Positions 1 through 64,000 of a DNA stretch of 64,000 nt are shown here, piece by piece. Location of the stretch: positions 1 to 64,000 of the forward strand of contig JAQBNK010000083.1 in assembly GCA_028288595.1 (NCBI GenBank), in the 5' to 3' direction. The translations under genes were made by a program, and so were the position numbers. Numbering within the stretch: the first letter of the stretch is position 1; every line of letters begins with the position of its first letter. This DNA is from Chitinophagaceae bacterium. Lineage in GTDB: Bacteria; Bacteroidota; Bacteroidia; Chitinophagales; Chitinophagaceae. Below the pieces are notes generated by a model that was not told where the DNA came from, made no database searches, and saw nothing but the letters and a program-made list of their open reading frames with translations.

Positions 1-11
1 CCCCAAATATT

Positions 12-782
12 ATGAAAATTCAACTCAACCGCCCTGTTGCATTTATAGATCTAGAAACAACTGGTATTAATATTAGTACTGATCGTATTGTGGAGATTGC
101 CATCGTTAAAGTAAATGTTGACGGCACTTCGCAAACCAAAAGAAAATTAGTTAACCCGTTAGTTCCAATTCCTGCGGCCTCATCCGCTATTCATGGTATT
201 ACCGATGAGATGGTAAAGGATGCGCCGTCGTTCAAGCAGTTGGCTAATGAGCTGAAACAATTTATTGATCATTGCGACCTTGGAGGTTATAATAGTAATC
301 GTTTTGATATTCCTATGATGGTAGAAGAATTCTTAAGAGCAGGAATTGAATTTACCGTGGACGGAAGAAAAATGATTGATGTTCAGCGTGTTTTTCATCT
401 GATGGAACAAAGAACTTTATCGGCCGCATATAAATTTTATTGTAATAAGTCGCTTGAGGATGCACACAGTGCGGAAGCGGATGCCACTGCTACATGGGAA
501 ATTTTATGTGCACAGATAGAAAGATATCCTCATATCGGCTCAACGTTGGAGAGCATTTGTAAATTCACCGGGGAAGAAGATATTGTAGATTTCTCCCGCA
601 GATTTGTAAGGTTAGACGGGATCGAGGTCTTCAATTTTGGAAAGCATAAAGGTCGTCCGGTTACAGAAGTCCTTATAAATGAGCCGCAATATTATGACTG
701 GATGATGAAAGGAGATTTCTCCATGCACACTAAACAGAAGCTTACCGAGATATTCAACAAGACAATGTTGAAAAAAGTTTAA
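12..782 (+). CDS. DnaQ-like 3'-5' exonuclease with small C-terminal domain
   Basis: Predicted DEDDh 3'-5' exonuclease of the DNA polymerase III epsilon superfamily, acting on DNA ends in repair or proofreading. Motif FIDLETTG gives D13 and E15, NSNRFD gives D99, and HSAEAD gives H152 and D157, so all five catalytic positions are present. Residues about 205-250 (from FNFGKHKG) form an extra C-terminal domain resembling the DUF3820 type that accompanies this exonuclease in Bacteroidota. No polymerase domain is attached. The ATG at 12 directly precedes the exonuclease fold, so the gene looks complete. Whether it is the replicative proofreading subunit or a stand-alone nuclease cannot be told from the sequence. 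Confidence 0.88.
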   Translation: MKIQLNRPVAFIDLETTGINISTDRIVEIAIVKVNVDGTSQTKRKLVNPLVPIPAASSAIHGITDEMVKDAPSFKQLANELKQFIDHCDLGGYNSNRFDIPMMVEEFLRAGIEFTVDGRKMIDVQRVFHLMEQRTLSAAYKFYCNKSLEDAHSAEADATATWEILCAQIERYPHIGSTLESICKFTGEEDIVDFSRRFVRLDGIEVFNFGKHKGRPVTEVLINEPQYYDWMMKGDFSMHTKQKLTEIFNKTMLKKV

Positions 783-845
783 TATGGAAACCCCTTCTCT
801 TCTACAATTTTAATTGTATTTTCGACCTCTTAGTTTATATTTTTT

Positions 846-1634
846 TTGGAAAAACTTGTCATCATACCAACTTATAATGAGAAGGAGAATATTGTCCCTA
901 TTCTAAAAGCAGTATTTGACCTTCATCAGAACTTTCATGTGCTGGTAGTAGATGATGGCTCACCCGATGGAACTGCTGATATTGTAAAGGAACTGATGAA
1001 CGAATACAGTGATTCTCTTTTTCTCCAGGTTCGTAAAGGAAAACAAGGTTTAGGTACGGCTTACATTCACGGATTTAGATGGGCACTGGAAAAGGGTTAC
1101 GCTTTCATTTTTGAAATGGATGCTGACTTCTCGCATAATCCTGCCGATCTCCAGCGATTATATTTTGCATGTAAAAATAATGGCGCAGATGTGGCCATTG
1201 GTAGCCGCTATGTTAAAGGTGGAAAAGTTGAAAACTGGCCGTGGGACAGGCAGATGTATTCGAGAGGTGGCGCATTTTATACCAAATGCATTACCTGGAT
1301 GCCGGTTAATGACCCCACTGCAGGATTTGTTTGTTACACAAGAGAAGTGCTGGATACAATTAATTTCGACCAGATAAAATTCGTTGGATATGCCTTCCAG
1401 ATAGAAATGAAGTTTGCCGCCTGGAAACTTGGGTTTATCATAAAAGAAGTGCCCATTACTTTTATTGACCGTAAAATCGGCGTAAGTAAAATGAACAAAG
1501 GCATTTTAAAAGAAGGAGTGCTAGGTGTTTTAAAGATCCAGTGGGAAAGTGTATTTAAGAATTATCGCAGAAGGGTAAGAGTGGTCCCATCAAAATCTTT
1601 GACTCAAAAAGAAAGCGCCTACAGCGCCAAGTGA
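846..1634 (+). CDS. Polyprenol monophosphomannose synthase (GT2 glycosyltransferase)
   Basis: Family-2 glycosyltransferase of the dolichyl/polyprenyl-phosphate mannose synthase group. It transfers mannose from GDP-mannose to a lipid phosphate at the inner membrane face. N-terminal VIIPTYNEKENI, VVDDGSPDGT (about 34-43) and the metal-binding MDAD (91-94) are typical, as is the QGLGTAYIHGF segment. There is no C-terminal membrane region, as in the soluble bacterial form. The start is a TTG at 846, because the family begins directly before the PTYNE motif and no ATG is in reach. Its stop at 1634 lies two bases from the stop of the convergent permease gene. Confidence 0.88.
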   Translation: MEKLVIIPTYNEKENIVPILKAVFDLHQNFHVLVVDDGSPDGTADIVKELMNEYSDSLFLQVRKGKQGLGTAYIHGFRWALEKGYAFIFEMDADFSHNPADLQRLYFACKNNGADVAIGSRYVKGGKVENWPWDRQMYSRGGAFYTKCITWMPVNDPTAGFVCYTREVLDTINFDQIKFVGYAFQIEMKFAAWKLGFIIKEVPITFIDRKIGVSKMNKGILKEGVLGVLKIQWESVFKNYRRRVRVVPSKSLTQKESAYSAK

Positions 1635-1636
1635 TT

Positions 1637-3340
1637 TTAAAAATCTTCATTCCAGATTTTTTTCCAGCTTAATTTTCTTATTGCATCAGTTAGTAACCAT
1701 GTTGCTACGCCAGACAGTATAGCTAACACCAAAATGGCGGGCCAGATGCTGTATAAAAAATAGTGCAGCGTTCCAACTACAGCCAGCAACAACAATAAAA
1801 AAATAACCCGGACGAAATTGCCGGCCTTATTTTGTGAATCATGAATTGAGAAAGGAAGTTGCGGGTTACTTATGTATACAATTGAAAATGCAATAAGCAT
1901 CTGGTTAAAAAAGCCAAGTACAAGGTTAGGAATAAAGGCTGCCCCGAATAAATAAATGCCCGCTATTGCAAGTAAGATGATAAACGGAAAATAAAATTTT
2001 ACTATGATTGCTTTAATACCTCCGAGAATAATTTCACCGGGCTGTTTCACCGGGGTAATATAATACATCCATGAGGCCTTGTATTTTTCAGAATATTTTA
2101 CCTGGCCAATAGCAATCATCAACAGGAAACTAAAAAGATAAATTGAAATCAGAACTATTGGTTTAGCAGCAGAGCTGTTTGACTGAAATTCAGAAAAGCT
2201 GATCTTATGTTTTCTGATAAACATCATAACTGCGTAGACCAGCAAGTAACCGATCGATGGATATACTTTCATCCTGAAATCCCTGCTTCTGCTGCTTAGT
2301 TTCCATGTAAATAGAAATCCTGTTTTTTCCTGGGAATTGATGGTGAACCATTTTGCTATTATTTCAACAATGCTTTTTCTTTTGGCTTTCAGTTCATGTT
2401 TTTCAGCAGGACTGGTTCCCTGATCAGTACTGCTGATCATAGAAAGTTTTGCATTGAAACTGGGTGCGAGGTATTTTATAACAATGAAGAGGCACAGGAA
2501 TGGCAACAAAATTCCGAGAATGAAACCAGCTAATTCAATCGTATTTCCTTTGAACGAATAAAGTTCTTTCCATACACCGGCGAACCAGAATGGAGGAGCA
2601 AAAACTGCGAGGTAATTTTTAGAGATGTCAATATTTATATTTTCGAGGTCACCTAAAATTCTTGGTATGATCTGGTAACTGGCATATAAGGTGATCGTAA
2701 AAAAAATTTGTATAAATACAATGATCGACTGAAATCTTTGCGGGGTAGTAAATTTTAAGATAAGCAGGTAAAGTGCGTTAATAAGAAAAATCGTAAAGCA
2801 GGTGGCTAATACCAGGTCGGCAAGAAAGACCAGCCCCCCATAAAAATTATATTCTGCTATTATATAAGCCAGGCCTGGGATGGCCATAGGTAAAACAACC
2901 TTGCTAATATGAATTAAAACATGCAGCAACCTGGCGATTACTACGGTTCTGTCGTTTACCGGCTTTGGAAGAATAATATAATTATCCCGCACGTCTATAA
3001 GCACCGAAGTGAAATCGGAAATTAAAGTAGATGCCAGCATGAAAATGAAAAACGTGAAATAGATAGTAAGCTGCGTTGTAATATTATTTCCAAAAGCAAA
3101 CGCCGAAAGATAAAGCAGTCCAAGCACCATGCTCATCAGCATCGTACCAAGGGTGGCCATGGTTACGGGTTTCGCCTTTTTCTTTCTTTGCGCCTGGTGA
3201 ATGGAGGTGGGCCGCCTGTCATCCATCAGTAATTTTATTTCCAGGATTTTTTTTAGCTGGATAACATTTACACCGAGAGAATGGTATAACGGGCTAAAAA
3301 CAAGAATAGTTTTAAGGAAGAATTTATTGATGATGTTCAT
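1637..3340 (-). CDS. ABC transporter permease, multi-spanning membrane protein
   Basis: A 567-aa membrane protein with roughly a dozen hydrophobic segments, transcribed just downstream of an ABC ATPase with a 5-nt gap, so it is the membrane partner of that exporter. Hydrophobic stretches are seen around residues 62-82, 90-110, 140-200, 205-225 and in several blocks in the last 200 residues. A charged cytoplasmic stretch around 310-345 (KHELKAKRKSIVE) separates the two halves, suggesting an ABC-2-like duplicated or elongated permease. The substrate is unknown. The first 55 residues are amphipathic rather than a signal peptide. The family assignment rests on length, topology and neighbourhood rather than on a catalytic motif. 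Confidence 0.75.
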   Translation of the reverse strand: MNIINKFFLKTILVFSPLYHSLGVNVIQLKKILEIKLLMDDRRPTSIHQAQRKKKAKPVTMATLGTMLMSMVLGLLYLSAFAFGNNITTQLTIYFTFFIFMLASTLISDFTSVLIDVRDNYIILPKPVNDRTVVIARLLHVLIHISKVVLPMAIPGLAYIIAEYNFYGGLVFLADLVLATCFTIFLINALYLLILKFTTPQRFQSIIVFIQIFFTITLYASYQIIPRILGDLENINIDISKNYLAVFAPPFWFAGVWKELYSFKGNTIELAGFILGILLPFLCLFIVIKYLAPSFNAKLSMISSTDQGTSPAEKHELKAKRKSIVEIIAKWFTINSQEKTGFLFTWKLSSRSRDFRMKVYPSIGYLLVYAVMMFIRKHKISFSEFQSNSSAAKPIVLISIYLFSFLLMIAIGQVKYSEKYKASWMYYITPVKQPGEIILGGIKAIIVKFYFPFIILLAIAGIYLFGAAFIPNLVLGFFNQMLIAFSIVYISNPQLPFSIHDSQNKAGNFVRVIFLLLLLAVVGTLHYFLYSIWPAILVLAILSGVATWLLTDAIRKLSWKKIWNEDF

Positions 3341-3345
3341 AGCAG

Positions 3346-4119
3346 TTATTTGGAAAATGCATTGATCAGTTCATCGGCCGCGTTATTCATAGAATCATCA
3401 CTCGTTAATCCTGCGAATATTTGCTCGAGGCTCTTGTTCCCCTGCTGTTGTTTTAATTCCTCGAAACTTCCGTCGGCAACAACATGTCCCTTATCAATTA
3501 ATATGATCCGGTCGCTTACTTTTTCTACAACGTCCATCATGTGACTGCAATAAAAAATTGTTTTCCCTTCTTTTGCTAGCTTGCTGATAAGATTTTTAAT
3601 AATGATCACGCTGTTTGCATCCAGTCCGCTCAGCGGCTCATCCAGTATAATTATTTCCGGGTTATGCAGAAGCCCGGAGGCAAGTAATACTTTTTGTTTC
3701 ATCCCTTTACTGAAGCTGTCCATTCTTTGGTGAAGATTCGCCTCCATTCCGAAAGCTGCCATCATCCTGGTAATTCTTTCTTCGCATATGTCTTCATCCA
3801 TTGAATACAATGCACCCATAAAACCAAGAAATTCTGCGGGAGTAAGTACATCATATAATTCTGCTAATTCAGGAACATAACCAATCATTGCTTTAACCGC
3901 AGAAGTATCTTTTTTAAGATCAAGACCTTTTACTTTTACGTCGCCTTCATAATCAGATATTAGTCCGCATAAAATTTTCACTGTGGTGGATTTCCCGGCG
4001 CCATTGGGACCGATATATCCGAGTACCTGGCCGGGGTATACATCGAATGAAATATCATTTAAAACATTCTTCGAACCATAATTTTTAGACAAATGGTTAA
4101 TGCTGATTACAGGTTCCAT
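3346..4119 (-). CDS. ABC transporter ATP-binding protein
   Basis: ATPase subunit of an ABC-2-type exporter. Walker A is GPNGAGKST (37-45), the signature loop reads FSKGMKQK, and Walker B with the catalytic glutamate is IIILDEPLSGLD; the H-loop is YCSH. The C-terminal tail after about 215 is a short regulatory extension. It is upstream of the permease gene in the same direction with 5 nt between them, which indicates co-transcription and a shared complex at the cytoplasmic membrane. The cargo cannot be inferred. The region 4120-4210 to the divergent DMT transporter must hold both promoters. Confidence 0.92.
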   Translation of the reverse strand: MEPVISINHLSKNYGSKNVLNDISFDVYPGQVLGYIGPNGAGKSTTVKILCGLISDYEGDVKVKGLDLKKDTSAVKAMIGYVPELAELYDVLTPAEFLGFMGALYSMDEDICEERITRMMAAFGMEANLHQRMDSFSKGMKQKVLLASGLLHNPEIIILDEPLSGLDANSVIIIKNLISKLAKEGKTIFYCSHMMDVVEKVSDRIILIDKGHVVADGSFEELKQQQGNKSLEQIFAGLTSDDSMNNAADELINAFSK

Positions 4120-4210
4120 AATTATTGGAGAAGGGGTTGTATAGAGTGAAAAACTATGTTTCTTTGAAGATATGAAATCGGCAATATATGACCTTTAAAA
4201 AAATGATGAA

Positions 4211-5098
4211 ATGAAATCCGCATTGATTAAACTGCATGTGGCTGTTTTTCTCTGGGGATTTACCGGTGTGCTCGGCAGACTTATTTCGCTCGATGCATTT
4301 ATGCTGGTTTGGTATCGCATGCTGATTACGGTGCTCACTTTATTTTTTTTAATGTTCCTGCGAAAAGAATTGCAGCGTATTCCGCTTCAGAAAGTTTTGC
4401 AGCTGATAGGCATCGGCGCTTTAGTAGCCGGCCACTGGATAACTTTTTATGGGAGTATAAAAATTGCCAATGTATCGATCGCTTTAACCTGCCTGTCTTC
4501 TGCCGGATTATTTACTGCTTTTCTTGAACCTTTATTTTTCAGAAGAAGAATTAATACGGTGGAAATATTATTGGGATTGATAGCCATTGCCGGCATCTAT
4601 CTTATTTTTCATTTCGACAGCCAGTACAGGCTGGGAATTATCATCGGTATTATTTCAACCCTGTTAAGTGTATTATTCTCACTCATGAATAAAAAACTCG
4701 TGAGCAACATACCGCCTAAAACAATGATGCTTTATGAATTATCGGGTGGATGGCTGGTGCTTACATTAGTGCTGCCGGTATTTCTTCAATATTTTCCTCC
4801 CAAACAATTTGTACCAGGAACGGCAGACTGGGGTTGGTTACTATTATTAAGCTGGCTCTGTACCGTTCTCGCAATGGATCTTTCTTTGCAGGCCCTCAAA
4901 AAGATCACGGCATTCACGCAGAACCTCACATTGAACCTGGAACCTGTCTACGGAATTATCCTGGCCTTCATTGTTTACCATGAAAACGAAAATTTAAGTG
5001 CGGGTTTTTATGCCGGTTTTTCCCTGATCATTCTCGCAGTTGTTTTACAGACAATGCTTGTCGTATATAAAACAAAAAGATTTGTAGTAGTTGAGTAA
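4211..5098 (+). CDS. EamA/DMT family transporter
   Basis: Drug/metabolite-transporter superfamily permease of the EamA type: 295 aa, about ten transmembrane helices in two homologous halves. The first half opens with HVAVFLWGFTGVLGRLI, the usual EamA start with a conserved WG. The second repeat begins near residue 145. Members export amino acids or other small metabolites, but the substrate cannot be predicted here. A second EamA protein is encoded at 37563-38471. Divergent from the ABC exporter; the S9 peptidase follows after 32 nt on the same strand and may share its transcript. Confidence 0.87.
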   Translation: MKSALIKLHVAVFLWGFTGVLGRLISLDAFMLVWYRMLITVLTLFFLMFLRKELQRIPLQKVLQLIGIGALVAGHWITFYGSIKIANVSIALTCLSSAGLFTAFLEPLFFRRRINTVEILLGLIAIAGIYLIFHFDSQYRLGIIIGIISTLLSVLFSLMNKKLVSNIPPKTMMLYELSGGWLVLTLVLPVFLQYFPPKQFVPGTADWGWLLLLSWLCTVLAMDLSLQALKKITAFTQNLTLNLEPVYGIILAFIVYHENENLSAGFYAGFSLIILAVVLQTMLVVYKTKRFVVVE

Positions 5099-5130
5099 AC
5101 TTCAATAATTTGGGTGCTCAAATACTTCAA

Positions 5131-7959
5131 ATGAAACCCTTATTACTTGCACTGGCCCTTCTCTTTTGTTGCGTTTCAATGTTAAATGCACAAAAAAAGC
5201 CTTTAGATCATTCAGTTTACGACAGCTGGCAAAGCGTTGGCGAAAAATTAATCAGTAATGATGGAAACTTTATTATTTATACTGTGAATGTTCAGGAGGG
5301 AGATGGTGTATTAGTTATCCAGCGCAGTAATGGCGATAAATTACTGGAAGTTCCGAGGGGTTATGCCGCAAAAATTTCAGAAGACAGCCGCTATGCTGCT
5401 TTCAAAATAAAACCATTATACCAGCAGACAAGGGATGCCCGCATCAAAAAGAAAAAACCGGATGATATGCCGAAAGACAGTTTCGCGCTGGTTGATCTTG
5501 GTTCTGTAAGAATGGACAAGTTTGCAAGAGTTAAGAATTTTAGTTTTCCTTCCAAATCTGCGCAATGGGTGGCATGGCATGGTGAAAAGGCAGTGGAGGA
5601 TACCAGTAAAAGAAGAGTATACCCTCCAAAAAAAGACGATGCTGATGTAAGCGATGCAGAAGGCGACGATCCCGCCGGAGGTGCTGTTACAGAAGGAACG
5701 CTGCTTAGTTTACGTAACCTGCGTACACAGCAAACTGTTACTTACCCAAACATTACAGAATATCTTTTTGATAAAAATGGCCGCCAGTTGCTATTAGAAA
5801 GCAGTGGTTCCAAAAAAGATTCATCAAAACCAGCTATTGTTGTTTTGCATTTAGATAATAACAGGAAAGACACTATACTTCACCATTATAATGATGCTAA
5901 AGGTTATGCCTGGGATGAAGAAGGCAACCAACTTGCTTTTGTAGCTGAAAGAGACAGCAGTGCTAAAGCACTTCAAAAATTTTATAAACTTTATTATTAT
6001 AAAAATGGAAACGATAGTGTTCGTTTCCTGGCAGACCGTTATACTGCCGGTATGCCTTCCGGTTGGTCAGTAAGCGAATTCTCAAATAATCGTTTTAGTA
6101 AATCAGGAAAAAGATTATTTCTAGGAACGGCGCCCATCCTTCCGCCAAAAGATACTACGTTACCGGATTTTGAAAGAGTAAGCGTAGACATCTGGCACTA
6201 CAATGATGAAGACCTGATGCCTGCACAATTGAAAAACCTTGACCAGGAACTGAAAAGAAATTACACTGCCATTTACGATTGGAACAACAGCAGGGTTATA
6301 CCAATATCAAATAAAAATTTAAGACAGGTTGTTTTAACTGAAGAGGGGGATGGAAATTATTTTTATTCCGGCTCCGATTCAGGGAGAAGAGTGGCCCGCC
6401 AGTGGCAGGGATATTCTGTTAGTGATATATTTGTTATTAACGCAAATACCGGCTCACGAAAAGCCATCAAAACAAATTTCAAGGGAAATATCTTTCCGTC
6501 TTATAGCGGGAAATATTTGTTGTTGTATGATGATAAGCAGCGCAACTACCAGGTGTACAATGCGGCTACCGGTGCTATAAAACCATTAGCTCCGTCATTA
6601 ACAGTGCCTTTATATGATGAAGAGAATGATGTACCCGATGATCCTAACCCGCACGGTATCGCTAAATGGATGCAGAATGATGATGCAGTCTTAATTTATG
6701 ATCATTATGATATTTGGAAGATTGATCCCGCCGGTAATCAGGCGCCGGTGAATCTTACCCAGAACGGCAGAAAAAATAAATGGGAATATCGTCTTGTGGA
6801 TGTAGATGATGAAGAGAAATTTTTAAAGCCGAATCAATCCGTGATCTTAAGGGTATATGATGAGAAAGATAAAAGTACAGGCATCGCTACATTGGCACTG
6901 GATGGTAAATCAGCACCTGTTGTTTTATTCCGTGAGCCCATTACTGTAAATGCAATTGCAAAAGCAAAAAATGCAGCGAACCTTATTTATACAAAAGAAA
7001 GTTTTTCCAAATCGCCTGATTTGTACAGCGGTAATTTATCATCAGCCAATGCAATTAAATTAAGCGCCATCAATCCACAGCAATCAGATTATTTATGGGG
7101 AACGGCGGAACTTTATAAATGGAAAGCCTACACAGGTAAATTAACCGAAGGCGTTTTATATAAACCCGAGAATTTCGATCCGCACCATAAATACCCGATG
7201 ATCGTTTATTTCTATGAGCGCAACAATAATACACTCAATAATTATATAGCACCGGCACCAACACCGAGCCGTTTAAACATCAGCTTTTTTGTTAGCCGTG
7301 GCTATGTTGTTTTTGTTCCGGATATCTGGTATACAACCGGCCATCCCGGCAAAAATTCTTATGATTATATCGTTAGCGGCACAAGAGCTTTGGTTAAAGA
7401 AGGTTTTATAGACAGTACTAAAATTGGAATCCAGGGTCAGAGCTGGGGCGGATATCAGACCGCGTATGTAATCACACAAACACCTTTATATGCTGCTGCA
7501 TGGGCAGGGGCGCCGGTAGCAAATATGTTCAGCGCTTATGGTGGAATTCGCTGGGAGAGCGGCTTAAACAGGCAGATGCAATACGAGCATTCACAGAGTC
7601 GTATCGGCGCCACTATTTGGGAAAAACCTGAATTGTATATTGAAAATTCCCCGCTTTTCCATTTGCAAAAAGTAAAAACTCCCTTGGTTATTATGTCTAA
7701 TGATGCAGACGGGGCAGTGCCATGGTACCAGGGAATTGAAATGTTTACAGCTATGCGCAGGTTAAATAAAAAAGTATGGCTGCTGGATTATAATAATGAA
7801 GCGCACAATTTAGTGGAAAGAAGAAACCGTAAAGACATACAAATCAGGGAACAACAATATTTTGACTGGTTATTGAAAGGTGAACAGGCTCCACACTGGA
7901 TAACCGGTGGTGTGCCCGCAACGATGAAGGGCAGGGACTGGGGTTTTAATGTGGATTGA
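5131..7959 (+). CDS. Secreted prolyl oligopeptidase family (S9) serine peptidase
   Basis: Large secreted or periplasmic S9-family peptidase. The ATG at 5131 is chosen because it opens a classical signal peptide (MKPLLLALALLFCC, ending ...MLNAQ); a TTG at 5110 would add seven residues before it. The N-terminal two thirds is a beta-propeller-like region that should gate substrates. The C-terminal alpha/beta hydrolase domain carries the nucleophile in GQSWGGYQ (S771), aspartate D860 in DADGAVPW and histidine H892 in NEAHNL, so the triad is complete. About 942 aa is long for the family but common in Bacteroidota. Expected role: cleavage of short peptides in the envelope. Confidence 0.9.
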   Translation: MKPLLLALALLFCCVSMLNAQKKPLDHSVYDSWQSVGEKLISNDGNFIIYTVNVQEGDGVLVIQRSNGDKLLEVPRGYAAKISEDSRYAAFKIKPLYQQTRDARIKKKKPDDMPKDSFALVDLGSVRMDKFARVKNFSFPSKSAQWVAWHGEKAVEDTSKRRVYPPKKDDADVSDAEGDDPAGGAVTEGTLLSLRNLRTQQTVTYPNITEYLFDKNGRQLLLESSGSKKDSSKPAIVVLHLDNNRKDTILHHYNDAKGYAWDEEGNQLAFVAERDSSAKALQKFYKLYYYKNGNDSVRFLADRYTAGMPSGWSVSEFSNNRFSKSGKRLFLGTAPILPPKDTTLPDFERVSVDIWHYNDEDLMPAQLKNLDQELKRNYTAIYDWNNSRVIPISNKNLRQVVLTEEGDGNYFYSGSDSGRRVARQWQGYSVSDIFVINANTGSRKAIKTNFKGNIFPSYSGKYLLLYDDKQRNYQVYNAATGAIKPLAPSLTVPLYDEENDVPDDPNPHGIAKWMQNDDAVLIYDHYDIWKIDPAGNQAPVNLTQNGRKNKWEYRLVDVDDEEKFLKPNQSVILRVYDEKDKSTGIATLALDGKSAPVVLFREPITVNAIAKAKNAANLIYTKESFSKSPDLYSGNLSSANAIKLSAINPQQSDYLWGTAELYKWKAYTGKLTEGVLYKPENFDPHHKYPMIVYFYERNNNTLNNYIAPAPTPSRLNISFFVSRGYVVFVPDIWYTTGHPGKNSYDYIVSGTRALVKEGFIDSTKIGIQGQSWGGYQTAYVITQTPLYAAAWAGAPVANMFSAYGGIRWESGLNRQMQYEHSQSRIGATIWEKPELYIENSPLFHLQKVKTPLVIMSNDADGAVPWYQGIEMFTAMRRLNKKVWLLDYNNEAHNLVERRNRKDIQIREQQYFDWLLKGEQAPHWITGGVPATMKGRDWGFNVD

Positions 7960-7988
7960 TCTTTGTATTTTCTACAGAAACAGTGAGT

Positions 7989-8504
7989 ATGAAAAAGTGG
8001 GTATGGGTGTTTTGCCTGTTGCTTCCCTGCTTAGTGCAGGCTCAAACCTGGTCGAAAGTGAATGTAGGAGAGAAACTGATGGTTTATTTTCCAGCCAAAC
8101 CATTAATAGAAGATACGCCTCTTGGGCCGCAGGCACAGTGCATGGATGAAGATCATAATCGCTTTACGGCAATGTTACTGGATATGCGAAAATCAGGAAT
8201 GGATCCGCTCACCTGGCAATTACAGGTAAAGACAGGTTTTACAGATTATGCAAGACAATTTGCGAGGCAGGGCGGTGTAACAGTCGAGGAAGTAACAAAA
8301 TCAGAATGGAACAATCACCCGATGGTTACGGTAAAAGGTCATAATAACCAAAGACGTGTACTGTTACAATTGATATCCTCCGGAACCGATGTCATTTTGC
8401 TAGGGTATAGCGCATTGCCGGACAGATTAAATACTGAAGGGCAGAAAAAATTCTTCAGCTCTTTATTTTATCCTTCCGTTTCAGATGCTACCGCAAAAGA
8501 TTAA
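7989..8504 (+). CDS. Small secreted protein of unknown function
   Basis: A 171-aa protein beginning with a clear signal peptide (MKKWVWVFCLLLPCLVQAQ), so it is exported. The ATG at 7989 is preferred over an upstream in-frame TTG at 7956, which would put 11 polar residues before the signal. The mature part has alternating beta-like stretches (VGEKLMVYFPAKPLIED, MVTVKGHNNQRRVLLQL, DVILLGYSALPDR) and no cysteine pairs or recognisable catalytic motif. It follows the S9 peptidase by 30 nt on the same strand. Its stop overlaps the stop of the convergent gene at 8501. I do not recognise the family. Confidence 0.7.
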   Translation: MKKWVWVFCLLLPCLVQAQTWSKVNVGEKLMVYFPAKPLIEDTPLGPQAQCMDEDHNRFTAMLLDMRKSGMDPLTWQLQVKTGFTDYARQFARQGGVTVEEVTKSEWNNHPMVTVKGHNNQRRVLLQLISSGTDVILLGYSALPDRLNTEGQKKFFSSLFYPSVSDATAKD

Positions 8505-9220
8505 GCAGCCTGGGTTGAAAGGAATTTTACAAAAGTTCTTTTTGCTACAGGTAATAATGTTTCTTCAACAGGAAAGCTTAAAGCGCTTTCAATACTATAA
8601 ACCGCGGGATTAGGAAAATCAGAACGGTTGCGTATTAGTTCTGCTTTTATATTTTCATAAGTATTAACGAAGTTTCTTGTCCAGCTTTGGATAAATTCAG
8701 TTTTAAGGCTGCGGTATTTTTCATCATGCTTCTCAAAAATAGAAAGCCGGTATTGATAGGCATAGGTGGCTTTTTCAGCTTCACGGCTTAATAAAATATA
8801 ACCTTCTTCATATGCTAATGGCATAATTCCAACGGGAGTAATAGTGAGATTTTCTTCTACAAATTCATATATCTCTGCGCCATTGGTAATGGTGCTTTGC
8901 ATTTTTCCTGCGGCGTATTGAATGATCTCTTCCAGTTCCTGCATCATCTCATCATCTTCTATCATTTGTTCATAAAGCAACTGGAGTTTTTCAATCTGGA
9001 TGCCCGTTAAACGCTTTGGAAACTGGTCCTGGAGAAACTTTTTATTCTCCCTGAAAGCCACAATATTATTATAATGAAAAACGATATCTGCTAGTTGAGG
9101 ATATAACTTATTCTCAGTAAAATAAGTATTCACTTCTTTCAGGTAGGCGAGGAGCGTGTACTTTTTCAACTCGAAATCAATATAGCCGTCTGCAAACCAG
9201 GTTTGTGATAAGCTTTTCAT
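8501..9220 (-). CDS. Conserved-type hypothetical protein, largely helical
   Basis: A 239-aa protein without signal peptide or membrane segment, so probably cytoplasmic. The sequence is rich in long amphipathic helices with many Glu/Lys (for example IEKLQLLYEQMIEDDEMMQE and FEKHDEKYRSLKTEF) and aromatic residues. No enzyme motif or DNA-binding motif is visible. It is convergent with the secreted protein gene and overlaps it by the stop codons. Coding is supported by full-length codon usage like its neighbours and the lack of a competing frame. Function unknown. Confidence 0.65.
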   Translation of the reverse strand: MKSLSQTWFADGYIDFELKKYTLLAYLKEVNTYFTENKLYPQLADIVFHYNNIVAFRENKKFLQDQFPKRLTGIQIEKLQLLYEQMIEDDEMMQELEEIIQYAAGKMQSTITNGAEIYEFVEENLTITPVGIMPLAYEEGYILLSREAEKATYAYQYRLSIFEKHDEKYRSLKTEFIQSWTRNFVNTYENIKAELIRNRSDFPNPAVYSIESALSFPVEETLLPVAKRTFVKFLSTQAA

Positions 9221-9365
9221 TCCTTTCCGTTTATACTGTTAATATATATAAAATTCCCTGCCAAAAAATTCGGTAGGTTGTTAATTTCCCACAGGATGGT
9301 TATAACTATTTGACTTCAGTTATCAGTGAAAGATTAGTTAATGCTCCTAAAAAGACAAAGCTTAG

Positions 9366-9602
9366 GGAAATCGAAAATCGAAAATGGAAAATCGGAAATG
9401 AAACATCAAAAGAGTCAAGATTATTTTGGCTCATGAAAGATGAAGCTCAGGGTAAATCGAAAGTGGAAAATTTAAAATCGAAAATGATATATCAAGAGAG
9501 AGATACATTATTTTGGTTGATGTAAAAGAAAGAAAATTGAAAATAAAAAATTCGAAAATAGTAATCACCCATTTTCGATTTTAAATTTTCCACTTTCGAT
9601 TT
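9366..9602. repeat. Heptamer repeat tract (AAATCGA word) with a 33-bp perfect inverted repeat
   Basis: Non-coding stretch between the divergent helical-protein gene and the E2 gene end. 9366-9403 is a run of 7-bp units (GAAATCG, AAAATCG, AAAATGG, AAAATCG, GAAATGA). A second run at 9454-9486 is the exact reverse complement of 9570-9602, a 33-bp perfect inverted repeat with an 83-nt loop. An imperfect direct duplication of about 57 bp (starting near 9391 and 9475, sharing ATTATTTTGG) lies within. The right arm ends two bases before the E2 stop codon (9604-9606). A 71-codon reading frame through 9310-9525 is an artefact of the repeat. Confidence 0.85.
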
Positions 9603-9603
9603 C

Positions 9604-10950
9604 CTAAAAGACTTCCCTGTCCCTATCCCAGCTTTCAAATTCCTTCGCCACCTGCGTAAGGAATGAGGCGCCAAGACTACCATCAACAATGCGGTGGTCA
9701 TAACTTAAAGAAAGGAACATCATATGACGGATACCAATTGTATCACCCTGTTCGGTTTCAATAACAACAGGTCTTTTTTTAATGGCGCCAACTGCAAGTA
9801 TCGCAACTTGTGGTTGATTAATGATGGGTGTTCCCATCAGGCTGCCAAAAGTCCCCACATTTGTTAAGGTGAATGTTCCGCCGTTAGTATCGTCAGGTTT
9901 TAATTTATTATTTCTTGCATTATCGGCCATCGTATTTACCGCTTTACTTAGACCAACCAGGTTTAAATAATCGGCGTTGCGTATAACAGGAACGATCAGG
10001 TTGCCTGTTGGCAATGCTGTTGCCATGCCGATATTGATATCTTTCTTAATGATGATCCTGTCGCCGTCAAGCGAGCTGTTGATCAGGGGAAAACGTTTGA
10101 TCACTCTAACTAAACAATCAATAAAAATAGGTGTGAAGGTGATCTTTGTGGATTCTCTTTTCTCAAAATCCTTTTTTACTTTTTCTCTCCACAAAACCAT
10201 ATTGGTAACATCAGCTTCAGCAAAACTCGTTACATGCGGGCTGGTATGTTTGCTGTCTACCATGTGTTTCGCAATCAGCTTACGCATTCGATCCATTTCG
10301 ATGATCTCAACGTTAGAGCCGTATTCAGTTGGCGGTTGTTGTTTGCCGGTTGGCGGTTGAGAATTGGCTGTTGACGATTGCGACCTTTCCTGTATTTTGC
10401 CAACTGCCAGCTGCCCACTGCCAACTGGCTTTCCCGACTGCACATACTGCAAAATATCTTTCTTAGTAACCCTTCCTTCATTTCCGGTACCGGGAATATT
10501 TTCCAATTCGCTCATACTTATCCCTTCGCTGTTGGCGATGTTCAGCACAAGTGGTGAATAAAAGCGGTTACCACTTCCGCCTTTCATGCTCGGTTGTGCA
10601 TGTTGCGGCTGAGGTGCATAAGGTACTTCATTCGCTTTTGTTTCTGGTTCGGGAGGAGATGCCTTAGGCGCAGTCGCCGTAGCAGGCGCATCAACAGTAA
10701 CAGATCCGTTCGCAATTTCTATTCTTGCGATAACAGTTCCTATCGGAACCACATCGTTTTCTTTAAACAATACTTCGGTAATAACACCTGCCGCAGTAGA
10801 AGGTACTTCGCTGTCAACTTTATCTGTCGCAATTTCCAAAACGGTCTCGTCCTGTGAAACGGCGTCTCCAGCTTTTTTATGCCACTTTAAAACAGTGGCC
10901 TCCATAATACTTTCACCCAATTTGGGCATCAACAGGTCAACAATTGCCAT
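9604..10950 (-). CDS. 2-oxo acid dehydrogenase complex E2 (dihydrolipoamide acyltransferase)
   Basis: Acyltransferase core of a 2-oxoacid dehydrogenase complex (pyruvate, 2-oxoglutarate or branched-chain type), moving acyl groups from lipoyl-lysine to CoA. Domains in order: lipoyl domain 1-80 with the lipoylated K44 in ATDKVDSE; Ala/Pro linker 85-125; peripheral-subunit-binding domain about 128-170; second linker; catalytic domain 212-448 with DHRIVDG (H419, D423). The second linker (residues about 174-209) is encoded by a heptamer repeat like those found between genes, which is very unusual. The E3 partner may be the LpdA at 26942. No E1 genes are adjacent, so the substrate is undetermined. 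Confidence 0.92.
   Translation of the reverse strand: MAIVDLLMPKLGESIMEATVLKWHKKAGDAVSQDETVLEIATDKVDSEVPSTAAGVITEVLFKENDVVPIGTVIARIEIANGSVTVDAPATATAPKASPPEPETKANEVPYAPQPQHAQPSMKGGSGNRFYSPLVLNIANSEGISMSELENIPGTGNEGRVTKKDILQYVQSGKPVGSGQLAVGKIQERSQSSTANSQPPTGKQQPPTEYGSNVEIIEMDRMRKLIAKHMVDSKHTSPHVTSFAEADVTNMVLWREKVKKDFEKRESTKITFTPIFIDCLVRVIKRFPLINSSLDGDRIIIKKDINIGMATALPTGNLIVPVIRNADYLNLVGLSKAVNTMADNARNNKLKPDDTNGGTFTLTNVGTFGSLMGTPIINQPQVAILAVGAIKKRPVVIETEQGDTIGIRHMMFLSLSYDHRIVDGSLGASFLTQVAKEFESWDRDREVF
10327..10430. repeat. Heptamer inverted-repeat tract inside the E2 coding sequence
   Basis: Left arm 10327-10382 is eight consecutive 7-bp units (AGTTGGC, GGTTGTT, GTTTGCC, GGTTGGC, GGTTGAG, AATTGGC, TGTTGAC, GATTGCG). 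Right arm 10396-10430 is five units of the opposite orientation (TTTGCCA, ACTGCCA, GCTGCCC, ACTGCCA, ACTGGCT). The same vocabulary occurs in intergenic sites at 11040 and 32915. It is translated as the Gln/Ser/Pro-rich E2 linker; because 7 is not a multiple of 3 the units are read in all three frames in turn. Confidence 0.85.
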
Positions 10951-11039
10951 GCATGCAGTTTTTTATTCAAATATGGTAAGCAGGAAAGCGTTCTTTCCAG
11001 CGTCAAAAGTAAAATAATCGGCCGAAACGGGATAGAAAT

Positions 11040-11118
11040 AGTTGGCGGTTGGCGTGGTCAACTATCAATTGCCAACTGCCAATTATTTTCTGCCAACCGC
11101 CAACCATCAACTGTCAAC
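11040..11118. repeat. Heptamer inverted-repeat tract (AGTTGGC word) at the cinA 3' end
   Basis: Left arm begins AGTTGGC-GGTTGGC. The right arm reads TGCCAAC-CGCCAAC-CATCAAC-TGTCAAC, i.e. the reverse complement vocabulary, with a short spacer, so a long imperfect hairpin can form. The cinA stop codon (11107-11109) lies inside the right arm, and the last residues of CinA (VDS) are encoded by it. The rest of 10951-11106 holds only the E2 leader. Confidence 0.82.
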
Positions 11119-12360
11119 CTTTTTCAGAATGAATTTCCGCATCATGTTCAATGCATTCACTGCGGTTATTTCTATATTCCGCCGCCTGTCGAACCTGAAA
11201 TGAAATTCCTGGGTTTCTATTTTCTCCCGGTTGCCTACGCCGATCCAAACGGTGCCTACAGGTTTATCTTCACCACCTGCGTCGGGCCCCATTAGCCCGG
11301 TTACGGCTAAACCATAATCACTGCCCATTAGCTTTAAAATACCCTTCACCATTTGAATCACAACTGTTTCGTTAACAGTTCCTTCTTTCTCCAGCAAATC
11401 ATGATCTACATCCAAAACGCTTTCCTTAATTCTTTTATCATAACAAACAACACTACCGGTAAAAAAAGAAGAAGACTTTGGATTAGCTGTCAACAAATGA
11501 GCAATGTATCCGCCAGTGCAGCTTTCGGCTGTCGCCATTGTTTTTTTCTGTTCATTTAAAATTTTACCCAGCTTAGTTTCCAGGGTAATATCCTCATCAG
11601 CCACGAGGAAATCTGCCACTTGTTTTTTTAATTGTTCAAACTGCGAATTAATTTCTTTATCGATGTTTTCACCACTGGCGGTAAGTCTTAATCTAACCAT
11701 ACTGTTATTGGGCAGGTAAGCCAGTTTGATCCATGTTGGTAAAGCATTTTCAAAATCTTTTATTTTTTCAGCAAGGAAAGATTCACCAACGCCGGCAGTT
11801 AATAATGTTCTGTGAATAATATTTTGGGTGATGAATTCTTTTTGAAGCATCGGTACGATATCATCTTCCATCATGCCTTTCATTTCATGAGGCACACCGG
11901 GCATGCTAAAAAATATTTTATCTTTTTTTCTAAATATCATCCCGGGAGCGGAACCTCGTTTATTGTGGATCACTTCGCACACATCAGGAACTTCGGCCTG
12001 CTTTAAATTAACTTCAATTACCGGCCGCCTGTACACTTCATTAAAAAGGTAAAGAACATATTCTTTTACTTTTTCATTCACGATTAATTTGCCGCCGAAA
12101 TATTCGCAAAGCACTTGTTTGGTTATATCATCTTTTGTTGGTCCGAGGCCGCCGGTTATTAAAATAATATCAGAATGCTGCTCTTCTTCTTTTAGCGATT
12201 CAATAATAGCCTGTGTGTCGTCTCCAACTGCGAGTTTCCTGTGTACCCAGATACCAATTTTATTTAACTCAGCGGCAATAACAGCGCTATTGGTATCAAT
12301 AACCTGCCCGATCAGTATTTCATCGCCTATAGTAATAATGGATGCCCTGTATTTTTTCAT
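11107..12360 (-). CDS. cinA: CinA family NMN amidohydrolase / competence-damage protein
   Basis: Two-domain CinA protein, 417 aa, full length. Residues 1-165 are a MoaB/MogA-like domain (GDEILIGQVIDTNS, ITGGLGPTKDDIT) with ADP-ribose pyrophosphatase activity in characterised members. Residues about 255-410 are the PncC nicotinamide-mononucleotide deamidase domain (MATAESCTGG, AVTGLMGPDAGGEDKPVGTV). Role: recycling of NMN in pyridine-nucleotide salvage, cytoplasmic. The start ATG at 12360 is supported by the immediate family N-terminus (ASIITIGDEIL). The 3' end runs into a heptamer repeat. Divergent from dacB, with a repeat in the shared upstream region. Confidence 0.93.
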   Translation of the reverse strand: MKKYRASIITIGDEILIGQVIDTNSAVIAAELNKIGIWVHRKLAVGDDTQAIIESLKEEEQHSDIILITGGLGPTKDDITKQVLCEYFGGKLIVNEKVKEYVLYLFNEVYRRPVIEVNLKQAEVPDVCEVIHNKRGSAPGMIFRKKDKIFFSMPGVPHEMKGMMEDDIVPMLQKEFITQNIIHRTLLTAGVGESFLAEKIKDFENALPTWIKLAYLPNNSMVRLRLTASGENIDKEINSQFEQLKKQVADFLVADEDITLETKLGKILNEQKKTMATAESCTGGYIAHLLTANPKSSSFFTGSVVCYDKRIKESVLDVDHDLLEKEGTVNETVVIQMVKGILKLMGSDYGLAVTGLMGPDAGGEDKPVGTVWIGVGNREKIETQEFHFRFDRRRNIEITAVNALNMMRKFILKKVDS

Positions 12361-12402
12361 GACTAATTATTCATCTGAATTTACTGCAAGGTAAATGATA
12401 CT

Positions 12403-12485
12403 AAAGTCAAAAGTAAAGTTCAAAATCTAAAAAAGATACTTCGTGGCAGGTCGTGTTTTTGCATTTTGAATTTTTACTTTTGACT
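12403..12485. repeat. Heptamer inverted-repeat tract (AAGTCAA word) upstream of dacB
   Basis: Left arm 12404-12431 reads AAGTCAA-AAGTAAA-GTTCAAA-ATCTAAA. Right arm 12461-12485 reads CATTTTG-AATTTTT-ACTTTTG-ACT, pairing with the left arm over more than 20 bases with one bulge. The right arm ends directly before the dacB ATG (12487). It would form a hairpin in DNA or in the dacB leader RNA. Confidence 0.82.
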
Positions 12486-12486
12486 C

Positions 12487-13875
12487 ATGACGAAAACAAT
12501 CCTTGCCAGCATTTTAATCCTGCTGGCCCTTTCTGTAAACAGCCAGGCACTAAAAGAAAGATTAAATGCAGCAGCCAAAAACTTACAGCAGGATGCACAA
12601 ATGCAACATGCCATACTTGGTCTCTATGTTACAGACGCCACAACGGGTGAAGTAATATTCGACATGAACGGACAAACGGGGCTTGCACCTGCAAGTACAC
12701 AAAAATTATTTACCAGTTCAGCAGCGCTGGAATTATTAGGAAAGGGATACCGGTATGCAACAACGATATCTTACGATGGAAAAATAAATGCCGGAAAATT
12801 AACAGGAAATGTTTTTATCACAGGGAGTGGGGATCCCACAATTGCAAGCTGGCGTTATGCAGGAAGAACAGAAAATGATTTTACTGATAGTTTAGTTTAC
12901 TATTTTAAAAAAGCAGGAATTAAAACCATTGATGGGAATATTCATGGAGTTGATAAATGGGAAACGCAAACCATTCCGGGCGGATGGATATGGGATGATA
13001 TTGGTAATTATTATGGAGCCGGTATTTCAGCGCTTAACTGGAAAGAAAACCAATATGATCTTATTTTAAAACCGGGCAAAGCAGAAGGAGAACCGGTAGA
13101 AATTGTAAGAACAGTTCCGGCTTTATATAATGTTCAATTTATTAGTGAATTAAAGACCGGCCCCGCCGGTAGCGGGGACAACGCCTATATTTATTTGGCT
13201 CCCGGTTCGCATATAGCAGTGGTAAGAGGAACCGTTCCTCCCGGAAATTCATTTAAAATTTCAGGTTCCGTTGTTGATCCCGGTGGCCAGTTTCTTTCTA
13301 TGGTTACGACCAGGTTAAAAGAAAATAATATTCAAATAACGGGTAGCAGTTTACTGAATAATAAATCATCAGCTAATACTCAGCCATTACTTACTTATTA
13401 TTCGCCGGGGATGGACAGCATTGTATACTGGTTCCTCCAAAAAAGTATTAACCTGTATGGCGAAGCCTTATTAAAAACCATCGGGCTTGAAAAAAATGGA
13501 AATGCATCAAACGATAAAGGTCTTAATGCGGTTAAAGCTTTCTGGCAGGATAAAGGGATTGACAGGTCATCTTTACACATTATGGATGGAAGCGGACTGT
13601 CCCCGCAAAACCGTGTTACACCTGCATCAGAGGTGAGTGTATTGCGCTATGCAAAAACACGCCCATGGTACGATGCATTTTATGCGGCGTTACCTGTATT
13701 CAATAAAATGAAAATGAAAAGCGGAACGATAGGAGGGTCGAAAGCATTTGCAGGTTATCAAAAAGATAAGGCAGGAAGAGAATATAGTTTTTCTTTTATT
13801 ATTAATAATTACGACGGCTCATCAGCTACACTGGTTCAGAAAATGTATAAGGTGCTTGATGAACTGAAAGAGTAG
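12487..13875 (+). CDS. dacB: D-alanyl-D-alanine carboxypeptidase/endopeptidase (PBP4, S13 family)
   Basis: Periplasmic low-molecular-weight penicillin-binding protein that trims or cleaves peptidoglycan cross-links. Signal peptide at residues 1-20. The S13-family motifs are present: SxxK as S70-T-Q-K73 (PASTQKLF), SxN as SGLSPQN and the KTG-box as KSGT. The large insert between SxxK and SxN typical of PBP4 is present, and 462 aa is the normal length. The ATG at 12487 starts the signal peptide and is preceded within two bases by the repeat arm, leaving no room for a Shine-Dalgarno sequence, which is not unusual in Bacteroidota. Confidence 0.92.
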   Translation: MTKTILASILILLALSVNSQALKERLNAAAKNLQQDAQMQHAILGLYVTDATTGEVIFDMNGQTGLAPASTQKLFTSSAALELLGKGYRYATTISYDGKINAGKLTGNVFITGSGDPTIASWRYAGRTENDFTDSLVYYFKKAGIKTIDGNIHGVDKWETQTIPGGWIWDDIGNYYGAGISALNWKENQYDLILKPGKAEGEPVEIVRTVPALYNVQFISELKTGPAGSGDNAYIYLAPGSHIAVVRGTVPPGNSFKISGSVVDPGGQFLSMVTTRLKENNIQITGSSLLNNKSSANTQPLLTYYSPGMDSIVYWFLQKSINLYGEALLKTIGLEKNGNASNDKGLNAVKAFWQDKGIDRSSLHIMDGSGLSPQNRVTPASEVSVLRYAKTRPWYDAFYAALPVFNKMKMKSGTIGGSKAFAGYQKDKAGREYSFSFIINNYDGSSATLVQKMYKVLDELKE

Positions 13876-13896
13876 GCGGGCCATATTTCGAACCCA

Positions 13897-14475
13897 CTAA
13901 TCATTTAACCCTTTTCCATTTAGAATTTGCGGCATACTCTTCTCGACTCTTGACTCGCGGGTTTTGGATTGTTTGGGTTGAGAAAAATAAAAAATGTATG
14001 CTCTTTGCCGTCCTGGCGTTAAAGCCTTAAATGCTTTTTTTAAGGCGGCGCTTTTATCTAATTTATTTTGAAATTCTTCCGGAATGATGAAATCTGAAGT
14101 CTTTTTAAGCGGGACTTTCAATCCCGCTTTTTCTACTTCAATAGCTTCAAAAATATAGGCTTTCAAAATGGGTTCCATCTTAACTATTTCCCTAACATTG
14201 GTGAACCTGATCTGCCGGGCCGACTGTACATTCTTCGTTTGCTGAATTAAAATATCATTAGCATCATTTAACAAGGCACCTTTAAAAAACAACACTGCAC
14301 AATATTCTTTAAACACATGTATCAATACTATGTTCGTTTGCTGAAACGTGTAACAGGGAACGCCCCATTTCAATTCTTCCGTAAGCCCGCAATCAAGAAT
14401 GATCGTTCTCAATTCCCTGATTTCTTTCTGCCACTTTTTCGCTTTATTAAAATAAAAATCAACCTTCGGATTCAT
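13897..14475 (-). CDS. YdeI/DUF1801-family protein
   Basis: A 192-aa cytoplasmic protein of the YdeI/OmdA-like type. The N-terminal DUF1801 fold spans 1-115 (WQKEIRELRTIILDC, ELKWGVPCYTF). The C-terminal OmdA-like segment follows (IPEEFQNKL, AFKALTPGRQRAYIFYFSQPKQSKTR). The biochemical role is unknown. It is the last gene of an operon ArsR-SRPBCC-DoxX-YdeI, a common Bacteroidota grouping. The last dozen codons are read from three heptamer units (GAGTCAA, GAGTCGA, GAAGAGT on the minus strand, 13936-13956), replacing the usual lysine-rich tail. Confidence 0.82.
   Translation of the reverse strand: MNPKVDFYFNKAKKWQKEIRELRTIILDCGLTEELKWGVPCYTFQQTNIVLIHVFKEYCAVLFFKGALLNDANDILIQQTKNVQSARQIRFTNVREIVKMEPILKAYIFEAIEVEKAGLKVPLKKTSDFIIPEEFQNKLDKSAALKKAFKALTPGRQRAYIFYFSQPKQSKTRESRVEKSMPQILNGKGLND
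13936..13956 (-). repeat. Short heptamer run at the 3' end of the YdeI-like gene
   Basis: Three 7-bp units, GAGTCAA-GAGTCGA-GAAGAGT on the minus strand, lie inside the coding sequence just before its end and are translated. Shorter than the other tracts and without a visible opposite arm. Confidence 0.5.
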
Positions 14476-14486
14476 GAGTATATATT

Positions 14487-14876
14487 TTATTTACCTGGAA
14501 TGATCTTTCTATCCGCAGGTCTGAAATACCATGAGACCATTACCAGGATCAGAAGTAACAACGAGGGAAAGATTTCTTTCACTGGATTCCCCGATGCGAT
14601 ATGTGAAAATATCGCCCCTGACATGGCAAAGAAAAAACCTGCATAAGCCCATTCCTTTAGTAAGGGAAATTTAGGGATAAGTACTGTTATAACACCCAAA
14701 ATTTTCCACACACCAAGTATAGTAAGAAAATAGCCGGGGTAACCCAATTGTGTAACACTATCAGCTCCGCCTGCGCCTTCTTTTGCTTTGATTAACTGTA
14801 CGATTGCAGTTGACAGCATTCCCAATGAAAGCCAGGCAGTAAAGATCCAGTAGATAATTTTATTTCTCTTTGCCAC
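14487..14876 (-). CDS. DoxX-like membrane protein
   Basis: A 129-aa integral membrane protein with four predicted helices (IIYWIFTAWLSLGML, GYFLTILGVWKILGVITVLI, WAYAGFFFAMSGAIFSHIA, LLLLILVMVSWYF), the DoxX/DoxX-like topology. Members are linked to quinone or redox functions, but this one has no assigned activity. It sits 6 nt from the SRPBCC gene and 11 nt from the YdeI gene, within the ArsR-controlled operon. A second, unrelated DoxX protein is at 16539. Confidence 0.8.
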   Translation of the reverse strand: MAKRNKIIYWIFTAWLSLGMLSTAIVQLIKAKEGAGGADSVTQLGYPGYFLTILGVWKILGVITVLIPKFPLLKEWAYAGFFFAMSGAIFSHIASGNPVKEIFPSLLLLILVMVSWYFRPADRKIIPGK

Positions 14877-14882
14877 GGTGTG

Positions 14883-15347
14883 TTATTTTAATTTGCTGAT
14901 GATGTCTTGTATCCGGTTATGCGCCATGTTTATGCCCTGGGCAAAAGGTAATTGCAGTACCTGGTCCCTTTGCGCAACTGATTCATATATTACGTGCATA
15001 ACTAGTTTGCTGGTATCGTCAGAAAGTTTTTCAAATTCATAGACTTCCAGCTGAACGCCAAAAGGCGTGTTCTCCATTTCAAATGTTCGTACGATCTTCC
15101 TGTTCGTGATAAACTCATGAATTACCCCATTGAACCCGTGTTTGTTTCCTTTCGGATCCATAGTTTCAAATTGATAACTGCCATGTTTTTTACTTTCCAG
15201 TTTCAGCACTTTTGTTCCCATCCATTGCTCAACAATTTCGGGTTCTTCATAGGCTTTAAAAAGCAGTTCCAATGGTAAATCAAAATCTCTTGTAATCACT
15301 AATTCCTGTTTACCCTCTTCTGCAGTAATTTTTGTTTTTTGTTCCAT
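14883..15347 (-). CDS. SRPBCC (AHSA1-like) domain protein
   Basis: A 154-aa START-like protein of the Aha1-homology type: LVITRDFDLPLELLFKAYEEPEIVEQWMG at the N-terminus (hydrophobic pocket entrance), HGFNGVIHEF in the middle and the C-terminal helix ending NRIQDIISKLK. These proteins bind hydrophobic ligands; the ligand is unknown. It is second in the operon, 22 nt after the ArsR gene. The ArsR/SRPBCC/DoxX trio is a recurrent association, suggesting that ligand sensing and response are coupled. Confidence 0.87.
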   Translation of the reverse strand: MEQKTKITAEEGKQELVITRDFDLPLELLFKAYEEPEIVEQWMGTKVLKLESKKHGSYQFETMDPKGNKHGFNGVIHEFITNRKIVRTFEMENTPFGVQLEVYEFEKLSDDTSKLVMHVIYESVAQRDQVLQLPFAQGINMAHNRIQDIISKLK

Positions 15348-15369
15348 GTTGTTTTATTTATCGCGGTAA

Positions 15370-15687
15370 CTACCGGGAGTATTTTTTCATAATGGTTTCC
15401 AGTTTATTAAACCTGGCATCCCACATTTTGCGGAACGGTTCAATAAAGTCGGCTACTTCTTTCATCTTTTTTGCATTGATGTGATACGATATTTCCCTGC
15501 CGTTTTGTTCTTGTTCAAGCAATTTGCACTCGGTGAGTATTTGCAGGTGTTTGGAAACTGTGGGTCTTGCGGTGTCAAAGTTGGAGGCTATTGCACCCGC
15601 CGTCATCGATTGCGAGGCTACCAGCAGAAGTATGGCTCTTCTTGTGGGGTCTGCCAGGGCTTGAAACACGTCTCGTCTCAGGTTCAT
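15370..15687 (-). CDS. ArsR-family winged-helix transcriptional regulator
   Basis: A 105-aa ArsR/SmtB-like repressor: [44 protein letters not shown] (helix-turn-helix) and the wing [14 protein letters not shown]. No metal-binding cysteine pair (CVC) is present, so it is the non-metal type usually paired with SRPBCC proteins. It leads the operon down to 13897. The ATG at 15687 lies inside a large palindrome (15686-15739), a strong sign of autoregulation. Confidence 0.9.
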
Positions 15688-15739
15688 TTGCGTAGCTATT
15701 TGGCTACAAATATATATGTAGTTATTTAGCTACGCAAAT
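15686..15739 (-). promoter_or_regulatory. Operator of the ArsR operon: 13-bp inverted repeat with two embedded palindromes
   Basis: ATTTGCGTAGCTA (15686-15698) is exactly repeated in inverse at 15727-15739. Within it lie two 16-bp palindromic sites, GTAGCTATTTGGCTAC (15692-15707) and GTAGTTATTTAGCTAC (15718-15733), 26 bp apart. The start codon of the repressor is inside the left arm, so bound protein would block transcription. The binding protein is inferred to be the adjacent ArsR regulator. Confidence 0.72.
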
Positions 15740-15921
15740 TATTTATAATTTTTTTTGTTTGTCAATTTTGAGGTACACAGATATTTAGTCATAAAAACAC
15801 TAAATAAATTTTATGATTTTTTTTGCCGAATCAGCTTCTGATGCTTGTTACTACAAACGAGGTATTCCTAAAAAAAATAAAATTTTTAGATGAGCCAGTC
15901 GTTACATTGAAAAGAATTATT

Positions 15922-16062
15922 ATGAAAATATCTAACTGCCTGGCAGCATTTATTTTTTTGTTCGCGGGCTGTTCTAAACATAATTCCCAGTTTGTGATGG
16001 GTATGGATAACCTGGTTAGGACAGTCGTTAACAATGGCGCCACACAATGGCCAGACGGATAA
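15922..16062 (+). CDS. Possible short lipoprotein or remnant
   Basis: A 46-residue reading frame that begins MKISNCLAAFIFLFAGCSKHN, a good lipoprotein signal with lipobox LFAGC, then stops after about 28 further residues. Either a genuine micro-lipoprotein or the 5' remnant of a truncated gene: a dispersed CGACGC element (16067-16116) starts five bases after its stop. No homologous family is recognised. Confidence 0.35.
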   Translation: MKISNCLAAFIFLFAGCSKHNSQFVMGMDNLVRTVVNNGATQWPDG

Positions 16063-16066
16063 AAGT

Positions 16067-16116
16067 ACAAGAGTGCGACGCCACCGAAGCTGAAAAAGTT
16101 ATGCAGCCGGGACAAC
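16067..16116 (+). repeat. Dispersed CGACGC element, copy 1
   Basis: About 50 bp starting ACAAGAGTGCGACGCC and ending GCAGCCGGGAC. Same family as 34001-34052 (same strand) and 28504-28550 (opposite strand), but the most diverged of the three. Lies between a short reading frame and the thioesterase gene end. Confidence 0.6.
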
Positions 16117-16123
16117 AAAAAAT

Positions 16124-16534
16124 TTAGCTAAAAAAACCTTCTAATTTTTTTCTCAGTTCTTCCGGCATTACTGTTTTTTCTTTTGTCGCCGCATCGATAA
16201 AATACAAAACTACTTTGCCAACTGTCAGCAACTTTTCACTGTCATTAAAAACTTCCTGGTAAAACTCGATGCGGTGCGCAGCAGGTAATTCCCTGATGGT
16301 AGTTTTAATAGTAAGCAGGTCGTCATAATGTGCGGGCCGCAGGTATTTGCAATTCAATTCAACCACCGGCATAATGATCCCCATCTCTTCCATGCTTTTA
16401 TAAGTGAAGCCGAGCTGGCGGATACTTTCAACGCGGCCCACTTCGAAATACTGGGCATAGTTGCCATAATAGACAATATTCATCTGGTCGGTTTCGGCGT
16501 ATCGTACTCTTACCTGCGTTGTTGATTCGTACAT
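16124..16534 (-). CDS. Acyl-CoA thioesterase (YbgC/FadM, hot-dog fold)
   Basis: A 136-aa 4-hydroxybenzoyl-CoA thioesterase-like protein. The N-terminal motif VRYAETDQMNIVYYGNYAQYFE contains the catalytic aspartate-containing loop and the central hot-dog helix, followed by ESIRQLGFTYKSMEE. Likely hydrolyses short or medium acyl-CoA in the cytoplasm. It is 4 nt downstream of a DoxX gene and probably co-transcribed with it. Normal family length; the ATG at 16534 is consistent with it. Confidence 0.88.
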   Translation of the reverse strand: MYESTTQVRVRYAETDQMNIVYYGNYAQYFEVGRVESIRQLGFTYKSMEEMGIIMPVVELNCKYLRPAHYDDLLTIKTTIRELPAAHRIEFYQEVFNDSEKLLTVGKVVLYFIDAATKEKTVMPEELRKKLEGFFS

Positions 16535-16538
16535 GAGG

Positions 16539-16946
16539 TTAATTTTTCATGAGGCTGTCAACGCTGACCTTACCGGGTCCGCAAAAAAGCAAAACAATAT
16601 ATGCGGTGCAGAATAAAATGGCTAATTCGGAATCAAGTATCGGTTTGTTTTTTCCTACAGAAAAAATAATAACGAATGTTAAAATGATTAACGGAATAGC
16701 GGCGAGCCGGGTAAAAAGACCGAGCACAATAAAAAGGCTGCAAAATACTTCTGCGAATATGGTGAGTAACAGGCCGGCTTTGGGACCCATTCCGAGAAAA
16801 TTATAGAAGGTACCCTGGAGTGTGCTAAAGTTCATAAGCTTACCCATACCGTGTTTTAGCATCAGCAGGCCGAATACTAGGCGAAGGAGCAGCATGGAAA
16901 GATTAAAGCCTCCGGCTGAATAACGGGTTGATAACAGCTTTTTCAT
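16539..16946 (-). CDS. DoxX family membrane protein
   Basis: A 135-aa DoxX protein with four helices (LSMLLLRLVFGLLMLKHGMG, AGLLLTIFAEVFCSLFIVLG, LAAIPLIILTFVIIF, LAILFCTAYIVLLFCG). The first helix with RLVFGLLMLKHG and the F-LG-L--R turn (GLFTRLAAIP) are typical. Function unknown, possibly redox-related. First gene of a two-gene unit with the thioesterase. A -7 box lies 15 nt upstream (16961-16968). Confidence 0.86.
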   Translation of the reverse strand: MKKLLSTRYSAGGFNLSMLLLRLVFGLLMLKHGMGKLMNFSTLQGTFYNFLGMGPKAGLLLTIFAEVFCSLFIVLGLFTRLAAIPLIILTFVIIFSVGKNKPILDSELAILFCTAYIVLLFCGPGKVSVDSLMKN

Positions 16947-16960
16947 TTGATGGATTTATG

Positions 16961-16968
16961 CAAAAATA
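16961..16968 (-). promoter_or_regulatory. Bacteroidota -7 box for the DoxX-thioesterase unit
   Basis: Minus-strand TATTTTTG matches the TAnnTTTG consensus and lies 15 nt before the DoxX start codon. No clear -33 TTTG was seen, so the call rests on one box. Confidence 0.4.
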
Positions 16969-17068
16969 GGCCTTAGTTATTCTTAAACCTTCGTGAACAT
17001 TTCTATGTTTGCACTAATTGTGGATAATGAATTACAGCTTTTTACGTTTTATTAAGAAGACATTTTAA

Positions 17069-17084
17069 ATATTTGATCAAATAT
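17069..17084 (+). promoter_or_regulatory. 16-bp perfect palindrome before the TPR gene
   Basis: ATATTTGATCAAATAT is its own reverse complement and ends 14 bp before the TPR start codon. It could be a repressor site or part of the promoter region. The bound factor is unknown. Confidence 0.4.
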
Positions 17085-17098
17085 ATCGTTGAACGCTT

Positions 17099-20000
17099 AT
17101 GCAATTCACCGGCCGATTCCTTACCGTAACGATTGCCTGTTTGTCATTATCTGTTTCAGGTTTTGCCCAGGCAACAATGGTTAATAACGATCCTGACGCT
17201 GATTTTAAATTAGCCAAAGAGTTATACCAGAAAAATGAATTTAGCCTGGCCTTCCCGCTGTTTCGCACGCTGGCGCAGGAAACGAACAGGAGAACCAATC
17301 TACCAGTTGAGACTGAACTTGAACTGAAATATTATTCTATTGTTTGCGGGTTGAAGCTGAATGATGAAACACTCCTTAAGCCGGCACTTGATTTTATTGC
17401 GCTTGAACATGCAGAGCCCAGAACAGAAATGATGTCTTTCCAGGTGGCCGAATATTATTTCAGGCAGCAGAAATATTCTGACGCTGCGGATTATTATAAT
17501 AAGACCAACATCGCCAACCTGAGTAACCGGGAAGTAGCCGATATGAAATTTCATCTTGGCTATTCTTATTTTACGATGCAGCAATTAGAAAAAGCCTATC
17601 CTTTATTTAATACCATTCGTCAAATACCCGCCGATCCTAATTATATAGATGCGAATTATTATTATGGATTTTTATCTTTTTATGATAAAAACTATAACGA
17701 AGCTTTGAACTCTTTTAAAATCGTTGAATCGCAGCCTACTTACCAGAACATTGTTCCTTATTATGTTGCTCAGATCTATTATTTTAATGGCGATAAAACA
17801 AAAGCGGCTGAATATGCAGCAGCGTCTTTGAAAAGAGGCGGGCAATATTATGATCTTCAGCTAAAACAACTGGTGGGTCATATTTATTTCGAGGAGCAGG
17901 AGTTTGAAAAAGCATTGCCTTTTCTTGAACAATATGTTAGCGCTACGGAGAAAGTGAGGAGAGAAGACTTGTATGAATTGTCTTACTGTTATTATGTAAC
18001 CAAACAATTTAACAAAGCGATCAGCGGGTTTAAAGAATTGGGTGGTAAAGAAGATTCGCTGGCTCAGAACAGTATGTACATGCTGGCAGATTCGTATTTA
18101 AAAACGAACCAGAAGAACAGCGCCAGGAATGCATTTTTGTTTTGCGCATTGAACAGCAGTAACGCCGTTCAGAAAGAGATTTCGCAATTTAATTATGGCA
18201 AACTTTCTTATGAATTAGGTTATACGAGTGTTGCACTGAGTGAACTGCAAAAATATATTACAACTTACCCGCAGTCGACTAACATTGCCGAGGCAAGAGA
18301 ATTACTGGTGAATGTAATGGCGAACAGTAATCAATATAAAGATGCATTGGAGCTGATCCAGGGTTTTAATATCCGCAGCCAGTCAGTCAATAAAATTTAC
18401 CCAAAAATATTATATGGCAGGGCGGCTGAACTGATCAATGATCAGCAATTGACTTCCGCGGATTCATTATTAAACATCATTACCGTTATACCTAATAACG
18501 AAGAGCTGTTACCGTTCGTGCGTTTCTGGAAAGGAGAGATCGCTTTCAGGAATAATATGCCTGATTCAGCTGTGTCTTATTTAACACGTTATCTCGATCA
18601 TCCCGCAACGAACGGAGAAGTGAATGTGAACAATGCCCGTTATACACTGGGATATGCATACATGCGGGAAGACCAATACCAGGCTGCGTTACAGCAATTC
18701 GGAAGTATTGTATCAGCGGTTAGCAGGAGCTCATCACCAATGGAGCAGGATGCGTATTTACGCATTGCCGACTCGTACTTCATGCTGAAAAATTATACAA
18801 GAGCATTGCAGATGTATGATATTGTGTTGAACAATGACCTGCAGGGCGCTGATTATGCATTGTATCAAAAAGCGGTGATCAGCGGTGCAAGCAATCGTAA
18901 TAACGAAAAGCTGACGTTGCTTCAATCGGTTTCACAACGTTTCCCATCTTCCGCATTAGTGGGTGATGCTTATATGGAAATGGCGAACACTTATCTTTCA
19001 AATGAAAATTACCGGGAGGCAATTAAGCCACTTAATAGTGTACTGGCTGCGAAAAATGCAGAAGGCTTAAAACCGCAGGCTTATTTAAAATTAGGTGTGG
19101 CTTATTTTAACCAGGATGATAACAACAGTGCTTTAACCAATTTTCAAAAACTGATCAGTACTTATCCTAACTCGCAGGAAAGCGACCAGGCTGTGGAATA
19201 TGTTAGAAATATTTTTATTGAAACCCAAAGACCCGCAGAGTTTGTAGCATTCATGCGCCAGAACGGTAAACAGGTGAGCTATAGTGAAGAAGATTCATTA
19301 AGCTATGTTGCTTCTAACATGCGCTATGAAAGTAAAGATTATGAAAGCGCATTGAAAGGCTTTCAATCTTATTTGCAACAGTTCCCCCAGGGAAAATATG
19401 CAGTAGAGGCCAATTACAATACTGCTGTTATCTACAACACACGCAAAGATTTCGCGAATGCTTTAAGATATTATTCCGCGGTTGCTGAAAAGGCGCCTAA
19501 TAAATATGCAGAGCAGAGTGTATTGCAGGCGGCAAGGATCAGTTATTTTGAATTGAAAGATTATGCAGCGGCACAACAATATTTTAACCTGTTAAAATCG
19601 ATCGCCACCACTCCGGAAAACAGGCTTGAAGCGATGCGGGGATTGCTGCGTACACAATTTAAATTATCTCAGTGGACGGAAGCCGGCGCTAATGCGCAGG
19701 ACCTGTTATTGCAAAAAGGAATAGCTGCTGATGATAAGATGATGGCCAATTTAGTAATCGGAAAAAATGCCCAGCAAAATAACCAGTTGGAAGAAGCATT
19801 AGCCGCTTACCGTTCTGTTGTTGCTCTTGGTAAATCAGAGTTTTCTGCTGAGGCCCGTTATCACATCGCTGAAATATTAACCCAGCAAAACAAATTACCG
19901 GATGCAGAGAAGGGGGCTTTTGAAGTAATCAATAAATCGGGTTCTTATGATGTGTGGATCACAAGAGCATATATTTTATTGGGTGAAGTTTATTTCAGGC

Positions 20001-20140
20001 AGAAAGATTATTTCAATGCCGAAGCAACATTGAAAAGTGTGGTGGAAAATGCTACAGACGCGAGCCTGAAGAAGGAAGCACAGGATAAACTGGATATAGT
20101 AGTTGCAGAAAAGAACAGGAACAGTAAGGTAGAGCAGTAA
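17099..20140 (+). CDS. Large exported tetratricopeptide-repeat protein
   Basis: A 1013-aa protein with a signal peptide (1-24, ending SGFAQA) and a body of consecutive TPR-like helical hairpins, e.g. YFRQQKYSDAADYYNK, AQIYYFNGDKTKAAEYAA, ANTYLSNENYREAIKPL, LGVAYFNQDDNNSALTNFQKL. Such proteins act as periplasmic or outer-membrane-associated scaffolds. It is the first of four co-directional genes (outer-membrane barrel, HU-CCDC81-like, methyltransferase), a conserved-looking Bacteroidota envelope grouping. The start at 17099 directly opens the signal sequence. The partner and substrate are unknown. Confidence 0.88.
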   Translation: MQFTGRFLTVTIACLSLSVSGFAQATMVNNDPDADFKLAKELYQKNEFSLAFPLFRTLAQETNRRTNLPVETELELKYYSIVCGLKLNDETLLKPALDFIALEHAEPRTEMMSFQVAEYYFRQQKYSDAADYYNKTNIANLSNREVADMKFHLGYSYFTMQQLEKAYPLFNTIRQIPADPNYIDANYYYGFLSFYDKNYNEALNSFKIVESQPTYQNIVPYYVAQIYYFNGDKTKAAEYAAASLKRGGQYYDLQLKQLVGHIYFEEQEFEKALPFLEQYVSATEKVRREDLYELSYCYYVTKQFNKAISGFKELGGKEDSLAQNSMYMLADSYLKTNQKNSARNAFLFCALNSSNAVQKEISQFNYGKLSYELGYTSVALSELQKYITTYPQSTNIAEARELLVNVMANSNQYKDALELIQGFNIRSQSVNKIYPKILYGRAAELINDQQLTSADSLLNIITVIPNNEELLPFVRFWKGEIAFRNNMPDSAVSYLTRYLDHPATNGEVNVNNARYTLGYAYMREDQYQAALQQFGSIVSAVSRSSSPMEQDAYLRIADSYFMLKNYTRALQMYDIVLNNDLQGADYALYQKAVISGASNRNNEKLTLLQSVSQRFPSSALVGDAYMEMANTYLSNENYREAIKPLNSVLAAKNAEGLKPQAYLKLGVAYFNQDDNNSALTNFQKLISTYPNSQESDQAVEYVRNIFIETQRPAEFVAFMRQNGKQVSYSEEDSLSYVASNMRYESKDYESALKGFQSYLQQFPQGKYAVEANYNTAVIYNTRKDFANALRYYSAVAEKAPNKYAEQSVLQAARISYFELKDYAAAQQYFNLLKSIATTPENRLEAMRGLLRTQFKLSQWTEAGANAQDLLLQKGIAADDKMMANLVIGKNAQQNNQLEEALAAYRSVVALGKSEFSAEARYHIAEILTQQNKLPDAEKGAFEVINKSGSYDVWITRAYILLGEVYFRQKDYFNAEATLKSVVENATDASLKKEAQDKLDIVVAEKNRNSKVEQ

Positions 20141-20141
20141 G

Positions 20142-20185
20142 GGAGGATGCAGGATACAAGATGCAGGATGGATGATGCAGGATGA
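20142..20185 (+). repeat. Heptamer repeat tract (GATGCAG word)
   Basis: Six units of the GATGCAG/GATACAA type fill the 70-bp space between the TPR gene stop and the barrel gene start. Only one orientation is present, so no hairpin arm is seen. It begins two bases after the TPR stop codon. Confidence 0.75.
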
Positions 20186-20213
20186 AACAAAATTGAGATC
20201 AAATTATTTGCAG

Positions 20214-21845
20214 ATGAAAAAATTGTCATTTTTTATTATTCTTTTTTCGCTGGGTTATTGTGCGGGTGCACAACGTACAGCCAGGAAAACAGGAGATACA
20301 ACCCGCCCCGGAACGGTGGTGGTTACATCGGCCTTTAAACCAACACTTCGTAACCAGGCGAAAATTAATTTTAATGCGGGTAATCCCTTACCAGATACGG
20401 CGAGGCCTACACTGCGTTACAATATACCTGCTCAAAATCTTTTCTTTGTATACCAGCCGGCTCCTTTAAAACCACTTGCATTATTTATTGATACTGCACT
20501 GTACTGGAAAAATGCTAATTATATAAAAGCGGGTTACGGAAATTATACTACACCTTACCTGCAGGCCGGCTTTTCTTTTGGTGACGGAAAAAAATCTGTG
20601 GTGAATGTTCATGCTTTTCATACTTCATCAAAAGGAAGTTTGCCCTTTCAGCAATTCAGCAAAACCAACGCTGATGTGGTAGGTGTTTTCACAGATCCGC
20701 AAAATGAATGGAGCGGTAAAATTTACCTGGATAACAGAACTCAATACTTATATGGCTACCGCCCGGATACGCTGAAGTTTACAAAAGAACAATTACTGAA
20801 ACGTTATACAGATATCGGCGTAAATGCCGGGCTGCGTAATAAGACGATTAACAGTTTCGGACTTAGTTATCAGCCGACAATACAAATGAATGTATTTAAT
20901 GATAACCTGAATGGAAGAGAAAGTGATTTTGTACTGGATGCACCTGTTACAAAAACTATCGGGAGTTTATTCGCATTTAACCTGAGATTAAAAGCAGACT
21001 TCACAAAATATATAACGGACAGTGTGCGCATCAGCAATAACCTTTTTAGTTTATCGCCATCCTTTCAATTCAATACACCGAACTTTAAAGTGAATGCCGG
21101 ATTTAGTCCGAACTGGGATAATAAAATATTTAAACTGCTTCCCAATTTTACCGCTGAAGTAAAACTAAACGAGGAGAAATTTGTTTTGCAGGCAGGATGG
21201 GTAGGAAATTATCTGAAGAATAATTATAAAAACCTGTCGGAGTTTAATCCTTTTATAGCACAACCTAAACAATTGCTGAACACCAGGGAAACTGAACAAT
21301 ATGCAGGATTTAAAGGTTCTGCAGGATCGCATTTTACTTATAATGCTAAAGTGTCTTACCTCAGCTTCAGCAATCATCCTTTATTTGTAAATGATACATT
21401 AACCGGCCGCAACTTCCTGGTTGTTTATGAGCCGTCTATGAAGGCCATCCGTCTTCATGGTGAAGTAGGATATACCGTGCAGGAAAAATTTAGTTTTGCA
21501 GGGGGCGCTACTTTTACGCAATACAGTAACCTTGAGGTTTATAAAAAAGCTTATGGATTGTTACCGCTTGAATTAAACGGCAGTCTTCGCTGGCAGGTGT
21601 TGAAAGATCTTTCTGTGAAGTCTGATGTTTTTTTCTGGGATGGTCCGCAGTATCGAAACAAACAACTACAGAGCCAGAAACAAAAAGCGGCGCTTGATCT
21701 CAATGCCGGGGTTGAATTTTCCATCCTTCCCAAATTTAACTTTTGGGTAAACTTTAATAATATATTGAACAACCGCTACCAGCGCTGGAATCAATATGAA
21801 GTGCTTGGTTTTAATGTTGTAGGAGGAGTTGTATATTCGTTCTGA
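20214..21845 (+). CDS. Outer-membrane beta-barrel protein (TonB-receptor-like barrel)
   Basis: A 543-aa outer-membrane protein. The ATG at 20214 opens the signal peptide MKKLSFFIILFSLGYCAGAQ; an upstream in-frame start at 20172 would be read from the heptamer repeat and is rejected. The mature protein has many amphipathic beta strands with aromatic girdles and ends in a strand with terminal Phe (VVGGVVYSF), as expected for Bam-dependent insertion. There is no N-terminal plug domain of normal TonB-receptor length, so it may be a barrel partner of the TPR protein rather than a transporter. Confidence 0.82.
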   Translation: MKKLSFFIILFSLGYCAGAQRTARKTGDTTRPGTVVVTSAFKPTLRNQAKINFNAGNPLPDTARPTLRYNIPAQNLFFVYQPAPLKPLALFIDTALYWKNANYIKAGYGNYTTPYLQAGFSFGDGKKSVVNVHAFHTSSKGSLPFQQFSKTNADVVGVFTDPQNEWSGKIYLDNRTQYLYGYRPDTLKFTKEQLLKRYTDIGVNAGLRNKTINSFGLSYQPTIQMNVFNDNLNGRESDFVLDAPVTKTIGSLFAFNLRLKADFTKYITDSVRISNNLFSLSPSFQFNTPNFKVNAGFSPNWDNKIFKLLPNFTAEVKLNEEKFVLQAGWVGNYLKNNYKNLSEFNPFIAQPKQLLNTRETEQYAGFKGSAGSHFTYNAKVSYLSFSNHPLFVNDTLTGRNFLVVYEPSMKAIRLHGEVGYTVQEKFSFAGGATFTQYSNLEVYKKAYGLLPLELNGSLRWQVLKDLSVKSDVFFWDGPQYRNKQLQSQKQKAALDLNAGVEFSILPKFNFWVNFNNILNNRYQRWNQYEVLGFNVVGGVVYSF

Positions 21846-21857
21846 AATTAAAAATTG

Positions 21858-22436
21858 ATGTGGGAAACCGTTTACAGGTATTTCATTTTAAATGGTGAAT
21901 TATCCTTGCCGGGTATTGGTACCTTCAATATAGAAAGAACGGTTACACGTTCTGATTTTGCAAACCGGCAGATACACCCTTCTGTTCCTGTTATTCGTTT
22001 TACGCACGATCATAAGCCTGCGGATAAAGAATTTTATCAATACTTATCAATAAAGTCTTCTATTTCCGAACAGGAAGCAATTAAACAGTTTCATGATCTT
22101 GTTCATGTTTTTCAAACCGGTCTTACCAATACAGGAAAAACCCGCTTACAGGGAATCGGTACATTGATTAAAGAGTTCTCCCATACTTTTTCTTTCCAGC
22201 CGGAGTGGGATGCGGCTGATTTTTATAAATCTGTTGCCGCAGAAAGGATCATCCGCAGAAATACAGAAACACCACCCGAAGAAATAAAGCCTGTTCTCAA
22301 AAAGAAAAAAATTATCAAACAAGAACCCGTTGCCGGGCCGCGTAAAAGCTGGATCGTCCCTGCTATTATACTCACCATTATCGCTATTGCTGCTATCGTA
22401 TACTATTATCTTACTCAACCTGCCAATAGCTTTTAG
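21858..22436 (+). CDS. HU-CCDC81-like domain protein with C-terminal membrane anchor
   Basis: A 192-aa protein with two HU/IHF-like domains of the bacterial CCDC81 type: LSLPGIGTFNI (about 13-23) and the second RLQGIGTLIKEF (about 96-107). A lysine-rich linker precedes a single transmembrane helix near the C-terminus (WIVPAIILTIIAIAAIVYYY). In Bacteroidota this architecture lies next to envelope or cell-division genes and is thought to link nucleoid or septal components to the membrane. The ATG at 21858 is preferred over TTG at 21855. It lies 12 nt after the barrel gene. Confidence 0.8.
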   Translation: MWETVYRYFILNGELSLPGIGTFNIERTVTRSDFANRQIHPSVPVIRFTHDHKPADKEFYQYLSIKSSISEQEAIKQFHDLVHVFQTGLTNTGKTRLQGIGTLIKEFSHTFSFQPEWDAADFYKSVAAERIIRRNTETPPEEIKPVLKKKKIIKQEPVAGPRKSWIVPAIILTIIAIAAIVYYYLTQPANSF

Positions 22437-22440
22437 TAAC

Positions 22441-23334
22441 ATGATTCATTACTCCAATTGCCCCGCCTGCAAGAGTGATAAAATTTTACCTGTTATAAAG
22501 GCCGAAGATTTTACTGTGAGTCATGAAGTGTTTGAAATCTGGCAGTGCAGCACTTGTACATTAAGATTTACGCAGGATGTTCCCGATCAGTCAGGAATTG
22601 GAAAGTATTACCAGTCTGCAGCATATATTTCTCATACAGAAACTAAACAAGGTTTGGTAAACAGGTTGTATCATTCTGTAAGAAGCTATACGCTTGCGCA
22701 AAAAATAAAATTGATTAAGAAGATAAGTGGGAAAGACACGGGAAATATTTTAGATATTGGTGCAGGTACCGGCGCTTTCCTGGGTGCAATTAAAACAGCG
22801 GGATGGTCAGTTACAGGTTTAGAGCCTGATGAAACCGCAAGAAGAAATGCAGTTGAAAAACATCATGTTGAATTGCAGGAATTAAATGAGCTTTTTAATT
22901 TACAACCTTCTTCCTTTGATGTTATCACGCTCTGGCATGTTCTGGAACACGTTCACCAAATGCAGGAATATGTACAGCGATTTAATGAACTTCTGAAAAA
23001 TGATGGGGTACTAATTGTTGCTGTTCCAAATTACACAAGCAACGATGCGGAAGTTTATAAGAGCCATTGGGCGGCTTATGATGTACCAAGGCATTTGTAT
23101 CATTTCTCGCTTTCGTCTATGGAAACGCTGATGAAGCAGCATGGTTTTAAAATAAAAAAGATACTCCCCATGTGGTTCGATAGTTTTTATGTTAGCATGC
23201 TGAGTGAGAAATATAAAAATGGGAGAGTGAATTACCTGCGGGCCTTTATAAATGGGTGCAAGTCTAATTTAGCGGCCATTAATAATACGGGTAAATGCAG
23301 TTCGATAATTTATTGTTGCATGAAAGCTATTTAA
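22441..23334 (+). CDS. Class I SAM-dependent methyltransferase with N-terminal zinc ribbon
   Basis: A 297-aa methyltransferase. The ATG at 22441 is used because it opens the zinc-binding segment C7-x2-C10 ... C36-x2-C39; an upstream frame extension overlaps the preceding gene. Rossmann motif I is ILDIGAGTGAF, followed by GLEPDE and VITLWHVLEHVH. The target is probably a small molecule or a cell-surface sugar/lipid, as for related zinc-ribbon methyltransferases, but is not known. Gap to the preceding gene is 4 nt, so it is part of the same operon. Confidence 0.87.
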   Translation: MIHYSNCPACKSDKILPVIKAEDFTVSHEVFEIWQCSTCTLRFTQDVPDQSGIGKYYQSAAYISHTETKQGLVNRLYHSVRSYTLAQKIKLIKKISGKDTGNILDIGAGTGAFLGAIKTAGWSVTGLEPDETARRNAVEKHHVELQELNELFNLQPSSFDVITLWHVLEHVHQMQEYVQRFNELLKNDGVLIVAVPNYTSNDAEVYKSHWAAYDVPRHLYHFSLSSMETLMKQHGFKIKKILPMWFDSFYVSMLSEKYKNGRVNYLRAFINGCKSNLAAINNTGKCSSIIYCCMKAI

Positions 23335-23342
23335 ACCCCTTG

Positions 23343-23363
23343 AAGATTTAAACCTCAAATCTT
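23343..23363. terminator. Weak bidirectional terminator between convergent genes
   Basis: AAGATTT (23343-23349) pairs with AAATCTT (23357-23363) over a 7-nt loop, in the short gap between the methyltransferase and the glutaminyl cyclase gene ends. The stem is A/T-rich, so this is tentative. Confidence 0.3.
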
Positions 23364-23365
23364 TA

Positions 23366-24184
23366 TTAGTTAAACTTTACTTCCAGGATTGCAGGCCAGT
23401 ATTTCCCGGTTACAAAAAAAGTTTTCGTTGCCGGGTTATAAGCAATGCCATTCAGAACCTCTTTGCGTTCAGGATCAAAGCTTACATTGTTTTTTGTGAG
23501 AATGTCTTTAAGGTCTGAGCGTGCTTCTACTCTGCCTGTTTCCGCATTTATTTTTAAGATGTAATCTGTTTGCCACACATTAGAATAAATATAACCATTC
23601 ACATATTCCAGCTCATTAATATTTCCTACCGGCCCATTGTTATCTGTTACGCTTACTATTTTTTCAACTTTAAAACTATCCGGGTTCACATAATAAATGT
23701 TGCTGGTACCGGTACTAATTATAAGGCTCTTTCCATTATTCGTCATTCCCCATCCTTCTGTTATCCAGTCGAACTCTTGTATTTTTTTAAAGGTTGCAAG
23801 ATCATAAACAAATACTTTTTTATTCATCCAGGTAAGTTCATAAATTTTATTGTTAAGGATCGTAATACCCTCGCCAAAGATTAACGGGTCAGATATTCTT
23901 ATTTGCTGAAGTGCCTTTCCATCTTTCAGGTTAATTTTTGTCACCCGTGTTTGTCCTTCTTTATTTGAGTCGGGCGAACCGGTGCTTTCATATAAATAGT
24001 TATCATGCAGCTCTAAGCCTTCTGTAAAAAAAGAAGTATCATGAGGATAGATATTCACCACAGAATAACTCATAGATGCGGGAGCATTACTTACTTCTCC
24101 GTTACCAGAATTATCATCATTATTATTGCTGTTGTTACACGCCATAAAAGCAATTAATATAATTGCAGAAAATATTTTTTTCAT
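23366..24184 (-). CDS. Glutaminyl-peptide cyclotransferase (beta-propeller type), lipoprotein
   Basis: Bacterial glutaminyl cyclase of the five-bladed propeller family (Glu_cyclase_2), converting N-terminal Gln of peptides to pyroglutamate. The lipoprotein signal MKKIFSAIILIAFMACN with Cys after MA anchors it in the envelope. Family motifs: FTEGLELHDNYLYESTG, GEGITILNNKIYELTWM, EGWGMTNNGKSLIISTG, NELEYVNGYIYSNVW, LNGIAYNPATKTFFVTGKYWP. An Asn/Asp-rich linker follows the lipid anchor. Length 272 aa is typical. The DAO gene lies upstream on the same strand with a 30-nt gap, so they may be co-transcribed. Confidence 0.9.
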   Translation of the reverse strand: MKKIFSAIILIAFMACNNSNNNDDNSGNGEVSNAPASMSYSVVNIYPHDTSFFTEGLELHDNYLYESTGSPDSNKEGQTRVTKINLKDGKALQQIRISDPLIFGEGITILNNKIYELTWMNKKVFVYDLATFKKIQEFDWITEGWGMTNNGKSLIISTGTSNIYYVNPDSFKVEKIVSVTDNNGPVGNINELEYVNGYIYSNVWQTDYILKINAETGRVEARSDLKDILTKNNVSFDPERKEVLNGIAYNPATKTFFVTGKYWPAILEVKFN

Positions 24185-24214
24185 GCTTCGAATTTCGGGC
24201 TTAAAACTAAATGT

Positions 24215-25342
24215 TTATGCAATAACCTGTTGTGTTAATTTTTCTGCAAAAATGGGAGTAATGGCTACACCCATGCCATTACACGAGGTAGCAATAAATA
24301 CATTCTCGTCTGCTTTTTGAATTGTCGGAAGGCCTGTATCTGTAAATGCCATAATACCACTCCAGCTATAATCTATTGAATACTCATAGTTACCGGCAAT
24401 GTGGTCATCTAAAAATTCGTTCAGCCTGGACTGTACTTTTTCACTCGTTTCAAACGAAGTGGTTTTCTCATCAGCAAAAGCCATATTCCTTGCGCCGCCG
24501 AGTAGTATCCTGTTACCAACATTTCGGAAATAATAATATCCTTCATCATAATGAAAACTGCCATACAATTTTAAGGATGGAATTGGTGAAGTAACGATCA
24601 CTTGCCCACGCCCCGGAACTATGTTTTCATTTTTATGAAGTGAAGCGCTAAACGCATTGGCTGCGATAACCAGTCTTTGTGCATGCATGCTGCCGAATGT
24701 TGTATCAATCGATACATAAGAAGCTTGCTGCTGCCAGCCTTTTAATTCCGTACCATATAAAAATCGAACTCCTTTAGCGGCTAAAGCTGATTGCAAATAC
24801 ATAACAAGTTTCCCGCTATGCAAAGCACCCTCCAGCCTGTTCTCGATCATCGATTCAAAACCAGCGAGGCCGAACAAAGAGATTTTTTCATCTGCCCACG
24901 AGAATGATTCAGTTACACCCGTAATCGTTTTCATTTTATCATTCAGCCATTGCAATTTTTCTTTTACGGAAGGCAGGTATGTATCGGAAGATGCAAACAC
25001 TTCATAACCGCCACTGGGTTCATACCCGATCATATCATCTTTAAAATATTGTCTTATTTTCTGGATGCCCCTGTAACGCATTTCAACAATATCCCAGATG
25101 GCTTCTTCGCTCATTTCGCCTGCATCATGTATTAGTTCGGAAGGGCTGCCAAAGCAGGCGAATCCTGCATTACGTGTAGATGCGCCCTGCGGAATAGGGT
25201 GCTTGTCAATGATTAGAATATCAAGAGAAGGTTTTTGTTGTTTCAATTCAAATGCGGTCCATAGGCCCATTAGCCCTGATCCTGCGATCATTATATCGCA
25301 ATCAGCCAAAAAACTTTCTTTCTCCCAGATAGAAACCTGCAT
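24215..25342 (-). CDS. FAD-dependent oxidoreductase (DAO family)
   Basis: A 375-aa glycine/D-amino-acid-oxidase-like flavoprotein. The FAD-binding Rossmann fold is near the N-terminus (IMIAGSGLMGLWTAFEL, then LIIDKHPIPQGASTRNAGFACFG). The C-terminal FAD-contact loop reads IDYSWSGIMAFTDTGLPTIQ. The oxidised amine substrate is unknown. The start at 25342 places 17 residues before the GxGxxG motif, normal for this family. Divergent from the DUF4197 gene. Confidence 0.86.
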   Translation of the reverse strand: MQVSIWEKESFLADCDIMIAGSGLMGLWTAFELKQQKPSLDILIIDKHPIPQGASTRNAGFACFGSPSELIHDAGEMSEEAIWDIVEMRYRGIQKIRQYFKDDMIGYEPSGGYEVFASSDTYLPSVKEKLQWLNDKMKTITGVTESFSWADEKISLFGLAGFESMIENRLEGALHSGKLVMYLQSALAAKGVRFLYGTELKGWQQQASYVSIDTTFGSMHAQRLVIAANAFSASLHKNENIVPGRGQVIVTSPIPSLKLYGSFHYDEGYYYFRNVGNRILLGGARNMAFADEKTTSFETSEKVQSRLNEFLDDHIAGNYEYSIDYSWSGIMAFTDTGLPTIQKADENVFIATSCNGMGVAITPIFAEKLTQQVIA

Positions 25343-25430
25343 GCAGCGAATCTACACAATGCATTTTAACCTTGTATTTTGATTTGCTTGTTTATTTTTA
25401 ACATCTTCCAAATCCTTTAAAAATCCTGTG

Positions 25431-26201
25431 ATGAAATATTTTATCTGTGCGTTATTATTTGCCGGATTCTTAAGTACTCAACAAGCCAAAGCGCAGGGCG
25501 GATTAAGGGGTTTGATAAAAAAAGCAACTACGAGGGATTCTGTAACTGGTAAGACAGGACTTGGATCTGTTTTTTCTTCTATAACATCAGGTAAAGGAAA
25601 TTTATCAACCGATGAAGTTGTAAACGGTTTGAAGGAAGCACTGACTGTAGGCACGCAAAGAAGCACGGGGAAACTTTCAGTATTAGATGGTTATTTCTCT
25701 AACCAGTTTATCAAAATATTATTACCTCCCGAAGCAAGAAAAGTTGAATCTGCTTTAAGAACTGTAGGCATGGGAAAATTAGTTGATGATGCTATCCTTT
25801 CTATGAACCGTGCGGCGGAAGACGCGGCAAAATCTGCTGCTCCCATTTTTGTAAACGCTGTAAGAACAATGACGATCCAGGACGGATGGAATATTTTAAG
25901 AGGGAATAACCAGGCCGCTACGCAATATTTACAAACGAAAACATCAATGGCCTTAACGGATGCATTCAGGCCGATCATCCAGCAGTCGCTCAGTAAAGTA
26001 AATGCAACTCAATACTGGCAAAAAGTTTTCAATGCTTACAACAAGATCAGCTTTCAGAAAGTAAATCCTGATCTTACCGCTTATGTTACAGACAAAGCAC
26101 TTGCGGGAATGTTCTACCAGGTAGGACAGGAGGAAATCCAGATCAGGCAAAATCCACTTGCACGTACAACAGACCTGCTGAAAAAAGTATTCAGTAATTA
26201 G
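25431..26201 (+). CDS. DUF4197 protein, exported
   Basis: A 256-aa exported protein of family DUF4197: signal peptide MKYFICALLFAGFLSTQQAKAQ, then the conserved GLKEALTVGTQRSTGKLSVLDGYFSN, ILLPPEARKVESALR and the DLTAYVTDKALAGMFYQVGQEEIQIRQNPLARTTDLLKKVF ending. Function is not known; the family is periplasmic. The ATG at 25431 is chosen over the adjacent in-frame GTG at 25428. Confidence 0.9.
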   Translation: MKYFICALLFAGFLSTQQAKAQGGLRGLIKKATTRDSVTGKTGLGSVFSSITSGKGNLSTDEVVNGLKEALTVGTQRSTGKLSVLDGYFSNQFIKILLPPEARKVESALRTVGMGKLVDDAILSMNRAAEDAAKSAAPIFVNAVRTMTIQDGWNILRGNNQAATQYLQTKTSMALTDAFRPIIQQSLSKVNATQYWQKVFNAYNKISFQKVNPDLTAYVTDKALAGMFYQVGQEEIQIRQNPLARTTDLLKKVFSN

Positions 26202-26269
26202 TTCAGTTACTTATGAATTAATCTAATACTCGCTAATTCGTGTAATTCGATAAAATCGTGTAATAAATA

Positions 26270-26776
26270 TTAATACTCAATTACTTTATCCGTCACTTTT
26301 CCATTCTCAACTGTGATGATCCATATTTTATTATAAACTGCATCATTCAGGTCCTCATACTTTTTTTCACCAATCAACAAATTGGCAAGTTGCGGTGTAG
26401 TATTCGAATGGCCGGCAACAACAATTGTTTTTCCAGTTTGCTGTTTTAAAGCCGCTGCAAAATCAGCAAGCTTAGACGGGTCATATACTTCCACGGTTTT
26501 ATTCAGCTTAGCAGCAAGCGGGGCTAAGGTTGTTTTTGTTCTGGTATAATTGGTAGAGTATAAAACATCGGCTTTATAATCTTTCAGCGCAGTAACTAAG
26601 TTGTTTGCTCTTTGCTTGCCTGCGTCAGATAAATCCGGATCTGAGTTTTGCATATTCGGTGTCGGCGCTGCTTTTTCAGCATGTCGAACTAATATAATAG
26701 TCGTGGCTTGTGAGAAGGAGGTGAAACCTGCGGTTATAAATACAAATAAAATAAAAAGCTGTTTAATAAGTTTCAT
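26270..26776 (-). CDS. Histidine phosphatase superfamily protein, exported
   Basis: A 168-aa phosphoglycerate-mutase-like phosphatase. The phospho-accepting histidine is in LVRHAEKA and the second histidine in VVAGHSNTTPQL. The signal peptide MKLIKQLFILFVFITAGFTSFSQ indicates periplasmic location, and the ATG at 26776 opens it; a TTG at 26809 is rejected. The substrate is unknown, probably a phosphate monoester. A phosphoanhydride or SixA-like role cannot be excluded. Downstream of lpdA on the same strand but separated by a terminator. Confidence 0.86.
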   Translation of the reverse strand: MKLIKQLFILFVFITAGFTSFSQATTIILVRHAEKAAPTPNMQNSDPDLSDAGKQRANNLVTALKDYKADVLYSTNYTRTKTTLAPLAAKLNKTVEVYDPSKLADFAAALKQQTGKTIVVAGHSNTTPQLANLLIGEKKYEDLNDAVYNKIWIITVENGKVTDKVIEY

Positions 26777-26838
26777 GCTGGTTGAATTTGAATGAAAGAT
26801 AATGTTCAATATGGTTTAATACAAGCCGCTTATCATAT

Positions 26839-26868
26839 ATGAGTAATGAGAGATGAGTAATGAGTAAA
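26839..26868 (+). repeat. Heptamer repeat tract (ATGAGTA word)
   Basis: Four perfect-period units ATGAGTA-ATGAGAG-ATGAGTA-ATGAGTA between the histidine phosphatase and lpdA. A related A/T run, ATTCTTA-ATTCTTA-ATTAAAC, follows at about 26917-26937 just after the lpdA stop. No opposite arm is visible. Confidence 0.7.
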
Positions 26869-26880
26869 CGCCCAACACAA

Positions 26881-26908
26881 AAAAAGTTCCGCATTAGCAG
26901 AACTTTTT
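26881..26908 (-). terminator. Intrinsic terminator of lpdA
   Basis: AAAAAGTTC (26881-26889) pairs with GAACTTTTT (26900-26908), with additional GC pairs in the loop. A/T runs flank both sides, so it can stop minus-strand transcription from lpdA and possibly transcription from the other direction. Confidence 0.7.
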
Positions 26909-26941
26909 TATTTAAGCATTCTTAATTCTTAATTAAACATC

Positions 26942-28351
26942 CTATATATCTATCGCTTCCCCATAAGCCACTGCTGTAGCCTCTTTCAGGCCCTCGCTCA
27001 TGGTTGGGTGAGGATGTATTGCATTTAAAATTTCATGTCCTGTTGTTTCCAGTTTCCGGGCAACAACTGCTTCAGCGATCATTTCAGTAACATTATTTCC
27101 GATCATGTGGCAGCCTAAGAACTCACCATACTTCGCATCAAAAATCACTTTTACAAAACCTTCCGTGGCGCCAGATGCAGAAGCCTTACCAGAAGCCATG
27201 AAGGGAAACTTTCCGACTTTAATTTCGTAGCCGGCTTCTTTAGCTGCTTTTTCAGTCATGCCTACAGAAGCAATTTCGGGAGAACAATAAGTACAGCCAG
27301 GAACATTACTATAATCCAATCCTTCAGGTGCATGATTAAATTTTTTCTCCAGGTAAGCTGCATGTTCAGCAGCTAGAATTCCTTCTTTGCTTGCTTTATG
27401 CGCCAGCGCCTGGTTAGGAGCACAATCGCCGATCGCATAAATTCCCGGAACGTTTGTCTGGCAAAATTTATCTACCACAATTCTTCCGTGGTCCGTTTTT
27501 ATTCCAAGTTCTTCCAGTCCTAAATTTTCAACATTTGCAACAACACCCACTGCACTTAAAACGATATCAGCTTCAAGTGCAACAGAACTGCCATCCTGTT
27601 TTTTTACGGTTGCTTTTACACCGCTGCCATTCTCATCTACTTTTTCAACAGAAGCATTAGTTATAATTTCTATGCCTTGTTTCTTCAGTTGTTTCTCCAG
27701 TTCTTTCGAAATATCATCATCTTCAACAGGCACAACTTTCGGCATAAATTCAACGATGGTCACTTTTGTTCCCATGCTGTTATAGAAATAACCGAATTCA
27801 ACACCGATCGCACCACTTCCAACAATGATCATGCTTTTCGGTTGCTGCGGCAACACCATTGCTTCACGGTAACCAATTATTTTTTTGCCATCTATCGGAA
27901 GGTTCGGCAATTGTCTTGCACGTCCACCCGTAGCGATCACTATATATTTTCCTTCAACAATTTGTAGTTTTCCATCAGCACCAGTTACTTCAACTTTACC
28001 TTTAGCTTTCAGTTTTCCCGTACCCATGATCACATCGATCTTATTTTTCTTCATCAGGAACTGAACCCCTTTACTCATTTTATCAGCTACGCCGCGGCTG
28101 CGTTTAATAACAGCGCCGAAATCATGTTCTGCACCGGTTACATTAATGCCATAATCCTTACTGTGTTTAGCATATTCATAAACCTGCGCACTTTTTAAAA
28201 GTGCTTTGGTAGGTATGCAACCCCAGTTAAGGCAGATACCACCGAGGCTTTCTTTTTCTATGATCGCTACTTTAAAACCTAACTGCGAAGCACGGATAGC
28301 AGCCGGGTAACCACCAGGACCGCTGCCAATAACTACTACATCGTAAGCCAT
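26942..28351 (-). CDS. lpdA: Dihydrolipoyl dehydrogenase (E3)
   Basis: E3 flavoenzyme that re-oxidises dihydrolipoamide with NAD+ for 2-oxoacid dehydrogenase complexes and the glycine cleavage system. The redox-active disulfide is in GGICLNWGCIPTK (C40, C45). The FAD site is VIGSGPGGYPAAI, the NAD site is IVGSGAIGVEFGYFYNSMG, and the C-terminal interface HPHPTMSEGLKEA carries the catalytic His-Glu pair. 469 aa is full length. It could serve the E2 at 9604. No other complex subunit adjoins. Confidence 0.95.
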   Translation of the reverse strand: MAYDVVVIGSGPGGYPAAIRASQLGFKVAIIEKESLGGICLNWGCIPTKALLKSAQVYEYAKHSKDYGINVTGAEHDFGAVIKRSRGVADKMSKGVQFLMKKNKIDVIMGTGKLKAKGKVEVTGADGKLQIVEGKYIVIATGGRARQLPNLPIDGKKIIGYREAMVLPQQPKSMIIVGSGAIGVEFGYFYNSMGTKVTIVEFMPKVVPVEDDDISKELEKQLKKQGIEIITNASVEKVDENGSGVKATVKKQDGSSVALEADIVLSAVGVVANVENLGLEELGIKTDHGRIVVDKFCQTNVPGIYAIGDCAPNQALAHKASKEGILAAEHAAYLEKKFNHAPEGLDYSNVPGCTYCSPEIASVGMTEKAAKEAGYEIKVGKFPFMASGKASASGATEGFVKVIFDAKYGEFLGCHMIGNNVTEMIAEAVVARKLETTGHEILNAIHPHPTMSEGLKEATAVAYGEAIDI

Positions 28352-28380
28352 AATTTATAATTTAGTCATTTGTCGGTGAA

Positions 28381-28450
28381 GTCAAAAGTCATTAAGTCAA
28401 TTGTCATTGGTCATTAATGACTCATAGACTATTGACCAATGACTTACTTG
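28381..28450. repeat. Heptamer inverted-repeat tract (GTCATTG word) upstream of lpdA
   Basis: Units such as GTCATTA, AGTCAAT, GTCATTG, GTCATTA in the left half. GTCATTGGTCA (28403-28413) is exactly repeated in inverse as TGACCAATGAC (28433-28443). Lies in the 389-bp non-coding gap between lpdA and ppc, which otherwise holds copy 2 of the CGACGC element and another heptamer pair; no gene is supported there. Confidence 0.78.
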
Positions 28451-28503
28451 GGTTGCGAAATTACTGGCAAATGGTTAAATGGCAAAAACAGGAGGAATTA
28501 TGA

Positions 28504-28550
28504 GCCGGGAGGTAGTTTTTCATGGGATCGTTCCTTGCGTCGCACATTTG
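28504..28550 (-). repeat. Dispersed CGACGC element, copy 2
   Basis: On the minus strand it reads CAAATGTGCGACGCAAGGAA followed by CGATC and ends in CCCGGC. It shares CAA-TGTGCGACGCAAGG-ACGATC with the copy at 34001. A 63-codon frame on the plus strand here is an artefact. Confidence 0.68.
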
Positions 28551-28583
28551 ATCGTTCTGTTCGGAAAGGAGCTGGCAGTGGGC

Positions 28584-28737
28584 AAGTCAAAATTCAAAGT
28601 AAAAATTAAAAAACACGCATGGTATTACTTTCAAACATTTGTAAGTATAAAATCTAAAATTAAGACTTGAATTATTCGTTATGATTGATGAACTTACAGC
28701 GACCCTTTTTTGACTTTTTACTTTTGAATTTTGACTT
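28584..28737. repeat. Heptamer inverted-repeat pair (AAGTCAA word) upstream of ppc
   Basis: Left arm 28584-28614 reads AAGTCAA-AATTCAA-AGTAAAA-ATTAAAA. Right arm 28714-28737 is its reverse complement over 15 exact bases (AAGTCAAAATTCAAA) plus seven more after one bulge. About 100 nt separate the arms. The right arm stops three bases before the ppc ATG, the same placement and vocabulary as at dacB. Confidence 0.82.
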
Positions 28738-28740
28738 ATC

Positions 28741-31305
28741 ATGGAAACCACCTCCAGCAATGCTTTACAGCAATTCAATAATTATGTAGCCATCCGGTTT
28801 CAATTATACAACAGCCTGTTTACTTCATTACCATTTCATAAGATCGAACGGACAGGTATACTGCTTTCACTTTTTTTATTGCAATGCGAAGAAGGCTACG
28901 AAAAGAAAAAAAGTCCGCGCCAGATCATCGACCAGTTTTTTAAAGACCACACAACGTATACGAATGAACAGGAAAAGATCGACCTGCTGTTTCGGTTTGT
29001 TCAATATGCTGAAAGACAGGTTGTATTATTTGATGCATTGGAAGACGCCGCATTTACAGACGTGATAAATGTGAATGGCGAAGGTTCCATGAGTGATATG
29101 ATCAGTATCATCAAAAACAAAAAGAATAATGCACAGGCTAAAAAACTGAAAGATTTTTCTTTTCGCATGGTGCTTACTGCTCATCCTACACAATTTTACC
29201 CGGGGGAAGTACTGGGTATTATTTACGATCTGTCAAACGCACTGAAAGGATCTGATACCGGTAAAGTGAATTTGTATCTTCAGCAACTAGGCAAAACCCC
29301 TTTTCTAAAAAAAGAAAAACCCACACCTTACGATGAGGCCTGCAGTCTTATCTGGTATCTCGAAAATGTTTTGTACCACGCATCAGGAAGGATCATTGGC
29401 GCCCTGCGAAGCCAGTTGGGAAATAAAATAAATCAGCAACCGCTGGAGTTGGGTTTCTGGCCGGGCGGCGACCGAGATGGTAATCCTAATGTAACAGCAC
29501 CAACTACTTTAAAAGTTGCTGATGCATTAAGAAGTACTGTTGTAAAGTGTTATTACCTCGACGTTCGTAAACTCAAGCGCAGGCTTACTTTTAAAGGGGT
29601 TAGTGAGATCATTAAAGAGTTAGAGGTGGAGTTATATCATCATCTCTTTCTTCCTGCTGATGACCATTCCTTAAAAAGTGAATGGATGCTGGAAAAACTA
29701 AATTCAATTAAGGATATTATTATCAAAGATCATAACGGTTTGTTTTTGCAATTAGTAGAAAACCTCATCGGTAAAGTGCAGGTGTTCGGATTATATTTCG
29801 CTTCACTTGATATACGCCAGGAAAGCACCGTGCATAATAAAGTACTGGAAGAAATTGCTGCTAAAACAAATGCATTACCCGAAAATTATTCTGAATTAAA
29901 TGAAAAAGAAAAGCTCAACCTTCTTTTTAATATTACGGAAACAGTTTCTTCAGACCGGTTAGAAAAGCCTTTGTATAAAGACACACTTGATTCTGTATAT
30001 GCTGTAAAAAGTATTCAGGAGAAAAACGGCGAAAAAGGTTGTAACCGTTACATCATCAGCCAGACCAAATCCGCTTTAAATATTATTGAGGTGTATGGTT
30101 TATTCTTACTCTGCGGATGGAAAAAGGAAGAATTGAATATTGATATCATTCCCTTGTTTGAAACGATCGACGACCTGCAGCATGGCTCCGCTATAATGAA
30201 AGCGCTTTATGCCGATGAATATTATAAGGCGCATCTTCAAATAAGAGGTAACAAGCAAACCATCATGGTGGGTTTTTCTGATGGTACGAAAGATGGTGGC
30301 TACCTGATGGCAAACTGGGGCATTTATCATGCAAAAAAAGAACTAATTGAGATATCAAAGCAAAGCGGGATTGAAGTAACATTTTTTGATGGCCGCGGTG
30401 GTCCGCCTGCAAGAGGAGGAGGAAAGACCAATAAGTTTTATTCATCAATGGGAAGAGATATTGCTGGTAAGGCGATTCAATTAACTATACAGGGACAAAC
30501 AGTGAGTTCGAATTTTGGGACAATAGATTCGGCCCGTTTTAATATGGAGCAACTTATGCATGCCGGCATGATGAATGAACTGGGTTTAAATGGCGAACAA
30601 ACATTTACACCCGAGCAGGAAGATTTATTTCAAACAATGGCTCAGGCAGGTTTTAAACTATATAATGAGCTGAAACATCACCCTGAGTTTATGGAGTATA
30701 TGTCGCAGTTAACGCCATTGCCATATTTCGCGGAGACGAATATCAGCAGCCGTCCATCAAAAAGAGGAAAATCTTCATCGCTTACTTTAAATGATCTGCG
30801 GGCTATCCCGTATGTTGGTTCATGGACATTGATCAAACAAAATGTTACCGGTTATTATGGAGTGGGAACTGCACTTGCAGAAATAGAAATGTCGGGACGA
30901 TGGAATGAAGTTCAACAACTGTATGATAATTCGCCGTTTTTTAAAACACTTATTGATAACTGCGAGATGGTGATGATGAAAACTTATTTCCCCCTCACAG
31001 AATATTTAAAAGATGATGCGCAGTTTGGCGAATTATGGAACCTGATGCACACGGAATTCGAACTTGCTAAAAAATATGTCTTGAAACTTTCAGGGTCTAA
31101 AGAATTAATGGAAGATTATCCTGTCGAAAAAGCATCTATACAAATGCGGGAGAGGATAGTGCTGCCCCTGGTTAGTATTCAGCAATATGCACTGGCACAA
31201 ATTCGTGAAGCAGTGAATGAAGAAACAAATAATAAAGAAGTGTTTGAAAAAATGGTGATAAGATCTTCATTCGGGATTATTAATGCGGGAAGAAATTCTG
31301 TGTAG
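28741..31305 (+). CDS. ppc: Phosphoenolpyruvate carboxylase
   Basis: PEP carboxylase fixes bicarbonate onto PEP to give oxaloacetate, replenishing the TCA cycle. The catalytic signatures are VLTAHPTQFYPGE (active-site His), GFWPGGDRDGNPNVT (substrate loop), VGFSDGTKDGGY and the glycine-rich loop FDGRGGPPARGGGKT. 854 aa is slightly shorter than the enterobacterial enzyme but complete, with the C-terminal end INAGRNSV in place of the usual NTG motif, as seen in Bacteroidota. The ATG follows a heptamer repeat arm by three bases. The stop codon is the first triplet of a palindromic element. Confidence 0.93.
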   Translation: METTSSNALQQFNNYVAIRFQLYNSLFTSLPFHKIERTGILLSLFLLQCEEGYEKKKSPRQIIDQFFKDHTTYTNEQEKIDLLFRFVQYAERQVVLFDALEDAAFTDVINVNGEGSMSDMISIIKNKKNNAQAKKLKDFSFRMVLTAHPTQFYPGEVLGIIYDLSNALKGSDTGKVNLYLQQLGKTPFLKKEKPTPYDEACSLIWYLENVLYHASGRIIGALRSQLGNKINQQPLELGFWPGGDRDGNPNVTAPTTLKVADALRSTVVKCYYLDVRKLKRRLTFKGVSEIIKELEVELYHHLFLPADDHSLKSEWMLEKLNSIKDIIIKDHNGLFLQLVENLIGKVQVFGLYFASLDIRQESTVHNKVLEEIAAKTNALPENYSELNEKEKLNLLFNITETVSSDRLEKPLYKDTLDSVYAVKSIQEKNGEKGCNRYIISQTKSALNIIEVYGLFLLCGWKKEELNIDIIPLFETIDDLQHGSAIMKALYADEYYKAHLQIRGNKQTIMVGFSDGTKDGGYLMANWGIYHAKKELIEISKQSGIEVTFFDGRGGPPARGGGKTNKFYSSMGRDIAGKAIQLTIQGQTVSSNFGTIDSARFNMEQLMHAGMMNELGLNGEQTFTPEQEDLFQTMAQAGFKLYNELKHHPEFMEYMSQLTPLPYFAETNISSRPSKRGKSSSLTLNDLRAIPYVGSWTLIKQNVTGYYGVGTALAEIEMSGRWNEVQQLYDNSPFFKTLIDNCEMVMMKTYFPLTEYLKDDAQFGELWNLMHTEFELAKKYVLKLSGSKELMEDYPVEKASIQMRERIVLPLVSIQQYALAQIREAVNEETNNKEVFEKMVIRSSFGIINAGRNSV

Positions 31306-31366
31306 GGCTAAAGCCCAGCCTTTAGGCTGGGGAGTGAAAGTAAAAACTGAATGGGCTTTAGCCCTA
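31303..31366. repeat. Palindromic GGGCTAAAGCCC element between ppc and ispE
   Basis: TAGGGCTAAAGCCCA (31303-31317) is an exact inverse of TGGGCTTTAGCCCTA (31352-31366). A second hairpin, CCAGCC-TTTA-GGCTGG (31315-31330), is nested in it. The element starts at the ppc stop codon and ends two bases before the ispE stop on the opposite strand. It could act as a bidirectional terminator or be a REP-like mobile palindrome. Confidence 0.75.
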
Positions 31367-31368
31367 AC

Positions 31369-32214
31369 TCATATTTTCTTAACTGTATAACCTTCAGAAA
31401 AACTTAAGCCAGGAGTTTTACTTTTTTTAAAAATTCCAAACACAGTACTTCCGCTTCCTGTCATCGATGAATAAAGCGCTCCTGCATCATATAACTGTTG
31501 CTTAATTTCTGCGATCAAAGGATGTGTTTTAAACACAGCGTCTTCAAAATCATTTTTCAATTCATCCTTCCAAACAAGAATGGGCTGACTGATAATTTCT
31601 TTAATTGATTTAGCTGGTTGCCGTGGACTTAATTGTTGGAACGCCCATCCTGTATTAATATGAACTCCCGGGTTTATGATAACAAAACTGTAAACAGAAA
31701 GATCAAGAGCAACGGGTTCTAATATTTCTCCCCGCCCTTTTGCGAAGCAAGCTTCATTAATAATAAAAAAAGGGCAATCGCTGCCTAACTGCAATGCATA
31801 ATGAATAAGCTGATCTTTTGATAACCCGAGTTGAAATTTGTCATTTAAAAGCTTTAGCATAAAAGCGCCATCCGCACTTCCTCCGCCAAGGCCCGCACCC
31901 ATAGGAATTACTTTATGAAGATGCATTTTTACAGGAGGTAAGGAAGGAAAATCTTTTTTCAAAAGATTGTATGCTTTAACGCAGAGATTGCCCTTTGCAT
32001 CTCCTTTTATTTTAAGGCCGGAAGTTTGAAATTCAAAGTTCGAAGTTTTATCATTCACGATTGACATTTCACGATTCCCGTCGTCAGAAATTACCTCAAT
32101 CACATCTTTCCATGTAATTGGATAGAAAACCGTTTCAATGTCATGATATCCGTCCTGTCTTTTAGCGGTAATATGTAAACCCAGGTTGATCTTACAATTG
32201 GGAAAAGCAATCAT
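31369..32214 (-). CDS. ispE: 4-diphosphocytidyl-2-C-methyl-D-erythritol kinase
   Basis: GHMP kinase of the non-mevalonate isoprenoid pathway. It phosphorylates CDP-methylerythritol at the 2-hydroxyl using ATP in the cytoplasm. Catalytic K9 (NCKINLGL) and the glycine-rich ATP loop PMGAGLGGGSADGAF (104-118, including D115) are present, and the C-terminal MTGSGSTVFGIF matches the third GHMP motif. 281 aa is normal. The DUF151 gene precedes it by 24 nt on the same strand. Confidence 0.94.
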   Translation of the reverse strand: MIAFPNCKINLGLHITAKRQDGYHDIETVFYPITWKDVIEVISDDGNREMSIVNDKTSNFEFQTSGLKIKGDAKGNLCVKAYNLLKKDFPSLPPVKMHLHKVIPMGAGLGGGSADGAFMLKLLNDKFQLGLSKDQLIHYALQLGSDCPFFIINEACFAKGRGEILEPVALDLSVYSFVIINPGVHINTGWAFQQLSPRQPAKSIKEIISQPILVWKDELKNDFEDAVFKTHPLIAEIKQQLYDAGALYSSMTGSGSTVFGIFKKSKTPGLSFSEGYTVKKI

Positions 32215-32238
32215 GCAGAACCGGGTTTAGGTAAGGAG

Positions 32239-32835
32239 CTATTTTCTTTTATTGATCTCGTCGCGGATGGAGATGGCCCGTATATAATCTTCACTTTCCA
32301 GTACTTCATTCAATAAGGTCTGTAATTCTTCGAGTGAAAGACTGGACAGATCCTCACGGGTTCCCGGGGCACTCATATCTTCTACCTGAACTTCTTTCTT
32401 TTTCTTTTTACTTCCTCCTCCCGTGTCTTCCATTAATATGCCTGCACTTTCGAGGATATGATCGAAAGTATAAATAGGGCAGCCAAAACGAACGGCTAAT
32501 GCTAAGGCGTCACTTGTTCGACTGTCTATTTCAACAGTATCATGTTCGCTTACACAAACCAGTTTGGAATAAAAAATACCCTCCTGCAGATCATTGATCA
32601 CAATTTCAATCAGCTCCACATTAAAGGCATTCATGAAGTTTTTCATCAGGTCGTGCGTTAGGGGGCGGCTTGGCTGCATGCGTTCCAGCGCTACAGCAAT
32701 TGCCTGTGCCTCAAAGCCACCTATCACGATCGGTAACCTGCGCAAGCCGTTGATTTCACCCAGTACCACCGCATAAGAATGCGTTTGCGTAATACTATGA
32801 GAAAGCGCCACAATTTCCAGTTCTATTTTCTTCAT
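32239..32835 (-). CDS. Bifunctional nuclease (DUF151) family protein with UVR motif
   Basis: A 198-aa DUF151/BFN protein: MKKIELEIVALSHSITQTHS start, LPIVIGGFEAQAIAVALE and SRPLTHDLMKNF typical of the fold, and DSRTSDALALAVRFGCPIY (about 100-118) as the conserved core. After a lysine-rich linker, the C-terminal ~35 residues resemble a UvrB/UvrC motif (LEELQTLLNEVLESEDYIRA). Reported members have nuclease activity, but the cellular role is uncertain. The ATG at 32835 is selected because the upstream extension lacks family similarity. Probably co-transcribed with ispE. Confidence 0.86.
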   Translation of the reverse strand: MKKIELEIVALSHSITQTHSYAVVLGEINGLRRLPIVIGGFEAQAIAVALERMQPSRPLTHDLMKNFMNAFNVELIEIVINDLQEGIFYSKLVCVSEHDTVEIDSRTSDALALAVRFGCPIYTFDHILESAGILMEDTGGGSKKKKKEVQVEDMSAPGTREDLSSLSLEELQTLLNEVLESEDYIRAISIRDEINKRK

Positions 32836-32914
32836 AACTGCCTGCGAAAATAAGGAATTACATACAAAAAGACTTTTGGTTAAGCCGGTGTTTATATACA
32901 AGCATCATGCAAGG

Positions 32915-32986
32915 ATAGTTGGCAGTTGATAGTTGGGCGGTTGGCAGTAAATGCCAACTATTCACCACCATCTGCCAACCAATTTA
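32915..32986. repeat. Heptamer inverted-repeat tract (AGTTGGC word) at the etfA 3' end
   Basis: Left arm 32915-32950 (AGTTGGC-AGTTGAT-AGTTGGG-C-GGTTGGC) faces right arm 32951-32986 (TGCCAAC ... CTGCCAACC). The etfA stop codon (32984-32986) is the end of the right arm. Same vocabulary as the tracts at 10327 and 11040. Confidence 0.8.
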
Positions 32987-33946
32987 CTCGCCCTTCAGCT
33001 TTTTGATCTCTTCAGTAAGCTTCGGAACTATTTCGAATATATCTCCAACAATTCCATAATCTGCCGCTTTAAAAAAAGGCGCTTCAGGATCCTTATTTAT
33101 TACCACAATCACCTTGCTTCGGTTAACCCCTGCGAGATGCTGAATGGCACCTGATATGCCTAGTGCGATGTATAAATTAGGCGATACCTGGATACCTGTT
33201 TGTCCTACATGTTCATGGTGGGGGCGCCAGCCTGAATCTGCAACTGGCCGACTACACGCAGTAGCGGCATGCAGCGAGTGAGCAAGGTCTTCGAGCATTC
33301 CCCAGTTTTCCGGACCTTTTAAACCGCGACCGCCACTTACAACAATATCGGCTTCTGTTAAAGGAACTTCGCCGCTCACTTTATTAACGGCTGTTATTTT
33401 TACTTTAGGGGTACCGACAGTTATTTCGAGCGGGGACACTTCAGCGCTTCCGCCGGTTGACTGCACAGAGAAACTATTAGGATTGATGGAAACAACTTTT
33501 ATAGGTGAAGTGATCTCCACATTAGCAAATGCTTTACCTGAAAAAACTGTTTTTCTTACTACAAACCCATTACTGGTATTTGGCAGTGCAACGGCACCTG
33601 TTACAATGCCTGCTTTTAATTTAGCCGCTACCACGGATGCTACTGCTCTGCCGGTTTGATTATGCGAGAAGATAATTATATCAGCACCTGTTTTTTGGAC
33701 TGCTTCGGTAATGGCTGCCGCATATAGCTGGGCGTCTACAGTATCAAACGATGCATTATTGATGTGATACACTTTTCTTACGCCATACTGCCCCAGCGAG
33801 GAAAGATCTTCCTTCGCAGTTCCAAGTACTACTGCATCTGATGTGGTACCTAACTGCTCAGCAAGCTTGGCGCCATAGCTTAACGCTTCGTAAGAAGATT
33901 TTTTAAAATGACCGTCTGCGTGGTCAGCGAATATTAAAACAGGCAT
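32984..33946 (-). CDS. etfA: Electron transfer flavoprotein subunit alpha
   Basis: FAD-binding alpha subunit of the ETF heterodimer that takes electrons from acyl-CoA dehydrogenases and passes them to the quinone pool. The N-terminal half is MPVLIFADHADGHFKKSS; the C-terminal FAD domain shows VSGGRGLKGPENW, GWRPHHEHVGQTGIQVSPNLYIALGISGAIQHLAG and the closing IVVINKDPEAPFFKAADYGIVGD motifs. 320 aa is the normal size. Its start is preceded by A/T-rich heptamers rather than a ribosome-binding site. Downstream of etfB on the same strand, though separated by 137 bp with a repeat element. Confidence 0.95.
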   Translation of the reverse strand: MPVLIFADHADGHFKKSSYEALSYGAKLAEQLGTTSDAVVLGTAKEDLSSLGQYGVRKVYHINNASFDTVDAQLYAAAITEAVQKTGADIIIFSHNQTGRAVASVVAAKLKAGIVTGAVALPNTSNGFVVRKTVFSGKAFANVEITSPIKVVSINPNSFSVQSTGGSAEVSPLEITVGTPKVKITAVNKVSGEVPLTEADIVVSGGRGLKGPENWGMLEDLAHSLHAATACSRPVADSGWRPHHEHVGQTGIQVSPNLYIALGISGAIQHLAGVNRSKVIVVINKDPEAPFFKAADYGIVGDIFEIVPKLTEEIKKLKGE

Positions 33947-33948
33947 AG

Positions 33949-33983
33949 TAATTAAAAATTAAAAATTCAAAATGAGAAAAGTC
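33949..33983. repeat. Heptamer repeat tract (ATTAAAA word) upstream of etfA
   Basis: Units ATTAAAA-ATTAAAA-ATTCAAA-ATGAGAA directly before the etfA start codon. One orientation only. Confidence 0.6.
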
Positions 33984-34000
33984 GATCCATGTTATATAGT

Positions 34001-34052
34001 TCAAGTGTGCGACGCAAGGGACGATCAGGATTGAGATACAGCCGGGTTGATC
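34001..34052 (+). repeat. Dispersed CGACGC element, copy 3
   Basis: Begins TCAAGTGTGCGACGCAAGGG, continues ACGATCAGG and ends CAGCCGGG. Lies in the etfB-etfA spacer. Aligns with the copies at 16067 (same strand) and 28504 (opposite strand). Confidence 0.68.
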
Positions 34053-34083
34053 ATTACCAATTCACACATCTGCTAATTGCTGA

Positions 34084-34827
34084 TTAAATAACTCTCGCTT
34101 CTTCATGAAGTAACCTAACCAGCTCACCCACATTGTCAGCAGCTACCAGTTTAACGCCGGCTTTTGCTGGAGGTAATTCGTAGCTGACAATTTTAGTTAA
34201 TGAATCTATCGCTGCAGGCTCAACAACTTTTAAAGGTTTAGTACGGGCCGCCATAATACCCCGCATATTCGGGATACGCTGTTCTGCCACACCTTTCTGG
34301 CAACTGATAACAACTGGGAGGCTTACTTCATTTACTTCTTCACCGCCTTCAATTTCGCGGGTTACAGTTGCTGTTGTACCATTCAATTCAAGTTTGGTTG
34401 CAAGCGAAATAAAAGGGGTATCAAGTAATGCAGCAATGATACCGCCAACAGAAGAAGCGTTATAATCAATCGTCTCTTTACCAGTTAAGATAAGATCGTA
34501 GCTACCGCTTTTTGCAACCTCAGCAATTTGCGCAGCGATAAAATAGCTATCATCACTTGTGGCATTAATACGTATCGCTTCATCACCACCCAATGCGAGT
34601 GCCTTGCGAATGATGGGATCCGCATCAGGCGTACCAACAGTAACTAAATGCAAAATAGTTGCAGGATCTTTTTCTTTTAATTCGATGGCTCTTACAAAAG
34701 CGTACCATTCGTCGTAGGGGTTAATGATCCATTGAACACCTGCTTCTTCGAATTGCGTGTTGCCATTTTTAAAAGCTATTTTTGAAGTAGTGTCCGGTGT
34801 TTTACTGATACAAACTAAAATCTTCAT
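34084..34827 (-). CDS. etfB: Electron transfer flavoprotein subunit beta
   Basis: Beta subunit of ETF, binding AMP and contacting dehydrogenases. The ATG at 34827 gives the family N-terminus MKILVCISKTPDTTSKI; an upstream TTG at 34878 is rejected. Recognisable segments: WIINPYDEWYAFVRAIELKE, TVGTPDADPIIRKALALGGDEAIRI, DLILTGKETIDYNASSVGGIIAALL and the C-terminal LPVVISCQKGVAEQRIPNMRGIMAARTKPL. 247 aa. A -7 box lies about 50 nt upstream. Confidence 0.95.
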   Translation of the reverse strand: MKILVCISKTPDTTSKIAFKNGNTQFEEAGVQWIINPYDEWYAFVRAIELKEKDPATILHLVTVGTPDADPIIRKALALGGDEAIRINATSDDSYFIAAQIAEVAKSGSYDLILTGKETIDYNASSVGGIIAALLDTPFISLATKLELNGTTATVTREIEGGEEVNEVSLPVVISCQKGVAEQRIPNMRGIMAARTKPLKVVEPAAIDSLTKIVSYELPPAKAGVKLVAADNVGELVRLLHEEARVI

Positions 34828-34875
34828 TTCCGGTTGTGTTATGTTTGAAAAATAAGTTGCATAAGCAACTATCTG

Positions 34876-34883
34876 CAAATATA
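34876..34883 (-). promoter_or_regulatory. Bacteroidota -7 box for etfB
   Basis: Minus-strand TATATTTG matches TAnnTTTG, about 49 nt before the etfB start. No clear -33 element was found. Confidence 0.45.
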
Positions 34884-34936
34884 AGTGAGGATTCAGGAAG
34901 GCTGCTTATTATAGCGGGCTAAATTAATGAATGTGT

Positions 34937-35251
34937 ATGGACAGGATTGAAAAACTCAAAAATTTTTTAGAAACCAACCCGCATGATGATTTTATCGGGC
35001 ATGCGCTGGCGCTGGAATATATAAAGTTGGGCAAGGATGAAGAGGCCCGTGATATTTTTGAAGCGCTGCTTGAAAGATCGCCTGGTTATGTTGGGAGTTA
35101 TTATCATCTTGGAAAATTACTTGAACGAAATAATGAGAAGGACGAAGCAATTAAATGGTATGAAAAAGGAATGGCCGTCGCCAGGTCTTCCGGGGACAAC
35201 CATGCCTATAACGAATTGTATGCAGCTTATGAGGATCTGATCGATTACTAA
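34937..35251 (+). CDS. Small TPR protein
   Basis: A 104-aa protein of about three TPR-like helices (FIGHALALEYIKLGKDEEARDIFEAL, GSYYHLGKLLERNNEKDEAIKWYEKGM). No signal peptide, so cytoplasmic, probably a protein-protein adaptor. The start may instead be the ATG at 34931, two codons earlier. Divergent from etfB. Confidence 0.82.
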   Translation: MDRIEKLKNFLETNPHDDFIGHALALEYIKLGKDEEARDIFEALLERSPGYVGSYYHLGKLLERNNEKDEAIKWYEKGMAVARSSGDNHAYNELYAAYEDLIDY

Positions 35252-35264
35252 TGAACATGCAAAT

Positions 35265-35290
35265 AAAAAAGCCCCTGTAGAAACAAGGGC
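35265..35290 (-). terminator. Intrinsic terminator on the minus strand
   Basis: GCCCCTGT (35271-35278) pairs with ACAAGGGC (35283-35290) with one mismatch and a four-base loop. On the minus strand it is followed by six T (35265-35270). It would end a minus-strand transcript from the 35291-35706 stretch or from the 35745 gene. Confidence 0.6.
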
Positions 35291-35706
35291 GATTATAGGG
35301 AATGATTTTCCCTATGGCTTTGCAAAAAGTAAGTTGAGGTTACGGCTTTTATTATTTGTTGAAAAACGGAACCAGTGATTGAAGCAGTTCAAAATTCTGA
35401 TCTCATAAAAGATTTAGTCAAGCCAGCCTGAATTTTTCCTTCACAGGATTTGCTGGTACAAGCTCTTCAGAAAGTAATTTAGATAAAGATTCCAATAGTA
35501 ACCGGCAGGCAAAACCATTTTAAGCTCTTGTAAAACAGGCATTTTAAAAGCCAGCGCGCTTCAGTGACAAGCCGTGAAGCTTAAGTATTTCAATATTAGT
35601 AATTTAAATCGCGGCTGGCTGGTTGTTAATTGCGAAGCAAATGCATGACTGCTAAAAATCATTAACCACATTTTAAGCGAACAAAGGCTTTTACTTAATG
35701 AAAATC

Positions 35707-35724
35707 CCCGGTAATTCTACCGGG
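35707..35724 (-). terminator. Hairpin terminator after the 35745 gene
   Basis: CCCGGTA (35707-35713) pairs with TACCGGG (35718-35724) over a four-base loop. On the minus strand it lies 20 nt after the stop codon and is followed by GATTTTCATT, a modest T-tract. Confidence 0.55.
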
Positions 35725-35744
35725 CATTACTTCAGATTTTTTCG

Positions 35745-36053
35745 TTACTCTTCAAACGCTTTTTCGATTGCTTCCCCAATTGTTTGCGTAACCTGGTTGC
35801 AACTGTTATGAAATACTTCGTGCCAGCTTTCCCCGTCACTATTAGCGTTTTTTTGCTTGATAAATATGAGTGGATTTTCCCCCACTGATTTTGAATCATC
35901 TCCTGAATGAACAAAATTGTCAAGCTGGTATTGCAGTTGCTCTCCTTCTATCAGTTTTACATCTGCTGTATATTTTCCCGGCGAAAGAAACAGGGGTGTT
36001 CGATGCTCATTGTCGGGGACTTCAAATTCTATAGTTGCTGTTCTGGTGCTCAT
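35745..36053 (-). CDS. Hypothetical protein, 102 aa
   Basis: Cytoplasmic, acidic, no signal peptide. It starts MSTRTATIEFEVPDNEHRT with beta-like character (ADVKLIEGEQLQYQLDNFV) and ends in an amphipathic helix (TIGEAIEKAFEE). Coding is supported by the length, the ATG start and a hairpin terminator after the stop. No family recognised. A competing frame at 35732-35923 on the same strand is a shadow. Confidence 0.55.
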   Translation of the reverse strand: MSTRTATIEFEVPDNEHRTPLFLSPGKYTADVKLIEGEQLQYQLDNFVHSGDDSKSVGENPLIFIKQKNANSDGESWHEVFHNSCNQVTQTIGEAIEKAFEE

Positions 36054-36188
36054 GGTTAGTGATTGATTTTTAACTGGTTAATTCAAAGATAAAATGCAAT
36101 TAACATGCCATGACGTTAAACAAAAATTTATCCCCGGGTATAAGGCGTTATGGCTTGAAAATTGAAAAAAATCCAGTAAACAATACTT

Positions 36189-36395
36189 ATGACCGACAAT
36201 AAAAACAATAAAAGACAGGACCAGGAAGATGAACTTGAAAAAGAATCAATAAAGGATTTAAATGCCGGAAACGGGTTAATAGGTACCGACCTCCTTACTA
36301 CGGATGAACTAGGAGAATTAGGTAACGTGAGAGATAACCCTAATGAAATTGGAAGTGCTGACAAAAGTGATCCACGGGAGCCGGATCTGCATTAA
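36189..36395 (+). CDS. Small acidic hydrophilic protein
   Basis: A 68-residue protein rich in Asp, Glu, Asn and Lys without hydrophobic stretches (starts MTDNKNNKRQDQEDE; LTTDELGELGNVRDNPNE later), probably intrinsically disordered. Similar short disordered proteins are common in Bacteroidota and have no assigned role. The stop codon abuts the left arm of a heptamer inverted repeat. Confidence 0.6.
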   Translation: MTDNKNNKRQDQEDELEKESIKDLNAGNGLIGTDLLTTDELGELGNVRDNPNEIGSADKSDPREPDLH

Positions 36396-36490
36396 ATATG
36401 TTGAATGTTGTATGCTAAATGTTGAATGAAGGCACATAATGAACTGGTATGTTTCATACAACATTTAACATTCAAATTCAGCATAAATCA
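36395..36490. repeat. Heptamer inverted-repeat tract (AATGTTG word) between convergent genes
   Basis: Left arm 36395-36432 (ATGTTGA-ATGTTGT-ATGCTAA-ATGTTGA-ATGAAGG) faces right arm 36453-36490 (TTCATAC-AACATTT-AACATTC-AAATTCA). The left arm begins at the last base of the 36189 gene stop codon, and the right arm includes the ilvE stop codon (36488-36490), so the repeat fills exactly the space between the two stops. Confidence 0.83.
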
Positions 36491-37540
36491 TAGGATCGTA
36501 TTCCATCCATGAACATCATCTGCTTGTCCTGAACGGATCAGCTCTAATTTATTTCTTAACCGGAACATAATGCTGTTGTCGTTATAAGCAGGCAGATCAT
36601 AATCAGTTTTATCAATCCCGATTGTTCCGATAGGTGCTACAACCGCAGCTGTACCTGCACCAAATGCTTCTGATATAATTTTCTTTTCAAAAGCAGAGCG
36701 AAGTTCTGTTACGCTGATCGGTCTTTCCTCCACAGGCAAATTCATGTCTTTTGCAATTGCTATTAATGAACTTCTTGTTATACCATCGAGTATGCTTCCC
36801 GAAAGAGCTGGTGTTATCAACTTACCATCGATCACAAACATCACATTCATCATTCCTGATTCTTCTATGTACTCATTTTCTTTTGCATCAGTCCATAATA
36901 CCTGGTCGTAACCTTTTGCTTTTGCCAGCCTCGTAGGATAAAAAGCACCGCCATAATTACCTGCACATTTTGCGAAGCCGGTTCCACCTTTTGCAGCACG
37001 AACATAAGTACGTTCAACCTTTACTTTTATCGGTTGCATAAAAACTGTAGCCACAGGACCGGTAAATATGAGATAGAGGTATTCTTCCGCGACTTTAACA
37101 CCGAACCTTGCTTCGTTGGCGAAAATAAATGGACGTATATATAAAGAAGTGCCTGCTGCATTGGGTACCCAGTCTTTATCAGCCGCCACTAATTGTTTTA
37201 CTGACTCAGCAAAAAAATCGTAAGATATTGGCGGCATGGCCATTCGCTCAAGCGTATTGGTTAAACGATCATGATGTTTTTTAATTCTGAAAACATTAAT
37301 GCGTCCATCCTTCATTCGAAAGGCTTTCATCCCTTCGAAAACAGATTGCCCGTAGTGCAATGCCAGCGTGGCCGGGCTAAGCGTAAGGTTATGAAACGGA
37401 ACGATTGCCGGGTTCTTCCATTCTCCATTTAAATATTCAGAGCTGAACATATGATCAGCAATGTGGTCACCGAAAGTCAAATGGTCCCAGTCAACTTCTT
37501 TAATTCTGCTATTAGTAATTTTTGTTACAGGAATGGTCAT
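36488..37540 (-). CDS. ilvE: Branched-chain amino acid aminotransferase
   Basis: Fold-type IV PLP aminotransferase catalysing the last step of Leu, Ile and Val synthesis and the first of their breakdown. The PLP lysine lies in GFAKCAGNYGG, followed by GYDQVLWTDAKENEYIEESGMMNVMFVI. N-terminal YGQSVFEGMKAFR and the C-terminal GTAAVVAPIGTIG are typical of the BCAT type II group. 350 aa, full length. The start at 37540 precedes a conserved VDWDHLTFGDHIADHMF segment. Confidence 0.93.
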   Translation of the reverse strand: MTIPVTKITNSRIKEVDWDHLTFGDHIADHMFSSEYLNGEWKNPAIVPFHNLTLSPATLALHYGQSVFEGMKAFRMKDGRINVFRIKKHHDRLTNTLERMAMPPISYDFFAESVKQLVAADKDWVPNAAGTSLYIRPFIFANEARFGVKVAEEYLYLIFTGPVATVFMQPIKVKVERTYVRAAKGGTGFAKCAGNYGGAFYPTRLAKAKGYDQVLWTDAKENEYIEESGMMNVMFVIDGKLITPALSGSILDGITRSSLIAIAKDMNLPVEERPISVTELRSAFEKKIISEAFGAGTAAVVAPIGTIGIDKTDYDLPAYNDNSIMFRLRNKLELIRSGQADDVHGWNTIL

Positions 37541-37562
37541 GATAAAAATTATAAGATGATAA

Positions 37563-38471
37563 TTAATGTTCTTCTTTAGGTTGCTGTTTTTTAAATTCTT
37601 TATTCACTAAAAATACGCCACCAATAGTAATTACTGAGCCCGTAATAATATTGCTGCTCATTTTCTCGTCGAGTAATAACCATCCGAAGAAAATAGCAAC
37701 TATCGGGTTGATGTAAGCATACACCGAAGTTTGAGCTGCTGGTAGCTTTTTGAGCATATATACATAAGCTGTGTAGGCCACAAATGAGCCAAATACGATA
37801 AGGTAACCGATGCTAAGTAAAGCAGCATGATCTGCTGTGATCAAGTTACTATACTGGCGCGTAGCAAAACAAATTGGCAACAACAGGGAGCCCGCAATCA
37901 GCATTTGCAATCCTGCAGAAAACAAAATATGCGTTTCCTGTTTGTATTTGGATGAATAGACACTGCCAAATGACCAGCTTACTGTGGCAATAAAAGAAAG
38001 AATGATCCCAAAAGTAAAATCACGATTTACAAATTCCTTCAGGTGATCATAAAAGATCACAATGATACCGGCGAACCCAACAAGTAATCCTGCAAGCATT
38101 AATAAAGTAAATTTTGCATGCTTCAAAAAGAAAACACTGAACAATGCAATAAATAAAGGAACCAACCCTGCAATGATAGCAGCCAGTCCTCCCGGAATAA
38201 ATTGAATGGCCCAGGTTAATAAACCATTGCTGATAAAAAGCAGGAAGAATCCCTGTATACCAATTCTTAGCAATGAACGTTTATCCGGCCATGGGAGACC
38301 ACGCAGTTTAAAAAAGAGCACCATCAGTAAACCTGCAATGAACTGCCGTGTTGCTGAAACATACAAACCAGGAATTTGTTTTGCACTAATTCGTGCAGCA
38401 ATATAAGTAGTGCCCCAAAAAAAACTAACGAGACCTAAAGCGATATATGCGTATGTAAGTTGTTTCTTCAT
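37563..38471 (-). CDS. EamA/DMT family exporter
   Basis: A 302-aa ten-helix transporter: LTYAYIALGLVSFFWGTTYIAARIS at the N-terminus and a second EamA half from about 150. Unlike the copy at 4211 it carries a charged tail (KKQQPKEEH). The start codon overlaps the stop of the upstream PLP decarboxylase by one base (TAATG on the minus strand), implying translational coupling, so it may export the decarboxylase product (an amine) or the substrate. Inference only. Confidence 0.85.
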   Translation of the reverse strand: MKKQLTYAYIALGLVSFFWGTTYIAARISAKQIPGLYVSATRQFIAGLLMVLFFKLRGLPWPDKRSLLRIGIQGFFLLFISNGLLTWAIQFIPGGLAAIIAGLVPLFIALFSVFFLKHAKFTLLMLAGLLVGFAGIIVIFYDHLKEFVNRDFTFGIILSFIATVSWSFGSVYSSKYKQETHILFSAGLQMLIAGSLLLPICFATRQYSNLITADHAALLSIGYLIVFGSFVAYTAYVYMLKKLPAAQTSVYAYINPIVAIFFGWLLLDEKMSSNIITGSVITIGGVFLVNKEFKKQQPKEEH

Positions 38472-39970
38472 TATACGTCTTCATTTATAATTGCGTGCCC
38501 AAGCCTGATTACACCATTAATTAAAATATCGAAATCTTCTTTTCTTGTGCGATGATTTGTATGTGCCACCCTGATCACATAATTCCCTTTCAGGATAGTA
38601 TAAGACGGAGTTGCAATTCCCTGTTCGTGCAATCTCATTAATATTTCTTTATTTAAGCTGTTTAAATCCTTATGGTGTTTTGAGAAGGGATTGAAACGAA
38701 AGCAGGCAATGTTTAATTCTGCGGGAGCCATCAATTCCAGTTCCTTATTTTCATCGATCAGTTCAACAAGATATTTTACCTGTTCCAGGTTTTGTCTTAC
38801 GAGTTCGCGGTATTTATCGAGACCATAAGTTTTTAAAGACATCCAGATTTTTAATGATTTAAATCCGCGGGAAAGTTCCATTCCATAATCAGAAAATGAT
38901 TCAGGGCCTGATGATAATCCCCTGTCATGTTGCATCAAATAATTTACCGGGGTACTGAACGCTTTTTTATGCGCTGTTTTATTTCTGATCAATACACAGG
39001 CGGCCTCATAATTCATGTACATCCATTTATGAAAATCAAAGCTGAGGCTATCAGCGTCTTCTAGTCCTTTTAACTGCTTTTCAAACTCTGGTAATATTTT
39101 GGGGATGGCGCCAAAAGCACCGTCAACATGAAACCACATTTTTTCTTTCTTTGCAATTGCTGTAAGCAGTGACAGATCATCAATAGCTCCGGTGTTTACG
39201 GTACCCGCATTGCCAACAATACAGAATGGAACGAACCCATTTATTTTATCTGCTTCAATTTGTTCGAGTAGTGATTTTATATTGATCGTATAATCATCAT
39301 TCACTTTTATTTTCCTGAAGTGTTCACTGCCAAGTCCTATCACCTCTACTGCTTTTAAAAGACAGTTATGTGTTTCTTCAGACCCGTAAACAATCAGTTG
39401 TTTCCCTAATGCGGTTAATCCTCTTTGTTTACAATTATCAAGAAAAGTATTCCTGGCTACTATCAAAGCTGTGATGTTTGCCATTGATGCCCCGCTCTGA
39501 ATAATTCCACTTGCTTCAGCAGGAAATCCAAAGATCTGTTTGCACCAGTCGATCACCTGCAACTCAACATACATAGGAATATGATTGCCGATCGCCATGT
39601 TTGGGTTCATACCAGAGGCAAGCATATCCGCAATCATACCCAATGGTGTTCCCCCGCCCTGTACCCAGGCCCAGAAGCGGGGGTGAATATTGTTTAGGTT
39701 GAAAGGCAGAATATTCTCTTTAAATTCCTGGTAGACTTCTTCAGCAGCTGTACTTTTTACCGGTAACGGCTCTCTCAATTTTTCCTTTGCAAATAAAGAC
39801 GGTGCCCTCCATGCAGGTTCCTTCCTTATATCTTCCAGGTAGGCAAACATATCGTCGACCATTTCGTGGGCAAGGTTTTTTAGCTCCTTCCAGTCTTTCG
39901 GATCGAGTGAAGTTTCTGTCGCTATCGCTGCAGGTGTTTGCATCTCTTCAATTTTATGTAAAGCTGGCAT
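38471..39970 (-). CDS. Group II PLP-dependent amino acid decarboxylase
   Basis: Decarboxylase of the aromatic-amino-acid/glutamate family, 499 aa. The PLP lysine is in SLSFDFHKWMYMNYEAACV and the HVDGAFGA segment carries the cofactor-contacting Asp-Ala. GNAGTVNTGAIDDL and the N-terminal HPRFWAWVQGGGTPLGM also match. The substrate (aromatic amino acid, Glu or other) cannot be decided. Immediately upstream of a DMT transporter with a one-base overlap and divergent from a MocR-type regulator, so the three may form a regulated amine pathway. Confidence 0.9.
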   Translation of the reverse strand: MPALHKIEEMQTPAAIATETSLDPKDWKELKNLAHEMVDDMFAYLEDIRKEPAWRAPSLFAKEKLREPLPVKSTAAEEVYQEFKENILPFNLNNIHPRFWAWVQGGGTPLGMIADMLASGMNPNMAIGNHIPMYVELQVIDWCKQIFGFPAEASGIIQSGASMANITALIVARNTFLDNCKQRGLTALGKQLIVYGSEETHNCLLKAVEVIGLGSEHFRKIKVNDDYTINIKSLLEQIEADKINGFVPFCIVGNAGTVNTGAIDDLSLLTAIAKKEKMWFHVDGAFGAIPKILPEFEKQLKGLEDADSLSFDFHKWMYMNYEAACVLIRNKTAHKKAFSTPVNYLMQHDRGLSSGPESFSDYGMELSRGFKSLKIWMSLKTYGLDKYRELVRQNLEQVKYLVELIDENKELELMAPAELNIACFRFNPFSKHHKDLNSLNKEILMRLHEQGIATPSYTILKGNYVIRVAHTNHRTRKEDFDILINGVIRLGHAIINEDV

Positions 39971-40022
39971 TTTTATGTTTTAAAAACAGATTCAGTTTTA
40001 TTATTTTTGACTATATCAGATG

Positions 40023-40091
40023 CTCTCGCGGAAAACCCGGAATACGCTGAAACCATATTCCTTTCGGCGGATTCTGCTTTTTCCGCGAGAG
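40023..40091. promoter_or_regulatory. Long inverted repeat in the decarboxylase/MocR divergent promoter region
   Basis: CTCTCGCGGAAAA (40023-40035) is perfectly inverted at 40079-40091. Inside, GGAATA (40039-40044) pairs with TATTCC (40056-40061). It fills most of the 135-bp gap between the two start codons, so both promoters are likely affected. Either an operator for the regulator or an RNA/DNA hairpin. Confidence 0.55.
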
Positions 40092-40105
40092 ATAAATAAA
40101 ACAGT

Positions 40106-41545
40106 ATGAATAAGATTATTGAAAAAGGCGAACTGAAATACATGCAGGTTGCTGAAGGTATTGAGCAGTTAATTCATGAAGACATTTTTAAAATAGGCGA
40201 TAAGCTTCCTTCGGTGCGTTTACTCAGTAATGAACAAGGTATTAGTGTGGGCACTGCGTTCCAGGCCTATTATCATTTAGAAGGAAAAGGCCTGATAGAA
40301 TCACGTCCGAAATCGGGTTATTATGTGCGTTATAATACCCGCAGAATGCCCGGGGTTCCCGCGACGATTGTGCCCTTTGTAAAAGAAAGTGAGGTCAGCA
40401 TAAATGAAATGGTCGCAGACGTTTACAATTATATTACTGCTGACGACCTGATCAATTTTTCATTTGCCTGCCCTGATATTTCTTTGTTACCCGCCGCCAG
40501 GATAAATAAGTCGGTTGTGCATGCCATCCGCAGTAATAAAAATCATTGCCTGCACTATGAACATTTGCAGGGTAATGTTGAACTAAGAAAACAAATAGCC
40601 AGGTTATGTTTTAACTGGGGCGCTAAATTAACAGGAGATGATATTATGATCACTTCGGGCTGTATGGAAGCCATGATGATGTGTTTGAAAGCAGTTACAA
40701 AAGCAGGTGACACTGTTGCAATAGAGAGCCCTACATATTTTGGCATCTTCCAGGCCATGGAATCGCTGGGTTTAAAAGTGGTGGAAATTCCGTGTGACCC
40801 TGTTACCGGGATGGACCTCGCCGCATTTGAAAAAGCAATTAAAAAATTCAACATTAAAGCTGCTGTTGTGGTTCCCAGTTTTAATAATCCTACCGGAAGT
40901 TGTATGCCGGATGCTAATAAAAAAAAGCTGGTTGAACTGATTACTAAATACCAGGTTCCGCTGATTGAGGATGATATTTATGGTGAATTATATTTTGGAA
41001 AAAATCGGCCCCGCACCTGCAAAACATTCGATAAAGAAGGAATGGTCTTATACTGTTCTTCTTTATCAAAATCCTTAGCGCCTGGTTACAGGATCGGGTG
41101 GTGCATTGGTGGACGTTTTCTCAACGAGATCCGCCATTTGAAATCTATCCATAATTTATCAGCGCCTACTATAACGCAAGTTGCAATTGCTCATTTTTTA
41201 AGCATCGGCCGATTTGATTATCATTTAAAGCAATTGCGAAAATCCCTGCATGTACAATGCCTGCGTTACATACAGGCAATAAGTGAATATTTTCCTGAAA
41301 GCACATGTACGTCGCGGCCTGAAGGCGGATTTGTATTATGGCTGGAGCTTGATAAGAAAATTGATTCTTATAAATTGTATAAGGAAGCATTGAAGCATCA
41401 TATATCCGTAGCGCCGGGACGTATATTTTCAACCCATCCTGATTACAGTCATTGCATCCGTATCAGTTACGGAAAACCATTTACGCCTGATATAGAACAT
41501 GGGCTGAGGGTGCTGGGACAACTTGTGAAAAAGATGAGCCGGTGA
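40106..41545 (+). CDS. MocR-type GntR regulator with aminotransferase-like domain
   Basis: A 479-aa transcription factor: N-terminal winged HTH of the GntR family (LKYMQVAEGIEQLIHEDIF, KLPSVRLLSNEQGISVGTAFQAYYHLEGKGLIESRPKSGY boundaries, about 10-75), linker, then a fold-type I aminotransferase-like domain with the PLP lysine in YCSSLSKSLAPGYRIGW. PLP- or amino-acid-dependent regulator; family members control PLP, GABA or amine pathways. Divergent from the decarboxylase-exporter pair, its likely target. A heptamer tract begins at its stop codon. Confidence 0.9.
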   Translation: MNKIIEKGELKYMQVAEGIEQLIHEDIFKIGDKLPSVRLLSNEQGISVGTAFQAYYHLEGKGLIESRPKSGYYVRYNTRRMPGVPATIVPFVKESEVSINEMVADVYNYITADDLINFSFACPDISLLPAARINKSVVHAIRSNKNHCLHYEHLQGNVELRKQIARLCFNWGAKLTGDDIMITSGCMEAMMMCLKAVTKAGDTVAIESPTYFGIFQAMESLGLKVVEIPCDPVTGMDLAAFEKAIKKFNIKAAVVVPSFNNPTGSCMPDANKKKLVELITKYQVPLIEDDIYGELYFGKNRPRTCKTFDKEGMVLYCSSLSKSLAPGYRIGWCIGGRFLNEIRHLKSIHNLSAPTITQVAIAHFLSIGRFDYHLKQLRKSLHVQCLRYIQAISEYFPESTCTSRPEGGFVLWLELDKKIDSYKLYKEALKHHISVAPGRIFSTHPDYSHCIRISYGKPFTPDIEHGLRVLGQLVKKMSR

Positions 41546-41639
41546 AAGTCGGAAATGAGAAATCGAAAATCGGAAATCGAAAGTCGAAAATGAGAAATCC
41601 CGAAATCCGAAAATCTGAAAATCTGAAATCTGAAAACCA
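41543..41639 (+). repeat. Heptamer repeat tract (GAAATCG/GAAAATC words)
   Basis: Thirteen 7-8-bp units (GAAAGTC, GGAAATG, AGAAATC, GAAAATC, ... TGAAATC, TGAAAAC) start at the MocR stop codon and run to 8 bases before the MmcQ start. One orientation only. It has no stop in one frame, which makes the MmcQ frame appear 35 codons longer than it is. Confidence 0.83.
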
Positions 41640-41646
41640 AACCCTC

Positions 41647-41970
41647 ATGGTAACTCCCGAAACATTCAAACAAATGGCACTCTCTTTTGAAGGAGCGCAA
41701 CAGTACGATCATTTTGGGCGCCCTGCTTTTAAATCGAGGATAACTTTTGCCACACTATGGGAAAAGGATAATAAAGCGATGGTTAAACTTCCTTTGCCCG
41801 ATCAGTATGTTTTTACGCAAATGGACAACGCAGTATTCTACCCGGTTCCCGGGGGATGGGGCAGGATGGGTTGCACTTTTGTTGAACTGGGTAAAGTAAA
41901 AAAGTCTGTTTTAAAAGAGGCGCTTACTATTGCTTATACTGCCGCGACGGTAAAAAAGAAAAAAATGTAG
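41647..41970 (+). CDS. MmcQ/YjbR family protein
   Basis: A 107-aa protein of the MmcQ/YjbR family (YjbR-like DNA-binding fold by family annotation). FGRPAFKSRITFATLWEKDN and the closing LKEALTIAYTAATVKKKK are characteristic. The ATG at 41647 is chosen; a GTG at 41542 would add 35 residues translated from the repeat. Function not established. Confidence 0.8.
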   Translation: MVTPETFKQMALSFEGAQQYDHFGRPAFKSRITFATLWEKDNKAMVKLPLPDQYVFTQMDNAVFYPVPGGWGRMGCTFVELGKVKKSVLKEALTIAYTAATVKKKKM

Positions 41971-41975
41971 AATTT

Positions 41976-42197
41976 TTACCACTCGATATACCATTTACCC
42001 TTGTCATCTTTTGCATACGACAAACCGTTACTCATCAAATGTACTTCCCGCCCATTTTTAGGATGTATATAATTCTTCTGTTCATATACTCTTACGTTGT
42101 TGTTTTCCCGGGTTAAATGCGCAATTAATGCGGTCATGGTTGGCTGTACATCGTGCAGCCATTGTTCATCATTTTCTTTTACAAATGCCTGGCTCAT
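41976..42197 (-). CDS. Short hypothetical protein
   Basis: A 73-residue frame starting MSQAFVKENDEQWLHDVQPTM, with helix then strand character (KGKWYIEW at the end, aromatic). The upstream continuation to 42305 overlaps another gene's leader and is not used. Convergent with the MmcQ gene with five bases between stops. No family recognised. Confidence 0.5.
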   Translation of the reverse strand: MSQAFVKENDEQWLHDVQPTMTALIAHLTRENNNVRVYEQKNYIHPKNGREVHLMSNGLSYAKDDKGKWYIEW

Positions 42198-42436
42198 TTT
42201 GGGCTGTTTTATCAAACTAAATAAAAAACCGTGCCGTTTTGGCCGGCTGATTCTAACTTGTTTAAACAGATAAGTTTGTGTCAATTTTTGTGGGCCCTGC
42301 AGCAATATTTTTTTTCAGGAATGTCGGTGTCGTTGCAGTTCAACATTCAGCCCTTTCGAAATTTATAGAGTTGTCGACTTCTTACTCATCATTCACCCCT
42401 GATTTTAAAAGCTTCATTTTGTTGTATTTTGCAGAA

Positions 42437-43060
42437 ATGAAAGTTTCTGCTGATCAAAATTTTCAGCGTTATTACTCCCTGATGCGAACTGCCGGTAAAT
42501 TATATGCTGCCAATCCTGGTAATAAAAAATTGATGCATATGAATTTATCAGATGAAGATGTATTAAACCTGCTGCAGGCTTTAAATAAACACAAAGTAAA
42601 ATATCTTCTTGTGGGTGGTATGGCCGTGGTTTTTCATGGTTATGTGCGAACAACGCAAGACATGGATATCTGGTTGAAGAAGACCGCTCTTAATCAAAAA
42701 AGATTAGCTGCTGCGTTGAAAGATATTAATGTGGATGGATACGAGTTTTTAAAGGACACACAATTAGTGATGGGATATACGTCTGTACCTTTTGGCAAAA
42801 ATGGATTTTCCCTTGATATGGGACATGACCTGAAATTATTTAAGCAGGCAGATTTTGAAGTTTGCTATAAGCGATCGGTCAAAGCGAATTTTGACGGCGT
42901 TCCATTTAACGTTATTCATATTAAAGACTTACTGGCAGAAAAGATGGCAAACAACAGAACTAAGGATAAACTTGACATTGAAGAACTGGGAAACATAACT
43001 GCTATGAAGAAAAGCATTCCAGAGAATAGCCCGCATCAATCAAAAAAATCAAAAAAATAA
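42437..43060 (+). CDS. Nucleotidyltransferase-like protein
   Basis: A 207-aa protein with a Pol-beta-type nucleotidyltransferase core: LLVGGMAVVFHGYVRTTQDMDIWLKK (glycines 60-61, acidic pair D75/D77). The fold resembles the DUF6036 or MNT/AbiEii group. It lacks an evident C-terminal helical partner domain. Its tail is Lys/Ser-rich. It precedes a HipA-like kinase gene by 36 nt. The function may be nucleotidyl transfer to a protein or tRNA, but this is inference. The ATG at 42437 is preferred because upstream codons are not conserved-like and contain a low-complexity FFF run. Confidence 0.72.
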   Translation: MKVSADQNFQRYYSLMRTAGKLYAANPGNKKLMHMNLSDEDVLNLLQALNKHKVKYLLVGGMAVVFHGYVRTTQDMDIWLKKTALNQKRLAAALKDINVDGYEFLKDTQLVMGYTSVPFGKNGFSLDMGHDLKLFKQADFEVCYKRSVKANFDGVPFNVIHIKDLLAEKMANNRTKDKLDIEELGNITAMKKSIPENSPHQSKKSKK

Positions 43061-43095
43061 CTGTGTCCGCACAATCTTTCTAATTTTCCTTCTTC

Positions 43096-43896
43096 ATGCC
43101 ATTCACCAAACCCGATATAAGAACAGTCAATGTTACCCGCTATGTAACACCACTGCGTGAAGGTGGTTCGCTTCCTGCAATTGTAGAAGCCGACGATGAT
43201 TTTTTATATGTGCTGAAATTTCGTGGTGCCGGGCAGGGAATTAAAGCGCTGATCGCAGAATTAATAGGTGGTGAAATAGCAAGAGCCCTTGGTTTTAAAG
43301 TCCCCGAGATCGTCTTCGCAAATGTGGATGAATCTTTTGGCAGAACAGAACCCGATGAAGAGATACAGGACCTGCTGCGTTTTAGCGAGGGCCTTAATAT
43401 TGCCCTGCATTTTCTCTCCGGCGCAATTACATTCGATTCAACCGTTACAAAACCGGATGGAAAACTAGCTTCGGGGATCGTCTGGCTGGATTGTTTCCTC
43501 ACCAATGTAGATCGTACCGCACGTAATACGAATATGCTTATGTGGAACAAAGAATTGTGGCTTATCGACCACGGAGCTACACTTTACTTTCATCATACAT
43601 GGGATAATTGGGAAGAGCAGGCAAAGCGTCCTTTCAGTCTTATAAAAGATCATGTATTATTGCCACTGGCAGATGAGCTTCAAAAAGTTGATGAAGCGTT
43701 TCGTTCCATCATTACACCGGAAATGATTGACCTGATTGTTTCTCTTATTCCGGCTGAGTGGCTGATGAATGAAACTTTCCCCTCACAGAATGCGGAAGGA
43801 AACAGAAAAATTTATGCTGAATTTTTAAAAATGAGACTGGCCTCATCAGAAATATTTGTAAACCAAGCGCTGGATGCAAGAAAAACAATTATTTGA
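43096..43896 (+). CDS. HipA-like kinase (HipA_2 type)
   Basis: A 266-aa protein-kinase-like protein of the HipA_2 group. N-terminal strand with candidate ATP lysine K41 (DDDFLYVLKFRG), catalytic loop LDCFLTNVDRTARNTNML (D139, N144) and the metal-binding IDHG (D158). It is much shorter than full HipA (about 440 aa) and lacks the N-terminal HipB-contact domain. Its 3' end overlaps the DUF3037 gene by 23 bp, the usual pairing of this family. Confidence 0.82.
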   Translation: MPFTKPDIRTVNVTRYVTPLREGGSLPAIVEADDDFLYVLKFRGAGQGIKALIAELIGGEIARALGFKVPEIVFANVDESFGRTEPDEEIQDLLRFSEGLNIALHFLSGAITFDSTVTKPDGKLASGIVWLDCFLTNVDRTARNTNMLMWNKELWLIDHGATLYFHHTWDNWEEQAKRPFSLIKDHVLLPLADELQKVDEAFRSIITPEMIDLIVSLIPAEWLMNETFPSQNAEGNRKIYAEFLKMRLASSEIFVNQALDARKTII

Positions 43897-44257
43897 ATAC
43901 GCAGTTATACGCCTTGTGCCGCGTGTGGAGCGGGAAGAGTTTCTTAACGTTGGTATTGTGCTGTATGCAAAAAAGCCAAAGTTCCTGAATGTATTATTTG
44001 GCCTTGACGCAGAACGCCTTAAAATATTTGCAGCCTATTTAAATATTGAAGAAGTACAGGCACACTTATGCGCTTTTGAAAAAATATGTGAAGGTGATAG
44101 GGAAAGCGGCCCTATCGGCCAGTTAGATATGGCTTCCCGGTTTCGCTGGCTCACTGCAACACGCAGTACAGTTGTTCAGACATCAAGAGTTCATTCGGGT
44201 CTCTGTAGTGATCCGGCAGCCACACTTAAAAAATTATACGAAGAAATGGTTTTATGA
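43874..44257 (+). CDS. DUF3037 protein
   Basis: A 127-aa DUF3037 protein: LFEYAVIRLVPRVEREEFLNVGIVLYA, then RFRWLTATRSTVVQTSRVHSGLC near the C-terminus. Function unknown; in many Bacteroidota it is encoded immediately after the HipA-like kinase, here overlapping it by 23 bp, which implies coupled translation and a joint function. It may be a substrate or regulator of the kinase. Confidence 0.84.
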   Translation: MQEKQLFEYAVIRLVPRVEREEFLNVGIVLYAKKPKFLNVLFGLDAERLKIFAAYLNIEEVQAHLCAFEKICEGDRESGPIGQLDMASRFRWLTATRSTVVQTSRVHSGLCSDPAATLKKLYEEMVL

Positions 44258-44329
44258 TTCCAGTTATTCCAAATAAGCTGAATGACGAAATTTTTCTATC
44301 TTATTCTTAACTGATAAGGAAATAAAAAA

Positions 44330-44353
44330 AGCAGCAAAATATTTTTCGCTGCT
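44330..44353. terminator. Bidirectional terminator after the DUF3037 gene
   Basis: AGCAGC (44330-44335) pairs with GCTGCT (44348-44353), extended by AAAA/TTTT; A-run before and T-containing run after. Separates the plus-strand DUF3037 transcript from the minus-strand hypothetical genes. Confidence 0.65.
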
Positions 44354-44376
44354 TTAAAAATAATTATTCAATAAGC

Positions 44377-44631
44377 TTACACCACTTTCAGTCTTGTAAA
44401 CTCAGAGCCGTTAAATATTTTAGCGAGGTTTATGTTCTGGGTTTTATGCCACTCGGTAAAGTTTGTTTTGGTAACTATGCGCCAGAAATTTTTTGATTTC
44501 AGGTCATTGTAATCCCTGCTTTTCACAATAATTCCATAAACGGCATCGCGTTTTTTGAAATCAATACGAAAATGCTCCTCGTTTTTAAGAGCTTGTTTGT
44601 CCAGGAATTTTTCGATTTCTTCGATATTCAT
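44377..44631 (-). CDS. Short hypothetical protein
   Basis: An 84-aa protein starting MNIEEIEKFLDKQALKNEEHF, basic and aromatic in the C-terminal half (FWRIVTKTNFTEWHKTQNINLAKIF). No membrane or signal segment. It follows a second short gene by 40 nt in the same direction, so the two may be co-transcribed. The frame could be extended upstream to 44718, but the ATG at 44631 fits the spacing better. Function unknown. Confidence 0.58.
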   Translation of the reverse strand: MNIEEIEKFLDKQALKNEEHFRIDFKKRDAVYGIIVKSRDYNDLKSKNFWRIVTKTNFTEWHKTQNINLAKIFNGSEFTRLKVV

Positions 44632-44671
44632 GATCGGTAATGTTTGATTAAAAAAAATATGTTGACTGTTA

Positions 44672-44941
44672 TTATTGTTTTGAATGATTGATCTGGCTGA
44701 GCTCTTCATCAATCGCACTACCCAAAAGCTCTTCAGCGTTATGTACCCACAATGGCAATTTCTGTGAAGCGGTCTTCCAATGACTGGTAGAATCTTTGTA
44801 CATATTGAAGATCAGCCTGTTACCTCTTTCGTCGGTTACATCCACGTGATATCGCAGATCTTCTCCCGAAGAAAGCTGCCTGAAATTAAATTCTCTTAAC
44901 CTGTCTGCTACCTTAATAATCTTCGAAAAATAAATGTTCAT
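44672..44941 (-). CDS. Short hypothetical protein
   Basis: An 89-residue protein starting MNIYFSKIIKVADRLREFNFR, with YHVDVTDERGNRLIFNMYKDSTSHWK in the middle (beta-rich) and a helical end. No recognised domain. First gene of a possible two-gene unit. Confidence 0.6.
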   Translation of the reverse strand: MNIYFSKIIKVADRLREFNFRQLSSGEDLRYHVDVTDERGNRLIFNMYKDSTSHWKTASQKLPLWVHNAEELLGSAIDEELSQINHSKQ

Positions 44942-45296
44942 ATATGTGTTATAAATTATCCCGGGGTAACGTTTACGTGCCCAAGATTCGAATAATGGAT
45001 CTATTTAGTTGGTATTCTGGTAAGCGTTGTAGAAGAAGAGTCGGGCAATTGCTATTGCAGCAGGCTTTCATCAGTACCGGTGCTTATCAGGAGAGGGCTA
45101 AAGGTAATATTTCCTGCCGTATTTAAGCCATTTTAAAGGATTTTATCAAAAGTTTAGAAAATGCCAATGATAAAATGGCCGCCTGTCATGGCCCTTATCC
45201 TTTTAATGACAAAGCCTTATATAGTTTGAATAAGGTATACTTTTTTAGTGGCTCGGGTCGGCAGCGTATCTTTGCCGTCCCGAAAAAGAACACAGA
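44942..45296. other. 355-bp gene-free stretch upstream of glnS
   Basis: A 60-codon frame at 44944-45126 is not supported. The notable structure is a pair of competing inverted repeats: GCCATTTTA (45127-45135) can pair with TAAAATGGC (45171-45179), while TTTTATCA (45141-45148) can pair with TGATAAAA (45168-45175), which overlaps the same right arm. A -7 box follows at 45267. Confidence 0.4.
45267..45274 (+). promoter_or_regulatory. Bacteroidota -7 box for glnS
   Basis: TATCTTTG matches TAnnTTTG and lies 22 nt before the glnS ATG. The -33 element is not evident. Confidence 0.45.
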
Positions 45297-46958
45297 ATGT
45301 CAGAAGAGAAAAGTTTAAATTTTATTGAAGAAATCATAGAAGAAGACCTTAAAAGCGGCAAATATAAAAGCATTGCTACCCGGTTTCCGCCGGAACCTAA
45401 TGGCTATTTGCATGTTGGCCATGCGAAAAGTATATGCCTCAATTTTGGCCTGGCTAAGAAATATGGGGGTTCCGCAAATCTGCGCTTCGATGATACCAAT
45501 CCTGTGACCGAAGAAACCGAATATGTAGACAGCATTAAAGAAGACGTTAAATGGCTTGGGTTCGAATGGACGAAAGAATTATATACATCAGATTATTTTG
45601 AACAGCTGCACCAGTTTGCAGTAAAACTCGTTCATAAAGGCCTGGCTTATGTAGACGACAGTACTGCAGAAGAGATCGCTGTTATGAAAGGAACGCCAAC
45701 ACAGCCCGGAACTGATAGTCGTTTCCGCAATCGTTCAATTGAGGAAAACATTCAGTTATTCGAAGAAATGAAGGCGGGAAAATATCCTGATGGTGCAAAA
45801 GTGCTTAGAGCAAAAATCGATATGAGTGCTCAGAATATGCACATGCGTGACCCGATCATTTATCGTATCAAACATGCGCATCATCACCGCACCGGCGACC
45901 AATGGTGCATATATCCTATGTATGATTTTGCTCACGGGCAAAGTGATTCAATTGAAAACATTACCCACAGTATTTGTACGCTGGAATTTATTCCGCATCG
46001 GGAACTCTATGACTGGTTTATTGATAACCTCGAAATATTTCCTTCGCATCAATATGAATTTGCCCGTCTTAACATGACCTATACCGTAATGAGCAAACGC
46101 AAGTTGTTGCAATTAGTGAATGATAAATATGTGGACGGATGGGATGATCCTCGCATGCCTACCATTAGCGGTATGCGCAGAAGGGGATATACACCAGAGG
46201 CCATCCGTGAATTTTGCGATAAGATAGGTGTCGCTAAAAGAGAAAACCTGATCGATGTGGGACTCCTCGAATTTTGTGTAAGAGAACATTTAAATAAAAT
46301 AGCTTTTAGAAGAATGGTGGTGTTTGACCCGGTGAAAGTAGTGCTTACCAATTATGCAGAAGGACAGGAAGAAATGCTGGAGCAGGAAGATAATCCTGAA
46401 GATGAGCACTCTGCCAAAAGAGAAATTCCTTTCAGCCGGGAGTTATATATCGAGCGTGATGATTTTATGGAAAATCCTTCGAAGAAATATTTCAGGCTGG
46501 CACCCGGGCAAATGGTGAGATTGAAAAGTGCTTATATTATTAAATGTGATGAAGTGATAAAAGATAATACCGGTCATGTAACAGAACTGCATTGTTCCTA
46601 TATACCGAAGAGCCGCAGTGGTAATGACACTTCCGGGATTAACGTAAAGGGGACGTTGCATTGGGTAAGCATTCCTCATGCTATCACCGCTGAGATCAGG
46701 TTATATGACAGGCTATTTAAAACAGAAGATCCATCTTCTGAAGAAGGTGACTTTAAAGATTATGTGAACCCTGATTCCTTGCAGGTTGTCCAGACAGTAT
46801 ACGCGGAGCCTGCTTTAAAGACTGCCAAATTCAATGAGCGCTACCAGTTTTTAAGGAAGGGATATTTTACTTTGGATAAAGACAGTTATGGCCGCCTTGT
46901 TTTTAACCGTACGGTAACGCTGAAGGATGCATGGGCTAAAGAATCAAAGAAGAACTAA
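45297..46958 (+). CDS. glnS: Glutaminyl-tRNA synthetase
   Basis: Class I aminoacyl-tRNA synthetase charging tRNA-Gln with glutamine. HIGH motif HVGH (39-42) in PPEPNGYLHVGHAKS, KMSKS-equivalent MSKRK around residue 264, and the C-terminal anticodon-binding beta-barrels (about 340-553, GTLHWVSIPHAITAEIRLYDRLF). 553 aa is full length. A GlnRS rather than a mischarging GluRS is indicated by the FPPEPNGYLH signature. TilS follows on the same strand after a hairpin. Confidence 0.96.
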   Translation: MSEEKSLNFIEEIIEEDLKSGKYKSIATRFPPEPNGYLHVGHAKSICLNFGLAKKYGGSANLRFDDTNPVTEETEYVDSIKEDVKWLGFEWTKELYTSDYFEQLHQFAVKLVHKGLAYVDDSTAEEIAVMKGTPTQPGTDSRFRNRSIEENIQLFEEMKAGKYPDGAKVLRAKIDMSAQNMHMRDPIIYRIKHAHHHRTGDQWCIYPMYDFAHGQSDSIENITHSICTLEFIPHRELYDWFIDNLEIFPSHQYEFARLNMTYTVMSKRKLLQLVNDKYVDGWDDPRMPTISGMRRRGYTPEAIREFCDKIGVAKRENLIDVGLLEFCVREHLNKIAFRRMVVFDPVKVVLTNYAEGQEEMLEQEDNPEDEHSAKREIPFSRELYIERDDFMENPSKKYFRLAPGQMVRLKSAYIIKCDEVIKDNTGHVTELHCSYIPKSRSGNDTSGINVKGTLHWVSIPHAITAEIRLYDRLFKTEDPSSEEGDFKDYVNPDSLQVVQTVYAEPALKTAKFNERYQFLRKGYFTLDKDSYGRLVFNRTVTLKDAWAKESKKN

Positions 46959-46984
46959 TGATTAATTTTCGAATATTTTAAATA

Positions 46985-47003
46985 CAGCAGAATGTTTCTG
47001 CTG
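46985..47003 (+). terminator. Hairpin between glnS and tilS
   Basis: CAGCAGAA (46985-46992) pairs with TTCTGCTG (46996-47003), followed by CATTTATCTTTAT. Could be a weak terminator or a leader hairpin; the TATCTTTA sequence after it is close to a -7 box for tilS. Confidence 0.5.
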
Positions 47004-47022
47004 CATTTATCTTTATAGGATC

Positions 47023-48375
47023 ATGAATTTGCAGGAACAATTTATTCAGCAATGGAAAGCAAAGTTTTCTTTCATTCAAAAAGATGGAAAGTTCCTGCTT
47101 GCGGTTAGTGGTGGAACAGATAGCGTTGTGATGCCGGATCTCTTTAATAATGCAGGTCTTGATTTTTGTATTGCACATTGCAATTTTCAACTAAGAGGAG
47201 AAGAAAGTCTGCGGGATGAAGAATTCGTAAAACAACTTGCCATTAAATATCAAAAGGAAATTTTCATCAAAAGATTCGATACAAATCAATACGCTGAAGA
47301 AAATAAAATGGGTGTCCAGGAAGCTGCACGGGATATTCGCTACGGGTGGTTCAATGAATTATTTCATAAAAATTCATTTGCCGCTATTGTTACAGCTCAT
47401 CACGCTGATGATAATATTGAAACTGTATTGATGAATCTTTTCAGGGGTACGGGTTTAAATGGAATGACTGGTATACCACAGTTCAATTCAAATATTATTC
47501 GTCCTTTGCTGGATTTTAAAAAAGAACAACTCCTTCAGTATGCAAATCAAAATGGTTTGTCATTCGTAGAAGATTCCAGTAATTCGTCGGTAAAATATAC
47601 CCGTAATTTTTTCAGGAATGAATTACTTCCTGCAGTAAAAAAAGTATACCCGCAGGCGGAAGATAATGTTATAGCAAGTATTGAAAGATTTAAGGAAGCA
47701 AATGTGATTTACAATGCCCATGTTAATATCGTTAAGCAAAAATTGTTTGAACTTACAGGGAATCCGGGTGAAGTGCGTATTGCCATTTTGCAGCTAAAAA
47801 AATTATTGCCGGCAAACACCTGGATATGGGAGCTTTTTAAAGATTACGGTGCCGCTTCCGGACAAGTAGCTGAAATTATTAAACTCCTCGATGCAGCCAA
47901 CGCTGCATATATTGAAACTTCCGCAGGGTTCAGGATAATAAAAAATCGTAAATGGTTTATTATTACCCCGGCAAGCAAATCTTCCGTTAATAATTATCAC
48001 ACAATAATCGAAGCCGAGGATAGCAAAGTTATTTTTCCTGGTGGCATGCTTCAGCTGGAAAAATCCGTCGCTGAAAAAATAAATATTCATACTTCAAAAG
48101 AGACAGCAGTTCTGGATATGAAAAACATTACCTTCCCTTTATTGCTGAGAAAGTTTAAGCAGGGAGATTATTTCTATCCTTTGGGTATGCAGAAAAAAAA
48201 GAAATTGAGCCGTTTTTTTATCGATCAGAAATTATCAGCTGATGAAAAACAAAATGCCTGGGTAATTGAAAGCGATAAGAAAATTATCTGGGTGGTAGGC
48301 ATGAGAATTGATGATCGTTTTAAAGTGATGCCTTCAACCAAAGAAATATTAAAACTTAAATGGAGTAGTACTTAA
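47023..48375 (+). CDS. tilS: tRNA(Ile)-lysidine synthetase
   Basis: TilS modifies C34 of the tRNA-Ile(CAU) anticodon to lysidine using ATP and lysine, switching its decoding from AUG to AUA. The PP-loop motif is AVSGGTDS (S29-S34), followed by IAHCNFQLRGEESLRDE and TAHHADDNIETVLMNLFRGTGLNGMTGI. The C-terminal substrate-binding region (about 370-450) includes LLRKFKQGDYFYPLGMQKKKKLSRFFIDQKLS. 450 aa is typical. Essential gene; the ATG at 47023 is 16 residues before the WKAKF region. Confidence 0.95.
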   Translation: MNLQEQFIQQWKAKFSFIQKDGKFLLAVSGGTDSVVMPDLFNNAGLDFCIAHCNFQLRGEESLRDEEFVKQLAIKYQKEIFIKRFDTNQYAEENKMGVQEAARDIRYGWFNELFHKNSFAAIVTAHHADDNIETVLMNLFRGTGLNGMTGIPQFNSNIIRPLLDFKKEQLLQYANQNGLSFVEDSSNSSVKYTRNFFRNELLPAVKKVYPQAEDNVIASIERFKEANVIYNAHVNIVKQKLFELTGNPGEVRIAILQLKKLLPANTWIWELFKDYGAASGQVAEIIKLLDAANAAYIETSAGFRIIKNRKWFIITPASKSSVNNYHTIIEAEDSKVIFPGGMLQLEKSVAEKINIHTSKETAVLDMKNITFPLLLRKFKQGDYFYPLGMQKKKKLSRFFIDQKLSADEKQNAWVIESDKKIIWVVGMRIDDRFKVMPSTKEILKLKWSST

Positions 48376-48401
48376 TCTCCATAGCGGCGTATATGAAAGA
48401 T

Positions 48402-49049
48402 CTATTTCCCCAGGTAGCTGCGAACTTCCGTCATAAAATGTTCGAGTGGCCTGAAATCGCTTAAAACCGGCGCCATAACAGTGATAAACACAACGCCGAA
48501 AATAGCACCCCAGAAATGCGCTGAATGATTAATGTGATCTTTTTGTCTTTTGTCAAGATAAACCGATATACCAAGATAGATCGGTCCGAAAATAAAACCT
48601 GGTATCCGGATCGGTATAAAGAACATTCCTATTTCTAAAGTGGGAAATAATAATATACCCGCAAAAATTATTGCTGATACGGCACCGGATGCGCCGAGGC
48701 TCTTATAGTAATAATCATTTTTGTGTTTGTTATACGATGGTAATAAACATACAATCAGCGCCAGGATATATAATGCTACATAAATTATTTTACCCCGTGG
48801 CTCATCAAATATCTCGTTACATGCTTTCTCCACATAATCGCCGAATATGTAAAATGAATACATATTAAAGATCAGATGCGGAATATCAGCATGAATAAAT
48901 CCACAGGTAATAAAACGGTACCATTGATTATTTTGTGAAACAGCAGGAGGATAGAAGATCAGGTCATCCATCATCTTCTGATTAGAAAAAGCGCCAAAGG
49001 AAACAAGGCAGGTGATAATAATGATAATTAAGGTGACGCTGATGACCAT
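48402..49049 (-). CDS. Rhomboid intramembrane serine protease
   Basis: A 215-aa six-helix rhomboid. The catalytic dyad is Ser121 in SLGASGAVSA and His178 in HSAHFWGAIFG; the WR-like motif is replaced by YRFITCGFIHADIPHLIFNMY, which is normal for Bacteroidota rhomboids. Substrates are membrane proteins, not known here. Starts at the ATG 49049, preceded by a heptamer run at 49058. Confidence 0.88.
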   Translation of the reverse strand: MVISVTLIIIIITCLVSFGAFSNQKMMDDLIFYPPAVSQNNQWYRFITCGFIHADIPHLIFNMYSFYIFGDYVEKACNEIFDEPRGKIIYVALYILALIVCLLPSYNKHKNDYYYKSLGASGAVSAIIFAGILLFPTLEIGMFFIPIRIPGFIFGPIYLGISVYLDKRQKDHINHSAHFWGAIFGVVFITVMAPVLSDFRPLEHFMTEVRSYLGK

Positions 49050-49057
49050 GAAAAATT

Positions 49058-49087
49058 ATGTTGAATGATAAATGTTGAATGATATTG
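49058..49087. repeat. Heptamer run (GTTGAAT word) upstream of the rhomboid gene
   Basis: Units GTTGAAT-GATAAAT-GTTGAAT-GATATTG. A similar short run GATGAGT-GATGAGT lies at 49583-49596, upstream of rlmH. Single orientation in both. Confidence 0.55.
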
Positions 49088-49103
49088 TCTGGATTCCGAC
49101 TAT

Positions 49104-49577
49104 TTAACTATGATGATATTTTTCGTTTCGAATTATGGTACATGCACGATATACCTGCTCTGCTAAAATAAGCCTTACCAGCATGTGGGGGAAAACAAGT
49201 TTCGACAATGACCATTGAAAGCCGGCTCTTTGCATTATACTTTCATCAACACCATAAGCGCCGCCAACCAAGAATACAATTCTTTTGATTGAATTATTGG
49301 CTTTCTGCTGAAGGAGTTCGGCTAATTCAGGAGAGGATAACTGCTTTCCTCTTTCATCAAGCAATATCAAAAAATCGTCTTTGTCCAGTTGCTGTAAAAT
49401 GATTTTGGATTCTTCTTTTTTTAACCCGGCAGGCTGCATTGATGCCGCATTCTTTGGAGAAGGAATAATATTCCAGCTAAGCGTAAAATATTTTTCAATA
49501 CGGTTGCTGAAGTCTTCAACGCCGGCCTTTATGTACTCTTCATGATTTTTTCCAACAGACAAAAAGCTGATTTTCAT
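49104..49577 (-). CDS. rlmH: 23S rRNA pseudouridine-1915 N3-methyltransferase
   Basis: SPOUT methyltransferase that methylates pseudouridine 1915 in helix 69 of 23S rRNA. 157 aa, typical. LILLDERGKQLSSPELAELL, IVFLVGGAYGVDESI (SAM knot) and the C-terminal LSKLVFPHMLVRLILAEQVYRACTII...YHH segments are diagnostic. The extreme C-terminal YHHS is the usual family end. The first residues (MKISFLSVGKNHEEY) match the family start. Confidence 0.95.
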   Translation of the reverse strand: MKISFLSVGKNHEEYIKAGVEDFSNRIEKYFTLSWNIIPSPKNAASMQPAGLKKEESKIILQQLDKDDFLILLDERGKQLSSPELAELLQQKANNSIKRIVFLVGGAYGVDESIMQRAGFQWSLSKLVFPHMLVRLILAEQVYRACTIIRNEKYHHS

Positions 49578-49634
49578 GAAATTGATGAGTGATGAGTTGA
49601 AGCGAATATATCTTCTGTGTGCTGGTTTAATTAG

Positions 49635-49841
49635 TTATTCCATTGAGTAGATATCCATTAACTGCTTAATGATTTCCTGTTTTTCAATCTCTACCTGCTT
49701 ATCAATAAATTCCGGATCGAGTTTATTCATCTCGGTTAACTGTGCCAGGATAAGATTTTGTTTTGCCATGATATCCAGCAGCATGGTAAGCATGGTATCA
49801 TTAACAGCCTTGTTCAATGGCAAAGGGAAAGATTGTTTCAT
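49635..49841 (-). CDS. Small helical protein of unknown function
   Basis: A 68-residue protein, almost entirely helical with heptad-like charge spacing (MAKQNLILAQLTEMNKLD, FIDKQVEIEKQEIIKQLMD). Located between rlmH and metX on the same strand. No family recognised. Coding is likely from its clean ATG-to-stop frame and lack of a competing frame, but no function can be proposed. Confidence 0.55.
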   Translation of the reverse strand: MKQSFPLPLNKAVNDTMLTMLLDIMAKQNLILAQLTEMNKLDPEFIDKQVEIEKQEIIKQLMDIYSME

Positions 49842-49878
49842 TTGGGATGATTGTATAATAAAAGTATACTAAACAACT

Positions 49879-50919
49879 TTAAACTCCCGTATAGGGATGC
49901 AGCCATTCCTGCAACTGCTCATTTATTGCAGTGCTTTCAGTCAAAAATCCGTCATGACCATAATCTGAATCAATCAATAATAATGCACAATCCGGAATGT
50001 GAGAAGCCATTAATTGCTGTTCTTCCGTAGGGCAAAGAAGATCAGATTCAATACCTATTATGAAAGTGTGCTGACGTATTTGCTGTAAGGCCGCTGATAA
50101 GGTTTTTGTTCTTCCCCTGGCAATATTATGTGTGTCCATTGCTTTGGTAAGACAACGGTAGCTGAATGCATTAAAACGCTTGACGAGCTTTTCGCCCTGG
50201 TAATTCATATAGCTGGAAGCTTTAAAATTATCCAGTTTTGAAAAATCAGTATCGGTCTGCTGTTGTTTAAACACCCTGTAGTTGCGGTAAGTGAGCATAC
50301 CGATTGCCCTCGCGGCTTTCAATCCTTTACTCCCGGCTTGTTCGTTATTTTCCTGCCAGGTATCGTCGGCTTCTATTGCTATTCTTTGCGCTTCGTGTAC
50401 GGCGATCCCCCAGGCTGTTTCTGATGCGGAGGTGGCAATCAGAAAAAGATTATCTATCACATCAGGCTCCATCATGCACCATTCAAGTGCCTGGTATCCG
50501 CCCATACTTCCGCCTGCGAGTAAAAATATTTTATCAATCCCCAATTCTTCTTTCAAAGCAATATGCGCTTTTACCATATCCCTGATGCTGATCGCCGGAA
50601 AATCATAATAATAAGGTTTACCCGTTGCAGGGTTTATACTTAACGGTCCTGTAGTGCCATAGCAGCTCCCTAAAATATTAGCGCAGACAATAAAATATTT
50701 AGCAGGATCCAGTACGGTGTTTTCTCCTATAACGCCGGGCCACCATTCGGTTGCCGCTGCATTAGCAGTAAGGGCGTGACAAACCCACACTACATTGTCT
50801 TTTTTTTCATTCAGCTGACCATAGGTTTCATAAGCAATATCCACTCGCTCTAACGACTGACCGTTTTCCAGTGTAAAAGTTCCGTCATAAGTAAATGTTC
50901 GAAGCATCTTGGGTAGCAT
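49879..50919 (-). CDS. metX: Homoserine O-acetyltransferase
   Basis: Alpha/beta-hydrolase-fold acyltransferase that activates homoserine with acetyl-CoA (or succinyl-CoA) at the start of methionine synthesis. The nucleophile is Ser138 in LLAGGSMGGYQ. Other signatures are VWVCHALTANAAATEWWPG and NILGSCYGTTGPLSINPATG near the N-terminus, and DYGHDGFL with the catalytic His near the C-terminus. Asp in GIESDLLCPTEEQ completes the triad. The frame is open to 51450 but overlaps the divergent OsmC gene, so the ATG at 50919 (or 50907) is chosen. Paired functionally with MetZ. Confidence 0.9.
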   Translation of the reverse strand: MLPKMLRTFTYDGTFTLENGQSLERVDIAYETYGQLNEKKDNVVWVCHALTANAAATEWWPGVIGENTVLDPAKYFIVCANILGSCYGTTGPLSINPATGKPYYYDFPAISIRDMVKAHIALKEELGIDKIFLLAGGSMGGYQALEWCMMEPDVIDNLFLIATSASETAWGIAVHEAQRIAIEADDTWQENNEQAGSKGLKAARAIGMLTYRNYRVFKQQQTDTDFSKLDNFKASSYMNYQGEKLVKRFNAFSYRCLTKAMDTHNIARGRTKTLSAALQQIRQHTFIIGIESDLLCPTEEQQLMASHIPDCALLLIDSDYGHDGFLTESTAINEQLQEWLHPYTGV

Positions 50920-50948
50920 TATACACGCAAAGTAAAATGTTGTTCGTA

Positions 50949-50956
50949 TACATTTG
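50949..50956 (+). promoter_or_regulatory. Bacteroidota -7 box for the osmC gene
   Basis: TACATTTG fits TAnnTTTG and lies 14 nt before the OsmC ATG. On the minus strand the same 50-bp gap must also carry the metX promoter. Confidence 0.45.
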
Positions 50957-50970
50957 CATAAATAATCAGA

Positions 50971-51393
50971 ATGGTTAAAATATGTATCGAAAGAACCCTT
51001 GCAGATTATGGCTTTACCGCCACCGATAGCGATGGAAAAACGGCTCAATTTGATACCAGTCCGGATGAGGGTGGCCTGAAGTACGGTGTTCGCCCTATGC
51101 AATCCATTCTTATGGCCCTGGGTAGCTGTAGCGGAATTGATATTGTCTCGATCCTGAAGAAAAAAAGAGTAGCTTTTTCCGGCCTGTATATTGAAATAAC
51201 AGGGGAGAGAGAGAAAGATGTAGTACCTGCTCTCTGGGAAAAAGTGCATGTTATATTCACGCTGAAAGGAACTTCCGAATTTGAAAAAGCTGAACATGCG
51301 GTAAGTCTCTCCATTAATAAATACTGTTCCGTTGCCGAAACTTTGCGCAGAGCAGGATGTATCATTACATGGAAAGTAATGGTCCAAGAATAA
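50971..51393 (+). CDS. OsmC family protein
   Basis: A 140-aa OsmC/Ohr-like protein. GLKYGVRPMQSILMALGSCSGIDIVSILKKKR contains the first conserved cysteine (about residue 52) and the C-terminal SVAETLRRAGCIITWKV the second (about 130), so the peroxidase dithiol pair is present in OsmC-like spacing. Expected to reduce organic hydroperoxides. It is divergent from metX and followed by metZ 65 nt later on the same strand. Confidence 0.86.
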   Translation: MVKICIERTLADYGFTATDSDGKTAQFDTSPDEGGLKYGVRPMQSILMALGSCSGIDIVSILKKKRVAFSGLYIEITGEREKDVVPALWEKVHVIFTLKGTSEFEKAEHAVSLSINKYCSVAETLRRAGCIITWKVMVQE

Positions 51394-51458
51394 TTTATAA
51401 TGAATGAAAAGTGACTGAGACTCATATCCTAATTTGAAATCTTCAAACAAGTAAGACG

Positions 51459-52622
51459 ATGCATAAAATAACGGACGCCATCAGGATACAAATTCCGAGA
51501 ACAGACGAAATGGAACATTCTGCCCCTTTGTTCCTTACTAGTAGTTTCTGTTATGATAATGCTGAAGAAATGCGGGCAAGCTTTGCTGATGAAACGGATA
51601 ATAACATTTATAGCAGATTCTCAAATCCGAACGTTAAAGAGTTTGCAGATAAAATGTGCGCATTGGAAGGGGCCGAAGCAGCTTATGCTACTTCAACCGG
51701 TATGAGTGCAGTTACCGGTAGTTTTTTGGCATTGATGAAACAGGGGGATCATCTCCTTTCCTGCAGTGCTATTTTTGGAAGCACACATACTGTGATAACT
51801 AAATACCTTCCAAAGTTCGGTATCGAATACAGTTATGTTCCCGCCACAGATATGAGTGTTTGGGAACAGGCTATACGCCCGAATACTAAAATGATATACC
51901 TGGAGACTCCCACTAATCCGGGCCTGGATATTATCGACCTGGAATTTGTTGGAAAACTGGCAAAAAAACATAACCTTATTTTGAATGTTGATAATTGCTT
52001 TGCAACACCTGTGGCGCAAAGACCCATTGAATATGGGGCTGACCTGGTTACTCATTCAGCAACCAAATGGCTCGATGGGCAGGGTAGGGTATTGGGCGGG
52101 GTGGTTGCCGGAAGAAAAGACCTCATCAATGAAATTTATTTATTTAGCCGTAGTACAGGCCCCGCATTATCTCCCTTTAACGCATGGATATTAAGCAAAA
52201 GCCTTGAAACACTGGACGTAAGAATGGAAAGGCACGCCTCGAATGCGCTGTACATTGCCCAACAACTGGAAGGGCATCAAAAAACCACCTCATTGCGATA
52301 TCCTTTCCTGGATTCACACCCGCAAAATAAAATTGCAGTAAAGCAGATGGCAAACGGTGGCGGAATAGTTTGTTTTGAATTGAAAGGAGGATTAGCGGCC
52401 GGGAGAAAGTTTCTTGATAGTTTAAAAATGTTATCGCTCACAGCTAACCTGGGTGATACAAGAAGCATTGCTTCCCATCCCGCCAGCACCACTCATGCAA
52501 AATTATCAGAGGAAGATCGCCGTGCAGTGAATATTACACCGGGACTGATACGTATTTCTGTCGGGCTTGAACATAAACAGGATATCCTCGATGATATTTC
52601 ACAAGCTTTAGATCAATGCTAG
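51459..52622 (+). CDS. metZ: O-succinyl/acetyl-homoserine sulfhydrylase (trans-sulfuration PLP enzyme)
   Basis: Cys/Met-metabolism PLP enzyme, 387 aa. The PLP lysine is K203 in THSATKWLDGQG; other motifs are YSRFSNPNVKEFADKMCALEGAEAA, IYLETPTNPGLDIID and DNCFATPVAQRP. MetZ-type enzymes combine activated homoserine with sulfide to form homocysteine; with metX next door, this completes the direct sulfhydrylation route. Cystathionine gamma-synthase activity cannot be excluded from sequence alone. The start at 51459 begins the family N-terminus. Confidence 0.9.
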   Translation: MHKITDAIRIQIPRTDEMEHSAPLFLTSSFCYDNAEEMRASFADETDNNIYSRFSNPNVKEFADKMCALEGAEAAYATSTGMSAVTGSFLALMKQGDHLLSCSAIFGSTHTVITKYLPKFGIEYSYVPATDMSVWEQAIRPNTKMIYLETPTNPGLDIIDLEFVGKLAKKHNLILNVDNCFATPVAQRPIEYGADLVTHSATKWLDGQGRVLGGVVAGRKDLINEIYLFSRSTGPALSPFNAWILSKSLETLDVRMERHASNALYIAQQLEGHQKTTSLRYPFLDSHPQNKIAVKQMANGGGIVCFELKGGLAAGRKFLDSLKMLSLTANLGDTRSIASHPASTTHAKLSEEDRRAVNITPGLIRISVGLEHKQDILDDISQALDQC

Positions 52623-52664
52623 TTAATTCCTTATGTTACAATTTTCAGATTTACGTTTTCTCCC

Positions 52665-52672
52665 TATATTTG
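52665..52672 (+). promoter_or_regulatory. Bacteroidota -7 box for the tRNA-Arg gene
   Basis: TATATTTG fits TAnnTTTG and lies 17 nt before the tRNA 5' end. No clear -33 was seen. Confidence 0.5.
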
Positions 52673-52689
52673 CAGCCCTGAAAAGGAAT

Positions 52690-52763
52690 GGCTGCGTAGC
52701 TCAATTGAATAGAGCATCTGACTACGGATCAGAAGGTTTCAGGTTTGAATCCTGACGCGGTCA
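52690..52763 (+). tRNA. tRNA-Arg (anticodon ACG)
   Basis: Cloverleaf can be folded by eye: acceptor GGCTGCG with CGCGGTC, D-stem GCTC/GAGC, anticodon stem TCTGA/TCAGA with loop CTACGGA (anticodon ACG), and T-stem TCAGG/CCTGA with loop TTTGAAT. Discriminator A at 52763; no encoded CCA. The T-loop has TTTGAAT instead of the usual TTCGAAT. It reads CGU codons (and CGC/CGA after A-to-I editing). The accessory island starts immediately downstream, so the gene is a plausible integration site. Confidence 0.9.
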
Positions 52764-52770
52764 CTTGAAA

Positions 52771-52797
52771 AGCTTCACAATTTTGTGGAGCTTTTTT
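52771..52797 (+). terminator. Terminator of tRNA-Arg
   Basis: AGCTTCACA (52771-52779) pairs with TGTGGAGCT (52784-52792), with one G-T pair and a four-base loop, followed by six T. It begins eight bases after the tRNA. Confidence 0.85.
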
Positions 52798-53368
52798 ATT
52801 TGACCGACCCCTTTGATTTTTCATTCAGTCTATTGATTATCAAATAACTATTTGCAGTATGCTTGAAATTATGTTCGTCCTTTTTTTCTTTAGGGTAATC
52901 AAACTCCTGTTGGAAATTGAATCTCAAAAAATTTCGATTTTTCAAATTTGCAAACAATTTGCAAACATTTTCTAAAAATTGCTTGATTTTAAGCGATTTG
53001 TTTGTTGCATATTTTTTTCAAAAAGCAAAGAACTATTCAAAGCAAAATTAAAAGATTTCATAGTTCATGGGTCAAACAATAAACAATATTATTTAGACAT
53101 TTATATTTAATCCTACTGTTGGCTAAAGTGTTTTTTTGATTTTCAGTAGCAACTGGCGGCCGGTTTTTTTCAAGCCATACATGATACCACTAAAAATAAT
53201 TGACAAAGTGAGTAGCACAGTTAATGTACATTTTGTTCATGGGGCAATCATATTTTCCCTGACACACAAAAGGCTTTTGCCGTTGCAAAATGCCGACACA
53301 TATTACGTGGGTAACTTTTATTAAAGTAAACTTATATTCCAAGGTTAATTCAGGAAATTCGTCTAAGT
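52798..53368. other. 571-bp gene-free stretch at the island's left edge
   Basis: No convincing gene; a 62-codon frame at 53136-53324 has no coding features. It holds a perfect 11-bp tandem repeat ATTTGCAAACA at 52946-52956 and 52957-52967. A small inverted repeat ACTTT/AAAGT lies just before the PIN gene (around 53313). The composition is more A/T-rich than the core region. Confidence 0.5.
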
Positions 53369-54664
53369 ATGAACCACCTTTTTCTCGACACAAACATTTT
53401 TCTTCACTTTCGTGATTTCGACCAGATCGACTGGGCGGCATTATTAAATTCAAATGGGCCATTTGAATTTATGATCGCACCGGCAGTAATGGCCGAACTG
53501 GATGCGCATAAATACAACGCTTCAAAAAGAGTATCCAGAATTGCAAAAAAAATACTTCCCCGAATTGAACAAATAATTGAAAACCCGACTCTATGCCGTT
53601 ATGGAGTTAATTATATTATTAGACAACCTCGTACTGAAATTTTTGACCTATACCAGCTTGATAAAAATGTAAAAGATGATTGTTTGCTGGCCTCCATAAA
53701 ACAGTACATCAATGAAGAAAAAAAAGATCCCGTATATTTTGTTACACATGACGTGGGGCCTCGTCTAAAAGCCCAACAACTTGGGATCACTACTATTCGA
53801 TTACCTGAAGAGTTTATGCTGCCCGAAGAGTTGGAAGATGTAGAAAAGAAAAATAAGGCCTTGACAAACGAGCTTGCCGAATTAAAAAAACGTTTACCAG
53901 TGCTGAAGCTTGTTTTTAAAGATGGCAATGAATTTCTGCATGTCAACGCACGTCAAGAAATAGTTGGGAGAGCCCAATATGTGGAGCGAGAAATGGCCAA
54001 ACTGAGATCCGAGATTTCGTATCTCACATATTTTGAAACTGATGCGAGCGCCGATCAGACAGGGCTGCGTGCTGCTTTCGCTTTCCATGCCAGCCTGATG
54101 GGATTGAGTAAGGACCAGGTCAAAGATTACAATAAAGAGCTGGACAATTACTTTGAAAAATCTAAAATATTTTTCGCACAAGAATATGACGTGTATTTGT
54201 TTCGATATAATATGGAAGCAATAAAACTGACTTTGAAAAATTCGGGTACTACTCCGGCAGAAGATATAGATATTGAATTGCACATTCCTGATGGACCTGA
54301 TGTGTTGGCGGCAAAAGACGTTCTTAAACACAAAAAGAGGCCGGAAGAGCCTCATAGGCCAAAGAACAGGTTTGATTTTTACTCACCAGTCATTTCAAAT
54401 ATCCTGAGCCCCTTGCGTTTAAGTGAGGGTGTTTCTTCAATCAACCAAATTACCAGGGAACCATCAATCAAAAAAACTAATAGTTATAATGTAAAATTTC
54501 ACCACGCTGGCCTTAAACACCACCAAGAGGAAACATTTCATTCATTTTATTTAAAGTATAACGATATAAGGAAAGCCGAAAATTTTTCAATGAGTTATAA
54601 ACTCACAGTTGCAAATTTGCCCCAGCCTGTCACAGGCAACTTGCATGTCAAGTTTGAAAAATAG
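53369..54664 (+). CDS. PIN-domain protein with coiled-coil and C-terminal beta domain
   Basis: A 431-aa protein. Residues 1-145 are a PIN ribonuclease domain with acidic residues D7 (LFLDTNIF), E43 (AELD), D103/D104 (KDDCLLAS) and D128 (THDVG) in the expected order. Residues about 152-215 are a predicted coiled coil (VEKKNKALTNELAELKKRL, YVEREMAKLRSEI). The C-terminal ~200 residues contain beta-rich blocks (EAIKLTLKNSGTTPAEDIDIEL). Toxin-type PIN proteins are ~130 aa, so this three-part form is unusual. It is followed 36 nt later by a HEPN-motif gene on the same strand. Function inferred: RNA cleavage. Confidence 0.75.
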   Translation: MNHLFLDTNIFLHFRDFDQIDWAALLNSNGPFEFMIAPAVMAELDAHKYNASKRVSRIAKKILPRIEQIIENPTLCRYGVNYIIRQPRTEIFDLYQLDKNVKDDCLLASIKQYINEEKKDPVYFVTHDVGPRLKAQQLGITTIRLPEEFMLPEELEDVEKKNKALTNELAELKKRLPVLKLVFKDGNEFLHVNARQEIVGRAQYVEREMAKLRSEISYLTYFETDASADQTGLRAAFAFHASLMGLSKDQVKDYNKELDNYFEKSKIFFAQEYDVYLFRYNMEAIKLTLKNSGTTPAEDIDIELHIPDGPDVLAAKDVLKHKKRPEEPHRPKNRFDFYSPVISNILSPLRLSEGVSSINQITREPSIKKTNSYNVKFHHAGLKHHQEETFHSFYLKYNDIRKAENFSMSYKLTVANLPQPVTGNLHVKFEK

Positions 54665-54700
54665 GTTTGCACTAAAAAATCATTTCAACTTGTATAACTT

Positions 54701-55633
54701 ATGATTCATCCTGTAATGGATACTAAATGGCATGCCTTTGAGATCCAATCGTACAAAGATTATTGCCAAAGGTTTTTTCGGGAATTTTATCTGAAAACTG
54801 AGGTGCATGAGGACATCCAGAGCAATGCAAGAATTATTCGTAACCTGACAAAGCTTGCATTTTACGAGTATGAGTTTTTCGATGTGGCGGTAACCCAAGC
54901 CTCGCTGACATTCGAAATGGCACTGCATATTCGTTATAAAGAAATTTCAGGGGACACGTGGCCGGAGAAGAAAAATTTCAGACTACTTATTGAATGGTTT
55001 TGTGACAGGAATTATTTTGAAACCAATAACAAGGAATTTTTGGAACATATTCGGTGGACGAGAAATTATAAGGCTCATCCCAAAATGCATTCATTTGGCG
55101 GACCAATGATTTCTCAGCATATAGATAATTGCATAGCCCTGATTAATGACCTGTATGAAGACAAAGAAACAAGGGCTGATCGTAAGGATCTATACAAACA
55201 AACGGAAATATTATTTAGCAGCATAAATGAAGAGGGGGGACTGATTCGCTGGCCAAACGGTAAAGTTGAAACGGTTTATTTTCTCACCACCGATTTTATC
55301 AATAACAAAACCAAGCCGTTTGAATTCAGTTTTTCTTTCCATCCTGTTTTCGAAGTTCCTAAGGTTTATCAAAAGGGAAATTGCCTCCTGGAGCCAAGAA
55401 GGGAGCTAGACTGCAGCATGGTTAATATGGAAGGGCCACAGATGATTTGCAGTGGACCCGATAAAAGTCAATTGTTTTCTATTGAAGTAATTAAGGATGG
55501 TGCAGCAAGAAATAAATTTAAAAAATGGAAAGATGAATACAATATATATTCGGCAGCCACTATGCACTTCCATGCTATTTCCTCGGGCCCTTCCAGAGCT
55601 TTTGACCTGCTTTTAAAATTTTATAAGGATTAA
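54701..55633 (+). CDS. HEPN-like protein of unknown function
   Basis: A 310-aa protein. Helices at 45-80 (EYEFFDVAVTQASLTFEMAL) and 95-125 lead to WTRNYKAHP, which fits the HEPN RNase motif R-x4-H (R121, H126). The C-terminal half (about 165-310) is beta-rich with the segments RWPNGKVETVYFLTTDF and EFSFSFHPVFEVPKVY and is of unknown type. The start could be ATG 54701 or 54716. It is directly downstream of the PIN gene, and the pair looks like one transcription unit closed by terminators at 55730 and 55758. HEPN assignment is by motif and helix placement only. Confidence 0.55.
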   Translation: MIHPVMDTKWHAFEIQSYKDYCQRFFREFYLKTEVHEDIQSNARIIRNLTKLAFYEYEFFDVAVTQASLTFEMALHIRYKEISGDTWPEKKNFRLLIEWFCDRNYFETNNKEFLEHIRWTRNYKAHPKMHSFGGPMISQHIDNCIALINDLYEDKETRADRKDLYKQTEILFSSINEEGGLIRWPNGKVETVYFLTTDFINNKTKPFEFSFSFHPVFEVPKVYQKGNCLLEPRRELDCSMVNMEGPQMICSGPDKSQLFSIEVIKDGAARNKFKKWKDEYNIYSAATMHFHAISSGPSRAFDLLLKFYKD

Positions 55634-55722
55634 TTTGCGAAAGTATGTATATCCTCTCTGTTTGAACAATCCTGAGGGGCCATTCATTACAGACTATTCG
55701 AAAATCTTGGATAAAAAATTTG

Positions 55723-55730
55723 TATTTTTG
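55723..55730 (+). promoter_or_regulatory. Possible -7 box upstream of the AbiEii gene
   Basis: TATTTTTG matches TAnnTTTG. It is immediately followed by the hairpin GGTGTGC-AAA-GCACACC, which would then lie in the leader. Confidence 0.35.
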
Positions 55731-55785
55731 GTGTGCAAAGCACACCGATTCTTTTTGAAAAAGGGCCCTAACGGGCTTTTTGTTT
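55730..55785 (+). terminator. Two hairpins before the AbiEii gene (terminator or leader)
   Basis: GGTGTGC (55730-55736) pairs with GCACACC (55740-55746), followed by TTCTTTTTG. A second stem around GGGCCC-TAAC-GGGCTT (55763-55779) is followed by a T-run. They can end PIN-HEPN transcription or attenuate transcription entering the toxin gene. Confidence 0.55.
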
Positions 55786-55808
55786 TAATGCCAATTTCTT
55801 TTTAAAAA

Positions 55809-56696
55809 ATGAACTCCGAGCTCGTCAATAAAATTAAAAAAATAGCAATTATCGCATTGGCGTCTGATGATAAATTAATAGAAACAATTGTTCTTAAAGG
55901 CGGCAATGCCATTGATCTTGCATGGAAACATGAGTTTGATAAAATATCCAGAACTTCTTATGATCTCGATTTTTCAATCGAAGACGGTGATTTTTCTGAA
56001 GATGAAAAAGACATCTCGGAAAGAATTGAAAAAACTCTGGCTGCTACATTTTTAGAAAATAATTACGTTGTACTGGACTACAAATTTGTTCATAAACCAA
56101 AAACCATTAAGCAGGAAGTCGCTGATTTTTGGGGTGGTTATAAGGCCACTTTTAAAGTCATTGACAAAAAAGTGTATGACACTTTACCTCTGAACCCTGA
56201 TGCATTCAGAAGACACGCCGTTCCTTTGAAGCCGGATACCTCCCCTGTCTTTGAACTTGAGTTCAGTAAATATGAATATATAGGCGAGAATAAGACTGAA
56301 ATTAAGGTTGATGGATATACCATTTATGTGTATACCCCTGAAATGATTGTTTTCGAAAAGCTCCGGGCTCTCTGCCAGCAACTGCCCGCTTACAGGGCCA
56401 TACTGCCTTCACATTCGCCAAGGCCGCGGGCCAGAGACTTTTATGATATACACCTGATCATGTCTGTGCATACGATCGATCCAGGATCTGAAGGAAATAA
56501 AGAACTCATCGCCCATATATTTGAAGCGAAAAAAGTACCGTTAAGCTTTATCCGGGATATCCGGTCGAGCAAAGATTTACACAGAGATGACTGGAATAGT
56601 GTTGAGCATACCGTGGATGTAACAGAGAAGCTGGAAGACTTCGATTTTTATTTCGAATATGTTCTCGAGCGTTTTGAGGGGCTTACATTCCCTTAG
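55809..56696 (+). CDS. AbiEii/AbiGii-family nucleotidyltransferase toxin
   Basis: A 295-aa AbiEii-type toxin (type IV toxin-antitoxin). The core GGNAIDLAWKHEFDKISRTSYDLDFS contains the glycines 31-32 and the metal-binding D52/D54. RARDFYDIHLI (about 216) matches the conserved C-terminal helix of the family. Known relatives transfer nucleotides to tRNA or inhibit growth. The gene is on the plus strand and converges with its likely antitoxin, overlapping it by 14 bp at the 3' ends, instead of lying downstream of it as in the classical operon. Confidence 0.88.
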   Translation: MNSELVNKIKKIAIIALASDDKLIETIVLKGGNAIDLAWKHEFDKISRTSYDLDFSIEDGDFSEDEKDISERIEKTLAATFLENNYVVLDYKFVHKPKTIKQEVADFWGGYKATFKVIDKKVYDTLPLNPDAFRRHAVPLKPDTSPVFELEFSKYEYIGENKTEIKVDGYTIYVYTPEMIVFEKLRALCQQLPAYRAILPSHSPRPRARDFYDIHLIMSVHTIDPGSEGNKELIAHIFEAKKVPLSFIRDIRSSKDLHRDDWNSVEHTVDVTEKLEDFDFYFEYVLERFEGLTFP

Positions 56697-57549
56697 GATA
56701 ATAGATCATCCAGTCCTCAGAATAAGCTTTTTGCCCCATCTCGTAAGTAAGATAAAATCTACGGTTTTTTTTCTTTTCCTTTAATAGAGTCAACTTTTTA
56801 GATTCGTAGCCAGCTCGCTCCATATAAAACCCAATTGCCTGGTGATAGGGATAAATAAAATTCATGGCATCAAGGATAGCTATTAGTTTGTTAATGGATA
56901 TGCTATCCATTGCTCTTTTGTATGCTTCCAGCACGGCATCGACTCCGCCTGCATACAAGGGTCTAACAGTTATATCAATCAGTGTTCTTTCCAATCCCGT
57001 AACAGGCACATTTTCAATGGTAGTAACACCGGCCCGGTTTGTATTCATTCCGTTAAGAATGATAATTTCATAGTCCTCGTAAATAACTTTAGAGATGGCC
57101 TTCCGCTGTGGCTTTGAGAACGCGGCATCAATAGCTGCCTGTTCCAACGTTCGGTTTGTATTAATTTTTTTTGATTGCTCAAAAGTCGAATAAATTCTTT
57201 TGGGTACCTGGGTAGTCAATCCGTTTAAGAAAACGGCAGTATAATGCGATATATAGGACTTATTAAACAGAGATACGGCCACTTGGTATGGGGTGGCTTC
57301 ATCTGAAATAAATCGTTCCTTTTTTCCAACGAAACTTTCAAATTCAATTACCTGTTTTTTTAAAATACCCCGCTGAAGTAATTGCTCAATAAACTTGTCT
57401 GGATAGGTAGATAAGGGAAGATTCCAGATGCCCCGTCGTTCTTCAAATATTTCTTTGATTTCTTCCCTTGAAAAAACCTTTTTTGGACCCTTGGTAAAAA
57501 AAGATTTGATCGAAGACTCCGCAATAATAAAGCGAGATTTATTAGCCAT
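56683..57549 (-). CDS. AbiEi-family antitoxin/regulator
   Basis: A 288-aa protein of the AbiEi type: N-terminal winged-helix region (KVFSREEIKEIFEERRGIWNLP, 20-45; LLQRGILKK about 62-71) and an AbiEi-like C-terminal domain (SYISHYTAVFLNGLTTQVPKRIY, GVTTIENVPVTGLERTLIDITVRP). The family binds inverted repeats near its promoter and represses it. Here three palindromes sharing GTATATATAC lie upstream (57553-57804). It is transcribed toward the toxin gene, so transcripts overlap antisense. Confidence 0.86.
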   Translation of the reverse strand: MANKSRFIIAESSIKSFFTKGPKKVFSREEIKEIFEERRGIWNLPLSTYPDKFIEQLLQRGILKKQVIEFESFVGKKERFISDEATPYQVAVSLFNKSYISHYTAVFLNGLTTQVPKRIYSTFEQSKKINTNRTLEQAAIDAAFSKPQRKAISKVIYEDYEIIILNGMNTNRAGVTTIENVPVTGLERTLIDITVRPLYAGGVDAVLEAYKRAMDSISINKLIAILDAMNFIYPYHQAIGFYMERAGYESKKLTLLKEKKKNRRFYLTYEMGQKAYSEDWMIYYPKGM

Positions 57550-57552
57550 AAT

Positions 57553-57578
57553 GATATAAAGTATATATACTTTATATC
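57553..57578 (-). promoter_or_regulatory. Palindromic operator 1 of the AbiEi gene
   Basis: 26-bp perfect palindrome centred on GTATATATAC, with outer arms GATATAAA and TTTATATC. It ends 4 bp from the antitoxin start codon. Confidence 0.68.
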
Positions 57579-57686
57579 TTCAAAGTTACAATTTTTTCAT
57601 GACATATATAGTTGAGTCCAGGAAATATTTTTCGGGAAGTAAAGAAATTAGCAGGAGAACTGGAGAAGAGAGGATTATGAGGATAC

Positions 57687-57706
57687 TTAAAGTATATATA
57701 CTTTAA
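57687..57706. promoter_or_regulatory. Palindromic operator 2 upstream of AbiEi
   Basis: TTAAAGTATATATACTTTAA, a 20-bp perfect palindrome with the same AAAGTATATATACTTT core as operator 1, 131 bp centre to centre from it. Confidence 0.6.
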
Positions 57707-57779
57707 ATAAAGTTAAGAAATATTCTTTAACTCAAAAATTCGAGTGAAATACCTAATATTTTTACATTAACTGCTATAT

Positions 57780-57804
57780 GCGAATATGTATATATACTAT
57801 TCGC
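57780..57804. promoter_or_regulatory. Palindromic operator 3
   Basis: GCGAATA (57780-57786) and TATTCGC (57798-57804) flank GTATATATAC (57788-57797), with one extra base on the left side. It shares the 10-bp core with operators 1 and 2 but has different flanks, 96 bp from operator 2. Confidence 0.5.
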
Positions 57805-57904
57805 AAGTTACAGGATTTAATTGATATTTCAAAATCGAATCAGGATCAAGTCGTTATAGAACAAATTCTGAACGGCCCCCGGGGGTATCAATAAAGTGTT
57901 TTTA

Positions 57905-59032
57905 TTACTTAAGCCTAAGATAATTATTTTGAAGTCCTTTCATTTCTCTTGCTACTTTGGTATCAGAAACTTCTGTATAAAGCTGCGTGTAAGTGATAGT
58001 GCTGTGACCAAGCATTTTTGAAATCCCTTCAATTGATGCCCCATATTTCAGGGCGAAGCTGCTTGCAAAAGTTTTTCTACCTGAATGACTGGAAATCTTT
58101 TTATTAATACCGCAGGCAGACATAATTTTCAGTAGCAACAGATTATACATTGTGAGACTATGCATAGGGAAAAGTGCACCCGGCACTCTTGGTTTGGATT
58201 TTATTTCCCAGGAGCCTGATGTTTGAATAATCTTTAGGGCTTTTGGTAAAAGCGGTACAGAAGTTCTGTTGCTCGTTTTTCGGCGAAACAAAATGATCCA
58301 TTGATTGCCATCAACGCCTGTAAAAAGGTGTCCCTGTTTTAAATGCAAGAGGTCCGAATAAGACAGCCCTGTATAACATTGTAATAAAAACATTTGCTTA
58401 ACAAAATTATGAACATGATTGCTAAAGCGTGTTTTTGCCAAAAGCCCGAATTCAGCGAGCGATAGGCAAGAGGTAGTCCCTTTAATTTGTTGTCCTTTGA
58501 ATTTGAAGAATGGGCTGTGTTCAAGCCAACCATTTTTTACTGCAAAATGAATGATCCATTTTAAATTCCTGCAATGTCCATCACATGTATTAATAGAATT
58601 TCTTCTTATTTTCAATATGTATTGTTTAAAGGCCTCAATAAACCCAACATCGAGATAGCGTAGCTCAATGTGATCCAGTTTAGTCAGGGATAAATACTGT
58701 TTTAAGACAAGCCTTGTCTGGCGGTAACGCTCCACAGTACCCTTTGCAAAATCGAGACCACAGCGTTTTTGAATATGGCCGAAATGTAATTCTACAAGTT
58801 GCGAAAGTTTGGTTTGTCCGCCGGGTTCATCGAAAACACTGTAAAACAAAACGGAACATTCAACCTTCCCTTTGACCAAAAGTTCCCGGTATTTCCTGAT
58901 AATAAAGCAGTGCAGCAGCTTTTGCCAAAGGGGTTGCGGAAGTTGTGATTTAAATAATTTTGTTCTTGACAGGCCGTTAAAATCTATGCATAGCTTATAA
59001 CCCTTGAAGCTGACCGCCAGTTTATTTTCCAT
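57905..59032 (-). CDS. Tyrosine recombinase, IntDOT-like
   Basis: A 375-aa phage-integrase-family recombinase. Catalytic positions visible: H316-x2-R319 in SSHSGRKTFASSF, H343 in LGHSTITYTQ, and nucleophile Y352 in TQLYTEV. The first conserved arginine box reads YTGLSYSDL, with serine where most integrases have arginine, as in the CTnDOT integrase. The N-terminal ~100 residues are basic and beta-like (arm-binding type), followed by the SAM-like core-binding domain (about 85-180). Overlaps the next recombinase gene by 11 bp, so the two are translationally coupled. Confidence 0.87.
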   Translation of the reverse strand: MENKLAVSFKGYKLCIDFNGLSRTKLFKSQLPQPLWQKLLHCFIIRKYRELLVKGKVECSVLFYSVFDEPGGQTKLSQLVELHFGHIQKRCGLDFAKGTVERYRQTRLVLKQYLSLTKLDHIELRYLDVGFIEAFKQYILKIRRNSINTCDGHCRNLKWIIHFAVKNGWLEHSPFFKFKGQQIKGTTSCLSLAEFGLLAKTRFSNHVHNFVKQMFLLQCYTGLSYSDLLHLKQGHLFTGVDGNQWIILFRRKTSNRTSVPLLPKALKIIQTSGSWEIKSKPRVPGALFPMHSLTMYNLLLLKIMSACGINKKISSHSGRKTFASSFALKYGASIEGISKMLGHSTITYTQLYTEVSDTKVAREMKGLQNNYLRLK

Positions 59033-60014
59033 TCATAGCTTTTTTTATTTTTTTCATATCTGAGGCCACCAGCAAATCCGAGGAAAATGCGTGTTTTTGT
59101 GTGTACCTCACACGGGTATGTCCCAGCATCGCGGATAAAGATTCTAAAGACAATCCCCCCGCCAGTGCAATGGTTCTTGAAAAAGTTTTACGTCCTGACT
59201 GGCTCGTTATGTTACGGTCAATTTCGCAATGCTTCATGATTTTTGCCAGGTGAAGGTTAAACCTGTTGACATTAAAAAGGGGAATTAGCGCTCCGGGAAT
59301 ATATTGAAGGGCCTGCACGTAATATCTTTGTAACCGGGCCAGCGCTTTACCTGATTCAGGTAGAAGAGGGATAGCTGACCGAACATTATTTAGTCGTTTT
59401 AGAATAATCCAGTTTTTCCCGTCTCGTTTTACGAGATTATCTTTTTTCAGGTTCTTCATATCCATGTAACCCAATCCTGTATAACACTGGAAAATAAAAA
59501 CATCTCTTGCATAAGATAGATAACGGTGTGGAAAATTTGCCTGGCGAATACGTTCCAATTCCTCCAGGCTTAGCCACAAGCGGTCATTTGTTTTTTGCAG
59601 GCATTTAAAATGAAGGAAGGGGTTATGGGAGATGAATTTTTTTTGGACAGCATAATTTAGAATCCGCCTAAGGTTAGAACATAACCTGGCTGCATAATTT
59701 CCGCATGATTTTTTTGATGAAAGAATATACAGTGCAAAATCATCGATAAGTTGGTACATGATATCTCTTACCTGTATATTACTGCATCCATTATATAGCA
59801 GGAAAGCTTTTAATTTTCTCTCTGTAAACGCGTATTGCTTATAGGTACTTGAGGAAATTGTTTTACCAACTTCTGATTTTCTTTTCCTATTGTAACTTTT
59901 TACCAGGCTAACCAGGGTCATAGAACCTTTCATACCTTGCTCTATTTCACCTGTGAGAAAATCTAGATTTTCATTTTCCTTCTTTATCATTTCTACGTAG
60001 CGGTCTAGCAACAT
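59022..60014 (-). CDS. Tyrosine-recombinase-like protein lacking the catalytic tyrosine
   Basis: A 330-aa integrase-family protein similar in domain order to its downstream neighbour. HxxR reads Q272-S-G-R275 (SQSGRKTF), so the histidine is replaced, and the position of the nucleophilic tyrosine is histidine 308 (YTQKHAF against YTQLYTEV). H299 in LGHTRV is kept. The first arginine box has TGLGYMDM. It therefore probably cannot form the covalent DNA intermediate and may be a structural or regulatory partner. The overlap with both neighbours (10 bp and 11 bp) points to an operon of three recombinases. Confidence 0.8.
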   Translation of the reverse strand: MLLDRYVEMIKKENENLDFLTGEIEQGMKGSMTLVSLVKSYNRKRKSEVGKTISSSTYKQYAFTERKLKAFLLYNGCSNIQVRDIMYQLIDDFALYILSSKKSCGNYAARLCSNLRRILNYAVQKKFISHNPFLHFKCLQKTNDRLWLSLEELERIRQANFPHRYLSYARDVFIFQCYTGLGYMDMKNLKKDNLVKRDGKNWIILKRLNNVRSAIPLLPESGKALARLQRYYVQALQYIPGALIPLFNVNRFNLHLAKIMKHCEIDRNITSQSGRKTFSRTIALAGGLSLESLSAMLGHTRVRYTQKHAFSSDLLVASDMKKIKKAMNGK

Positions 60015-60048
60015 ACCCGTAGTGCGGGAAACATATTCGTTAATGCCA

Positions 60049-60064
60049 GAGGCCTGGGGGCCTC
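60049..60064. repeat. G+C-rich palindrome GAGGCC-TGGG-GGCCTC
   Basis: Perfect six-base arms in an A/T-rich island, near the start of the tyrosine recombinase-like gene. A comparable G+C palindrome CCCCCGGGGG (57876-57885) lies near the end of the other tyrosine recombinase gene, so the pair is flanked by both. Confidence 0.45.
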
Positions 60065-60074
60065 CCTACCATAC

Positions 60075-60107
60075 AAGCCGGAAAAATCTGATTTTTCCGG
60101 CTTTTTT
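60075..60107 (+). terminator. Intrinsic terminator-type hairpin inside the serine recombinase 3' end
   Basis: A 13-bp perfect stem (60075-60087 with 60091-60103, core AAGCCGGAAAAAT) followed by a T-run on the plus strand. It stops plus-strand transcription; on the minus strand it lies within the apparent coding sequence. Confidence 0.6.
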
Positions 60108-61574
60108 AATTCGCTGAAACACTGACCCAGACTGCATATCACTGCAATGGGCTGAGTGAAATTAATAGTTCGACATTTTTTTCTGTCAAAAATGATTTTT
60201 TGAGCAAGTATCGAACTTATGATTTCTCTTTTCGTGCAGATGTCACCGTTAATATAAAGCTTGTCCAAATGAGATAATGTATCAACGGCACGTTCAACGA
60301 ACTGCTTTGCGTTCGAATTTTGTTCGCCCGGTGTTATTGCAAGTAGTTTGGTTTCAAGAACCTTCAACTTCTCTTCGCAATCACTTTTCATTATGCGGTA
60401 GTCACCTGGATCGATTTTTCCTTCCATTAAAAGTGTCCTGGCCTTATTTAAGCGATCATTAACCGCATTGATTTGTATTGTTACAGTTTTTATTTCGTCA
60501 TCGGCCGATTTAGTATTTTGTTTATAAACATCATACAATATCTCTTTATAAAGTTCAGAGTAGGCTTTAACTGGTACAAGATCCTTTAGTTCATTCAGGA
60601 AAAGTTCGTTCGCTTTTTGTGCATTGATCCTGAACTTGCAACCACCACGGCAATGATAATAATGCACACGTTTAGTGAACCCCGTCGATGCGCTGCCTGA
60701 TAACTTCAGTCCATAGTCTGGACACTCTAAAAACCCTCTCAATGGAAGATTTGGATCTCCTGTTTGTCGGGGCTTATAAATCCTGCTGCGACAGTTAAGA
60801 ACATCCTGAACTTTATAAAACAAACTTGTAGAAATGATGGGCTCATGAAGGCCTTGCACGATTATTGACTGTTCATCTTTGAAGGCGGGGATAAAAATCA
60901 TGCCGCAATAAACCGGGTTACGGATACAATCCCAAAAAGCGCACTTATTTCTTTTAAATCCTTTGGCTTTCGCCTGCATAAAGATATCCTCGGTGTTGAA
61001 TACTCCTTCAGCCAGTTTGTTGAAAGCCCATATCATAATTTTACTTTCTTCGGGGTCAGAAGCAATATATTTTGTTCCGTCTTCCCTCGTTTTATTTTGT
61101 AACCGAAGGGAGCACTGGCCATCCACCGCCCTTCCTTCTTGGCTCTTCTCATTCCAAAAAAAACATTAAGCGATCTACGGTCATTTTCCACTTCCGGCGC
61201 GGCAAGATAAAAAGCTAGCATCATCTTGTTTTCAGGAATCGAAAGATCAAGGGGTTGCTCTATTGCTTGGGGGTCAACACCAAATTTGCGAAGTGTGCTG
61301 ATCATCTGGTATGCATCCCCTGCATTCCTGGAAAAACGATCCCATTTTGTAAAAAGTAGTAGATCTACTTTTCCTTTTTCTTTTTTGAGATGCGCCAGAA
61401 AATTATTCCATCCAGGTCTGTTGAATGTCTTTGCAGAATAGTCTTCCCGAATAACATCACGTACGATGATTTTATTATTGTCACAATAACGGCGCAATAC
61501 TTCCTCCTGGTTTCTTTGGGAATACCCTTTATCAGCTTGCTCATCGGTACTAACGCGGATATACAAATCTGCTA

Positions 61575-61721
61575 TCATTTTACCTTATTTTGATATTGTA
61601 TAAATGCGATATTAGCAATTTTGTACAGAAGGGTCAAAATCCCTTTAACCTCGGTGGGGTCTGGATTGACACCATGTTTGCGCAAAATTTCCAGAGCTTT
61701 CTCAACGTTAATATTTTCCAC
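61575..61721 (-). CDS. Small conserved-type protein upstream of the serine recombinase
   Basis: A 48-residue frame starting at GTG 61721 (or TTG 61730). It begins MENINVEKALEILRKHG and continues VNPDPTEVKGILTLLYKIAN. Its TGA stop overlaps the recombinase ATG (ATGA, 4 bp), a strong sign of translational coupling. It has the helix pattern KALxILxKHGxxVxxxEVKxIL that I recognise from short proteins next to Bacteroidota serine recombinases; function unknown. It is too short for usual gene finders. Confidence 0.65.
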   Translation of the reverse strand: MENINVEKALEILRKHGVNPDPTEVKGILTLLYKIANIAFIQYQNKVK

Positions 61722-61739
61722 AACACACAATTTGATTTG

Positions 61740-61758
61740 TAACCTGGTACACAGGTTA
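61740..61758 (-). promoter_or_regulatory. Hairpin/operator before the recombinase operon
   Basis: TAACCTG (61740-61746) pairs with CAGGTTA (61752-61758) over a five-base loop, 19 bp before the small gene's GTG. Possibly a repressor site or leader hairpin. Confidence 0.4.
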
Positions 61759-61956
61759 AAATTATTATAGGATAGCGCAGATCTGATTGATTAAGCATAC
61801 AATTGAAAGTAAGTTATTGGTATTATAAACCATAACAGGAATGCTTCCGTCGTTTTAATTATTGTACTAATACGTTTTAATAGCAAAGTATGTGTTCATA
61901 CAGCAAATATGCTATTTGTTCCCCTTGGCAATTTCCCCTTACCCAAAGCTTGTCGC

Positions 61957-62056
61957 GGCCATTTGACAGCCAAGGCAAACATGTGCGGAGGGTCTGCAAC
62001 GGTACCAGTTAAATCACCGGTTGATATCTCCGCTATTTCGAGAAGCGGGTTCCGAT
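61957..62056 (-). pseudogene. Decayed radC fragment
   Basis: 61981-62052 matches the radC gene region 63482-63553 with 59 of 72 bases identical by my count, including GGGTCTGCAACGGTACC and GATATCTCCGCTATT. Upstream similarity fades near 61957. The matching part encodes the DPRHIFALALKANAV region, without the JAMM motif, so only a remnant remains. No open frame spans it. Confidence 0.7.
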
Positions 62057-62452
62057 TGCCGTCAAGTCTTCTTCATTATAATTTGTGCGCCCTTTGAAGA
62101 GGGCTTCTTGATTTTGCTTAATAAAAATAGTTTGTGAAAGAATATAAAAGCAGAAGGGCCTAAATTAAAGGCAGCAGAAATGAGGAGCAAAAGGTGAAAT
62201 GGTGCTGACTCAGATGGTGTTGATAGCTCTACTTTGCTGGTTACAATTCATTGGACAATTTATAGCTCTTTGAATACCAAAAATTTTGAGACTTTAATTG
62301 TAAAAGGATTCTATTAATCGTCGCGGGCTGGCCCAAACAATAGTAACTCACACGAGCATTTAGGTTTGTCAATTACTGCTAATTATTTTTTGATTAACAT
62401 TAATTAACCTTGTTTCTTCTGCTAAAAGTATTGTGAACTTTAGTTTTAAATT
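62057..62452. other. 396-bp gene-free stretch before the TlpA-like gene
   Basis: No gene supported. One short hairpin GCCCT-TTGAAG-AGGGC (62089-62104) is present, followed by TTCTTG. The remainder shows neither repeats nor a clear promoter. Confidence 0.4.
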
Positions 62453-63184
62453 ATGAAAAAATATTACATACTTTTTTTGCTATTGACTGTTGTCAGTATT
62501 TTATCAGCGCAAGAACGAATCTATATGAGATCTGACAAAAAAGATAGTAAAGCCAAACCCGGAGTGATTATCAATCGTTGGAGTGATGGAAAAGCGATGA
62601 CTGATTCACAAGCTAAAGAAGCCGCTTCGTTACCTAATGTCAGCCGTCGTTTCGAGGTCTCAAATGATACGGTATATATGTATTATAGTATTCTCTCTCA
62701 ACAGGAGCTCGCTGCTGCCGCAAACAAGCAACTTGTGAAAGAAACGAAATACCGTAATACTTTCATTGGGAAAGCTGCACCAGATTTTAAGGTAACAGAT
62801 ATCATGGGGAAGGAATATTCAATTCGAAATATGCAAGGTAAAATTATTGTCCTCAACTTTTGGTTCACAGGCTGCAGGCCCTGTAAAAATGAGATGCCCT
62901 CTCTTAATAAAATGGTTGATTCTAATCAACGTGAGGATATAATTTTCCTGAGCTTTGCATTGGATCCAAAGGCAAATATTGAAACATTCTTAACTACACA
63001 ACCTTTTCTCTATAAGATAGTCGCCGAGTCAGATAAAATTGCAAAACTTTTTGAAGTTAATGCTTACCCAACACATGTCATTATCGACAAACAAGGCCTC
63101 GTGAGAGAGCTATTCATAGGCGCGACTGATGATATTTCTCAAAAACTGCAAGGTGCTATTGATAAGATTAAAGACAGCAAGTAG
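62453..63184 (+). CDS. TlpA-like thioredoxin-fold protein, exported
   Basis: A 243-aa exported redox protein: signal peptide (MKKYYILFLLLTVVSILSAQ), then a Bacteroidota-specific N-terminal region (about 21-105) and a thioredoxin fold of the AhpC/TSA-TlpA type with the active-site motif C141-R-P-C144 (NFWFTGCRPCKNEMP) and the cis-proline region VNAYPTHVIIDKQG. Probably a thiol-disulfide reductase or oxidase in the envelope. Not obviously related to its island neighbours. The stop is followed by 92 bp to the convergent RadC gene. Confidence 0.88.
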   Translation: MKKYYILFLLLTVVSILSAQERIYMRSDKKDSKAKPGVIINRWSDGKAMTDSQAKEAASLPNVSRRFEVSNDTVYMYYSILSQQELAAAANKQLVKETKYRNTFIGKAAPDFKVTDIMGKEYSIRNMQGKIIVLNFWFTGCRPCKNEMPSLNKMVDSNQREDIIFLSFALDPKANIETFLTTQPFLYKIVAESDKIAKLFEVNAYPTHVIIDKQGLVRELFIGATDDISQKLQGAIDKIKDSK

Positions 63185-63276
63185 TTAGTTATTTGCAAGG
63201 TATTTCGTAGGATTAGGATTACGCCAGAGGGAAACTACATAGCTAATAAAATTATTTGCTTAGTGAATATCCTGTT

Positions 63277-63747
63277 TTAAATAAGGCCCTCATCTGCGAA
63301 AGAATAATACTGGTCACTGCATATTATTAGGTGATCGAGAATTTTGATATCAAGCAATGCACCGGCCTGCTTTAATTTCTCCGTAAGACTCTCATCTGCC
63401 GCACTCGGTTTGAGGTTGCCACTCGGGTGATTATGTGAAAGAATTATTGCAACGGCATTTGCTTTAAGAGCAAGTGCAAAAATGTGGCGAGGGTCTGCAA
63501 CGGTACCCGTTAAGCCGCCACTGGATATCTCCGCTATTCCGAGGACGCGGTTCGCTTTATTTAATAACAAAATTTTAAATTGTTCCACCAGTTCAATTTT
63601 GTCCGGATCCCATGAACTAAGTAAAATCTGAAATGCTATTTTCGAATCGGATATTTGAGGTCTGTTTGAGGCCCTTACTTTTGTTCTGTATACCAGTTCC
63701 ACTTCAGCAATACTGAAAGTTGATTCTAAGTTCATTTCCTGTTTCAT
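63277..63747 (-). CDS. RadC family (JAB/MPN+) protein
   Basis: A 156-aa JAB1/MPN+ metalloprotein. The JAMM residues are E55 (ELVEQFKIL), H105 and H107 (SHNHPSGN), S109 and D118 (KPSAADESL). GTVADPRHIFALALKANAVAIILSHNHPSG is typical, written here as the span 81-110. It lacks the N-terminal helix-hairpin-helix of chromosomal RadC, as usual for plasmid and island copies. Function is undecided; these short forms are associated with mobile elements. A decayed second copy lies at 61957. Confidence 0.87.
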   Translation of the reverse strand: MKQEMNLESTFSIAEVELVYRTKVRASNRPQISDSKIAFQILLSSWDPDKIELVEQFKILLLNKANRVLGIAEISSGGLTGTVADPRHIFALALKANAVAIILSHNHPSGNLKPSAADESLTEKLKQAGALLDIKILDHLIICSDQYYSFADEGLI

Positions 63748-63765
63748 ATGCCTAATTTTTAATCA

Positions 63766-63957
63766 TTAGTTTTTATCGTCAAGAGACTTTAATTTCCGCA
63801 GTATATCTTCCCAATACTGTCTTTCAAGAATCGTTAAACCACGCATCCTGTTATCGATTTGCAGCAATATTTCTGTTTGCGAGATGGTGCTGTTGATGTT
63901 GTCAATGAGAAATTCATTTCCATTTATGTCCGATATGTAAATGCTTTGCTTTTTCAT
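63766..63957 (-). CDS. Short hypothetical protein
   Basis: A 63-residue frame starting MKKQSIYISDINGNEFLID, polar, with a C-terminal helix (YWEDILRKLKSLDDKN). Same strand as the RadC-like gene, 18 nt upstream, so probably co-transcribed. No family recognised. Confidence 0.55.
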   Translation of the reverse strand: MKKQSIYISDINGNEFLIDNINSTISQTEILLQIDNRMRGLTILERQYWEDILRKLKSLDDKN

Positions 63958-64000
63958 TTTTCCTGATTTTAGTTGAGTAATAAACTTTCACTGCCGTTGC

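Follow-up and report, generated by a model that had tools for sequence, protein, structure and literature searches.

Dispersed heptamer tracts in a Chitinophagaceae genome are arms of two-armed cassettes

Tracts of short head-to-tail words are scattered over the window, by which we mean the whole 64,000-nt stretch of Chitinophagaceae DNA analysed here, and the true unit behind them is not the tract but a two-armed cassette, in which two inward-facing arms of 25-35 bp, made of one 7-bp word (elsewhere an 8- or 9-bp word), enclose an interior. We consider that the tracts are probably the arms of small (~70-200 bp), non-autonomous, REPIN-like mobile hairpin elements, which would be moved by an enzyme encoded elsewhere and tolerated beside stop codons.

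The dispersed system of 7-bp tracts that an earlier note on this DNA had described is real. Intergenic autocorrelation at lag 7 was 0.311 versus 0.278 in dinucleotide-preserving shuffles (z 6.4; 7.5 kb, 40 gaps), so that the excess over shuffled intergenic DNA that the note had put forward as a check is present; lags 14 and 21 gave z 3.7 and 3.6, and all remaining lags of 1-30 had |z| < 2.5. At least 18 of 28 lag-7 matches occurred at 14 places in the 64 kb, versus only 0-3 places at lags 5, 6 and 8-13. Thirteen of the 14 sites listed in the note were significant at lag 7 (p 0.003-0.023), the exception being 13936 (p 0.13). The period was said to be always 7; indeed 7 is the commonest, but the site at 41543 also scores 24/28 at lag 8, and the g11 genomes described below carry 8- and 9-bp families. 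As for the claim that most larger sites have an inverted second arm, an inverted partner within 200 bp was significant at seven of the 14 sites (11040, 12403, 26839, 28381, 28584, 32915 and 36395) and arm scans added a second arm at 9366 and 10327, giving nine of 14; the inverted repeat at 26839 is a hairpin with a GC-richer loop and not the word ATGAGTA. The 4.14-Mb draft genome from which the window comes is rich in the word AAAAGTC and full of such tracts: AAAAGTCAAAAGTCAAAA with at most two mismatches had 93+110 matches genome-wide versus 11+6 for the reversed control, and the genome's own words formed 47 inward versus 2 outward pairs within 200 bp. Two of its contigs (G000:C161, L004; G000:C117, L003) end within perfect AAAAGTC arrays of at least 10 units. 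Above the Rfam gathering score the window contains only a tRNA at 52690 and no structured-RNA match for the tracts. An 11-bp tandem repeat (AATTTGCAAAC) at 52945-52971 lies outside the 7-bp system.

The anchor site, 12403-12485, is an imperfect hairpin that folds far better than shuffles as single-stranded DNA (z -4.1). Its left arm (12405..12430, plus strand; word AAAAGTC/AAAAGTA, AGTCAAAAGTAAAGTTCAAAATC) contributes to an inverted repeat 12405-12417/12473-12485 (p 0.016), its interior forms the loop (12431..12455), and its right arm (12456..12486, minus strand; 22/28 at lag 7, p 0.003; arm scan 0.87) ends 1 base before the ATG (12487) of a peptidase S13 gene. The site lies between two divergent start codons, of a cinA-like gene on the minus strand and the peptidase S13 gene on the plus strand, and this gap measures 126 bp in the window versus 64-75 bp in six tract-free orthologs. 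Upstream, the word AAATCGA forms an arm at 9369..9399 (plus; 23/28 at lag 7, p 0.003; arm scan), and arm scans gave a second copy at 9455..9485 (plus) and a closing arm of the reverse complement at 9571..9601 (minus), 3 bp before the stop of an E2 gene (9604-10950, minus). The second copy belongs to an 86-bp direct duplication (9351-9516) that includes a heptamer arm. Within the linker of the E2 gene itself lie a left arm with the word GTTGGCG (10328..10375, plus) and a right arm with the reverse complement of GTTGGCA (10399..10427, minus), both found by arm scan, in a site significant at lag 7. Further on, the left arm AGTTGGCGGTTGGC (11038..11053, plus; inverted repeat 11038-11053/11092-11107, p 0.016) is followed by right arms with GTTGGC/GTTGATG words (11057..11118, minus; arm scan) that overlap the 3' end of the cinA-like gene.

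Further along the window, a heptamer tract AGGATGC (20142..20184, plus; 21/28 at lag 7, p 0.003) runs from the end of the gene 17099-20140 to the start at 20172, with no second arm found, and an ATGAGTA arm occupies 26839..26867 (plus; 20/28, p 0.003; arm scan 0.96). A small inverted-repeat hairpin with the word GTCATTG lies at 28403..28443 (arms 28403-28416 and 28430-28443); the left arm AAGTCAA/AAATTCA at 28584..28611 (plus; inverted repeat 28584-28598/28723-28737, p 0.016) is paired with the right arm TTTTGACTTTTTACTTTTGAATTTTGACTT at 28707..28737 (minus; arm scan and inverted repeat), 3 bp before the ATG (28741) of a PEP carboxylase gene. Another inverted-repeat hairpin, with the word GATAGTT/GGCAGTT, spans 32914..32961 (arms 32915-32927 and 32949-32961), and an AATGTTG cassette spans 36397..36475 (arms 36397-36430 and 36453-36475; inverted repeat p 0.016, arm scan). 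AATTAAA (33950..33973, plus; 21/28, p 0.003) and ATGTTGA (49058..49084, plus; 16/28, p 0.023) are single arms, and a mixed 7/8-bp tract of AAATCGA and GAAATCC (41544..41636, plus; 22/28 at lag 7, 24/28 at lag 8) begins at the stop of the gene 40106-41545.

The two-armed layout was characterised in three near-complete genomes of sister species from the sister genus g11, A (G010), B (G205) and C (G134), over 400 kb of shared synteny scanned for 16 arm families; alignment identity was 89% for A-B and 85% for A-C, and the sister species span 85-90% DNA identity. The 206 gaps of A held 128 tracts at lag 7, 41 at lag 8, 15 at lag 9 and 0-1 at other lags. Lag-7 tracts numbered 128, 110 and 67 in the gaps of the three genomes versus 0 in dinucleotide shuffles, and inverted repeats 98, 93 and 67 versus 0 (in A, 98 of 206 gaps at a score of at least 16). 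Of the inward-facing neighbouring arms in A, 92 of 96 lay within 250 bp of each other, versus 2 of 95 outward-facing ones; across A, B and C there were 92, 87 and 57 inward and 2, 0 and 1 outward pairs within this distance. The same word was present in 80 of the 92 inward pairs of A, versus 12 of 93 outward neighbours across a gene. Since arms pair inward within 250 bp and mostly by the same word, the vocabulary that the earlier note had assigned to each site is the family of the local cassette: the words do differ by site, but they are family words common to many sites and genera.

Cassette length is family-specific (permutation p below 0.001), with the 8-mer family AATTTGAA mostly at 133-147 bp and the ACTGAATA family mostly at 83 or 99-101 bp. 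The 9-bp families (GAACGCAGATTTTCATGATTGTCATGATT, GGCACACGGATGACACGGATTGGACTGATT; L031-L090) have the same two-armed layout as the 7-bp families. At alignment site 25 of C (L071-L090), a AATTTGAA 8-mer cassette is nested inside an AATTGAA cassette, with the junction ATGTGGC mirrored in both arms. In the main two families of A, identity between arms is 92-93% even where the interiors of the loci are unrelated, which is close to the likeness of the two arms within one cassette. Since an arm had to be 78% similar to a consensus to be detected, this between-locus identity is inflated, but the contrast between alike arms and unrelated interiors is real despite that bias. In cassettes conserved between species the arms are 93, 90 and 89% identical, the interiors 85, 80 and 82% and the flanking DNA ~88-90%, and double compensatory arm changes number 24 versus ~5 under independence. 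Arm identity above that of the interiors, together with this excess of compensatory changes, indicates that the arms are conserved or homogenised relative to the interiors, as in REPINs. The interiors fold weakly (z -1.4 versus -1.0 in control intergenic DNA), and strong interior hairpins were rejected as a feature of the cassettes on this small difference.

Arms and interior are exchanged together as one unit. When cassettes of A were compared with the orthologous gaps of B, the same word was found in 29, another word in 24, a single detected arm in 17 and nothing in 5. Among A-B gaps with one cassette in each species (28 with the same word, 24 with another), the interior was homologous in 22 of 28 versus 1 of 24; the corresponding values were 14 of 19 versus 0 of 16 for A-C and 19 of 28 versus 0 of 9 for B-C. 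In the three species pairs pooled, the interior was thus unrelated in 48 of 49 word-changed comparisons and homologous in 55 of 75 word-kept ones. The flanks are homologous right up to the arms: the unaligned stretch has a median of -1 to 3 bp, and in 84% of cases (n=49) it is no longer than 12 bp on either side. At site 50 three unrelated words, AATTGAA, TGTACGA and GTTATGA, occupy one gap in the three species; of the 24 A-B word changes, 13 involve clearly unrelated words and about 11 involve close ones (AATTGAA/GTTGAGA, AATTAAG/AATTAAT). The orthologous gaps, whose comparison the note had suggested, do show a hairpin tendency, and in the sister-species alignments words are gained and lost as units; at the 90% identity of the closest species pair there is no clean recent empty site. 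Dispersal is shown by full copies at distant loci, two of 142 bp lying 105 kb apart in opposite orientation. Further, same-family interiors were homologous in 10.5% of pairs versus 0.27% for different families in A (~40-fold), a part of these homologous pairs stemming from a duplicated gene cluster.

Under the mobile-element reading, an element would consist of two inward copies of a 25-35 bp arm, each of four to five head-to-tail words, flanking a spacer whose length is set by the family and whose sequence drifts, and it would move as a hairpin-forming unit helped by the enzyme encoded elsewhere. Most insertions would be purged from coding and promoter DNA, leaving survivors after stop codons and between convergent genes; a stop-bearing word placed after a gene would close the reading frame harmlessly in all three frames, and stop-free words (GTTGGC, AATCGA) could persist in frame within genes. 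A word swap between sister species at an unchanged position is best read as a new insertion accompanied by loss of the earlier cassette, the gap containing little else that is dispensable, and recombination between strains is the main alternative for this step. Among 203 cassettes, whose arm ends are uncertain, target-site duplications numbered 12 versus 7.8 (sd 2.6) at k=4, 5 versus 2.6 (sd 1.6) at k=5 and 0 at k=6 to 9; with no such duplication and with their hairpin form, the cassettes would be more in keeping with a single-strand (HUH/Y1-type) transposase than with a DDE enzyme. A Y1/RAYT partner in particular was unsupported: Y1_Tnp was present in 10 of 10 AAAAGTC-dense and in 7 of 10 sparse genomes, and no arm pair was found in the flanks of the 11 Y1_Tnp loci checked, a subset of the genes in these 20 genomes. 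The only Y1 gene of the window's own draft genome is one 148-aa IS200-type copy. Candidate autonomous elements, with same-family arms round an ORF, were set aside too: to judge by the translations, the enclosed ORFs appear to be ordinary genes, among them those for an ABC-F-like ATPase and a sigma factor. Same-family pairs mostly have unrelated interiors though their arms are 92% alike, which simple copy-paste would not give unless arms were homogenised or interiors captured locally.

Several other origins were weighed against mobile hairpin elements. Replication slippage of 7-bp units in place, with the second arm made by template switching across the hairpin and with no mobile element, would agree with the fact that many bacterial genomes have heptanucleotides as their most frequent long simple repeats, for which slippage was proposed (Mrazek 2007, as cited in PMC4679880), with differences in unit number between the sister species at several gaps, and with the excess of double compensatory arm changes, which arm-to-arm copying would give. 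We nevertheless hold it unlikely: one and the same 32-bp arm is found at numerous loci whose interiors are unrelated, full 142-bp copies lie at distant loci, interiors change along with the word and lengths are specific to the family. Slippage on its own can account neither for arms that are near-identical across many loci, nor for set lengths, nor for the replacement of arms together with the interior. The replacement of whole units with intact flanks would also follow if homologous recombination in the genes on either side swapped intergenic alleles among strains, their diversity being kept up because the hairpins serve as interchangeable terminators; this agrees with the enrichment of convergent gaps and with the terminator-like hairpins in 7 of 73, 9 of 67 and 6 of 49 interiors (2, 0 and 0 in shuffles). 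Allele exchange is improbable as the whole explanation, for it accounts neither for the presence of a single family in many unrelated gaps within one genome nor for the same words in distant families. A terminator would also be unwanted at some cassette sites, such as the divergent starts round 12403-12485 and the gene interior at 10327.

Classical MITEs, with the terminal inverted repeats of a DDE insertion sequence and heptameric sub-repeats within them, share with the cassettes the terminal inverted repeats, the intergenic location, the 70-200 bp size and the high copy number, and minisatellite-bearing MITEs exist in the same phylum (BrickBuilt, PMC4596501); but the target-site duplication is not enriched, no insertion sequence with such ends was found in 1.2 Mb of g11 DNA scanned, and interiors are usually unconserved within a family, so that we regard this origin as very unlikely. 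It is a long shot that a new kind of enzyme uses a small mutable template to write head-to-tail words of 7, 8 or 9 nt and places them round intergenic DNA as a matched inverted pair. If arms were written in this way, the arms of a whole genome would change word in concert while gaps and genes stay put, AATTGAA to GTTGAGA, AATTAAG to AATTAAT and AATTGAA to the 8-mer AATTTGAA would be such concerted changes, and written arms would amount to a new kind of repeat-writing mobile system. A composition artefact or assembly error, to which the A-rich words and the two contig ends within AAAAGTC arrays could point, has a negligible chance, because the g11 shuffles yielded no lag-7 tract and no inverted repeat and three independent assemblies agree at the conserved sites 44, 51 and 73.

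Placement was described in the earlier note as a rule of gene ends. It holds for gene edges in general, the anchor at 12403-12485 lying between two start codons; the site at 10327 lies within a gene, and the rule is partly mechanical. Outer cassette ends contacted stop versus start codons in ratios of 71:18, 67:4 and 50:7 in the three g11 genomes, and the occupied fraction of convergent gaps was two to three times that of divergent gaps (0.53, 0.55 and 0.39 versus 0.19, 0.23 and 0.16). Cassettes take up 75-82% (about 78%) of the gap that holds them, so that they touch gene edges only modestly more often than randomly placed ones would (0.54 versus 0.44 per end in A), and active targeting of gene ends was rejected, this filling explaining most of the flushness. 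The stop codon of the gene lay inside the arm in about a third of stop contacts (25 of 75, 26 of 68 and 19 of 50). As 7 and 8 are not multiples of 3, a stop-bearing word shows a stop in all three frames within 21-24 bp, and therefore such words end any reading frame that runs into them.

Words deep inside reading frames are stop-free on the coding strand, such as GTTGGC in the E2 linker, which is too variable among relatives to date the insert. A methylmalonyl-CoA mutase fusion holds the in-frame stop-free words AAATCCG/AACCATC and AATTCAA; the positions of its two tracts vary, and a net gain seems likely for the first alone (residues 182-202). An Lhr-like helicase (L003:8255-10867, plus strand) has ~35 extra in-frame residues with AAAATTC- and GCCAACT-type words between conserved motifs, an insert absent in eight relatives with a shorter loop there, and by sequence comparison it appears to be a clean case of in-frame gain. 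A GC-rich stem with a T run was found in ~10-13% of interiors, most interiors being without one, with convergent gaps enriched and divergent and intragenic cases present; a putative side role as a transcription terminator or 3'-end hairpin is possible.

Among known systems, REPINs (Bertels and Rainey 2011, PMC3116915) are pairs of REP sequences that depend on RAYT transposases for their mobility, and the cassettes resemble them in the inverted conserved pair, in a spacer constrained in length and folding, in extragenic location, high copy number and several families per genome; the two conserved inverted sequences round a spacer, and the constraint on spacer length, were observed here directly. 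In contrast, a REPIN or REP arm is a short palindrome with a GTAG or CGTC tag (PMC3733652), whereas by inspection the cassette arms, for example AATTGAAAATTGAAAGTTGAAAATTGAAAATG, are untagged, non-palindromic direct arrays of 7-9 bp units; the cassette arms are also far more diverse, their families replace each other in one gap, and no RAYT was flanked by cassette arms at the 11 loci checked. The terminal inverted repeats are a MITE trait, and the BrickBuilt MITE of Porphyromonas gingivalis (PMC4596501) is likewise from Bacteroidota, intergenic and built of tandem repeats within an inverted-repeat element; in BrickBuilt, however, 23-bp repeats are central and the ends match IS5-family terminal repeats, whereas in the cassettes the ends themselves consist of the repeats, and the scan for a matching insertion sequence gave none.

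Previous work described TAACTGA heptamer direct repeats in Beggiatoaceae, cyanobacteria and some Bacteroidetes (MacGregor 2015, PMC4679880). In the available text of that paper they are, like our tracts, 7-bp head-to-tail and intergenic, patchy across phyla, accompanied by other heptamers and absent in the shorter gap of a close relative; they differ in being of one word, direct and mostly just upstream of start codons, with only one indirect repeat reported in the main genome, and the same text describes neither inverted pairing nor unit exchange. Long simple sequence repeats (Mrazek 2007, as cited in PMC4679880) likewise have period 7 as the commonest, and there it is the unit length that is described, not a two-armed unit or a family length. 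Head-to-tail 7-bp units are in excess over chance in our data as in heptanucleotide simple sequence repeats; an isolated direct tract as the whole structure is ruled out by the inward pairing of 92 to 2 and the exchange as units. By definition the cassettes are neither REPINs nor standard MITEs, and they are more than a simple sequence repeat. Among open-access journal papers, searches yielded accounts of heptamer repeats, REPINs and MITEs, and none that describes the cassettes; the view that the tracts are distinct from known heptanucleotide repeats and match no named family is supported.

Between a quarter and a third of the larger intergenic gaps in one genus contain a cassette; it takes up most of the gap, and in species 10-15% apart an unrelated cassette often stands in its place. 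The cassettes would thus strongly shape the 3' ends of genes, terminators and the spacing of genes in a bacterial family, besides supplying new protein segments in frame, and the arm pair provides a concrete, testable unit behind the long-noted excess of 7-bp repeats in bacteria. AAAAGTC is patchy in the Chitinophagaceae (family f1), where ~12 of 396 genomes had more than 50 hits at one mismatch and most had none; two congeners (G004 and G128) had ~200 versus 0 hits. The same words, with the same internal variants (AATTAAG/AATTAGG; ATTGAAA/GTTGAAA), occurred sporadically in genomes from other families and other classes of the phylum, and four of ten such genomes sampled (G861, G603, G930 and G524) contained the two-armed periodic cassette, some with GATAGAG and TTAACAT words. 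This patchy occurrence of the same words across Bacteroidota makes a transferable system plausible. A pattern search of viral contigs gave no complete AATTAAG cassette. Fifteen contigs of a viral collection (L157-L171) carry an exact AATTGAA or AAAAGTC arm and are possible transfer vehicles or misassigned host DNA. In a published survey (PMC3733652), GTAG repeats were reported in Proteobacteria, Cyanobacteria, Chloroflexi and the PVC group, with Bacteroidetes named for CGTC repeats only. GTAG-tagged palindromes of the classical REP form (GTAGGGGCGAATCGCATTCGCCC, GTAGAGACGC..GCGTCTCTAC) coexist with the cassettes in A and B (L031-L070), often inside them.

Follow-up and report, generated by a model that had tools for sequence, protein, structure and literature searches.

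Layout of the locus

The four minus-strand open reading frames (ORFs) at 57905-61721 of the window, by which we mean the whole 64,000-nucleotide stretch of Chitinophagaceae DNA analysed here, are probably a relic in which a serine integrase of a tRNA-targeting family has been fused to the inside of an older tyrosine-recombinase gene. As a relic the locus is ordinary, apart from one unusual feature: the joint lies inside the integrase gene of another element. The ORFs and their overlaps of 4, 10 and 11 bp, as given in the original prediction, proved correct on re-check (Table 1). The 4-bp overlap between the small ORF and the serine gene is a real association which recurs in relatives. The homology of tyrosine recombinase 1 (recombinase 1) runs upstream of its own ATG into the serine ORF, so the 10-bp overlap is a read-through of the junction by the serine frame and not operon design.

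Table 1. Coordinates of the features of the locus in the window
Feature	Position	Strand	Details
Small ORF	61575-61721 or 61730	-	48 or 51 aa depending on the start codon
Serine integrase, N-terminal catalytic part	61033-61578	-	181 aa; Pfam Resolvase 2.8e-25
Serine integrase, C-terminal part	60005-61126	-	373 aa, other frame; Pfam Recombinase 2.5e-9
Terminator-like hairpin, end of the serine element	60075-60103		13-14-bp arms; same place as the hairpin in relatives
Predicted element end, hairpin to target	60058-60074	-	17 nt; placed from the family spacing
Junction, putative integration joint	60054-60059		Onset of tyrosine-recombinase homology
Tyrosine recombinase 1, 5'-truncated	59022-60059 (ORF 59022-60014)	-	ORF of 330 aa
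Tyrosine recombinase 2	57905-59032	-	375 aa
tRNA-Arg(acg)	52690-52764	+	3' end points toward the recombinases

Decay of the serine integrase

The large serine recombinase of the original prediction is not intact. Its Resolvase and Recombinase domains lie on two frames split by a frameshift, whereas in the relatives both domains are present in one protein. By descent it is a broken member of the large serine integrases: its catalytic domain is 64-83% identical to those of the 88 family loci described below, and in a tree of 89 rows its protein groups with that of locus L144 with a support of 97. Most relatives (among the matches listed) have a single frame of about 475-640 aa, and a programmed frameshift is therefore unsupported. 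A shortened ORF despite a long flank is seen in 4 of the 88 loci.

For the protein alignment the two frames were joined by an X and compared with 29 relatives from 294 sampled genomes of the family. A zinc-ribbon cysteine, present in 29/29 relatives, is replaced by tyrosine in the window, and in all 14 invariant or near-invariant columns are altered, this cysteine among them. The end branch of the window's protein in the tree is 0.91 long as compared to a median of 0.041. An error of assembly or sequencing in a serine integrase that is in fact intact and active, which would fit either account of the seam given below, agrees with the presence of one single shift near A-rich sequence and with an N-terminal domain that shares up to 83% identity with relatives. 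We nevertheless consider such an error unlikely, since the lost cysteine, the altered columns and the long end branch indicate decay independently of the shift.

Targets of the serine-integrase family

The serine recombinase comes from an integrase family that is found throughout Bacteroidota. Two sets of relatives were used: the best 29 loci outside the window's own genome, from the sample of 294 genomes of the family, and a wider set of 88 loci (80 from genome and 8 from viral contigs) which is partly shared with the first. In 27 of the 29 loci the integrase gene has an antisense tRNA gene at its 3' end, which overlaps the ORF in 26 of them, and a tRNA is found at the same end in 62 of the 82 wider-set loci with enough flank. 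Isotypes at these loci include Lys, Arg, Leu, Pro, Met, Val, Cys and Gln, and L147, L195 and L198 are among the relatives that target Arg(acg). Among the 20 loci without a tRNA, in 14 the hairpin is followed, as judged by eye, by part of a tRNA 3' end, of variable length, and then by unrelated sequence, which is as expected for a free element or a stacked neighbour; five of these 14 are viral contigs. In the remaining six the integrase is the upstream one of two consecutive serine integrases. In one 10-kb relative element (L130) a 13-bp direct repeat of the tRNA end is present at both ends.

The distance from the 3' end of the hairpin to the end of the T-stem could be measured in 47 of the 62 tRNA loci: 28 have 17 nt and 13 have 19 nt, with six outlying values (7, 14, 16, 18, 22 and 30 nt). 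The family layout accordingly runs from the integrase gene at the element end through a terminator hairpin to a join with the target 17 or 19 nt further on, at the T-stem/T-loop boundary of an antisense tRNA gene; the tRNA position is observed and the exact crossover presumed. With this layout the frame of the integrase continues into the tRNA.

Tyrosine recombinases are rare near these integrases. Any such gene occurs in the flank (up to 8 kb) of only 2 of the 88 loci, in neither case as an adjacent pair, and no match to either tyrosine recombinase of the window was found within the 1.5-kb flanks of the 29 loci. The serine recombinase thus occurs elsewhere without the tyrosine pair, an outcome which the original prediction had taken beforehand to mean a chance neighbour.

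Two serine integrases about 3.3 kb apart are present in L159, L165, L170, L176 and other loci of the tRNA-Lys clade. In the paired loci of this clade a small partner ORF is located upstream of the first integrase, an arrangement reminiscent of paired serine recombinases.

The small partner ORF

The 48-aa ORF of the window belongs to a family of partner ORFs of ~45-60 aa adjoining these serine integrases, and a similar small ORF is located just upstream in 66 of the 88 loci. With the serine integrase it forms the only recurrent gene pair among the four ORFs. A profile of 16 small proteins, run against 20,747 ORFs, gave 82 matches, of which 68 lie within 700 nt upstream of an integrase, 13 about 3.3 kb upstream (at loci mostly with a second serine integrase there) and one elsewhere; these counts are not independent because the profile was built partly from the same loci. 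The window's ORF of 48-51 aa matched no Pfam, NCBIfam or PHROGs family, and two of its relatives had no match in PHROGs.

The architecture of the family is more interesting than the window's own locus. Tentatively, a Bacteroidota-wide family may recognise the T-arm end of many tRNAs, with the mostly adjacent protein of ~50 aa acting as a directionality or targeting factor, and the window copy may have missed its tRNA and cut the tyrosine integrase gene of a rival at the equivalent point. If true, targeting of the T-arm at a fixed distance in many tRNA isotypes would offer ready-made attB sites across Bacteroidota, and a tRNA-targeting family of large serine integrases would be a test case for target switching by such enzymes. 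The classic users of tRNA genes as targets are tyrosine integrases. Titles, beginnings of abstracts and passages of the open-access literature contained no report of tRNA genes in Bacteroidota as targets of serine integrases, which is weak evidence of absence as subscription papers and preprints fall outside this scope.

The tyrosine recombinases and their remnant on a second contig

Recombinases 1 and 2 both match tyrosine-recombinase models and are about 33% identical to each other. Recombinase 1 is missing its first ~62 residues. In a comparison with 40 distinct tyrosine-recombinase relatives, its catalytic His is changed to Gln, its nucleophilic Tyr to His, and the conserved Lys falls in a gap, while each of these residues is present in 40/40 relatives; it therefore lacks the His and Tyr of an active recombinase. 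Recombinase 2, the first ~43 residues of which matched poorly, keeps the catalytic Lys, His, Arg, His and Tyr and so, at the sequence level, has the residues expected of an active enzyme. No close relatives of recombinase 1 were found in genome contigs and none of recombinase 2 in viral contigs. The closest relatives elsewhere (L014-L019) show no more than 38% identity and are single genes in loci of ~3-4 kb.

Another contig of the same genome, C121, carries pieces of recombinase 1 (codons ~10-111) and of recombinase 2 (codons ~330-375) fused into one remnant, which is 91-96% identical in DNA to the tyrosine pair and has no serine gene. The 3' half of the tRNA-Arg is repeated (89%) on C121 close to this remnant. 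The tyrosine pair thus seems to have been mobile as an independent unit.

Further traces were observed on both contigs. At 53124-53153 of the window there are adjoining short matches to the end (57892-57910) and the interior (58125-58139) of recombinase 2, perhaps another deleted copy. On C121 a 445-aa tyrosine recombinase (8597-10210 of locus L007) adjoins the repeat of the tRNA-Arg 3' half, and mobilization-type genes are located further along (17206-17999); this region is probably another tRNA-Arg island.

These results bear directly on the mixed recombinase operon that had been proposed for the locus. The tight overlaps on a common strand and the intact catalytic residues of recombinase 2 would suit a functional operon in which recombinase 2 is helped by a split serine recombinase and a catalytically dead tyrosine recombinase. 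We regard this as highly improbable and reject the operon: the serine gene has a frameshift and has lost its zinc-ribbon cysteine, recombinase 1 is truncated at the junction, the remnant of the pair in the same genome has no serine gene, and the same gene order, which had been sought in other genomes, was seen in none of the 29 and 88 loci. What stands of the four-gene set is that its ORFs and overlaps exist and that the small ORF and the serine gene recur; the serine gene is split, and recombinase 1 lacks His and Tyr.

The seam between the two elements

The hairpin ends at 60075, and the spacing of 17 or 19 nt, which holds in 41 of the 47 measured relatives, puts the predicted joint at 60058 or 60056. 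When the sequence before the ATG of recombinase 1 was compared with profiles of tyrosine-recombinase relatives, the homology began at 60059 (model position 63 of 404) with the profile of the six closest relatives and at 60056 with that of 40 relatives. The predicted joint coincides with the onset of tyrosine-recombinase homology, so the seam is most likely an integration joint, inside a tyrosine-integrase gene that replaces the tRNA as target. The earlier suggestion of two elements joined by insertion fits, and a seam between two elements is supported.

In this sequence of events the target at the equivalent place would be codon ~63 of recombinase 1, where the junction is observed, and the integrase itself probably made the joint. 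The insertion would have taken away the 5' end of recombinase 1; both recombinase 1 and the serine integrase have the losses described above, and these presumably arose since. With the joint inside recombinase 1, the four ORFs would thus be neighbours across a seam. A protein-gene target would be exceptional, because each of the 82 relatives with flank is explained by a tRNA, a partial tRNA or an integrase pair. The locus also warns that ORFs which overlap at an attachment site can mimic an operon, where an integrase frame simply continues into its neighbour.

Unlike the relatives, the window has neither a tRNA nor a partial tRNA after the hairpin. Rfam gives nothing tRNA-like at the junction, its sole tRNA being the tRNA-Arg at 52690, and the 17 nt between hairpin and target bear no resemblance to a tRNA end. 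The 3' end of tRNA-Arg in particular, considered as a candidate, was seen at the junction neither by eye nor by Rfam. This bears on a different history, in which a tyrosine-pair island and a serine island both used tRNA-Arg and were stacked there until a deletion fused the serine element at its end with the interior of recombinase 1. The tRNA-Arg has the same orientation as the tRNA targets of the family, and Arg(acg) is targeted by relatives as mentioned above; its 3' half adjoins the remnant of the tyrosine pair on C121, which itself has a deletion. Against these points, a random deletion need not stop so close to the predicted joint (about 3 nt) and no tRNA-Arg end is visible at the junction, and we consider stacked islands an unlikely origin of the seam.

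Integration into recombinase 1, the preferred reading, would leave an opposite joint. No 11-mer of the junction target (60030-60073) is repeated to the right of the element on contig C177, and one is found at C121:22753, within unrelated sequence. A second copy of the 17-nt junction pattern is absent from the genome with up to 3 mismatches allowed, and tblastn for the opposite joint found nothing. Profiles gave no N-terminal fragment of recombinase 1 on C177 and C121, nor genome-wide, where the search had no positive control and the empty answer shows little. A weak tblastn match at C121:19533 (E 0.005) was dropped as it has stops in all three forward frames. The contig ends ~32 kb further on, so the opposite joint could be hidden if the element is long, if a deletion occurred or if the assembly has a gap.

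Neighbouring features

Upstream of the small ORF, a short radC-like remnant (61962-62052; about 84% DNA identity over 73 bp) adjoins an intact radC at 63277-63747. On the other side, an AbiEii-like toxin on the plus strand and an AbiEi-like protein on the minus strand face each other at 55809-57549, and near-palindromic TAAAGTATATATACTTTA repeats, possibly an operator, adjoin this pair at 57554-57708. A PIN-domain protein at 53369-54664, between the tRNA-Arg and the recombinases, is cargo.

Comparison with known systems

Recombinase-in-trio elements have three adjacent tyrosine recombinase genes with small overlaps. The locus is similar in its adjacent recombinase genes and small overlaps, but it contains two tyrosine-type ORFs in place of three in a row, one of them dead, and a split serine integrase. 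The Bacteroidetes integrative mobilizable elements MTnPi1-3 carry a duo of tyrosine integrases (passages of PMC5704250), comparable to recombinases 1 and 2 except that one of the two is dead in the window.

Streptococcal ICEs with single serine integrases, as described in passages of PMC4701971, have one direct repeat inside the integrase gene, and insertions disrupting the gene of another ICE (traG) as well as secondary sites have been reported for them. The locus resembles them, by this description, in its single serine integrase and in the probable insertion into a gene of another element, whereas their targets are the protein genes rumA, mutT, traG and hsdM and those of the present family are tRNA genes. 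A Riemerella island was considered as a serine-integrase precedent and set aside, as the available text describes a tyrosine integrase (PMC6764341).

The DsiB islands at ssrA (tmRNA) of Dehalococcoides, according to passages of PMC3146451, insert in the middle of the T-loop of the tmRNA and form stacked islands with direct repeats, and at its 3' end the gene for their serine recombinase overlaps attL and continues into ssrA or the neighbouring island. The serine frame of the window would run into its target in the same manner, as the frames of its relatives run into tRNA genes. The two systems differ, as far as the same passages describe DsiB, in host (Dehalococcoides versus Bacteroidota), in target (a single-copy tmRNA versus many tRNA isotypes) and in the proposed partner, which is the smaller serine recombinase DsiA there and a protein of ~50 aa here.
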